Part shown: positions 1 to 30,667 of the stretch, in pieces | How positions within the stretch are numbered: position 1 is the stretch's first letter | Layout of the letters: every line of letters begins with the position of its first letter | Virus record (IMG/VR): IMGVR_UViG_3300046090_000160 | Coordinates: 1-30,667 of that record | DNA from: a virus | Direction: 5' to 3' (one strand) | DNA: 30,667 nt | Made by a program: the position numbers and the translations under genes | Notes under the pieces: model-generated | What the model saw: only the letters and a program-made list of their open reading frames with translations | What the model was told of the DNA's origin: nothing | Databases searched by the model: none

Positions 1-127
1 TATAGACAAAGAAGAACACAATTCGGTGCTTGATGAGTTAGAAGCCATGGAGGACAAGCTTAAGCGTGTTTCAATAAAGCTAAAGCGACGAGAGCGTCAA
101 TTAGTGTTGTGTAAAAAAGAGCTAAAA
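1..127. repeat. Left copy of 127-bp terminal direct repeat
   Basis: Bases 1-127 are identical to bases 30541-30667, the last bases of the window. A reading frame passes through the join without interruption. This shows a circular map, with about 30,540 bp of unique sequence. A length of exactly 127 is a common assembler k-mer size, so the repeat is more likely an assembly overlap than a biological terminal redundancy. Confidence 0.95.
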
Positions 128-223
128 AAACACAATATTTCCGTGCCGTTGCTTAGCGGTGATGATGAGTATATAGCGGGTCTAGAGGCAAAAATAGAGG
201 AGCTAGAAAGTGATAAATATTAA
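1..223 (+). CDS. Small charged coiled-coil protein (3' part; starts at 30470)
   Basis: This is the distal part of a 97-residue protein whose start lies at 30470 and which reads through the circular join in frame (codons begin at base 2). The protein is very rich in Lys, Glu and Leu, with a probable coiled coil across the middle and a second Glu-rich helix at the C-terminus. It carries no signal peptide or membrane segment. It is followed by the gene at 210, whose GTG start overlaps its end, so the two are probably co-translated. I do not recognise the family; its place directly after the tail fibre and a small HTH gene does not settle a function. Confidence 0.75.
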   Translation, partial: IDKEEHNSVLDELEAMEDKLKRVSIKLKRRERQLVLCKKELKKHNISVPLLSGDDEYIAGLEAKIEELESDKY

Positions 224-578
224 AAACATGAGTGTTGATATGGTTCAGGGTTTATTACAGTTAGTGCCAAATAAAAAGGTGCAAGAATACACAGCATTAG
301 CTAGACCCATATATGATAGCCTTTTGTCTAAAAACGGGGGAAACCCTGTTAATGCGTTGGCATCTTACGCCAAGAGCAACAATGTATCATCGGATAAACT
401 AAAAAGCATGGTGGGTAAGCTGGATAATCCTCTTATAAAAATGATGGCTAAAAAAAATGGTATCAATATCGATGAATTAGTGAATATGGCAGGCAATGTA
501 ATTGATAAGGGTGAGGGTGATGATACCCCAAAACACAGTGAGAAAAAACGTGGTAAAACACGTAGAGAAAGATATTAA
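210..578 (+). CDS. Hypothetical protein, basic C-terminus
   Basis: A 122-residue protein starting at GTG 210, preceded by AGGAG with 7 bases of spacing and overlapping the end of the upstream gene by 14 bases. ATG 228 is an alternative start. The first 90 residues look helical and contain several Leu/Met-rich turns; the last 20 are strongly basic (Lys/Arg clusters), which would suit binding to nucleic acid or to a negatively charged surface. There is no membrane segment. The family is not recognised. The neighbours on both sides are small unknown proteins lying between the tail fibre and the lysis genes. Confidence 0.7.
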   Translation: MINIKNMSVDMVQGLLQLVPNKKVQEYTALARPIYDSLLSKNGGNPVNALASYAKSNNVSSDKLKSMVGKLDNPLIKMMAKKNGINIDELVNMAGNVIDKGEGDDTPKHSEKKRGKTRRERY

Positions 579-581
579 TTA

Positions 582-613
582 GCATAGTAGGCGTTGTTAA
601 CGTAGTGCTATGC
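582..613 (+). other. Imperfect hairpin in leader of the gene at 637
   Basis: The arms GCATAG (582-587) and CTATGC (608-613) enclose a smaller CGTT/AACG stem (592-595 with 599-602). On the plus strand the hairpin is followed by an A-run, not a T-run, so it is not a plus-strand intrinsic terminator. It may shape the 5' end or stability of the downstream message; its function is unproven. Confidence 0.4.
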
Positions 614-636
614 AATAAAAAAAAAGAGGTTTTATT

Positions 637-1134
637 ATGAATAGCGTTATTAATGACACAGATGTTGTTGCCGGTGGCAATGTTGGGTACGCAAAGGGAT
701 ATACTGGAGGTAGCGGTTCATCTGCTCTTTGGTTCATTATCTTGTTCTTGTTTATTATCTTGGTTTTAGCTTTTATTCATTCGTCAAGCAAGGGTGCTAA
801 ACAAGATATCATTGGTGTTCAAGCAGCATCATATGCTAACTTGCAACATGAGAAGCTTTTTGCTGAGGTTGCCCACACAGCAAACCGAACAGATGCTCTT
901 CTTGTAGCACAGAATACTGCAAAAATGGAGAACGAGATTGCATGTTTACGTGAGAAAAACATCGAGCTTGTAAGTCAAATTAATTTCAACGGTTTACGTA
1001 GTGAAACCCAGTCATTAGTTGCTAGTTTACGCAGTGAGATGGCTGCACAATTCACACGCACTAATGATATGATTGAGCACGTATGTGGACACCACTGTCA
1101 TGGTGATAACAACCCAAGCAAGAAAACAGCATAG
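637..1134 (+). CDS. Membrane-anchored coiled-coil protein with His/Cys tail
   Basis: A 165-residue protein from ATG 637, preceded by AGAGG (625-629). Residues 1-30 are Gly-rich, residues about 31-50 form one strong membrane helix, and residues about 60-145 are Ala/Glu-rich helix of coiled-coil character. Near the C-terminus is the motif HVCGHHCHG, a plausible metal site. The leader, an A-run followed by AGAGG, a short T-run and ATG, closely matches the leader of the major capsid gene at 20024, which suggests high expression. It could be a virion or membrane-associated structural protein. A terminator-like hairpin follows. No named family is recognised. Confidence 0.8.
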   Translation: MNSVINDTDVVAGGNVGYAKGYTGGSGSSALWFIILFLFIILVLAFIHSSSKGAKQDIIGVQAASYANLQHEKLFAEVAHTANRTDALLVAQNTAKMENEIACLREKNIELVSQINFNGLRSETQSLVASLRSEMAAQFTRTNDMIEHVCGHHCHGDNNPSKKTA

Positions 1135-1141
1135 GATGAAA

Positions 1142-1163
1142 AGACCCGCCTAAAAACGGGTCT
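1142..1163 (+). terminator. Hairpin, weak intrinsic terminator
   Basis: A perfect 7-bp GC-rich stem, AGACCCG (1142-1148) with CGGGTCT (1157-1163), with an 8-base loop and followed by ATTT. The T-run is poor, so termination may be partial. The next ATG (1174) lies only 10 bases beyond the stem, leaving little room for a Shine-Dalgarno site. Confidence 0.55.
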
Positions 1164-1173
1164 ATTTACTACC

Positions 1174-1377
1174 ATGAGTGATAATGCGGGACTTGTATTC
1201 TTAGGCGGTGCTATAGTTGGTGGGGCAGTTGTTTTTTTAACACAAACCCCGCGTGGAAGACATTTGTCAAGAAGAGGGTATGAAAACTTGACGCAACAGT
1301 TTAGCTGGGACAATAAGAATAATGCCAGAGAGGCTGAATTCGAAGAGATTAAACAAGAGGAAACAGATAATGAATAG
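1174..1377 (+). CDS. Small membrane protein, YtxH-like
   Basis: A 67-residue protein. Residues about 6-23 form a Gly/Ala/Val membrane helix, followed by a TPRGR stretch and a charged C-terminal half. A glycine-rich helix followed by a Pro-Arg-Gly turn resembles YtxH-type small membrane proteins, though the match is short. No Shine-Dalgarno is visible: the ATG sits just after the hairpin at 1142-1163, so it may be poorly translated or use another start. Its stop overlaps the next gene, whose ATG is at 1370. Confidence 0.6.
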   Translation: MSDNAGLVFLGGAIVGGAVVFLTQTPRGRHLSRRGYENLTQQFSWDNKNNAREAEFEEIKQEETDNE

Positions 1378-1714
1378 CGAACACATAACCATGATAAGAA
1401 ACCATGGACACAAGCTGATAGAAGAAAGAATTCAGTTTTACGGCGGGGATATCAGCTCAATTAACAGCTTAGAAGACATTGCAAACATGCTTATTGTTGT
1501 AGAAGAAGGCGATTCACATGATGGTTTTAATGAACTTAAAGAGGCTTTTAGCAGTGGGCATGCAAAACATTATCATCCTGCATTAAGAGAGTATTTAAAT
1601 ACGTTAGAACTGCAGGTAAAGTGGATAAATGACATGTGTGTTAAGTTGCGTGATGGTGATGCCCAAAATTTACTAAGAAAAGGATTGCAATCGGCACATT
1701 CTGTTGTAAAATAA
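1370..1714 (+). CDS. Hypothetical acidic protein
   Basis: A 114-residue protein starting at ATG 1370, chosen because GAGG precedes it by about 8 bases; the open frame extends upstream to 1322 but without a better start. It overlaps the preceding gene by 8 bases. The sequence is mostly helical with scattered His residues and has no membrane segment or signal peptide. I do not recognise the family. It is the last gene before the gap holding the lysis promoter, so it probably ends the structural-side transcript. Confidence 0.65.
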   Translation: MNSEHITMIRNHGHKLIEERIQFYGGDISSINSLEDIANMLIVVEEGDSHDGFNELKEAFSSGHAKHYHPALREYLNTLELQVKWINDMCVKLRDGDAQNLLRKGLQSAHSVVK

Positions 1715-1741
1715 AATTATAAAACAACCAAATATATTGTA

Positions 1742-1788
1742 TTATCAAAGCTTTTCGTAATGACAAAGTTTTGATAAATTGTTATACT
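1742..1788 (+). promoter_or_regulatory. Sigma70-type promoter with flanking inverted repeat (lysis operon)
   Basis: The -35 ATGACA (1760-1765) and -10 TATACT (1783-1788) are separated by exactly 17 bases. An 8-bp inverted repeat, TTATCAAA (1742-1749) and TTTGATAA (1770-1777), brackets the -35 box with the right arm inside the spacer, a position where a bound protein would block or modulate polymerase. The lysis cassette lies downstream. Confidence 0.7.
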
Positions 1789-1878
1789 TGCTGTGTATGG
1801 TGTGAACTTACCTTACCATGCTTAGTGATGTGTTTCCTACAACATGAGGGTTGCGTGAAAAAAAGAGGTGATTTAGCC

Positions 1879-2145
1879 TTGTTTAATAGTCTTAATAATG
1901 ACCAGAAAATAATTTATTTGCTTGGTCGTATTGAAGAGCAAGGAGAGCAGATATCAGAGCTTTACGAACTTAATCGTGGGGCATTGCGTACAGGTGATTT
2001 GTCTAAAAAATTGTTGGCTACAGCTACCATCATTGCAGCATTATTCACGCTTGGAAAAGGGATTGAATTTATAGAGCATTATTTTGTTGCTAAAAATGAA
2101 GAAAGGGTGTACATAGAAAAAGATAAAAAGGAGGTATCAACTTGA
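1879..2145 (+). CDS. Small membrane protein in lysis cassette (holin-like)
   Basis: An 88-residue protein from TTG 1879, chosen because AGAGGTG (1864-1870) lies 8 bases upstream; GTG 1855 is a second possibility. Any start before about 1795 would precede the predicted transcript start. Residues about 5-40 form an amphipathic, Glu-rich helix and residues about 44-62 a membrane helix, followed by a charged tail. This order (helix, then one membrane span) resembles XhlA-type holin partners. It overlaps the putative lysin by 4 bases and carries that gene's strong AAGGAGG ribosome site near its end. Holin role is inferred from position. Confidence 0.6.
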   Translation: MFNSLNNDQKIIYLLGRIEEQGEQISELYELNRGALRTGDLSKKLLATATIIAALFTLGKGIEFIEHYFVAKNEERVYIEKDKKEVST

Positions 2146-2624
2146 TTAAGCAAACAGATTACTTTTTTAAGGATGGTGATATAGTTCATAGAACAATTTA
2201 CAACTATGGCTGTAATTTTATGTGTCATATTGCCATTGTTTATCCACAATGTACTTATGAAGATGTGTTGAACCTTTATTCCGTATGTATAGCGAATAGA
2301 ACAATGCTGAGCAACTGCACTATCAAAGATCCTAATGGTGTGGCTAAAACTATAGCTTCTTTTTATGGTGTTGCTTCAGCCAGGCAGATAGGTGGTAAAG
2401 ATTCGAGTAGCCATTATGGTATTCAGTTTCCAGATGAAAGGATAGACCATATCCTACACCGCCACAAAACACTCACAGGGCTTCATTTTACGGCTTCTTT
2501 GTGCATTAAAGGTGAAAACATATACTACGACCCTTATGAAGCAAGGAAAGGCGTATATTCTATCAATATAGTTAACAATAATATACAACAATCGTATTAT
2601 GCTGGGGGCTGGATAAATGGGTGA
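2142..2624 (+). CDS. Putative cysteine-peptidase-like endolysin
   Basis: A 160-residue protein starting at TTG 2142, with AAGGAGG seven bases upstream. A Cys-His-Asp series typical of papain-like peptidases and amidases is visible: GC at 23-24 followed by a helix (nucleophile candidate C24), LHF with H115, and YYDPYE with D130. The spacing resembles C39/CHAP-like folds. It lies between a holin-like gene and a holin/spanin set, the normal place for an endolysin, and no other lysin candidate exists in the genome. The catalytic assignment is inference; the protein could also be another papain-fold enzyme. Its end overlaps the next gene by 8 bases. Confidence 0.5.
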   Translation: MIKQTDYFFKDGDIVHRTIYNYGCNFMCHIAIVYPQCTYEDVLNLYSVCIANRTMLSNCTIKDPNGVAKTIASFYGVASARQIGGKDSSSHYGIQFPDERIDHILHRHKTLTGLHFTASLCIKGENIYYDPYEARKGVYSINIVNNNIQQSYYAGGWING

Positions 2625-2853
2625 TCTGTTTAGTGCAAGGTGGTGGTCAAATGCTTACAAGATATTTGCTGGTAATTTTGTCATTCTTTGTATGGTTTTG
2701 ATAGTGTTTTTTGGCTGGGATGATATCCCTATGAGCAATGTGCTGGCTGGGTGTGCTTTTATTTCTGCGGGTAATTTCTTTAGTATTGACGCTAGCATTT
2801 TGGTTAAAAACGCTAATGCTCACAAGGTTGTGAATAATGATAACACTGAGTAA
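2617..2853 (+). CDS. Holin-like protein, two membrane spans
   Basis: A 78-residue protein with two hydrophobic helices, about residues 19-34 and 40-57, joined by a short turn, and a polar C-terminal tail. Size and topology fit class II holins, which make the inner-membrane lesion that releases the lysin. It overlaps the putative lysin upstream and the inner-membrane spanin downstream, completing a compact lysis operon. Primary sequence is not recognised as any named holin. Confidence 0.65.
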   Translation: MGDLFSARWWSNAYKIFAGNFVILCMVLIVFFGWDDIPMSNVLAGCAFISAGNFFSIDASILVKNANAHKVVNNDNTE

Positions 2854-3106
2854 AATAAAGGGTTGGCTTGGTGCTGGAGCTGCACTTGCTCTAGCTGTAA
2901 TGGCTTATGTTTTTGGTGCTAGAGGGCAAAAACTAAAGACAGCAGAAAAGGAACTGAAAACAAGGGACAAATCCGATGAGCTGGCTCTGGCTAAAAAAGA
3001 AGGGGCAAGGGTTATAGATGATGAGAATAATAGGCTTAAAAGCGAAGTTAAACAGTCTACTGTTGTTGATGGTCTTAACAAGCTGTTCAACACTAAAGAT
3101 AAGTGA
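2837..3106 (+). CDS. Inner-membrane spanin, Rz-like
   Basis: An 89-residue protein: an N-terminal membrane anchor at about residues 10-27 (Gly/Ala/Leu-rich), then a long Lys/Glu-rich coiled coil in the periplasm. This is the architecture of i-spanins, which pair with an outer-membrane lipoprotein to fuse the two membranes at the end of lysis. The gene's last 89 bases are overlapped in another frame by the lipoprotein gene at 3018, as in lambda Rz/Rz1. The ATG overlaps the end of the holin-like gene. No sequence identity to Rz is claimed; the call rests on architecture and nesting. Confidence 0.75.
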   Translation: MITLSKIKGWLGAGAALALAVMAYVFGARGQKLKTAEKELKTRDKSDELALAKKEGARVIDDENNRLKSEVKQSTVVDGLNKLFNTKDK

Positions 3107-3254
3107 AAGCTGTGAAAAACATGCCCCACCTATCAAACCGCCTATAGAATGGCAAGAAATTGATGGTAGGGCAAGTATTACGTTAGAAGATGCCACGTCG
3201 CTGTTGCGCTATCTTTACGATGTTGACGCATATATATCTAAAACTCAGCTATAA
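3018..3254 (+). CDS. Outer-membrane spanin lipoprotein, Rz1-like
   Basis: A 78-residue protein (ATG 3018, or 3021, with AAGGG upstream) read in a different frame from the overlapping spanin gene. Residues 11-20 are a hydrophobic signal core and end in the lipobox LTSC with Cys23, giving a mature lipoprotein of 56 residues with a Pro-containing segment (PPIKPP) just after the Cys. These are hallmarks of Rz1-type o-spanins. It extends 148 bases beyond the inner-membrane partner, so it is only partly embedded. Its end overlaps the convergent gene at 3249 by 6 bases. The pair points to a diderm host. Confidence 0.8.
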   Translation: MMRIIGLKAKLNSLLLLMVLTSCSTLKISESCEKHAPPIKPPIEWQEIDGRASITLEDATSLLRYLYDVDAYISKTQL

Positions 3255-3899
3255 TAATATTCCCCATGACCTACATTCATAACATTCGTTTTTTTCTCCA
3301 GTAACTAGGTCTTCCTCTATTATGTAAGGCGTATATATACCCTCATATCTACCACATTTAATGCATTCGAAATAATCCTCTTTCTCTATCCCCAAGGTGT
3401 AACCTTTCACAGATCTCCTCTTATATTGAAAAACTCCATAGTTGTATTCGACATATTCTACATAATAAGCTGTTGTAACTACTAGCTTTGATTTATACCT
3501 AATATCTAAAGCTGGGTCATTTTCTTCGAATGATTCGTAATCTGCCCATATGGGGCATAGAGCATCGTAATCAGATATATACTCATAATTAATCACATGA
3601 CTACAGACCTTTGACGCCTCTTTGATAAGTGGAACAAACGTACTATTTACTGCCTTATTTTTTATCTGCCAGTCTAAAAACCCCATATACAAAATAAAGT
3701 CCATTAACTCTTCATTAGCGTGTTTCATCATATCAGCATTTACAGCGTTCTCCCTGCATGCCTGAAACGCTTTATCACCGTATTTTGTAGCTCCTTTTCT
3801 CATTTTAGCCATTAATGTCTCTACAAGCTCTTTGCTTACATTTTCACTAAGAAACTGCTCGATATGTCCTTCTATTTCTTGCTCAAACTCATCACTCAT
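3249..3899 (-). CDS. MazG-like domain plus C-terminal zinc ribbon
   Basis: A 216-residue leftward protein starting at ATG 3899, overlapping the upstream gene by ATGA. Residues about 29-80 contain KGATKYGD followed by an EELMD helix (63-67), a pattern seen in single-domain MazG-type nucleotide pyrophosphohydrolases, which hydrolyse (d)NTPs to monophosphates. Residues 179-182 and 206-209 hold two CxxC pairs that probably bind zinc. The middle section is unassigned. A MazG-like enzyme would fit nucleotide-pool control or defence evasion, but only part of the acidic metal-binding set is evident. It is the last gene of the leftward operon. Confidence 0.65.
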   Translation of the reverse strand: MSDEFEQEIEGHIEQFLSENVSKELVETLMAKMRKGATKYGDKAFQACRENAVNADMMKHANEELMDFILYMGFLDWQIKNKAVNSTFVPLIKEASKVCSHVINYEYISDYDALCPIWADYESFEENDPALDIRYKSKLVVTTAYYVEYVEYNYGVFQYKRRSVKGYTLGIEKEDYFECIKCGRYEGIYTPYIIEEDLVTGEKNECYECRSWGILL

Positions 3900-4087
3900 G
3901 CTTTTTTCCCTGTCATTTTTTCAATCTCTTTAATTGTATGTTCAATCTTTTCGATATTTTCTTTCATGTGTTTTCTGTCATTACTTTCTGCAACCATCAT
4001 GCCAAGGTGTGTGCCCAAAGTAATTGCACCCACAACTGAGAAAATAACGAACAGTGCAACCTTGATACAATTTGTATATTTATTCAC
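3896..4087 (-). CDS. Small membrane protein with coiled-coil tail
   Basis: A 63-residue leftward protein from GTG 4087, supported by a GGAAG-type ribosome site just upstream. Residues about 8-31 are a membrane helix and residues 37-58 a Lys/Glu-rich coiled coil. It sits inside the leftward operon between the 34-residue hydrophobic peptide and the MazG-like gene, overlapping the latter by 4 bases. The family is unknown. Confidence 0.65.
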   Translation of the reverse strand: MNKYTNCIKVALFVIFSVVGAITLGTHLGMMVAESNDRKHMKENIEKIEHTIKEIEKMTGKKA

Positions 4088-4102
4088 AGCCTACTTCCTT
4101 AT

Positions 4103-4207
4103 TTAAAACTTAATCATCATAGCCATTATGATGAACACAATCAGTGCTATCACTTTAAAAGTTTGTGTAAAGATTATCAGGTTGTTTGCCCATGGTTTTT
4201 TACCCAT
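4103..4207 (-). CDS. 34-residue hydrophobic peptide
   Basis: A leftward frame from ATG 4207 encoding 34 residues, most of which form one membrane helix rich in Ile, Val and Met. It begins inside the neighbouring 28-residue frame, in another frame, and no clear Shine-Dalgarno precedes it, so translation would depend on coupling. It fills most of the gap between 4087 and 4254, which otherwise holds no gene. Existence is plausible but not proven. Confidence 0.4.
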   Translation of the reverse strand: MGKKPWANNLIIFTQTFKVIALIVFIIMAMMIKF

Positions 4208-4263
4208 ATCAGTAAGGCTATCACAACCAGTGATGATAAATACGCTGATAGGGCTATTTCCAT
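4177..4263 (-). CDS. 28-residue hydrophobic peptide, coupled to regulator
   Basis: A leftward frame from ATG 4263 whose first 10 bases overlap the end of the regulator gene (stop at 4254-4256), an arrangement that favours re-initiation. Residues about 3-21 form a membrane helix. Together with the nested 34-residue peptide it makes two overlapping one-span peptides in a row. No family is recognised. Confidence 0.4.
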   Translation of the reverse strand: MEIALSAYLSSLVVIALLIWVKNHGQTT

Positions 4264-4667
4264 AGCTTTAGCGCCACTTCTTGGTCGGAATGGTGTTGAG
4301 ACACGTCCAACCCTTTTTGTGTTAAAAAAATGATGTTTTTTTGCCCTTCTTTTCTGATGTAAAACAATTCCTCTCTCATGCGTAGGTTTAAAGCTGAAAA
4401 TCTTTTGAGTGTTCGATGAATTGAGTCAAGTGTTATATCGATGTTAAGATTACATGATGATTCAACGGCTTTTTTGACAGCGTAAAAGCTTTTCATGCTT
4501 TTGGTTTTGTAACTCATGACTGACCCATCATGGTCAAAATAGCACAATTCGCAGTCAGTGCCAAATTTTTCTATCACCATGGCACAAACAAGAGCCATAG
4601 CGCGGTTGTAGGTTTTTTTCACTGGGGTGGTTTTTTCTGCTGTGTGATTTTTTTTTGTGTTAGTCAT
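4254..4667 (-). CDS. Putative winged-helix regulator, leftward operon
   Basis: A 137-residue leftward protein. The start at ATG 4667 is chosen because AAGGAG (4680-4675) precedes it by 7 bases; the upstream extension to 4715 lies inside the promoter. The N-terminal 20 residues are Lys/Thr-rich. The C-terminal half contains a helical segment with LDSIHRTLKRFSALNL, then strands ending in FLTQKGL, which resembles a winged helix-turn-helix with its wing. As the first gene of the operon divergent from the early region, it is the best candidate for a transcriptional regulator of that region. Family not recognised; DNA binding is inferred. Confidence 0.55.
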   Translation of the reverse strand: MTNTKKNHTAEKTTPVKKTYNRAMALVCAMVIEKFGTDCELCYFDHDGSVMSYKTKSMKSFYAVKKAVESSCNLNIDITLDSIHRTLKRFSALNLRMREELFYIRKEGQKNIIFLTQKGLDVSQHHSDQEVALKLWK

Positions 4668-4686
4668 ATCCAAACTCCTTGGGTGA

Positions 4687-4715
4687 AGAATAAACAGTTT
4701 TCGAAACAGCGTCAA
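4687..4715 (-). promoter_or_regulatory. Leftward sigma70-type promoter
   Basis: On the minus strand, -35 TTGACG (4715-4710) and -10 TATTCT (4692-4687) are separated by 17 bases. The transcript would begin near 4680, directly at the AAGGAG of the regulator gene, giving a leader of only about a dozen bases. Confidence 0.7.
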
Positions 4716-4720
4716 GAGGG

Positions 4721-4797
4721 TTTTCTTGTTTTTCTTTGTTTTTCTTTTTTTTTGGTTCTTTTTTTTTCTTTTTATTTCTTTTTATTCTTTTCTTATG
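4721..4797. promoter_or_regulatory. Phased T-tract (A-tract) region upstream of leftward promoter
   Basis: About 77 bases are almost all T on the plus strand, broken by single C residues at 4725, 4734, 4744, 4758, 4768, 4778 and 4787, i.e. mostly at 9-10 base steps. Tracts phased with the helical repeat bend DNA. They lie immediately upstream of the leftward -35 box, where they could act as an UP element or curved activator. The remaining stretch to 4873 holds no recognisable gene. Confidence 0.6.
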
Positions 4798-4873
4798 ATT
4801 AGTTATATGTAAGAGGTGATTTATTGTGTTTTTGTTTGCTTAAGTTTAGTATAAAAAAACGTGCATAAACTGC

Positions 4874-4902
4874 TTGACTTTTATTATTTGTGATTGTATG
4901 TT
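4874..4902 (+). promoter_or_regulatory. Rightward early promoter P1
   Basis: -35 TTGACT (4874-4879), 17-base spacer, -10 TATGTT (4897-4902). The spacer contains TTTGTGAT, also found in the promoters at 6694 and 10817, and the whole element is near-identical to the promoter at 5408. It diverges from the leftward promoter at 4715 and starts the early rightward transcript. Confidence 0.65.
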
Positions 4903-4917
4903 TACAGCATAGGAGAT

Positions 4918-4983
4918 ATGAAAAAAGATAAAAACAACTGCAATTTCTATGGTTTTTGGTGTTTAAAATGGTTTTATGCATAG
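4918..4983 (+). CDS. 21-residue leader-like peptide
   Basis: A short frame from ATG 4918 to TAG 4983, preceded by AGGAG with very short spacing (2 bases). It would start about nine bases after the predicted transcript start of P1. The peptide is Lys/Asn-rich then aromatic. It is too short for a homology call; it could be a leader peptide or chance. Confidence 0.3.
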   Translation: MKKDKNNCNFYGFWCLKWFYA

Positions 4984-5035
4984 CAAGATTTAGCATGTTT
5001 TTGGCAAAAATACAAAAGTAAGGGAGATTTAAATT

Positions 5036-5359
5036 ATGGGTATTCTATTTAGGGATGTGGTAAAAAACATTACTTTTCGTTGTTCAATTTGCGGTGATGA
5101 GATGGACTATTTTGGGGCAATGAAGACAAGTAATGTTTTGCAAGATGGGTTTTCACAAGTATCTGTAGGTTCACTAAAATTGCTGGTATGCGATTGTTGT
5201 TTGGATGAATTTACCGAGTGCAGCGACTGTGGTGAGTTGACTCATAATGAACTTATGATATCAAATAGGATTATTAATTTTAATGGCAGTTTATTGTGGG
5301 TTAAATCACCATTTATATGCTTATGGTGTTACAATAGACACAATAAGGGTAAAATATAA
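5036..5359 (+). CDS. Small zinc-ribbon protein
   Basis: A 107-residue protein from ATG 5036 with GGGAG nine bases upstream. It has several Cys pairs: CSIC near residue 16, CDCC near 51, CSDC near 61 and CLWC near 95, which would bind two zinc ions. Such small multi-Cys proteins are common at the start of phage early operons and often bind host proteins or nucleic acid; no specific role can be assigned. It is the first substantial gene behind promoter P1 and is followed by a 99-base gap containing promoter P2. Confidence 0.75.
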   Translation: MGILFRDVVKNITFRCSICGDEMDYFGAMKTSNVLQDGFSQVSVGSLKLLVCDCCLDEFTECSDCGELTHNELMISNRIINFNGSLLWVKSPFICLWCYNRHNKGKI

Positions 5360-5407
5360 CAGAATAGATTAGTTTGCACAAATAATAGTTATTTTTTCAC
5401 CAAATGC

Positions 5408-5436
5408 TTTACTTTTATTATTAGTGGTATTATTTT
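5408..5436 (+). promoter_or_regulatory. Rightward early promoter P2 (copy of P1)
   Basis: -35 TTTACT (5408-5413), 17-base spacer, -10 TATTTT (5431-5436). The 12 bases starting ACTTTTATTATT are shared with P1, and both are followed by an ACAG and a purine-rich ribosome site, indicating a duplicated promoter-leader cassette. Bases 5360-5407 hold nothing else recognised. Confidence 0.55.
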
Positions 5437-5458
5437 TATTACAGAGGATAAAAACAAA

Positions 5459-5683
5459 ATGACAAAAGAAGAGCTAAAAAAGATGACAAGAGATGAGCTG
5501 GTAATAGAGTGTGCTAGGTGCAAAGACTTAGCCACAGAGGCGTCAAATATATTAAGAAGGGGTGATTATGGTGATATAGCTGATTATCGTAGTAAATTCG
5601 ATAAATGGGTGGAGTTTGAGGAGAACTGGATAGCGGTTGAAACAACTATCAAAGAGCATGATGAGGAGACAAAAAGTGAATAA
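5459..5683 (+). CDS. Hypothetical early protein
   Basis: A 74-residue acidic, helical protein from ATG 5459. It opens with a Lys/Glu-rich stretch, KEELKKMTRDEL, and resembles the start of the small protein at 7225 (TRDELKK), hinting at a shared small-protein family in this early region. It has no membrane segment. A weak AGAGG lies 11 bases upstream, just downstream of promoter P2. Its end overlaps the next gene by 8 bases. Function unknown. Confidence 0.65.
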   Translation: MTKEELKKMTRDELVIECARCKDLATEASNILRRGDYGDIADYRSKFDKWVEFEENWIAVETTIKEHDEETKSE

Positions 5684-5945
5684 AAATACAACATTTACAT
5701 CAAATTATTGGATAGGACGCTGTAGAGAAAACATTATAATGGGTGATACAAACTGTAGCGATACCTATAAAAACTTGACCAAGGCAATGAACAAGGAGAT
5801 GACAGTGCAAGAAAAAAAGAAAAGACGCAGGGTGTTAAGCAAACTTGTTACATTGTTTAACAGCAAAAGATCTGATGTGTTTCAAAAAACAGTGTTTGCA
5901 TATGAGTTAAATAATATAATAACAGATAGTTATAGGGACGAATAA
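5676..5945 (+). CDS. Hypothetical basic early protein
   Basis: An 89-residue protein from GTG 5676, chosen because GAGGAG lies seven bases upstream and the start overlaps the preceding stop. The central part is strongly basic (KKKRRR), suggesting nucleic-acid contact. It is followed directly by the ERF-type annealing protein. Family not recognised. Confidence 0.65.
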   Translation: MNKNTTFTSNYWIGRCRENIIMGDTNCSDTYKNLTKAMNKEMTVQEKKKRRRVLSKLVTLFNSKRSDVFQKTVFAYELNNIITDSYRDE

Positions 5946-5946
5946 A

Positions 5947-6687
5947 ATGAAAAATGATGACAATAGAAATATTGAATTATTAAATAAATTCTATATAGTT
6001 TTATATGCACTTAAAAATCCGTCTATGGATAGTACGGGGCAAGTCGGTTCAAGAAAATATAAATATACTGATTTGTTTAGTTTAGTAAACGATATTAAAA
6101 AAGTTCTTAAAGAACATGGTTTGGCTTTTTATCAGCCTATATATTCTTGTGATGGAAAAATAGGTATTAGAACAATTGTTTTTGATAATAACGGTGATTC
6201 TATGGTTATAGGTGAAATGGATGTTGATGTGTCTTTGCTTATAGAGCAGGCGAATAAAGCTAATGCCAAGGGGTCTGTATCACAAGAGATAGGGGTGTGG
6301 ATAACCTATGCTAGACGTTATTCTTTGCTGTCAGGGCTTGGCTTGGTTGGCGACGATGATACCGATGGTGTGAACAAGCAAGGTGAACAGCCGCAACACA
6401 AGCACCCAAAATACGATGAGTTTTACGCAAGAATGTGTGCTATGCCATATATCGATGGTGATGATACGGATAGTAAGAATGGGGTTAAAAGCAATGCTAT
6501 AAAGCTCATTCTTAAGAAGCTAGATATGCTTAGAGGTGAGGAGCTTTTATCAGCGTGGCTGTTCATAATGGAGAACTCTTATCACGGTGGCGACCAGCTG
6601 GATTATGACTACATTATGGGTCTTTTAAGGGATAATAACGCACCCATGATGATTGAGGTGATGAAAGAAATAAAAAACAGAAAATAG
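5947..6687 (+). CDS. erf: ERF-family single-strand annealing protein
   Basis: A 246-residue protein. Residues 1-140 match the ERF pattern: an N-terminal helix, YKYTDLFSLVNDIKKVLKEHGL, a central beta region, and the signature YARRYSLLSGLGLVGDDDTDG. ERF proteins form rings on single-stranded phage DNA and pair complementary strands in recombination-dependent repair and replication. The C-terminal third is divergent, with an acidic segment. SSB (10373), an HNH nuclease (7964) and replication proteins lie downstream, a normal recombination-replication module. Start at ATG 5947 follows the previous gene by one base; its ribosome site (GGGAC) is weak, consistent with coupling. Confidence 0.85.
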   Translation: MKNDDNRNIELLNKFYIVLYALKNPSMDSTGQVGSRKYKYTDLFSLVNDIKKVLKEHGLAFYQPIYSCDGKIGIRTIVFDNNGDSMVIGEMDVDVSLLIEQANKANAKGSVSQEIGVWITYARRYSLLSGLGLVGDDDTDGVNKQGEQPQHKHPKYDEFYARMCAMPYIDGDDTDSKNGVKSNAIKLILKKLDMLRGEELLSAWLFIMENSYHGGDQLDYDYIMGLLRDNNAPMMIEVMKEIKNRK

Positions 6688-6693
6688 CGCAAA

Positions 6694-6737
6694 ACTATCA
6701 CAAGGGTATTGACAATTATCTTTTGTGATAGTACTAT
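6694..6737 (+). promoter_or_regulatory. Promoter with palindromic operator (copy A)
   Basis: A perfect 10-bp inverted repeat, ACTATCACAA (6694-6703) and TTGTGATAGT (6723-6732), brackets -35 TTGACA (6709-6714). The -10 is TACTAT (6732-6737) after a 17-base spacer. The element, including the leader GGACAGAAAA just before the start codon, is repeated at 10817-10883. A regulator bound to the arms would straddle the -35 box. Confidence 0.85.
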
Positions 6738-6757
6738 TATGGTAGGTGGACAGAAAA

Positions 6758-7198
6758 GTGGATGAAAGTGTTGTGGTTTACAGAGATATAAAAAAGACTC
6801 ATCTTTTAGAAGTTCTTGATATGATTAATGGGCACAAGAAAAACTATAATAGAATCATGCATATGTATTGTGTATGGTTAAATGATAAAAATGTTGAAGA
6901 TTTTTCTTTTAAAGATGGGCTGTTTGTGGACAGGTTTTATTATTACAGTGCACTTCATAAAAGAGCATGTGTACTTGGTAGAGATATTAAAAGTATTTAT
7001 TCTAATATTTATGATGTGTATAGTGGGCGAGATGGGTCTAAAATTGATAAATGTAAAAAGATTCAAGACAGATGGGTAAAAACGGCCGGCGAATGTGAAG
7101 ACATTATTAGCTGTATGATGAGAGAGTATAAGCATTTTAATTCTTATTTTGAAAAACATCCCAGGGATGATATCCTTGAACAAATGTTTAGAAATTAA
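6758..7198 (+). CDS. Hypothetical early protein
   Basis: A 146-residue protein. GTG 6758 is chosen over the upstream GTG 6746 because AGGTGG stands 8 bases before it and because the leader aligns base for base with the genes at 7539 and 10883, which start at this point. It is Tyr/Lys-rich and probably all-helical, with scattered Cys, and has no membrane segment. It is the only gene but one before the palindrome at 7403. Family not recognised. Confidence 0.65.
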   Translation: MDESVVVYRDIKKTHLLEVLDMINGHKKNYNRIMHMYCVWLNDKNVEDFSFKDGLFVDRFYYYSALHKRACVLGRDIKSIYSNIYDVYSGRDGSKIDKCKKIQDRWVKTAGECEDIISCMMREYKHFNSYFEKHPRDDILEQMFRN

Positions 7199-7224
7199 AT
7201 AAAGAAGAAATGGGAGTGAATTAA

Positions 7225-7386
7225 ATGACACGTGATGAGTTAAAAAAAGTGGTTTGCGTGGCACAGAAAGACTTGTGTCATGCTAGGGATGTGATATTCG
7301 AACTAGAGGGAAAAAGCAAAACCTACGAAATGCTCTGCGATTATTTTTGGTTGCTTGATGAGCTGGAGTATAAGCTTTCTAAGTGA
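7225..7386 (+). CDS. 53-residue helical early protein
   Basis: ATG 7225 is preceded by GGGAG with 8 bases of spacing, and the frame ends at TGA 7386. The peptide is helical and acidic with three Cys, beginning TRDELKK, similar to part of the protein at 5459. It is transcribed with the gene at 6758. No family is recognised. Confidence 0.6.
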   Translation: MTRDELKKVVCVAQKDLCHARDVIFELEGKSKTYEMLCDYFWLLDELEYKLSK

Positions 7387-7402
7387 TTGTAGGATAAAAA
7401 AA

Positions 7403-7455
7403 GACTACCATAAAATATCATCAAGGGAGTGTGGATACTTTTATTTATGGTAGTC
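7403..7455 (+). promoter_or_regulatory. 12-bp inverted repeat, diverged operator
   Basis: GACTACCATAAA (7403-7414) and TTTATGGTAGTC (7444-7455) form perfect 12-bp arms. The core ACTACCATA resembles ACTATCACA of the promoters at 6694 and 10817, but the inner gap is about 12 bases longer, roughly one extra helical turn. A GTGGATA stands where TTGACA should be, and no good -10 follows at the usual distance. It may be an operator whose promoter is weak or activator-dependent. Confidence 0.55.
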
Positions 7456-7460
7456 AGGCG

Positions 7461-7488
7461 TGAGAATTATATCTAAAAGGAGTTCTCA
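7461..7488 (+). other. Hairpin enclosing a Shine-Dalgarno-like site without a start codon
   Basis: TGAGAA (7461-7466) pairs with TTCTCA (7483-7488); the loop contains AAGGAG (7477-7482). No ATG, GTG or TTG stands at a usable distance; the true start with its own AGTGGAGG is at 7539. It may be a relic of a lost gene start or a regulatory leader. Confidence 0.35.
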
Positions 7489-7538
7489 TAAGCATAGTAA
7501 ACTTGTTTGTATTTTGTGTCAAGTGGAGGACAGAAAAA

Positions 7539-7967
7539 ATGTTAGATTTAAAGTTTGATGATTTGGTTTTTACCGATGGGCGTTGTTTTCTTAAACAGCG
7601 GTGGTTTGCAAGGAGAGAGGAAGGAAAGGTTGTTGAATGGGAGAAGTTTATATGCATAAGTAATGTTAAAGAGAGTTTTGGCTCACATGGTGCTAGCATT
7701 GAGGAGGTTAGCTGTAGCGATGGTTATGAGAGCGTTCGTTTTGAATGTGGCAGGAATGTTGAGCTTTTTTTAGATAATGAGCAAGCAATATTTGAACAAA
7801 TAACAGAGAAAGAATGGATTGATGAGACCATTTTACATTATGACATTGATTTAGTGATTGGTAGAAGTGCGATAATTAATCGTTTGATAGAAGAGCGCGC
7901 AACTGAAATGCTGGAAGCATTGCGTGAGGAGGCATACGAGTGTAGGGAAAGGGATAGTTCGTTTTGA
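7539..7967 (+). CDS. Hypothetical acidic early protein
   Basis: A 142-residue protein. ATG 7539 is chosen because GGAGG lies upstream and the leader GGACAGAAAA matches those of the genes at 6758 and 10883; TTG 7503 has no such support. The N-terminal 70 residues look beta-rich, the C-terminal half helical and Glu-rich. It overlaps the HNH gene by 4 bases, so the two are probably coupled. Function unknown. Confidence 0.65.
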   Translation: MLDLKFDDLVFTDGRCFLKQRWFARREEGKVVEWEKFICISNVKESFGSHGASIEEVSCSDGYESVRFECGRNVELFLDNEQAIFEQITEKEWIDETILHYDIDLVIGRSAIINRLIEERATEMLEALREEAYECRERDSSF

Positions 7968-8788
7968 AACTTATTAATCCAAAAATAGATATACAAGACA
8001 ACCTAACAATTGATTTAACCCCACAAGAGGCTAAACAGTTGATTGCCATGAAAGAAAAGGCGATGGGCAAAGATGGCTCATTAAAGCGCAATATTTTAAT
8101 CGATGTGTATTTGGGTGTTAATAGTAAGACTGCACGGCAACGTGATACTGTGCATGCCTTGGTTAGGCTTATATGGCAATGTGAGAACCCAAAGGAGGAG
8201 GTGGGGCGTGAGTGTCCAACCAAGCATGAACACAATGATTTATATGATGAGCTTAAAAATGCGTATGGGTTTACAAGGCAAACGGTTGTTAAGTTTAACG
8301 GTGTTGATGTGCAACGTGATGTGGTTATAGGGCTTAGTGAGATGAATTCTAGCCAAGCGTCTATATTTATACACAGAATATTTGAGCATGCAGCTCATAT
8401 TACTGGTAGACCTGAATATGTTGATAGGGGTTTGTCTTCTATGTGGTGTGCTGTGAGAGAATATGCGGGAAGCATGAGGTCTGACCCGCTGGATTATGAA
8501 GATGATGGGATAACTACTATTAGTGAGCATGACTTTAGGGCGTTACACAAACAGTCGCATGCAAGTGGAAAAACTGGGGTGTTACACCTTCATCACATTA
8601 TGAGCAGGGGGTCGTCAGGTATAGCAACACATAAAAGTTGGAACTGGGTGATGTTGACGCATGATGAACATGCAATTGTTCATAGCAGAGGTAATGATGA
8701 GTTTTTGTCATTATATCCATCGCTGATAGGTAGATTTAAGCAGGCTAAGAAAAAAACACAAGAAATAGAGGCGGGTAAAAATGGGTAA
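7964..8788 (+). CDS. HNH endonuclease, phage recombination type
   Basis: A 274-residue protein starting at TTG 7964, inside the previous stop. The C-terminal domain has the HNH pattern: LHLHHI with H210/H211, N227 in WNWVML, then H236 and H240 ahead of SRGNDEF. The Cys pairs that often brace HNH folds are missing. The N-terminal 200 residues, with LSEMNSSQASIFIHRIFEHAA, resemble the fused domain of phage nucleases (HNHc_6/NinB-like) that act beside annealing proteins and SSB, rather than a homing endonuclease. It sits between the ERF gene and the replication initiator, fitting a role in processing recombination intermediates. Confidence 0.7.
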   Translation: MKLINPKIDIQDNLTIDLTPQEAKQLIAMKEKAMGKDGSLKRNILIDVYLGVNSKTARQRDTVHALVRLIWQCENPKEEVGRECPTKHEHNDLYDELKNAYGFTRQTVVKFNGVDVQRDVVIGLSEMNSSQASIFIHRIFEHAAHITGRPEYVDRGLSSMWCAVREYAGSMRSDPLDYEDDGITTISEHDFRALHKQSHASGKTGVLHLHHIMSRGSSGIATHKSWNWVMLTHDEHAIVHSRGNDEFLSLYPSLIGRFKQAKKKTQEIEAGKNG

Positions 8789-9404
8789 AAATTATGAGGG
8801 TTTAGCAAAATATGATTTTTTGGTTGCTGATATAGATAAAAAACTAAGAAAATCAACAAGTGGTAGGGCGGTGCATGCGTTTTTTGTTTATTTAGTGGAG
8901 AATGATGGTTTTGTTACAACCAGCGATGTTATGGAGGAGTTTGATGTTGGTATAGCTACTGTTTACAAATGGAGAAGTTATTTGATAAAAGAAGGTCTTG
9001 TTAAAGCTAAGATTGGCACGCCGTTGACAGTTGATGATAAAAAACAAATAAGCACAGAAAAGCCAAGTGAGGTGGCTGTTCAAGAAAAGCCAAGTGATGA
9101 AGCCATGAAGATGGCTAACTTATTCTTGCACCATAAAAGACAATTTGATTCAGGGTTTGAACTGACTAGAACAAATGCTTTTTTGACAGCATTTGCTAAA
9201 GTTGTTGACAAAATAAACACAGGAAAGAAGCGTTCTTTTGAGGATATTGAGTGTTGTATATTAAAACTTTTGGGTGATAAATTTCATGGGGCAAGGTTTG
9301 TAAGCGGTAAATATCTTGAAAAATATTTTAATGAGGGTATGGGGCTTAAAGAGCGGATAGGTACAATGGAAGCTGTTGGTGATGATTATGGCTGTAGATA
9401 TTGA
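8781..9404 (+). CDS. Replication initiator with winged helix-turn-helix
   Basis: A 207-residue protein from ATG 8781, overlapping the HNH gene by 8 bases. Residues about 24-72 form a winged helix (FVTTSDVMEEFDVGIATVYKWRSYLIKEGLV), residues 85-110 a Pro/Glu linker and residues 110-200 a helical C-terminal domain. This two-domain layout, followed directly by a DnaC-like loader, is that of phage replisome organisers (lambda O, phage 18 DnaD-like), which bind the origin and recruit the helicase loader. The linker is encoded by two 15-bp direct repeats, as in lambda O, which marks the probable origin. Exact family not identified. Confidence 0.7.
   Translation: MGKNYEGLAKYDFLVADIDKKLRKSTSGRAVHAFFVYLVENDGFVTTSDVMEEFDVGIATVYKWRSYLIKEGLVKAKIGTPLTVDDKKQISTEKPSEVAVQEKPSDEAMKMANLFLHHKRQFDSGFELTRTNAFLTAFAKVVDKINTGKKRSFEDIECCILKLLGDKFHGARFVSGKYLEKYFNEGMGLKERIGTMEAVGDDYGCRY
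9056..9097 (+). repeat. Iteron-like direct repeats, candidate replication origin
   Basis: AGAAAAGCCAAGTGA occurs at 9056-9070 and again at 9083-9097, a 27-bp period, inside the linker of the initiator gene. An AT-rich run (about 9036-9052) precedes it. Initiator-encoded iterons inside their own gene are known from lambda-type phages; function here is inferred, and two copies is a small number. Confidence 0.45.
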
Positions 9405-10113
9405 TGATGGGTTATTTTTGCCTCAAAAAACAGAGGAGATGTGTGCTGTGTGTGGTACTAAAACACCTCACATGATATGGAAAAAAACAGCATATTGCGT
9501 GCCATGCGGCGACAAGAATGCCATGAATGAAGAGAAGCTGGAGGTTGATAGAAAGATAAAGCGTGATACAGCTCATTTAATCGATGTTACTGGTATCGAT
9601 ATTGATGTGATAAACAAGGCTAAGAAAGAAGCAAAAGAACCGGTTAAAATATATGGGGAAAGAATATGTGAGATGATAGATGGGGGTGTAAATCTTATGC
9701 TTGCTGGTAGTGTAGGCACAGGAAAGACCACATTAGCTGTAGCTTTAGCAATAAAAGCTTCTAGCGTGGGTTATTCAGTGGAATGTGTTAAGGCTCATGA
9801 CATGATTAAAGACGTAAGGGCTTACATGTGGCAGGATTTGTTGATTGTTGATGAGTTGCACACGGCATTAAGGATGTATGGTGATAAACCTGATGATGAT
9901 GAAAAAAGCTATCTTTATCGGCTGGTTGAACACCGTAATAACAAGAAGCTTTCTACCATATATATAACAAATCAAACAAATAAAGTTATGAATGACATGT
10001 TTGGTTTTGCGATAATGGATAGAATAAGAAACAGATGTATTATGGTTTCTATGACTGGCGAGAGCCACAGAAAAGAATATAATATATACAAAGATTTAGG
10101 CAAGGAGTGTTAA
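9388..10113 (+). CDS. dnaC: DnaC-like helicase loader ATPase
   Basis: A 241-residue protein (ATG 9388; ATG 9382 is also possible). The N-terminal zinc ribbon has Cys pairs at 19/22 and 37/40. The AAA+ core shows Walker A GSVGTGKTT (107-115) and Walker B LLIVDE (151-156), followed by NQTN near the sensor position. DnaC/IstB-type ATPases deliver the replicative helicase to the origin; here it would work with the initiator encoded just upstream. No helicase is seen in this genome, so it probably loads the host one. It overlaps the initiator gene end by 17 bases. Confidence 0.85.
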   Translation: MAVDIDDGLFLPQKTEEMCAVCGTKTPHMIWKKTAYCVPCGDKNAMNEEKLEVDRKIKRDTAHLIDVTGIDIDVINKAKKEAKEPVKIYGERICEMIDGGVNLMLAGSVGTGKTTLAVALAIKASSVGYSVECVKAHDMIKDVRAYMWQDLLIVDELHTALRMYGDKPDDDEKSYLYRLVEHRNNKKLSTIYITNQTNKVMNDMFGFAIMDRIRNRCIMVSMTGESHRKEYNIYKDLGKEC

Positions 10114-10114
10114 C

Positions 10115-10372
10115 ATGGTAGAGATAGATGGAATTAAGTTCGAGGTTTATTCAAAAGCCGGAGTTGAAGGACTTAAAGTTGTCAAGATAATTTTTGACAA
10201 GGGCACGGTAATTGATATAGATATCGATGGGGGTTATGTTGGTGATGTGTATGCCGATGTCGGTTATGTGCATGGCAATGTCGACAGGGTAAGAGGCAGT
10301 GTCGGTATAGTAAGAGGCAATGTCGATACAGTATATGGTATGGTTGGTGTGGTAAGAGGAGAGCTTAAATAA
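10115..10372 (+). CDS. Heptapeptide-repeat beta protein
   Basis: An 85-residue protein from ATG 10115 with AAGGAG upstream. Residues 1-41 are an ordinary N-terminal part; residues 42-84 are six near-perfect heptads of the form V-x-x-V-x-G-x, with Val at 42, 45, 49, 52, 56, 59 and so on to 80. Regular Val/Gly heptads suggest a beta-roll or bactofilin-like solenoid that may self-assemble. The corresponding DNA is a 21-base repeat. It lies between the helicase loader and SSB, so it may act at the replisome, but no function is known to me. Confidence 0.75.
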   Translation: MVEIDGIKFEVYSKAGVEGLKVVKIIFDKGTVIDIDIDGGYVGDVYADVGYVHGNVDRVRGSVGIVRGNVDTVYGMVGVVRGELK

Positions 10373-10780
10373 ATGAACGATTTACATATTTCAGGCAATG
10401 TTGCCTATGATTCTGAGTTAAAAACAACCAGTAGTGGTGGATTTTTAAAGTTCACCATAATGCATAATAGAAAAAAGAAGGTTAACAATCAGTGGGTAGA
10501 TGACACGCCGTTTGTAGTTAACTGTGTTATGTGGACAGGAAACCATGAATTAAACGCTAAGAAGCTAAAAAAAGGTGTTAGCGTGGTTATTAGTGGAAGG
10601 ATTGCCCCTAATAAGTACACGCAGAAAGACGGCACGGCGATAGACAGTTTTGTTGTAAACGTTACGTCTTTTGAAATGTTGCACAGCAGGGTTACCAGTG
10701 AGGTGATGAGTAAATTAGATATAAATAAAACAAGCACCGTGAGCACCGCGACTGATTTTGATGATGATATACCTTTTTAG
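10373..10780 (+). CDS. ssb: Single-stranded DNA-binding protein
   Basis: A 135-residue OB-fold protein. The start MNDLHISGNVAYDSEL, the FTIMHNRKKK strand and the C-terminal acidic tip DFDDDIPF are typical of bacterial and phage SSBs; the tail recruits partner proteins. It coats single-stranded DNA in replication and in ERF-driven annealing. Its start follows the heptad-repeat gene directly, with AGAGGAG about ten bases upstream. Confidence 0.92.
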   Translation: MNDLHISGNVAYDSELKTTSSGGFLKFTIMHNRKKKVNNQWVDDTPFVVNCVMWTGNHELNAKKLKKGVSVVISGRIAPNKYTQKDGTAIDSFVVNVTSFEMLHSRVTSEVMSKLDINKTSTVSTATDFDDDIPF

Positions 10781-10816
10781 ATGAATAGCTGGTTTTTTTA
10801 ACAAAATAACACAAAA

Positions 10817-10861
10817 ACTATCACATTAGGTGTTGACAATTATCTCTTGTGATAGTATTAT
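10817..10861 (+). promoter_or_regulatory. Promoter with palindromic operator (copy B)
   Basis: -35 TTGACA (10833-10838), 17-base spacer, -10 TATTAT (10856-10861). The arms ACTATCACA (10817-10825) and TGTGATAGT (10848-10856) are the same as in copy A at 6694. The -35, spacer and leader differ from copy A at only a few positions, showing duplication with conservation of both arms. Confidence 0.85.
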
Positions 10862-10882
10862 TATGGAAAGGGGACAGAAAAA

Positions 10883-11071
10883 ATGGATACATTGGAATGG
10901 TTAAAGAGTGAGTGGAAGCGTGAGGTTGTTAATTATAAAAATGTGATTAAAATGATAGAAGATGGCATAATTGCTGGTGATATAGCACAAAAAACGCTTG
11001 ATATGGCTGGTGAGTTGATGGGGCGTGCGTATTGTGATTATTCAGTTGCTAAGGGCAGTGGTAAGGAGTAG
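10883..11071 (+). CDS. Hypothetical helical protein
   Basis: A 62-residue protein from ATG 10883, behind the GGGGACAGAAAA leader shared with the gene at 6758. It is helical with Trp/Lys-rich N-terminus and no membrane segment. First gene of the second operator-controlled transcript. Family not recognised. Confidence 0.65.
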   Translation: MDTLEWLKSEWKREVVNYKNVIKMIEDGIIAGDIAQKTLDMAGELMGRAYCDYSVAKGSGKE

Positions 11072-11075
11072 TAAA

Positions 11076-11369
11076 ATGGTGTCTCGTGATTTTTGTGATG
11101 TTTATGTCAAGATAGAATTTTTACTTAAAAAATATTCTGGTGTTGACAGTATTAGTGAAGAAGAAAGAATGCATGCAATAGATAAGATGTGTTATCTTAT
11201 GGAGCAACTAAACCATGAAGTATTGTATGAGATGGCGCGGCATGATGTCAATTATAAAATTAAGCGTGGGTTTGTTAGACGCTATAGACTTGGGAGTATA
11301 GTGGACATGATGAGTAAGTGCAAAGAGTTTATAATAGATATGTCTGATATATGGGACACGGATGATTAG
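11076..11369 (+). CDS. Hypothetical helical protein
   Basis: A 97-residue protein from ATG 11076, chosen because AAGGAG lies about seven bases upstream; the open frame extends upstream without a ribosome site. Mostly helical, with a basic KRGFVRRYRLG segment in the C-terminal third. It overlaps the methyltransferase remnant by 8 bases. Function unknown. Confidence 0.65.
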   Translation: MVSRDFCDVYVKIEFLLKKYSGVDSISEEERMHAIDKMCYLMEQLNHEVLYEMARHDVNYKIKRGFVRRYRLGSIVDMMSKCKEFIIDMSDIWDTDD

Positions 11370-12127
11370 GATAATAAACGGCGATTGTATGGACTATTTA
11401 CACACTATCGACGATAACAGCGTTAACTTGGTGATATGCGACCTGCCATATGGCATAACTGATTTGAAATGGGACAAAAAGATAGACCTTGCTGCACTGT
11501 GGTTAGAAATCAAGCGGGTGCTTGTAAATAGAGTTAAGCATGCCGATGGTAGTGTTACAAAGTGTGGGCAAGTGTTGATGTTTTGTCAAGGAAAGTTTAA
11601 GTATGAGATATATAATTCAAATCCACGATGGCATAGGCAAGACTTGGTATGGGTTAAAAACAAAGGCATGGGGTTTTTAAATTGCAATAATAAGCGTTTG
11701 ACACAACATGAGGATATTTTGCTTTTCAGCAGTAATAGTGGTGTGTATAACCCGCAAAAAACACAAAGCAAGCCGTATGTAGTGGATTACAAACCTAACC
11801 ATGCTATTTCTGATTGTTATAAGATAAAAAAAATAGGTGTTCCCTATACCTATGTTAATAGCGGGTATAGGCATCCAACCACGATACTAAAGCACCGTAA
11901 AGAGGAGAAACACGGAGGTTTGAATAAATGAAATCCTACCAGCAAGCCGTTAGCCCTCATAGAGGATTTAATTAAAACTTACAGCAATGAGGGTGATGTG
12001 GTGCTTGACCCTACAGCGGGCGTGTGTTAAGCTTAATAGGGATGTGATTGCAATTGAGCTTGACCCCAAGCAATATGGGGTGTGTATAAAACGTGCGTGT
12101 ATTGACGTGCAGAAAGATTTAATTTAG
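11362..12127 (+). pseudogene. Broken DNA methyltransferase (N6-adenine/N4-cytosine, beta-type order)
   Basis: The N-terminal part (11362-11931, 189 residues) has ICDLPYG, with the catalytic DLPY at residues 27-30, and a target-recognition region. Frame continues after an in-frame TGA (11929-11931) as NPTSKPLALIEDLIKTYS and on to DPTAG, where the SAM-binding loop should read DPxxGxGTTG. Instead the frame stops at 12028-12030, and one base-step over, from 12026, the expected tail resumes (KLNRDVIAIELDPKQYG) to TAG 12127. The order catalytic motif, then SAM motif is that of beta-class enzymes. Two lesions, a stop and a roughly 20-base loss, remove the cofactor site, so the product should be inactive. 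Confidence 0.85.
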
Positions 12128-12137
12128 GAGAACGGTT

Positions 12138-12524
12138 ATGAGAGATTTTAAAAGAACGATGGAAGTTGCCCTAGAACATGAGAATTATGATGTGGCTATC
12201 AGTAGCGGATGGATAGCTCATTATTTTGAGCAAGACGATGACAGGAAGCATGACTTGATGGTGATGATAGCTGATACCTACTATAAGGCAAAGGCGTACG
12301 ATATTTCGGCATTGCTTTATGAGAAAATCATTGCCTGTACTCGTGGTGATAGGGATTATGAACTAAAGGTACAGCAAGCGTATATTGACGCCCTTTATAA
12401 GGGGCAATCAAGGTTAATGGCTGATGAGGCTGTGCATAAGTTTATGGCTAAACTCACAGATGATGACAAGGCGTTGATGAACTGGTGCAAGAACGTGCTT
12501 GCTAATAAGGGTATAGATTCATAA
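12138..12524 (+). CDS. TPR-like helical-repeat protein
   Basis: A 128-residue protein from ATG 12138 with TAGGAG upstream. It is all-helical with paired helices of TPR character (Tyr/Ala at alternating positions, for example ADTYYKAKAYDISALLYEKI). A similar small TPR-like protein occurs at 18932. These repeats usually bind other proteins. It ends just before the small-terminase promoter, so it is probably the last gene of the early transcript. Function unknown. Confidence 0.65.
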   Translation: MRDFKRTMEVALEHENYDVAISSGWIAHYFEQDDDRKHDLMVMIADTYYKAKAYDISALLYEKIIACTRGDRDYELKVQQAYIDALYKGQSRLMADEAVHKFMAKLTDDDKALMNWCKNVLANKGIDS

Positions 12525-12537
12525 ACAATTATGAGCA

Positions 12538-12566
12538 TTTACAAGTGATAATAAACAGTGTATAAT
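12538..12566 (+). promoter_or_regulatory. Promoter of the packaging genes
   Basis: -35 TTTACA (12538-12543), 17-base spacer, consensus -10 TATAAT (12561-12566). The expected start of transcription, about 12573, falls at the ATG of the next gene. Confidence 0.75.
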
Positions 12567-12573
12567 GCATGAT

Positions 12574-13005
12574 ATGGGTGAAACTAAAAAACTAAAGCAA
12601 GGGAGACCAACAAACAAACAAACACAAGAGATTGAGGAGATATGTCGTAAGGCGTTTGACCTAGGATATGGTGCATTCTCTAAGGAAGCCAAGGAATACA
12701 CGGGCTTGATGGGGTCTACCATAAAAAACCACTATAAGAGGTTCGAGTATAAGCTTAATAAGGATAGGCTTAAAGAGAAGCAAGAAGCTCTAGCGTTTTT
12801 GACAGCGGTTACGGATGACCCTAAGGAGCTAGAGAAGGGGGCTGTAACCGTTTTTGCTGATATGATGATAACAAATAGGATGGCTATGGACAAGTTACGC
12901 ACCATGATGGAGAACGGTGAGTTGACAGTTAATGAGTTGATTAGGATAGCAGAGATAACTGGCTTGGACGCTAGAAAGCATATGAATTCAAAAGGAGGGC
13001 GGTAA
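12574..13005 (+). CDS. terS: Putative small terminase subunit (leaderless message)
   Basis: A 143-residue protein. ATG 12574 is chosen because the -10 box ends at 12566, putting transcription start at the ATG; no Shine-Dalgarno is present upstream, so the message would be leaderless. The sequence opens KKLKQGRPTNK, then a helix-turn-helix-like region (FSKEAKEYTGLMGSTIKNHYKRF) and a coiled-coil C-terminal half. Small terminases recognise phage DNA and activate the large subunit encoded at 15012. Assignment rests on the HTH plus coiled-coil layout and gene order. Confidence 0.65.
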   Translation: MGETKKLKQGRPTNKQTQEIEEICRKAFDLGYGAFSKEAKEYTGLMGSTIKNHYKRFEYKLNKDRLKEKQEALAFLTAVTDDPKELEKGAVTVFADMMITNRMAMDKLRTMMENGELTVNELIRIAEITGLDARKHMNSKGGR

Positions 13006-13006
13006 G

Positions 13007-13105
13007 ATGTTTTGTGATACTACAGAGGTGTGTGCACGGATGGAAGAAGAGGATAGAATAAAATCCTGTCTTGAGGCTATTGAAGAGGATAACGAGAACC
13101 TTTAG
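13007..13105 (+). CDS. 32-residue acidic peptide
   Basis: ATG 13007 is preceded by AGGAGG, one of the strongest ribosome sites in the window, one base after the previous stop. The peptide has three Cys and is very acidic (EEEDR, EEDNEN). Downstream the same frame, after TAG, leads on to the gene at 13145. It could be a real small protein or the N-terminal piece of a split gene. Confidence 0.5.
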   Translation: MFCDTTEVCARMEEEDRIKSCLEAIEEDNENL

Positions 13106-13144
13106 GTTAGTGTTTGTTTACACGCTGTCAAGGATGACAATAGC

Positions 13145-13519
13145 TTGTATGTATGGTCGAAAGATGGGTATGAAAACTATCGACAAAGGCTAAGAAAACG
13201 CCTTATAGAGCTTGAAATGGAAAACGAACGCTGTGATAATATTGATAAAAAGATACACAAATTGACCATACGGCGGGATGGGTTAAGGAAATATCGGAAA
13301 AAGATGGTGTTCTCTTTTCTTTTTTCGTTGGCTTTTTTCATTATTACCTTGGTTTCAGCGTTCGCTTTATCCGACTTGTTCTCAGCCGTGCTAACAGCAG
13401 TCAGTTTGTTTATTGCTTGTGAATCAATATTTGAGTTGTCTAAGCGTGTTGATGAGCTAACACGCATTGAAATATCTCTTATTAACATAGAAATAAAAAG
13501 CCTCGTGGGTAATAAATGA
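13145..13519 (+). CDS. Membrane protein, two spans
   Basis: A 124-residue protein. The first 55 residues are a basic coiled coil, then two membrane helices (about 57-77 and 80-95), then a helical tail. TTG 13145 is preceded by AAGGA about ten bases upstream; no ATG exists in frame. The frame is also continuous with the 32-residue peptide upstream apart from a TAG at 13103-13105, so a stop-codon mutation could have split one longer gene. It overlaps the next gene by ATGA. Confidence 0.6.
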   Translation: MYVWSKDGYENYRQRLRKRLIELEMENERCDNIDKKIHKLTIRRDGLRKYRKKMVFSFLFSLAFFIITLVSAFALSDLFSAVLTAVSLFIACESIFELSKRVDELTRIEISLINIEIKSLVGNK

Positions 13520-13689
13520 TAGGGACTATTGCTGCTTACTGGTTAACTAGAACCAGTGATGACGTTTCTTTGAGCGAGACTGCCGAGGTTGATATGGTTA
13601 GTTATTTTGACTTTTTTGTTGCTCTTTTTGTTTTTTTTGCGGTTATTGTCTTTATAAGATGGTTATGGGGATTAATTGAGTGGCGATGA
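13516..13689 (+). CDS. 57-residue single-span membrane protein
   Basis: ATG 13516 overlaps the preceding stop as ATGA, and its own stop overlaps the next ATG in the same way. Residues about 30-48 form a Phe/Val-rich membrane helix followed by Trp and Arg. The precise ATGA overlaps on both sides are strong evidence that this frame is translated. Family unknown. Confidence 0.6.
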   Translation: MIGTIAAYWLTRTSDDVSLSETAEVDMVSYFDFFVALFVFFAVIVFIRWLWGLIEWR

Positions 13690-13931
13690 TAGATAGAGGC
13701 GAACCGACAAGTGAAGTGATTAGAAAGGCTCGCGATGTGAGGTTTGCTTTGTGTGTAGTGATTATACCTATGGCAATATTCTGCATGATGGGGTTATTTT
13801 TCGGCAGTTGTACCGCACTTGGACACTCAATATGGCTTGTCATCGTTTTAGGGTTGTTTGGTGGGTTTGTGTTAGTTTTCGTTGTTTTTTGTGTTTATCA
13901 CGTGATTGTTATACCAAAATATTTAAGGTAG
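13686..13931 (+). CDS. 81-residue two-span membrane protein
   Basis: ATG 13686 overlaps the previous stop (ATGA), which makes it a better start than GTG 13680. A basic N-terminal helix precedes two membrane helices (about 21-40 and 48-72) and a short basic end. Third of three coupled membrane proteins ahead of the thymidine kinase; could be holin-like or act on the host envelope. No family recognised. Confidence 0.6.
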   Translation: MIDRGEPTSEVIRKARDVRFALCVVIIPMAIFCMMGLFFGSCTALGHSIWLVIVLGLFGGFVLVFVVFCVYHVIVIPKYLR

Positions 13932-13938
13932 ATTACAG

Positions 13939-14517
13939 ATGATTAGATTAATAATTGGTCCTATGTTTGCTGGAAAGTCAGCTGAATTACTTAGAGAGTG
14001 TAAAAAGCTTTTGAAACTTGGGTATGATGTTTACTTTGTTAGACCTAAAGCCGACACACGGGGTTACATTGCCCGCAATCATGACAGTTCGTTTTATGAT
14101 GAGCATGATAGATTTCATCTATTAGATGACAGCCTGATGACAATAGAAGGTCTTTTACAAACACGTGGACATGGTAGTAGTAAAAGAATTTTTGTTGATG
14201 AAGCTCAATTTTTAAACAAAGAGTCATTAAATGCGTTGTTAGTTAGTGCAAAATTTCACAATATTACGTTTGCTGGGTTAAGTGGCGACACCCACAGCAA
14301 GCCATGGGACAATATTGACATGATTCAGTCTCACTGTGATGAGATTGAGTTATTGCATGCTAGGTGCAAGTGTGGTGAGAGAGCCATATATACCCGCAGT
14401 TATACGCCAATGAGTGAGAGTGATGATAAACATGACTTGGACGGCGTATTGATAGGCGATGACAACTACTATCCAGTGTGTTGCTGGTGTGTTGACGAGG
14501 AGACTGATGATGAATAA
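13939..14517 (+). CDS. tdk: Thymidine kinase, type II
   Basis: A 192-residue enzyme that phosphorylates thymidine to dTMP with ATP. Walker A GPMFAGKS occupies residues 7-14 and DEAQF residues 87-91, with the catalytic Glu at 88. The zinc-binding lasso region has Cys at 143/145 and 181/184. The first pair is CxC, one residue tighter than the usual CxxC of this family. It lies in the packaging region rather than near replication genes, and a small gene overlaps its end. Confidence 0.93.
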   Translation: MIRLIIGPMFAGKSAELLRECKKLLKLGYDVYFVRPKADTRGYIARNHDSSFYDEHDRFHLLDDSLMTIEGLLQTRGHGSSKRIFVDEAQFLNKESLNALLVSAKFHNITFAGLSGDTHSKPWDNIDMIQSHCDEIELLHARCKCGERAIYTRSYTPMSESDDKHDLDGVLIGDDNYYPVCCWCVDEETDDE

Positions 14518-14671
14518 ACAGCGTAGCCTGTGGGCAATGTTAGCTGTCAAAGACCCAAGAAATGTGAGCAAACTAAGGGAGCAATCACCTGAATTATTTG
14601 AATATGACGCTGATGTCAAGGTTGAAGGTATAGATAAGGTTTCAGCACGAGGAGTAGTGCTTTTGCATTAG
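14510..14671 (+). CDS. Hypothetical 53-residue protein
   Basis: Starts at ATG 14510 (seven bases after AGGAG at 14498-14502); ATG 14507 is also possible. It overlaps the thymidine kinase end. Short, mixed charge, no membrane segment. Function unknown. Confidence 0.55.
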   Translation: MNKQRSLWAMLAVKDPRNVSKLREQSPELFEYDADVKVEGIDKVSARGVVLLH

Positions 14672-14706
14672 CCTTTGTGCTTTTTATGCGATTCAAGGAG
14701 CAAAAA

Positions 14707-14736
14707 ATGGTAGACAAGGAGAAAAACGATGAGTGA
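14707..14736 (+). CDS. 9-residue leader micro-ORF
   Basis: ATG 14707 follows a perfect AAGGAG (14695-14700) by 6 bases and encodes nine residues, mostly Lys, Glu and Asp, ending at TGA 14736. Its last 8 bases overlap the start of the membrane protein at 14729, and it contains that gene's own AAGGAG. Layout is that of a translational-coupling leader. Confidence 0.4.
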   Translation: MVDKEKNDE

Positions 14737-15010
14737 AATATTTTTTAAAACCTTATCTATAGTTGGTATAACTGTTTTAGTGATACTTTTGTTGATTGTA
14801 ATGACAGTAATGATAGTAATGCCTGTGGTATTTGTGTTATTAGGGTTATCTTTATTACGGGAAGGAAACTATTTAGAGAGTCAAACATTCTTTTTGGCTG
14901 GTTTAGCATGGTTTTTCACGCTAACCCCAATCATGCGTCTTGCACTTGGTGAGAATGTCATGAAGATGGGTTTGTTAGCCAAACTTAAAGAACTTGTGAG
15001 CAAAAAATAA
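14729..15010 (+). CDS. Membrane protein, two to three spans
   Basis: A 93-residue protein from ATG 14729 with AAGGAG upstream. Residues about 10-45 are one long hydrophobic stretch (Ile/Val/Leu/Met), probably two helices, and residues about 55-70 a third; the C-terminus is basic. It sits directly ahead of the large terminase, an unusual place for a membrane protein. Could be a holin-like or superinfection-related protein; not recognised. Confidence 0.65.
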   Translation: MSEIFFKTLSIVGITVLVILLLIVMTVMIVMPVVFVLLGLSLLREGNYLESQTFFLAGLAWFFTLTPIMRLALGENVMKMGLLAKLKELVSKK

Positions 15011-15011
15011 A

Positions 15012-16343
15012 GTGTTTGATTTCTTTCCTGATGTGTTTGGCGGTTTTTCAAGCAGTGAATTAGCTATAGCCGTTGATGATTCTCTAGATGGGGCAGTCAT
15101 TAATGGTGTTAGTGAACGGGACTTGGTTGCCCCGTGTTACCATCACTTGCTACCGCTAATCATAGGGGGGGAGAAAACACATTTTGTATTGAAAGGTGGG
15201 CGCGGTTCAGGTAAGTCATCTTTTTGTGCTATCCGTGTGGTTGCTCACCTGATTACCCATCCGTGCGATGACGCTGTTGTGGTGGTTAAGATTGCCCACG
15301 GAATAAGAGATTCTATCTCACGTAACATAGAGTGGGCTATAAACCTCTATGGATTGGCTGATTATTTTAAGATTAATAAGACAACAAGATGTTTCACTTA
15401 TTTGCCTACGGGGCAGGTAATTCTGTTAAAGGGCTGTGATGATCCAGTAAAGTTTAAGTCAATCAAATCCCCTAGCGGACGTTTCGGCATCATTTGGTTT
15501 GAGGAGCTGGAGCAGTTCACATCATTAGAAGAGGTACATTCTGTTATTTATACGTTTATACGTGGCATAGGGCACTCATCTAGACAGGTTGTCCTATATT
15601 CGTTTAATCCGCCACAAAGCGTTAGGCATTGGCTTAATTCAGAATTTCTTTTAGGAGATGGGCAAATCATAACTCACACCACATATCTTGATGTACCTGC
15701 TGAGTGGCTTGGCGAGACATTTTTTGCCATTGCCGAGGAAAGAAAAGCTAAAAATGAGAAGGCTTATAGGGCTGAGTTGCTTGGTGAGGTTGTTGGGCAC
15801 GGCAAAGAGGTGTTTGATAATATTGAAAATGAGGTGATAACCGATGAGTTTATAGCCTCTTTACCTATTACGCAAAAAGGTGTAGACTTTGGATGGGCTG
15901 ACCCAACCGTAGTGATAGAATGTTATTATGATAAGAATAGTACCACGCTGTATGTGTTTAAAGAGTTTTATAAGCGTAAGGTTAGTGGTGATTCACTGGC
16001 TAAATGGATTATAGACAATGGCATGAACCGCGGTGGCTTTATTGCTTGTGATTCAGCAGACCCTAGGATGATTACTCAGTTGCAAGTTTTAGGAGTAAAA
16101 AACGCTATGGGTGTGGGCAAGGGGCGTGATTCTATTCGTAGAGGGTTATCATGGTTAAGCTTTCGATGTGCAAAGATAGTTGTTGACGCTAGACGTTGCC
16201 CTAATGCGTATAGAGAGTTAATATCTTATGAGTATGAAACAACTAAGGATGGTGTGTATAGTGATACACCGCCTGATAAAAATAATCATGCTATAGATGC
16301 TATTCGTTACGCATGTTACTGGATGATAAACGGAGGATTTTAA
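15012..16343 (+). CDS. terL: Terminase large subunit
   Basis: A 443-residue packaging motor. The ATPase half has Walker A GGRGSGKS (62-69) and Walker B IIWFEE (160-165); the nuclease half has the acidic triad VDFGWADP (D292), ACDSADP (D347/D350) and HAIDAIRY (D429). The layout and length match the SPP1/PBSX-type Terminase_3 family. It translocates DNA into the procapsid through the portal encoded next. GTG 15012 lies one base after the previous stop and lacks a clear Shine-Dalgarno, so translation is probably coupled. Confidence 0.95.
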   Translation: MFDFFPDVFGGFSSSELAIAVDDSLDGAVINGVSERDLVAPCYHHLLPLIIGGEKTHFVLKGGRGSGKSSFCAIRVVAHLITHPCDDAVVVVKIAHGIRDSISRNIEWAINLYGLADYFKINKTTRCFTYLPTGQVILLKGCDDPVKFKSIKSPSGRFGIIWFEELEQFTSLEEVHSVIYTFIRGIGHSSRQVVLYSFNPPQSVRHWLNSEFLLGDGQIITHTTYLDVPAEWLGETFFAIAEERKAKNEKAYRAELLGEVVGHGKEVFDNIENEVITDEFIASLPITQKGVDFGWADPTVVIECYYDKNSTTLYVFKEFYKRKVSGDSLAKWIIDNGMNRGGFIACDSADPRMITQLQVLGVKNAMGVGKGRDSIRRGLSWLSFRCAKIVVDARRCPNAYRELISYEYETTKDGVYSDTPPDKNNHAIDAIRYACYWMINGGF

Positions 16344-16346
16344 TAT

Positions 16347-17777
16347 ATGACAGTTGATACGTTTTTGAAAGAAATACTCAATATAGGGGACACGAGTGCT
16401 ATAATTGAGCCAAGGGCTTTAATTAATACATGGGGTCAGTGGTATAAAGGTTATGTGCCCGCTGTACACTCTGTAAACGTGCAGGCTGATAAGAGCGATA
16501 GGAGATATGATGTTAGGTCTAGAACACTTGGTTATGCACAAAGGGTGTGCGAGGATTGGGGCGGGTTTGTAATCAACAATAAAACGGCGATACTTGCAGA
16601 AAACAATGTTGTAAAAGAGTTATTGGTCGGCAATGATAATGATGGCAATGACGGTGTTTTTGGGGACAATGACTTTTGGTCTAGGGCAGCGTCGGCTATA
16701 GAGCTTGGTTTTGCAACTGGGACATGTGTTGCCGTAGTTAGAACAACATCTAGCGGGAGCATTAAGACAGATTTTGTCCCTATAGAGTCATTTTATCCAC
16801 TTTCGTGGGTTGATGGACGTGTTACAGAGTGTTTAATACTCACTAATGATGTTAGGTATGGTAAAAAAATTAATTATTTCACCACACATAGGCTTAATGA
16901 AGATGGTCATTATGTGATTACTAACACAAGTTTTGATAATAATAGCCAGCCAATTGAGCAAACTGTTTATGAAACAAGGAGCGATATACCGTTATTTGCG
17001 ATATTTACCCCTAATAAAGGCAATAATACACAGTATGAGCATATGGCATATGGTGTGTCAATTTTGAGTGGGCGTGAGGGGATTTTAGGCGTGATTGATT
17101 CGCTGTTTAACATGATGTGTGGCGACATAGAAGTGGGAGGCCTTAAGGTTTTGATGACTAAATCAGCTATGATGGTGCATGGTGAGGGAGACCCTTATCT
17201 GAATACAGCCATAGATGTGAAGGCTAGACAATTAATGACATCCTTTGGAGTAGCTTCGGATGATGCACAGATATTCAAAGAGTTTAACCCATCCCTCCAG
17301 TTTGACACACAGGTAGCAACTTTAGAGAAATATTTAGCCATTTTAGGGCAACAAGTGGGTCTAGGGTCGGAAAAATACTCATTTTCAAGAGGAGCTCAAA
17401 CAACAGCTACAGCCATGAAGGTGTCTAGTGCCGACCAAACAAGAGAAATTTCAAAGCATAGGCTTAAAGCTGAGTCATTTATTTGTGGTATAATAGATGC
17501 CGTTATTTATTTTGATTATGCCATTAAAAATGAATTTATAACGCTAAAATACTTGCGTGATTCTAACAATGGATTGAGTGTTAAGATTCGTTTTGATGAC
17601 TCAATTTTTACTGACAGCGTAGAGGATATGAAGCTAGATGTTGACCTTGTACGCAACGGATTGATGAGTAAGCGGTCTTTTGTGGTCAAACATGGGTTAG
17701 CTACGAACAAGGAGGTTGACAGCTATCTTGATGAAATCAGGGAAGACCAAGGGATGGTTTTAGAGGGTTATAGTTAG
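16347..17777 (+). CDS. Portal protein, SPP1 gp6-like
   Basis: A 476-residue protein from ATG 16347 with GGAGG upstream. Position directly after the large terminase, length and the GQWYKGY / GFVINNKTAIL segments near the N-terminus fit SPP1-type portals, which form the dodecameric ring for DNA entry and exit and seat the connector proteins. The C-terminal part (DSVEDMKLDVDLVRNGLMSKRS...) shows the helical crown-type pattern. Ends overlapping the minor head gene by one base. Confidence 0.9.
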   Translation: MTVDTFLKEILNIGDTSAIIEPRALINTWGQWYKGYVPAVHSVNVQADKSDRRYDVRSRTLGYAQRVCEDWGGFVINNKTAILAENNVVKELLVGNDNDGNDGVFGDNDFWSRAASAIELGFATGTCVAVVRTTSSGSIKTDFVPIESFYPLSWVDGRVTECLILTNDVRYGKKINYFTTHRLNEDGHYVITNTSFDNNSQPIEQTVYETRSDIPLFAIFTPNKGNNTQYEHMAYGVSILSGREGILGVIDSLFNMMCGDIEVGGLKVLMTKSAMMVHGEGDPYLNTAIDVKARQLMTSFGVASDDAQIFKEFNPSLQFDTQVATLEKYLAILGQQVGLGSEKYSFSRGAQTTATAMKVSSADQTREISKHRLKAESFICGIIDAVIYFDYAIKNEFITLKYLRDSNNGLSVKIRFDDSIFTDSVEDMKLDVDLVRNGLMSKRSFVVKHGLATNKEVDSYLDEIREDQGMVLEGYS

Positions 17778-18811
17778 TGCTAAATGATGATTTTTATATT
17801 ACTAATCAGTTAGATAGTGTTGACACCCATTTAATGAGGTTGCAAAACATGTTTTTATCACAGGCTATTGACGCACTAAGACGCATGACCCCATCGCAAC
17901 TAGCTAACCGCAAACTTGTGCAATCCACGCTAAAGGAGGTACTAGCGACGTTTAATAATGTGGGCGTGCTAACTGGGCGTGTGAGCAAATTTATCGACGA
18001 TTCGGTTAATTTTGAGACTTCTATCGTGATTCAGCGGTTAGAATCAGCCTATGCTGTAGGTAGTATTGGTGGTATACCATCACTGAGAGATAATATTGTG
18101 GGCAAACAGCGGGTTATAAAGCGTGCAAAACAAATACAGACGGTTATGCTTGCTAATAAGGTTGCTGATATCGTTGCTAATGTGTCAAAAAACAGTAAAA
18201 AATTGAGTAGCGGGGCAATTACTACAGATGAGGTTATTACCAAAGCTATTATCAAGGTGGCTGATACGCCGTGGGTTGTTCCGGTGCGTAGAGCGGATGG
18301 TGCTGTGTCATTTTGGTCGGCTGATGCCCGCATGACTCTTGAACTGCGTAATGAGGTCAAAAATATTGCGATAGCAAGGACTAACGATGTTATCAATAGG
18401 AGCAGTGTTAACCTTGTGGAGGTGTCATCGCACGCTAATTCACGCCCTGACCACGCTGACTGGCAAGGTGAGGTCTTTTGGTTGCACACCCCAGTGCATG
18501 GGTATCGACCGTTTTCTGTTTGCGGTGAGGGTTATGCCGATGGTTTTGGGGGCGTAAACTGCAGGCATAGGAAAGCACCATTCTTTGAGGATATTAATGA
18601 ACCGCCTAGCCCTGATTCCGTTGACCATAAGGCATATGAAGCAACACAAGAGCTAAGGAGACTGGAGAGAAGGGCAAGAGAATTAACCCAAAAAAAGGAT
18701 ATACTGTCAAAAGTAGGGGCAGTTGATGGTGATTTATTGAGGAGACAATCAGAGGCGGTGAGTGAATCTTATAGGTTTGCATATAGTAACGGGCTAAGAC
18801 CTAGATTATAG
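17777..18811 (+). CDS. Minor head protein (Phage_min_cap2-like)
   Basis: A 344-residue protein from GTG 17777, overlapping the portal stop. The N-terminal two thirds are helical. Residues about 215-280 carry the family signature: SHANSRPDHADWQGEV, then a GYRPF...C stretch, GYADGFGG and NCRHRKAPFF, with conserved Cys and His. Such proteins (SPP1 gp7-like) bind the portal and enter early capsids, helping DNA ejection. The C-terminal 60 residues are a charged coiled coil. Confidence 0.88.
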   Translation: MLNDDFYITNQLDSVDTHLMRLQNMFLSQAIDALRRMTPSQLANRKLVQSTLKEVLATFNNVGVLTGRVSKFIDDSVNFETSIVIQRLESAYAVGSIGGIPSLRDNIVGKQRVIKRAKQIQTVMLANKVADIVANVSKNSKKLSSGAITTDEVITKAIIKVADTPWVVPVRRADGAVSFWSADARMTLELRNEVKNIAIARTNDVINRSSVNLVEVSSHANSRPDHADWQGEVFWLHTPVHGYRPFSVCGEGYADGFGGVNCRHRKAPFFEDINEPPSPDSVDHKAYEATQELRRLERRARELTQKKDILSKVGAVDGDLLRRQSEAVSESYRFAYSNGLRPRL

Positions 18812-18826
18812 ACAACGCCTTTGTGG

Positions 18827-18849
18827 TGCGGGGAAAGTGTTATCCCGCA
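18827..18849 (+). terminator. Candidate weak terminator hairpin
   Basis: TGCGGGG (18827-18833) pairs with TCCCGCA (18843-18849) with a 9-base loop and one G-T pair; a TTTTT run follows only 12 bases later (18862-18866). Partial termination between the head gene and the TPR-like gene is possible. Apart from this, bases 18812-18931 show no clear promoter. Confidence 0.4.
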
Positions 18850-18931
18850 TGAAATGCATGGTTTTTAATCCCTTGTTAGTGTCAACAGAGTGTTAATATG
18901 TAGCGATAAATTAGCATAAAGGATGTGATTT

Positions 18932-19303
18932 ATGAATATTTTCAATGAATATCTACAGGAAGCTATCGACAGACAAGAGTATGAATGGGGTATAAGATAT
19001 GCCTGTTTTGCAAATCTTCTAGAGCCATATAGTCCAGCTATCATGTATGATACTGGGTTGTGTTGGCAACAGCTGGGTAACTTCAGAAAGGCTGAGCGGT
19101 TTTTTAAGAAATCCATTAAATTTTGCCCTAATTACCCTTTGGCTTTAAAAGGTTTGATGGTTTTATCTGGGCAAAAAAACAAAAGAAAAAAGGTGTTAAA
19201 ATACGCTTTATTGCTTGAAAAATATGGTCTAGAAAAAGATGGCAATGAGACGCTTGTTGCAGAGGCAAAAAAGGTTATTTTATCCCTTAAAGACAAATCT
19301 TGA
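18932..19303 (+). CDS. TPR-like protein
   Basis: A 123-residue protein from ATG 18932 with a GGATG-type purine stretch upstream. Residues about 35-75 are a classical TPR pair (MYDTGLCWQQLGNFRKAERF then FKKSIKFCPNYPLALKGL), followed by further helices and a basic end. TPRs bind peptides of partner proteins. Located between the minor head protein and the scaffold promoter, it may be an assembly or host-interaction factor. Shares its type with the protein at 12138. Confidence 0.7.
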   Translation: MNIFNEYLQEAIDRQEYEWGIRYACFANLLEPYSPAIMYDTGLCWQQLGNFRKAERFFKKSIKFCPNYPLALKGLMVLSGQKNKRKKVLKYALLLEKYGLEKDGNETLVAEAKKVILSLKDKS

Positions 19304-19328
19304 CTACTAATACAAATTATGGTATAAT
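19300..19328 (+). promoter_or_regulatory. Strong structural-gene promoter
   Basis: -35 TTGACT (19300-19305), 17-base spacer, consensus -10 TATAAT (19323-19328). The -35 box overlaps the end of the TPR-like gene. It drives the scaffold, capsid and tail genes. Confidence 0.85.
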
Positions 19329-19330
19329 TT

Positions 19331-19380
19331 ACATGGTCTTAGGCAGACCTTTAAATGCTGAATAATCGACCATGTGGGTC
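19331..19380 (+). promoter_or_regulatory. Structured leader with competing hairpins
   Basis: Transcription should begin near 19335, so the message would start with the hairpin GGTCT (19335-19339) / AGACC (19345-19349). A second hairpin is GACC (19368-19371) / GGTC (19377-19380). At the DNA level ACATGGTC (19331-19338) and GACCATGT (19368-19375) are a perfect inverted repeat. The 5'-terminal hairpin may protect the message; the two can also pair alternatively. Confidence 0.5.
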
Positions 19381-19403
19381 TTAAAACACAAAGAGAGGTT
19401 TCT

Positions 19404-19994
19404 ATGGACGAACAGAGTGAAGCAGTTGATGAATTTGACGTAAGTAAGACTATTGAGGCGACCGATGTGGTCGAAACAAATGATGAAGTTGACAAAAAAA
19501 AGCCAAAACTAGTTGACCTTAATGAAGGGAAACATGTTAGTAAGGGTAAATATGATGCTTTGGTTAAAGAAAAAGAGTCTTTATCGAAGCAAAAAAGTGA
19601 GTTAGAAGATAAAATTAACGAACTGTCAACCAGTGTTGCGTCAGCAGATGAGCTTAAAAAGCAAATCAAAGAGTTGCAAAAGCAAATGGAAGCCAATGAA
19701 ACCAAGGGTTTAAATAACATCAAGAGGCTAGCCTTAGAGCAGGCTGGGGCACGTGATGTGGAGCTTTTTGATAGGTTAATAGACATGAGTCGCGTCAAGG
19801 TTCTTGATGATGGCTCAATAGAAGGCTTAATAGACCAGATTGATGGGTTGAAATCGTCTAGGGCATACTTGTTTAATGGCGAAAAACCGTTTATAGGTGC
19901 TACACAGCCACCTGTGAGCAAAGAGCCACCGCTAAGTAGGACAGACGAACTTGCTGCGAAAATCATGGCAAAAGCTGGTATTAAGCATGATTGA
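19404..19994 (+). CDS. Scaffolding protein, GP20-like
   Basis: A 196-residue protein from ATG 19404, chosen because AGAGAGG precedes it; the upstream GTG 19374 falls within the leader hairpin. Acidic N-terminus, a long coiled coil (about 45-115), a helical region with NIKRLALEQAGARDVELFDRLID, and a basic C-terminal tail that would bind the capsid. This is the Phage_GP20 scaffolding pattern. It guides assembly of the capsid protein encoded next, then leaves. Confidence 0.9.
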   Translation: MDEQSEAVDEFDVSKTIEATDVVETNDEVDKKKPKLVDLNEGKHVSKGKYDALVKEKESLSKQKSELEDKINELSTSVASADELKKQIKELQKQMEANETKGLNNIKRLALEQAGARDVELFDRLIDMSRVKVLDDGSIEGLIDQIDGLKSSRAYLFNGEKPFIGATQPPVSKEPPLSRTDELAAKIMAKAGIKHD

Positions 19995-20023
19995 TTTGAA
20001 AAAAATAAAAAAAGAGGTTTTTT

Positions 20024-20989
20024 ATGAGTGAAGTAAGTTTGCTGTCATCCTTTGAGGATGCTTTTGCACAGGCTATAGTCAAGGGTTATGAAGCCCTTCC
20101 TATATCATCGTTATATAAATCTAACCAGTTAGTTAAGGCTCTTTCTGGTAATGTTCGCCAAGTATTTGTGCCTACCATTACTACGGGTGGTTTTCTTAAC
20201 TATGATAAAAAAAATGGGATAGGGTCGGTTAACGCTGATATCACAAGAGAAGCTTATACGTTAGATGTTTATCGTTCTGCAACCATAACAATTGATAAAA
20301 CTGAAGCCGACCAGCAGGGTTTAATAGATATGATGACTGAGGTATCAGGTGGCTTTTTGAGAAACCATGCTGTGCCAGAGATTGATGCTATTAGATTTTC
20401 TAAATGGGCTGACAAGGCTAAGGCATTTGGGAAAAGCAAAGAAGAGGTGGTAACTTCTGACAACATTCTTGATTTAATTATAGAAGCTGTAATGAATATG
20501 GAAAACAACGGTGTTATGTCTGAAAAAACCATATTTATAAACACCAAAGCACAGTGGTTACTGGCTAAAGACCCAAGACTTACTGGTAGCTTGAATTGGA
20601 ACGGAGAAGCGATTAGTGCTGATTTTAGGGTAAAGAGGCTGATGGAACACAGGATAATCGCCGTCCCATCATCGCGTTTTGCTAGCGAAATTGTATTGTT
20701 GAATGACGATGATGGTGGTTTTACTTGGGGAGCTGGTTCACAGGAGGTTAATTTCATGGTTTTAGCCGATGAAGTGGCGTGGTATTGGACTGCTTTACAG
20801 GAAACAGTGTTAGCTGGTTATAGGGAGATGGTTACTGCTAGAAGCCTTAATGCTTATGCCATGCATATAATGATGCTTCATGATGCGGGGATTATTAAGG
20901 GGTATGAAGATGGTGTGCATGTTTCTTTAGCTCCCTCAGTGGGCGGTGCTAAGGCTAAAATTAAGACCGCTATGCCTTATACACCATAA
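20024..20989 (+). CDS. Major capsid protein
   Basis: A 321-residue protein from ATG 20024, with an A-run, AGAGG and T-run leader. It follows the scaffold and is followed by connector genes. Features of the HK97 fold are visible as an N-terminal helix, an extended arm region with many strands, and the FRVKRLMEHRIIAVPSSRF segment; there is no N-terminal delta domain. Late part has AWYWTALQETVLAGYREM. Likely forms the shell of the head. Confidence 0.85.
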   Translation: MSEVSLLSSFEDAFAQAIVKGYEALPISSLYKSNQLVKALSGNVRQVFVPTITTGGFLNYDKKNGIGSVNADITREAYTLDVYRSATITIDKTEADQQGLIDMMTEVSGGFLRNHAVPEIDAIRFSKWADKAKAFGKSKEEVVTSDNILDLIIEAVMNMENNGVMSEKTIFINTKAQWLLAKDPRLTGSLNWNGEAISADFRVKRLMEHRIIAVPSSRFASEIVLLNDDDGGFTWGAGSQEVNFMVLADEVAWYWTALQETVLAGYREMVTARSLNAYAMHIMMLHDAGIIKGYEDGVHVSLAPSVGGAKAKIKTAMPYTP

Positions 20990-21342
20990 TGAGTGATGAT
21001 GAGACCGATAGTGGTCTATTAAGCATGGCTTTAGAGGTGCTTGATACGTATTTGTTTAATGCTTTAACGCCCTCTCACTACAAGAGGGCAATATCGCTAA
21101 AAAACGATGAGTTATCAGCATTTCATGAGGCTTATACAGTAGCTGGAGCATACCAGTATCAAGCAATGGACAAATCAGGCATAACGCCAACTTCTATGGT
21201 TGGTGAGGAGTACAGCGTTGATTTTAACTATAAAGTGTCGCCACACGTGGTGAATATGGGTGGGGTTTTGATTAACGGATTATCAAAGTCTATTTTAGAT
21301 AGGGCTTTGTTTGCAGAGGGGCTTGGTGGTGGGATTCTTTAG
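20989..21342 (+). CDS. Head-tail connector, SPP1 gp15-like
   Basis: A 117-residue acidic helical protein whose ATG overlaps the capsid stop. Length, position after the capsid gene and the pattern SHYKRAISLKNDELSAFHEAYTVA fit connector adaptors that dock under the portal after packaging. Not certain at sequence level. Confidence 0.65.
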   Translation: MSDDETDSGLLSMALEVLDTYLFNALTPSHYKRAISLKNDELSAFHEAYTVAGAYQYQAMDKSGITPTSMVGEEYSVDFNYKVSPHVVNMGGVLINGLSKSILDRALFAEGLGGGIL

Positions 21343-21719
21343 TGCGTAGACATAAGATACATGTGTTAAATCCGTGTGATGATGGGTTGTTTCGTGCAAC
21401 ATTGGTGGATAATGTGTCTATGTCTAATCACTCTACTTTTTTGATTAATTTTGATGGTGCTAGGATACAGCCAGCTAAGAAAATTGTTGCCCTTATGAGG
21501 CAGTCAAATGCCTTTGTTGATGGTGATGAGATCGGTTTCGATGAGAACAATAAGGGTGATTCTGTTTGGTATATTGATTATGAGAGTTATGTTGTAGTGG
21601 GCGGGTATTCGTTGCCCGCTACAGTTAGGTTGTCGGACATGATGGATTATTATAAGATATTAAAATATGAATACCATAATAATTCGGCACCCACAGAGAG
21701 GTTAGTGATATGGTTGTAA
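21342..21719 (+). CDS. Head-tail stopper / minor capsid protein
   Basis: A 125-residue beta-rich protein from GTG 21342, overlapping the previous stop by one base. Fits the Minor_capsid_1 / SPP1 gp16 stopper family in length and order; stopper proteins plug the connector channel until the tail is attached. Ends overlapping the next gene by 10 bases. Confidence 0.6.
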   Translation: MRRHKIHVLNPCDDGLFRATLVDNVSMSNHSTFLINFDGARIQPAKKIVALMRQSNAFVDGDEIGFDENNKGDSVWYIDYESYVVVGGYSLPATVRLSDMMDYYKILKYEYHNNSAPTERLVIWL

Positions 21720-22051
21720 CTGTTAACACTGATATCGATAGCATTATGGATGGTTTTGATGATGGGTTAATTGCTGATTTATTGGCCGAAAGGATACTAT
21801 TTGATACAAATGAATTCGTGCCTATGGATAGTGGTGCCCTAATGAATAGTGGAAAGGTTAAAAATGGTGTTATTTCATGGACTATGCCTTATGCTAGTAT
21901 CATGTACTATAGTGAGAATAAAATGCGCACAGCGGGCAATGTTTTAGCTACTAGCAGGTGGTTCGAGGTCTCTAGGGGTGTGAATAATGATGAATGGGTA
22001 AAATTAGCTAAATATTTGATTATACAAAGCATAAAGGGGGAGGATTTTTGA
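21710..22051 (+). CDS. Minor capsid / tail completion protein
   Basis: A 113-residue protein. NEFVPMDSGALMNSGK, then a short beta segment with MPYASIMYYSENKM and a Trp-Phe-Glu motif (RWFEVSRG), match the Minor_capsid_2/HK97 gp10-like pattern. Part of the neck in the order connector, stopper, completion protein, terminator. Confidence 0.75.
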   Translation: MVVTVNTDIDSIMDGFDDGLIADLLAERILFDTNEFVPMDSGALMNSGKVKNGVISWTMPYASIMYYSENKMRTAGNVLATSRWFEVSRGVNNDEWVKLAKYLIIQSIKGEDF

Positions 22052-22470
22052 GCATATTGTCGATAACACAGGCGTATGTGGTTGCGCTGTGTGAAGAGTT
22101 AGGGTGTAAAGTGCCCGTCTTAACGTTAGGGTTAAAACCACAATCTAGCATTAATTTAACCCTTGTTCCAAATGTGTCTCGGGTTACAAAATTTATAGAT
22201 GGTTCATCGATGGTAAAATCTCCTATATGGATAGATTATAGGGTTACCACTAATGATGATAGCGAACATGAGAGAGCCATTAAGATTATGGGAGGTATAA
22301 TGAATGGTTTAGTTGAACTTGGTATGATAGATGTGGAGTTACTCACTGGTTTGCGATATGAGGCTGTTGTTGACCCACATCGCACTACAGCCCAAGACTC
22401 AAAGAACATAGTTGATTTCAGAATGCAAATAAATGCTAATTATTTTATAGGAGAAGTTAGAAATGATTGA
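22048..22470 (+). CDS. Tail terminator-like protein
   Basis: A 140-residue protein from TTG 22048, overlapping the previous stop. Length, mixed alpha/beta composition and place just before the tail tube fit Minor_capsid_3 / tail terminator proteins, which cap the tail tube and join it to the head. Confidence 0.65.
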   Translation: MSILSITQAYVVALCEELGCKVPVLTLGLKPQSSINLTLVPNVSRVTKFIDGSSMVKSPIWIDYRVTTNDDSEHERAIKIMGGIMNGLVELGMIDVELLTGLRYEAVVDPHRTTAQDSKNIVDFRMQINANYFIGEVRND

Positions 22471-23146
22471 AAAAAGTAGCGGTAAAGCACGAAAAGATTT
22501 AAAAACAAACGAAATAGGCACTGGTAATATAGTTTTTGCCTTGGCTATTCCCGTGGTAAAAGAAGGGGTGTTAAGTGATGAAGATGTTTATTTTACCATT
22601 TCGTCAAGAATTGCAACAAGTGGGCAAACCACAGAGTTTACAAGCGTAGAAGCACCCCATTTAGATGGGTCTGATGCTGATATAATCAATACTGGTAGCA
22701 ACACTACGTATTCTTTTACAGGTATTTTTTCACCACATGACCCAGTAAATGAGACTTTTTCACGTTTAGGGTGGAATGGTGCGTCTAACATTGAGGCGAA
22801 AATGCTTGTTGTTATGGCTCAGGATAGATTTATTAAAATAAAAGATGATGGCACGGCAGATGTGGGGACTTATGAGGCTGAAATAGTAAGCGTGAATTTT
22901 ACTCCTAAACCTCCAGCCATAGGGTCTGATTCGCTCATTGCAGTAGACGTAGAAATGTCCAAGCAAGGTAGCAGTAATAAAACGTGGGCAACGGTTAATG
23001 TAGAAACGGAAAGATGGGAGCCTACTGGTGATAAGAGAACCCCTAGCGAGTACAAAATATGGATGGACTCAAATGGTGATATTTCGTTTCATCCACCAGT
23101 TGCCCAGCCTGAAACGTCAAGAGTAACACGAAAGGAGTTTATTTAG
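22463..23146 (+). CDS. Tail tube (major tail) protein
   Basis: A 227-residue protein from ATG 22463 with GGAG nine bases upstream. Beta-rich with acidic loops and a central NTTYSFTGIFSPHDPVNET segment; length and position before the chaperone pair and the tape measure fit the tail-tube subunit of siphoviruses. It forms stacked rings around the tape measure protein. Confidence 0.8.
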   Translation: MIEKSSGKARKDLKTNEIGTGNIVFALAIPVVKEGVLSDEDVYFTISSRIATSGQTTEFTSVEAPHLDGSDADIINTGSNTTYSFTGIFSPHDPVNETFSRLGWNGASNIEAKMLVVMAQDRFIKIKDDGTADVGTYEAEIVSVNFTPKPPAIGSDSLIAVDVEMSKQGSSNKTWATVNVETERWEPTGDKRTPSEYKIWMDSNGDISFHPPVAQPETSRVTRKEFI

Positions 23147-23608
23147 ATGAAATTAGATTTACCTAAGAGCGAGTTTATCGTCAAAATCGATGATAATGAG
23201 GGAAAGGAAAGAGAGTACACGCTCTATGATAGCAATAAAGCTAGAACATCAACGACATTAGTTGTGCATCAGCTAGAACACACAGCACAAGGCATTATTG
23301 ATGAATCTACAAACACTAACATTTATGATGCCCTGCAACAGTGTTTGAGTGAATCAGAAGCCGATGAGCTTTTAAGGCTAAATGAAAACAATTATACAAA
23401 ATTAGGCTTTATTTGTGCCTATTTTAATGCCATTTTTATGAACGAAGCAACAAGGGTGTCTGAAAGCATTATGTGTTTGCGTGGTGTAGACCCTGACGCA
23501 GAAAAAAATAAAATAGAAAACTTGTTTAACGGCATTGCAACTGATATTCGTAATGCTATTACCGGAAAAAACAATCAAGAAGACCAAGGACAAACAACCA
23601 AGGAATAA
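23147..23608 (+). CDS. Tail assembly chaperone G-like
   Basis: A 153-residue acidic, helical protein located between tail tube and tape measure, the standard place for the first tail chaperone, which coats the tape measure. Near its 3' end (23566-23572) lies the slippery heptamer A AAA AAC in the correct phase, so some ribosomes would shift back one base and continue into the frame of the gene at 23611. The unshifted product ends at TAA 23608. Confidence 0.8.
   Translation: MKLDLPKSEFIVKIDDNEGKEREYTLYDSNKARTSTTLVVHQLEHTAQGIIDESTNTNIYDALQQCLSESEADELLRLNENNYTKLGFICAYFNAIFMNEATRVSESIMCLRGVDPDAEKNKIENLFNGIATDIRNAITGKNNQEDQGQTTKE
23566..23572 (+). promoter_or_regulatory. Canonical -1 frameshift slippery site, A AAA AAC
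   Basis: The heptamer lies in phase with the chaperone frame (codons GGA AAA AAC). After a -1 shift the frame is open from 23572 through ATG 23611 to the stop at 24174, giving a fusion of about 342 residues. No strong downstream hairpin is obvious, so efficiency is unknown. Confidence 0.85.
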
Positions 23609-23610
23609 TA

Positions 23611-24174
23611 ATGTTAACTAAAGACACTTTAGAGCTGTCCATCGGCACTGTGCCCATAAACACGAGCCATCGTGTGGGGTTACAGTGGTGGGTGTATGTA
23701 GAAAAAAAAGCCCCTTATGATTTAGGGGCTTTGATGTTTAGTATTTTTTTGAACATCCCACATACCGGTGTTAATGCTGATTTTCAAACCTTAAGCGACT
23801 GGGTAGATGGGTATAAACCAAAAACAAGTAACAATGAATCACATGATAAAGTTTTCGATATTGTGGATGATTATGCAAAATTGTGGGCGTTGTTTAAATA
23901 CAAATTTAACATTGATTTGGATTCCGATGAGTTGCATTGGCATAAGTTTTTGGCTTTGTTCGATATTGTTTTGGGGGCTGGTGGGCTGGATGATATAGTT
24001 AAATACCGATCATATTCAGCAGGAAAAAACGATTCTCCTGAGTATAAACAAGCAATGATGAAGCTAAAAAACATGCATAAACTGTGCAAAGATAATGAGG
24101 TTATAATTGACAGCGTAGCTTTAACAAAGAAAGTTATTGAACAAAAAAAGGCGGTTATGAAAAATGGCAACTGA
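23611..24174 (+). CDS. Tail assembly chaperone, Gp15-like (GT partner)
   Basis: A 187-residue protein of the Gp15 tail-chaperone pattern (LWALFKYKFNIDL, HWHKFLALFDIVL and KYRSYSAGK), a family that pairs with the preceding gene in Gram-positive phages. It can be made alone from ATG 23611 (AAGGAA upstream) or as a frameshift fusion with its predecessor. The chaperone pair guides tape measure folding and tail length. Overlaps the tape measure by 11 bases. Confidence 0.8.
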   Translation: MLTKDTLELSIGTVPINTSHRVGLQWWVYVEKKAPYDLGALMFSIFLNIPHTGVNADFQTLSDWVDGYKPKTSNNESHDKVFDIVDDYAKLWALFKYKFNIDLDSDELHWHKFLALFDIVLGAGGLDDIVKYRSYSAGKNDSPEYKQAMMKLKNMHKLCKDNEVIIDSVALTKKVIEQKKAVMKNGN

Positions 24175-26944
24175 TAGTGTAGATATTGACGTAAATATCA
24201 ATGTAGATACGGCAAAACAAGAATTTATGCAGTTTAGAGAGTTTTTTAAAAGCTCTTTTGATGGCACAGCCTCTACAGCATCTAAAACAGAGGACGCCGT
24301 TGATGGGGTTAGACAAGCCGTAGAATCGGTATCTAAAGCAACCGAAGAGATGGGTAAGAAATCAGAAAATGGGTTTAAAACAGCTTCTAAGTCATCTAAA
24401 GGCTATACGGCACAGTTAAAAGAGTCTGTTAGTCAATTAACTAAATCTTCCCCCGCACTAAGTTCTCTAGGAAATATATTGAAAAATCCTGTGGCTGGAG
24501 GGTTAGCCATAGCTGCTGCCGCGGTTGCTGTTTTTGTCAAGGCTCTTGCCAAGGCAGAACTTAGAAACGCCGAGCTTGATGAGATGGCTACCAAATTACG
24601 TATTGTAACAGCTGAGGGCGGTGATGCCACGAAAATTATGGACGCTTTGGCTGATTCACCCATATCGGCCGCTAATAATTTTGATGAACTTGTGGCGTCG
24701 GCTACCAAGATGGCAACTTTTGGCGTTTCAGCAGATAATATTATTGTAAGTCTAGAGGCTATAGGCAACATTGCTATGGGTGATTCAGGTAAGCTTGATG
24801 CCCTTTCTACGGCTTTCTCTAAGGTGTCGGCATCTGGTGTGCTAACAACAAGAGAGTTGCGACAAATGGTTGAGAGTGGGTTCAATCCTCTTGCTGAAAT
24901 GAGCCGTACAACGGGTAAATCATTAAATGCCCTACAAAAGGACATGGAGGCTGGCAAAATCACCACAAATATGGTGGCTGAAGCGTTTAGGACAGCGACC
25001 ACAGAGGGTGGGCAATTTAATGATGCTGCTTTAAAACTCAGTTTGACTACAAAAGGGCTAAGTGGCACAATAAAGGACAACACAACCCAAATAAATGCTA
25101 ACTTGTTTGCGCCCATAAGTGCTTTCACCAAGGCTTTCAAGAACGCTTTTGCTGACTTGACTGGGGAGTTTATGAACTTCACTAAACCCCTGCGTGATGT
25201 AACAAATGATGTTTCTAGGCTAGAAAGACTATGGGGCAATGCAGCAGTATCCGTGGAAACTTTTAGTAGGTCTTTGAAAATAATCTATCAGGCACTAAAA
25301 GATTTGGTTAATGCTTTTAAAACACATTCAAATGAGCTTGGTAATAGCGAGAAAAAGACTGACACACTTATTGTTACTAATGCAATATTTCTTACATCTC
25401 TTCAGGCTATTGTTGATATTATAAAGATATTTGGTGCAGGTCTCAATGTTATTACAAGCTCTATGGGTTTGCTTGGTGTTGCTATGGATGGGTCTATTCA
25501 GAGAATTAAAGTGTTAGGTGAACAGTTTGTTATGTTTTTAAAGGGTGATTTTGCTGGTGCAAAAGAAGCTGGCGAGCGGATAGACGATATCGTAAAAAAC
25601 AATTTTGGTTTGATGATTGACGTCATTAAACAAGATATGGAGGTGCTTGCTAAACAGGCTAATAAGCTGTCAACAAATGCTTTGAAGTCATCATATGAAG
25701 CTAACTACGCCGCTCTCACGTCAACTAGTGAAGAAGCTAAGAGGAAGGCACGTCTATCAGGTGAAGATATAGGGCACGGTATCGTTGCTGGTATGAATAG
25801 CGCGGTCAACGAAGGGAATAATATGGCGCATTTGGCTGAGGAAGCACTTCGTTTGTACCAATGGCTGAGTGAAAAAGAGCAAAAGTTACTTGGCACATTG
25901 ATGGCAAATATCACCTCTTTGACAGACAAACAAGTAGATGAGCTTGAAAAATTGATGGATAAAGCCAGAGCCAATTTAGAGCGGTTCGAGTACGCTGATG
26001 CTTTGGCACAAAAAGTATTAAGTATGGCTAAATGGTTGAGTAAAGAAGAGCAAAAGATATTTGAAGAGCTGAACTCAAATATTAAATCTTTGACAGACAA
26101 ACAGGTTTCAGAGCTTGAAAGATTAATGAATAAAGCTGAGGAAAATAAAAAAAACTTTGTGGATAAAGTTATTGATGATATGGTCAACAACATGAATCAA
26201 ACTTTTGATATTGTGGGTCTTATTTTCCAAAATCAGGCGGATGCGGTGAAAAAAGCTAATGAAGACGCGGTTAAATCATTGGAAAAAAGATTTAAGGATG
26301 AGAAAAAGCTCTCAGACAGGCGGTTCAAAGACGCCGAAAATGAACATAAAGAGGGTTTGATATCTCAATATGAGTATGATGTTAAGATGAAAGAGCTTGG
26401 CGATGAAGCAATAGCCATGGAGGAGCAACAGGCGAATGAAAGGGCAGCGTTAGAGCTAGAAAATGCCAAAAAAGCCGATGCTATAGCTGAAAAGCAATTT
26501 AACGCTGACAAGGCTAATTCTTTGGCTCAGGTTGGGGTGAGTACAGGAAAGGCAATTATGGGTATTTGGGCAAGCGGTGCTCCACTTGGCATATTTGGTC
26601 TAGTGTGGGCAATAGCACAAACAGCCATAGTTACTGGTTTGGGTGCAACACAAGCCGCTTTGATAGCGTCTAAGAAGTTTGTGGGTGCATTTGAGATGGG
26701 TGGTGTTATACCACGGCAAGGATTTGCATTGGTTGGTGAAAGGGGACCCGAATTAATCAATGTATCAGGGGGAGAAAGGGTGTTTAATGCGCAAGATACA
26801 CAAAGAATGCTCAATCAAACTAACAATAATCAGCGCAACATAACTAATAACTTCACTATAAATGCAGGGCAAGGGGTTAGTGGTGTTAGCATTGCTAATC
26901 AGGTAAATAAAGAGATTGGTAGAGTTTTAATGGGAAAGGGGTAA
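24164..26944 (+). CDS. Tape measure protein
   Basis: A 926-residue protein, the longest in the genome. Long alpha-helical regions flank a hydrophobic section around residues 105-125 and a tape-measure N-domain (TTRELRQMVESGFNPLAEMSRTTGKSL). Residues about 567-680 are an internal duplication (period 57 residues). C-terminus has GGVIPRQGFALVGERGPELI, typical of the tail-tip end. At about 0.15 nm per residue a tail near 140 nm would be expected. Holin-like membrane penetration at ejection may use the hydrophobic part. Confidence 0.93.
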   Translation: MATDSVDIDVNINVDTAKQEFMQFREFFKSSFDGTASTASKTEDAVDGVRQAVESVSKATEEMGKKSENGFKTASKSSKGYTAQLKESVSQLTKSSPALSSLGNILKNPVAGGLAIAAAAVAVFVKALAKAELRNAELDEMATKLRIVTAEGGDATKIMDALADSPISAANNFDELVASATKMATFGVSADNIIVSLEAIGNIAMGDSGKLDALSTAFSKVSASGVLTTRELRQMVESGFNPLAEMSRTTGKSLNALQKDMEAGKITTNMVAEAFRTATTEGGQFNDAALKLSLTTKGLSGTIKDNTTQINANLFAPISAFTKAFKNAFADLTGEFMNFTKPLRDVTNDVSRLERLWGNAAVSVETFSRSLKIIYQALKDLVNAFKTHSNELGNSEKKTDTLIVTNAIFLTSLQAIVDIIKIFGAGLNVITSSMGLLGVAMDGSIQRIKVLGEQFVMFLKGDFAGAKEAGERIDDIVKNNFGLMIDVIKQDMEVLAKQANKLSTNALKSSYEANYAALTSTSEEAKRKARLSGEDIGHGIVAGMNSAVNEGNNMAHLAEEALRLYQWLSEKEQKLLGTLMANITSLTDKQVDELEKLMDKARANLERFEYADALAQKVLSMAKWLSKEEQKIFEELNSNIKSLTDKQVSELERLMNKAEENKKNFVDKVIDDMVNNMNQTFDIVGLIFQNQADAVKKANEDAVKSLEKRFKDEKKLSDRRFKDAENEHKEGLISQYEYDVKMKELGDEAIAMEEQQANERAALELENAKKADAIAEKQFNADKANSLAQVGVSTGKAIMGIWASGAPLGIFGLVWAIAQTAIVTGLGATQAALIASKKFVGAFEMGGVIPRQGFALVGERGPELINVSGGERVFNAQDTQRMLNQTNNNQRNITNNFTINAGQGVSGVSIANQVNKEIGRVLMGKG
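25843..26132 (+). repeat. Internal duplication in tape measure gene
   Basis: Two copies of a roughly 125-base unit are offset by 171 bases (57 codons), sharing WLS.EEQK..., SLTDKQV.ELE.LM.KA. Duplication or loss of such units changes tail length. Confidence 0.7.
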
Positions 26945-26945
26945 T

Positions 26946-27809
26946 ATGGACAATAAAATAGAGGTTTTGAACCCAGTAGGCTGGATAGAACTTAAAAAAG
27001 AGATAAAATATGGCACTATTGGCGGTAGAACGTTTTCTACAGAGTTAGAGCATGTTACTTCGCCCTATGGTGCGGGAAGTTTACGCATACGCAAGGCATT
27101 CCGTACATTAGCATCATTTGATATAAAGTTTTTTTTTCATGGTAAAGATTTGTTGCATGACAGGATGAATGCTATTGATAGAATTATGACACAAGCAACA
27201 GCCATACGCATAAATGGGTATATCGCCCGTGCTGAAGCAATCCTTACAGATGAGGTTTTGCTAGAAAACTCCCCTAACGATATATCAGAAATGTCATATC
27301 AAATAACATTGTTAGACCCTTACTATTGGAGTAAGCCTTTTTTGTTAAATGATTCTTATGATAAGTTAAAACATAAAAATGATAAGTCATTGTTGTTGCC
27401 ATACACTGAATCAGAGCCACAAATAATAGTGGGTCCAGCTAATTTCACGCTTACGGTTATTGGGCAACCAACTATTATTATAGTGCAAGCGGTTAGCGTA
27501 GAGGGGCAACCTATAGCCTATGCTTTTTCTGCGTCAGAAATCACTTATGGCACAGGTTTTAACCATGTTGTAGTGGATAATTTTGACTTAAGTCAAGGTG
27601 ATTTGAAAAAATTTGAGGCATCAAAAGATACCGGTGAAAAACAAGATTTATCACGCTTTATAGATGAGGCTGGCAATGGATTTTTTCAAGTACCTGATGG
27701 TAAGTATGCATATAAGGTCTTCTTGTTTGGTGTGTATGAAAGTTACACGCTAGAGATACGTGTTGGACGAACACATCCTTATACGGAGCAATATGATGAA
27801 CTACGATAA
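26946..27809 (+). CDS. Distal tail protein (Dit-like)
   Basis: A 287-residue beta-rich protein from ATG 26946, directly after the tape measure. The N-terminal 140 residues, with GAGSLRIRKAF, FFFHGKDLLHDRMNAIDRIM and ITLLDPYYWS, follow the sipho-tail Dit pattern: ring-forming base of the tail tip. The C-terminal half may be an accessory domain. Its end overlaps the hub gene. Confidence 0.75.
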   Translation: MDNKIEVLNPVGWIELKKEIKYGTIGGRTFSTELEHVTSPYGAGSLRIRKAFRTLASFDIKFFFHGKDLLHDRMNAIDRIMTQATAIRINGYIARAEAILTDEVLLENSPNDISEMSYQITLLDPYYWSKPFLLNDSYDKLKHKNDKSLLLPYTESEPQIIVGPANFTLTVIGQPTIIIVQAVSVEGQPIAYAFSASEITYGTGFNHVVVDNFDLSQGDLKKFEASKDTGEKQDLSRFIDEAGNGFFQVPDGKYAYKVFLFGVYESYTLEIRVGRTHPYTEQYDELR

Positions 27810-29256
27810 CTTAGCTTCTAGCGATTTATTTTCTATGGATATTTTTTCAGGCGGGTTAGATAGGGGTGCAGACCTGCCTATCGTTGGTATTGTGCCAGGA
27901 GGAGGTGAGCTGACATTTATTAATCCTAAAACTGATTCCGTGATATTAACGGCTTCATTTTTCACTTGCATGATATTTGAATTTACTTGTAAAACTGCCC
28001 CATTAGGGGGCGTGCAAGACCTTACATTTCGTTTTACCTACACAGGGGCTTTCCCTGCTCTAGATGGGGCTAAAATACGCATTAAAGTCAATAATCACGT
28101 GGTAGGATACGTTACACTATCATCGTTTAAATTAAACAACTATCTACTGGAAGGGACTGGGATATCTATTTGGGTGGATGTGGCTAATTTTAAGCCGTAT
28201 CAAACATTTTATCGCACCAATATAAGTCTTTTGCAAGCTATAGAAGAGTATTCAGTATGGCTAAAACAGATGACTAAATTAGAGGGATTTTGGTGGCCTG
28301 TAGATAATATTATTACCTTTGATATAGAGAGTGATATGTTAATAAGTTCTATAGATACAGATAAAATGTCCGTGAAAGAAGGGCTAGACATGATGGTGTC
28401 GCTGTTAGGGGCATATTATGAGATTAGAAACAATCTAATGGTTATTCGTTCGCCACGGCGTATGGTTAAGACTTTTGTGTATGACATAGAATTAGAGAGA
28501 AATTTAGACACTATTGCGAACAGGTTAGACATATTTGGTTTAGACCGTGCCAGTGAGACCATAACATTGCAACAAACAATAGAAGATGCCGAATCTATTA
28601 GACGATATGGTATCAAAAAAGACCGCCTAGAAATACCAGGCTATGTTAACACTGATTACAACCAGTATGCTCACAATATGTTGTCGCCTAGCCCTAAGAA
28701 CACTGGTTCATTTAAGTTGTTAGCAACCGAACCAGTGCTTTTTGATGAATATTACATACCTTATTATGAAAAAAATGTTATAATTAGCCTGTGTAATAGC
28801 CTAGCTGGATGGAGTGGTGATGTAAGGCTTGTTAGCCATATTACGAACAACTTAGCGGTGTTTGTTGATGGTGTTGCAACATTGGAACATAAAGGGGCTA
28901 TTGACAGAGTTATCATCGTAGGGCGGGGAACATTCACTATAGACTTTGTTTCTTTAGATGACAGCGTATCAGGTGAGTTTGATGCCGATGATTATGCCTT
29001 TAAATGGTTTGATGTAGGCATGAATATTGATAAGATTGTCATTACTAGCACTGCTGGCACGGCAACATTATTGACTATATCGGGTGAAACAAGCCAAATA
29101 TCCTTTACTAAGGTAGTACCTGATGAGATTACCTATGAGCTCTCAGGCATGACAGTAATAGCCACGTGTGAGGCGGGAGATGACCAATCTCTTGTTGATT
29201 TCATATCATCTTTACGTGGCAACAACCGATTACTGCTGAATTTTGTATCAAAATAA
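27793..29256 (+). CDS. Tail hub / tail-tip protein
   Basis: A 487-residue protein. ATG 27793 or 27796 is chosen over an upstream TTG because CGGAG precedes it; it overlaps Dit by 17 bases. Strand-rich throughout. Position after Dit and before the fibre fits a tail-associated hub (Tal-like); residues 120-330 with ILLQAIEEYSV-like helices could be hub domains, the rest a possible carbohydrate-binding domain. No peptidase motif is visible. Sequence-level identification was not possible. Confidence 0.6.
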   Translation: MMNYDNLASSDLFSMDIFSGGLDRGADLPIVGIVPGGGELTFINPKTDSVILTASFFTCMIFEFTCKTAPLGGVQDLTFRFTYTGAFPALDGAKIRIKVNNHVVGYVTLSSFKLNNYLLEGTGISIWVDVANFKPYQTFYRTNISLLQAIEEYSVWLKQMTKLEGFWWPVDNIITFDIESDMLISSIDTDKMSVKEGLDMMVSLLGAYYEIRNNLMVIRSPRRMVKTFVYDIELERNLDTIANRLDIFGLDRASETITLQQTIEDAESIRRYGIKKDRLEIPGYVNTDYNQYAHNMLSPSPKNTGSFKLLATEPVLFDEYYIPYYEKNVIISLCNSLAGWSGDVRLVSHITNNLAVFVDGVATLEHKGAIDRVIIVGRGTFTIDFVSLDDSVSGEFDADDYAFKWFDVGMNIDKIVITSTAGTATLLTISGETSQISFTKVVPDEITYELSGMTVIATCEAGDDQSLVDFISSLRGNNRLLLNFVSK

Positions 29257-29282
29257 TTAAAACATTTCTTTTGGAGGAAAAA

Positions 29283-30194
29283 ATGAGCAATAAAAATGAC
29301 AAAACGAGTTCTTTTGTGGGGTATGAAATTCCTGACCGTAGCGATGCTAGATTCACCCCTGATACTAACATGGCATTGCCCGTTCGTATAGAAGAAAAAA
29401 GGCGGGCTATTATGTATCCACAGCATGGCAATAAATGTGGATTTTATTTGACTGAATCAGCTGTTTCTATGGTAGAAGTTAAGCGTGAAGATGGGACTAT
29501 TTTTGATGAGGTTCAAAACAATGCACCCATGGGAAACTTGGAATACAGCGTTCGCAAAGACGCCCCAAATTTAGGGTTTTTGTGGTTTAGTGATAACGAA
29601 AACCTAGAGCGTGAGTTTGATGTGAGTTACCAAGGCATGGGCATGACTACCCACGTGCAAAACTTAGCCCCGCCTGTGGGAAGTACATATACACAATATC
29701 CGCCTGATAGGAACGGCTTAGCACCACTAGCACCAGAGGAGATGTGGGCTGGGACGAAATGGAAACAACTAGATTATGATAGTGCTACTTTTAGGTCAGA
29801 AGGTTTAAATCCGCCTAGGCGTGATGATTTTGCTGTTAGTATTACTAATGGGGCTAGTCCTTTTGGTTCGGGAAAGCAATCTACAAGTATGCCCAGCATT
29901 AGAGGTATGATGGATTTTTATGCTGATGGAACTACTAACGATGGATTGCGATTTATGAATTATAATTCTGGGTCTGGTGCGTTGTTTACAACAAGGCTGA
30001 TAACGGGTGAAATGCATTCTACTGTTAGTGCTGGATTCGATCAAGGGTCATCAGTTAATGTACTTCAATTCGACGCTGCTAAGTCTAATGCATTGTATGG
30101 CCTTAGGTCTTTTTTTGACCTTGAAAGCAATGCAATGAAAGAGGATGTTATGCCTGAAAATTATACCGTGCGTATTTGGCTAAGAGTTGCCTAG
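29283..30194 (+). CDS. Tail fibre / receptor-binding protein
   Basis: A 303-residue protein from ATG 29283 with GGAGG upstream. The middle has PPVGSTYTQYPPDRN and WAGTKWKQLDYDSATFRSEG, then FGSGKQSTSMPSIRG, all characteristic of phage tail-fibre tip domains that end near a collar-like fold (C-terminal YTVRIWLRVA). It is the last large structural gene and likely determines host range. Confidence 0.75.
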   Translation: MSNKNDKTSSFVGYEIPDRSDARFTPDTNMALPVRIEEKRRAIMYPQHGNKCGFYLTESAVSMVEVKREDGTIFDEVQNNAPMGNLEYSVRKDAPNLGFLWFSDNENLEREFDVSYQGMGMTTHVQNLAPPVGSTYTQYPPDRNGLAPLAPEEMWAGTKWKQLDYDSATFRSEGLNPPRRDDFAVSITNGASPFGSGKQSTSMPSIRGMMDFYADGTTNDGLRFMNYNSGSGALFTTRLITGEMHSTVSAGFDQGSSVNVLQFDAAKSNALYGLRSFFDLESNAMKEDVMPENYTVRIWLRVA

Positions 30195-30202
30195 GAGGTT
30201 AT

Positions 30203-30445
30203 ATGAAAAAATGTCCGCTTTTTAGTGAGTTTTTAAAAACACATACAAAGCAGGAAATAAAACAACTAATAGATAGTGTATATATGAAAGACACAGAAAG
30301 AAAAGTACTAAATTACACACATATTGATTGCCTGCACGCAAAAGTAGTGGCTGATTTAATCGGCGTAACAGCCGAATCAACTGTCGCTAACATAAGGGCT
30401 AGAGGACAGTATAAAATTGAGCATTATTTAGTTAATAACAAGTAA
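30203..30445 (+). CDS. Small sigma-region-4-like HTH protein
   Basis: An 80-residue protein from ATG 30203 with AGGAGG upstream. Residues about 33-74 resemble sigma70 region 4: ERKVLNYTHID, then VVADLIGVTAEST as the first helix of an HTH and VANIRARGQYKI as the recognition helix. Could be a regulator of late transcription or a DNA-binding packaging factor. Confidence 0.65.
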   Translation: MKKCPLFSEFLKTHTKQEIKQLIDSVYMKDTERKVLNYTHIDCLHAKVVADLIGVTAESTVANIRARGQYKIEHYLVNNK

Positions 30446-30469
30446 ACACATAATAGGAGTAGATATGTT

Positions 30470-30667
30470 ATGCTAGGGATAGCACAAAAAGTAACAGAGG
30501 GTGTTACTTGGGTAAAATATAAGACTAATGAAGTGGTTGCTATAGACAAAGAAGAACACAATTCGGTGCTTGATGAGTTAGAAGCCATGGAGGACAAGCT
30601 TAAGCGTGTTTCAATAAAGCTAAAGCGACGAGAGCGTCAATTAGTGTTGTGTAAAAAAGAGCTAAAA
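30470..30667 (+). CDS. Start of coiled-coil protein that crosses the circular join
   Basis: ATG 30470 lies ten bases after AGGAG (30455-30459); a nearer ATG at 30465 stops after three codons. The first 23 residues are unique to this end; from 30541 the frame repeats the window start and finishes at 223, giving 97 residues in all. The N-terminal 20 residues are mildly hydrophobic, the rest coiled coil. Confidence 0.75.
   Translation, partial: MLGIAQKVTEGVTWVKYKTNEVVAIDKEEHNSVLDELEAMEDKLKRVSIKLKRRERQLVLCKKELK
30541..30667. repeat. Right copy of 127-bp terminal direct repeat
   Basis: Identical to bases 1-127; see the left copy. Supports a closed circular map. Confidence 0.95.

Follow-up and report, generated by a model that had tools for sequence, protein, structure and literature searches.

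Does a promoter that occurs twice in a phage genome, each time with inverted arms on both sides of its −35 hexamer, mark a set of genes controlled by one phage-encoded regulator? A first-pass annotation had claimed such a regulon in the stretch of DNA analysed here (the window), which comprises all 30,667 bases of the virus record IMGVR_UViG_3300046090_000160. The first and last 127 bases of the record are identical, as expected if the phage genome, of ~30.5 kb, is circularly closed or has repeated ends. The genome has a GC content of 38.4%, and 6.3% of it is intergenic. It encodes head and tail proteins of the siphophage type (portal, minor head, scaffold, major head and tape measure proteins) as well as an ERF annealing protein, a single-strand binding protein (SSB) and a DnaC-like loader for replication and recombination. 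The reading frame of an Rz-like spanin overlaps with that of a lipoprotein, which suggests a Gram-negative host. The phage is an orphan and poorly known, since its best terminase matches are ~40% identical (among 50,697 phage records) and a DNA search of positions 5900–11400 in phage records gave no match. An Rfam search gave no match either.

The promoters annotated at 6694–6737 and 10817–10861, with TTGACA and 17-base spacers, can be read directly in the sequence. The first copy (P1) is part of a promoter-leader cassette at 6681–6757 (+ strand), which begins at the 3′ end of the ERF gene (stop 6687) and reaches the GTG at 6758, most plausibly the start of the following gene. This cassette aligns with a second one (P2) at 10803–10882 (+), located between the SSB gene (stop 10780) and an orphan gene at 10883. 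Core P1, TTGACA-N17-TACTAT at 6709–6737 (+), consists of the −35 hexamer at 6709–6714, the spacer ATTATCTTTTGTGATAG of 17 nt and the −10 hexamer at 6732–6737. In P2 the −35 TTGACA at 10833–10838 and the −10 TATTAT at 10856–10861 enclose the spacer ATTATCTCTTGTGATAG. Exact 9-bp inverted arms surround the −35 in both copies, as had been claimed. The left arm ACTATCACA lies upstream of the −35 at 6694–6702 (+) and 10817–10825 (+), and the right arm TGTGATAGT, at 6724–6732 and 10848–10856, falls within the spacer except for its last base, which is the first of the −10. The gaps between the arms amount to 21 nt in P1 and 22 nt in P2, with centre-to-centre distances of 30 bp and 31 bp, respectively, near three helical turns. 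No terminator-like site was reported at 6680–6760 or 10800–10885, and no family match in PHROGs or Pfam was obtained for the downstream genes at 6758 and 10883.

At the level of sequence, the duplication of one promoter-leader cassette is certain, because the ungapped 53-nt core of P1 and P2 is 89% identical and the gapped alignment, which begins 13–14 nt before the left arm and ends within the first codons (~80 bp of homology), contains 14 differences in 87 columns. From −35 to −10, 27 of the 29 bases are kept. The 6–7 nt between left arm and −35 have diverged, and indels beside the arm explain why the gap is 21 in P1 and 22 in P2. The common leader before the start codon was confirmed as well. 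The sequence GGACAGAAAA is found exactly three times in the genome, always at gene starts: at 6748–6757 (+) in P1, at 10872–10881 (+) in P2 and at 7528–7537 (+), where it precedes the ATG at 7539. The gene at 7539 does carry the leader ascribed to it, whereas a P1-type promoter is missing, with no match to the promoter family at 7390–7530.

The promoter set turned out to be larger than the two members described initially. Compared with the P2 29-mer (−35 to −10), the genome sequence that comes closest after P1 starts at position 4874 (21/29). This promoter, P3 (TTGACT-N17-TATGTT, 4874–4902, +, spacer TTTATTATTTGTGATTG), is the first of the family in the rightward early region. A fourth member, P4 (TTTACT-N17-TATTTT, 5408–5436, +, spacer TTTATTATTAGTGGTAT), matches the 29-mer in 19 positions, as do position 2572 (+) and a single minus-strand site. 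A repeat finder independently pairs 4868–4933 with 5402–5467 (66 nt, 73% identity), in line with P4 being a diverged duplicate of P3. Neither P3 nor P4 has the left arm, and their leaders differ from GGACAGAAAA and contain TTACAG or ATTACAG. In register, the spacers of P1 and P3 are identical at 13 of 17 positions, as are those of P3 and P4. An identity of 13/17 to the P1 spacer is reached by ~1.5e-4 of genome positions, which corresponds to a chance expectation of ~0.014 such spacers among 94 promoter-like sites. P1–P3 have the spacer element TTAT-N3-TTGTGATNG in common. It is weaker in P4, where most of the TGTGATAG core is lost, and in P1 and P2 it includes the loose dyad ATTATC-N6-GATAGT. 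All four promoters are intergenic, on the + strand and in the same register. A repeated set of four related promoters among rightward early and replication genes is, by these comparisons, well supported. As judged from the aligned spacers, what unites the family is the spacer element rather than the arm pair, because P3 and P4 share the spacer but lack the left arm, which is special to P1 and P2.

P1–P3 score 10/12, 11/12 and 9/12 against the sigma70 consensus, respectively, with 17-nt spacers, and P4 is below the threshold of the promoter scan. TTGACA- and TATAAT-like hexamers 16–18 bp apart and upstream of a gene, as in promoters of the sigma70 type, are observed. The scan as a whole returned 57 sites compared to 57.8 in shuffled sequences. 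Since this is no excess, the promoters are supported by their duplication and location and not by agreement with the consensus alone.

Three further sites were considered and left out of the family. The sequence TTGTGATAG at 4217–4225 (−) falls in a possible small ORF at 4177–4263 (codons GTT GTG ATA GCC), away from any promoter. Two inverted repeats at 1742–1777 and 7403–7455 have arms that resemble ACTATCACAA in 7/10 and 8/10 positions, and their register differs.

How much weight the inverted arms carry depends on what is counted. Exact ACTATCACA/TGTGATAGT arms at a spacing of 10–34 nt occur only at P1 and P2 in the genome, compared to none for the reversed control pattern. Exact 9-bp inverted repeats with a gap of up to 40 nt (12 overlapping pairs vs. 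2–14 in shuffles) are not clearly commoner than in shuffled sequences. An arm pair of at least 9 bp around the −35 of a promoter-like site scoring 10/12 was found at ~0.6% of such sites in shuffled genomes; with 17–18 of these sites each, ~0.1 such pairs are expected per genome, a rarity to be counted once, as P2 is a copy of P1 and not an independent event. The left arm is unchanged between P1 and P2, and the chance that nine given columns show no difference is 0.19, or 0.10 when only columns outside the promoter core are counted. Its conservation is therefore not significant and appears compatible with shared descent alone. A meaning of the arms for regulation is suggestive rather than established.

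To look for the motif elsewhere, IMG/VR and GTDB were searched. The arms at a gap of 20–23 gave two matches in IMG/VR, one within the coding sequence of a helicase-like protein (L005) and one in an intergenic region (L006), neither with TTGACA between the arms. Of 17 matches in GTDB, several are parts of longer hairpins and none contains TTGACA. The motif search proposed earlier for phage genomes thus remained without a second case, as TTGACA between these arms was seen in none of the other contigs scanned in IMG/VR and GTDB. Promoter patterns, including the spacer pattern of the family, had no match in IMG/VR. The ERF protein and the protein encoded at 4254–4667 retrieved no relatives there as baits, and those retrieved with SSB (one locus, 32%), the large terminase subunit TerL (one, 38%) and portal (four, 28–35%) are too distant for promoter comparison. 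Further TerL relatives (L028–L030; ~39–41% identity) come from human faecal phages. Neither these nor the loci L003 and L024–L026 show a repeated promoter spacer or inverted arms (gap 19–22) around a −35. No close relative of the phage was found in these searches, in which sequences closely similar to the window may be missing, and no conservation of the spacer element in relatives was seen in the IMG/VR and GTDB searches. Among the papers listed by a literature search for the arm sequences, titles and abstracts pointed to no regulator site.

The best explanation, to which we assign a probability of roughly 0.48, is a family of sigma70-type early promoters that was multiplied by duplication and shares an operator in the spacer. 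The cassettes, multiplied by duplication, are kept in gaps between rightward early and replication genes: P3 and P4 lie where the early region begins, P1 follows the ERF recombinase gene and P2 the SSB gene. All four would be read directly by the RNA polymerase of the host, as suggested by the near-consensus hexamers of P1 and P2. The spacer element could serve as a putative operator, at which a bound repressor would block or compete with the polymerase, and the early genes would be turned down together. In P1 and P2 the inverted copy of half the spacer element upstream of the −35 might provide a second contact. The duplications, the spacers related in register and the arms are seen in the sequence itself; we infer the operator role, the sign of regulation and both the existence and the identity of the regulator. 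Repression seems likelier than activation because P1 and P2 have near-consensus hexamers with the element in between. The operator reading is favoured because the spacer, although hardly constrained by sigma70, is conserved from P1/P2 to P3. The common register and strand of P1–P4 in scarce intergenic DNA, the retention of the −35 to −10 core while the stretch between arm and −35 diverged, and the adjacency of P3 to a leftward, divergent gene whose product weakly resembles winged-helix proteins also count in its favour. Against it count the loss of most of the P4 core, the absence of the left arm from P3 and P4, and the fact that no regulator was identified. A lysogeny-type repressor is doubtful, since neither an integrase nor a recognisable repressor family was found among the 40 proteins scanned (PHROGs; 20 of the 40 also Pfam). 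If the element is an operator, the phage would have a compact, testable early-gene regulon of four promoters, in which two promoters with and two without the upstream arm offer built-in comparisons. Duplication of promoter and leader would then allow additional genes to be placed under the same control.

The same cassettes might have been duplicated without any dedicated regulator and simply sustain strong early transcription over a long operon; the arms would be an inheritance from the ancestral cassette, where they were due to chance or a remnant. We regard this as possible, though not as what we would expect. The homology extends over the whole ~80 bp and thus beyond the arms, 9-bp inverted repeats are frequent in the genome, and the non-significant conservation of the left arm and its absence from P3 and P4 favour this account as well. 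Against it speak the low expected frequency of an inverted pair around a good −35 (~0.6% of such sites) and the conservation of the spacer element in P3, outside the sigma70 site. The annotation had instead proposed one phage-encoded regulator that spans the −35 of P1 and P2 by binding both arms, some three turns distant from each other, possibly as a dimer or loop. The exact arms in both copies and their centre distances are consistent with this proposal. It is nevertheless unlikely, given the variation of the gap (21 vs. 22), the lack of an arm pair in P3 and P4, the want of another TTGACA-containing instance in the contigs scanned and of an identified protein. Of the claimed phage regulon, the repeated promoter set is retained and extended to four related promoters, while a single regulator acting on both arms stays hypothetical.

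A host transcription factor could also use the site, by which the phage promoters would respond to host physiology. CRP-type regulators are common in Gram-negative bacteria, the host type to which the spanin pair points, and the CRP site is TGTGA-N6-TCACA; the omega (ParB) sites of pSM19035 have the consensus heptad WATCACW. Resemblance is limited to half-sites, namely TGTGA to CRP, TATCACA to the omega-repressor heptad and CTATCA/TGATAG to tetO halves. The CRP-like halves are oppositely oriented (TCACA..TGTGA), and neither arm has a facing half at a distance of 6 bp; the tetO-like halves lie 25–26 bp from each other. Contiguous heptad repeats are needed for parS function of pSM19035 omega (PMC9499535), compared to one TATCACA per arm here and no adjacent heptad. 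Together with the GTDB matches, none of which has TTGACA between the arms, this makes a host factor very improbable.

Returning to a repressor at the spacer operator, the orphan 137-aa protein encoded at 4254–4667 (−) is a candidate regulator by position, being divergently transcribed. A structure model built from its sequence alone has intermediate confidence (pLDDT 66.5, pTM 0.63). A fold search in the PDB gave no match with E <= 0.001; winged-helix chains are among ranks 2–11 with non-significant E values of 0.4–1.3, and the predicted fold is at best weakly winged-helix-like. PHROGs and Pfam gave no family match. A PDB sequence match to 4hqd was rejected, as this is an engineered protein and no stretch passes alone. 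The second protein suggested earlier, encoded at 30203–30445, has weak PHROG matches to regulators or sigma factors (E 0.002) and an unusable model (pLDDT 44). Neither candidate has a firm identity. There is a small chance that a phage regulator of a new family, possibly the 4254–4667 protein, would bridge the half-sites of P1 and P2 and bind one half-site in P3 and P4, with control graded by arm number.

Among known systems, the start-associated sequences (SAS) of cluster K mycobacteriophages are 13-bp copies of GGGATAGGAGCCC at gene starts, with upstream ESAS consisting of 17-bp inverted repeats with a 4–13 bp spacer (PMC3203893). The function of SAS and ESAS is still unproven (PMC12699233). 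In both cases copies are dispersed among non-structural genes, and imperfect inverted repeats with variable spacer lie just upstream of a short conserved gene-start sequence. The sequences are unrelated, however, and SAS occur in 11–19 copies per genome compared to 2–3 in this phage. The arms here comprise 9–10 bp with a gap of 19–22 around a clear −35 and are followed by the leader GGACAGAAAA. SAS and ESAS are conserved in many relatives, whereas no close relative of this phage was found. The layout is similar, and the sequences do not place the element in this class.

The L5-type system of cluster A mycobacteriophages comprises 20–30 copies of a 13–14 bp asymmetric site, mostly outside promoters, and a repressor gene (PMC6550527, PMC9283540). 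Similar to its operators and stoperators, several short sites are oriented with transcription, some inside early promoters, and an asymmetric site is possible, as the P3/P4 element would be. In contrast, all sites here are promoter spacers and have no known repressor. Sites with at most one mismatch to ACTATCACA number 16 in the genome vs. 9.8 expected; outside called genes they occur only at P1–P3 and once at 13013. Because of this modest number, the few sites outside genes and the lack of a repressor family match, the element does not appear to belong to the L5 type. The PeSL cassettes of T4-type phages, as summarised in PMC4503421 (citing Arbiol et al. 2010 and Comeau et al. 2014), combine an early promoter with a terminator-type stem-loop. 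By this description they are likewise promoter-containing intergenic cassettes in several copies between early genes, but the inverted repeat here surrounds the −35 and a terminator-like site was reported at neither cassette, so that the element would not count as a PeSL in that sense. It appears to belong to the broad known class of repeated phage promoter/operator cassettes, its regulatory part being putative, and, in a wider view of the field, is one of the ordinary regulatory repeats of phages.

Within 1742-1788, the -35 of a further promoter-like site, ATGACA-17-TATACT, lies between the arms of an inverted repeat, TTATCAAAGCTTT / AAAGTTTTGATAA, which are 13 bp long and mismatched at one position. 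A TG precedes the -10 of this site, and the gene downstream may start at 1879. In both arms and register this repeat is unlike the inverted repeats that flank the -35 of the duplicated promoter cassettes P1 and P2. Within 4687-4795, a leftward promoter-like site, TTGACG-17-TATTCT, was found at 4715-4687, and the T-rich tract of roughly 75 nt located directly upstream of it (A-rich on the minus strand) is possibly an extended UP element. Another inverted repeat, GACTACCATAAA..TTTATGGTAGTC (7403-7455), sits in the 152-nt gap upstream of the gene at 7539. RNA of 7390-7545 folds better than shuffled sequences (z -2.5), indicating a possible leader RNA structure.

An Rz-like spanin is encoded at 2837-3254 (match to phrog_1026, E 0.0013) and is overlapped by an Rz1-like lipoprotein frame with an LTSC lipobox, the two together pointing to a Gram-negative host. 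The ends of the record, 1-127 and 30541-30667, are identical over 127 bp, reflecting either circular assembly or terminal redundancy.

The DNA methyltransferase gene (11362-12127) is broken. It contains an in-frame TAA at 11929-11931, immediately 3' of which NPTSKP..VVLDPTAG continues in the same frame, followed by the remaining part (VKLNRDVIAIELDPKQYG) in a different frame. Inside the tape measure gene, a duplication of 135 nt with 72% identity and a spacing of 171 was observed at 25831-26136.
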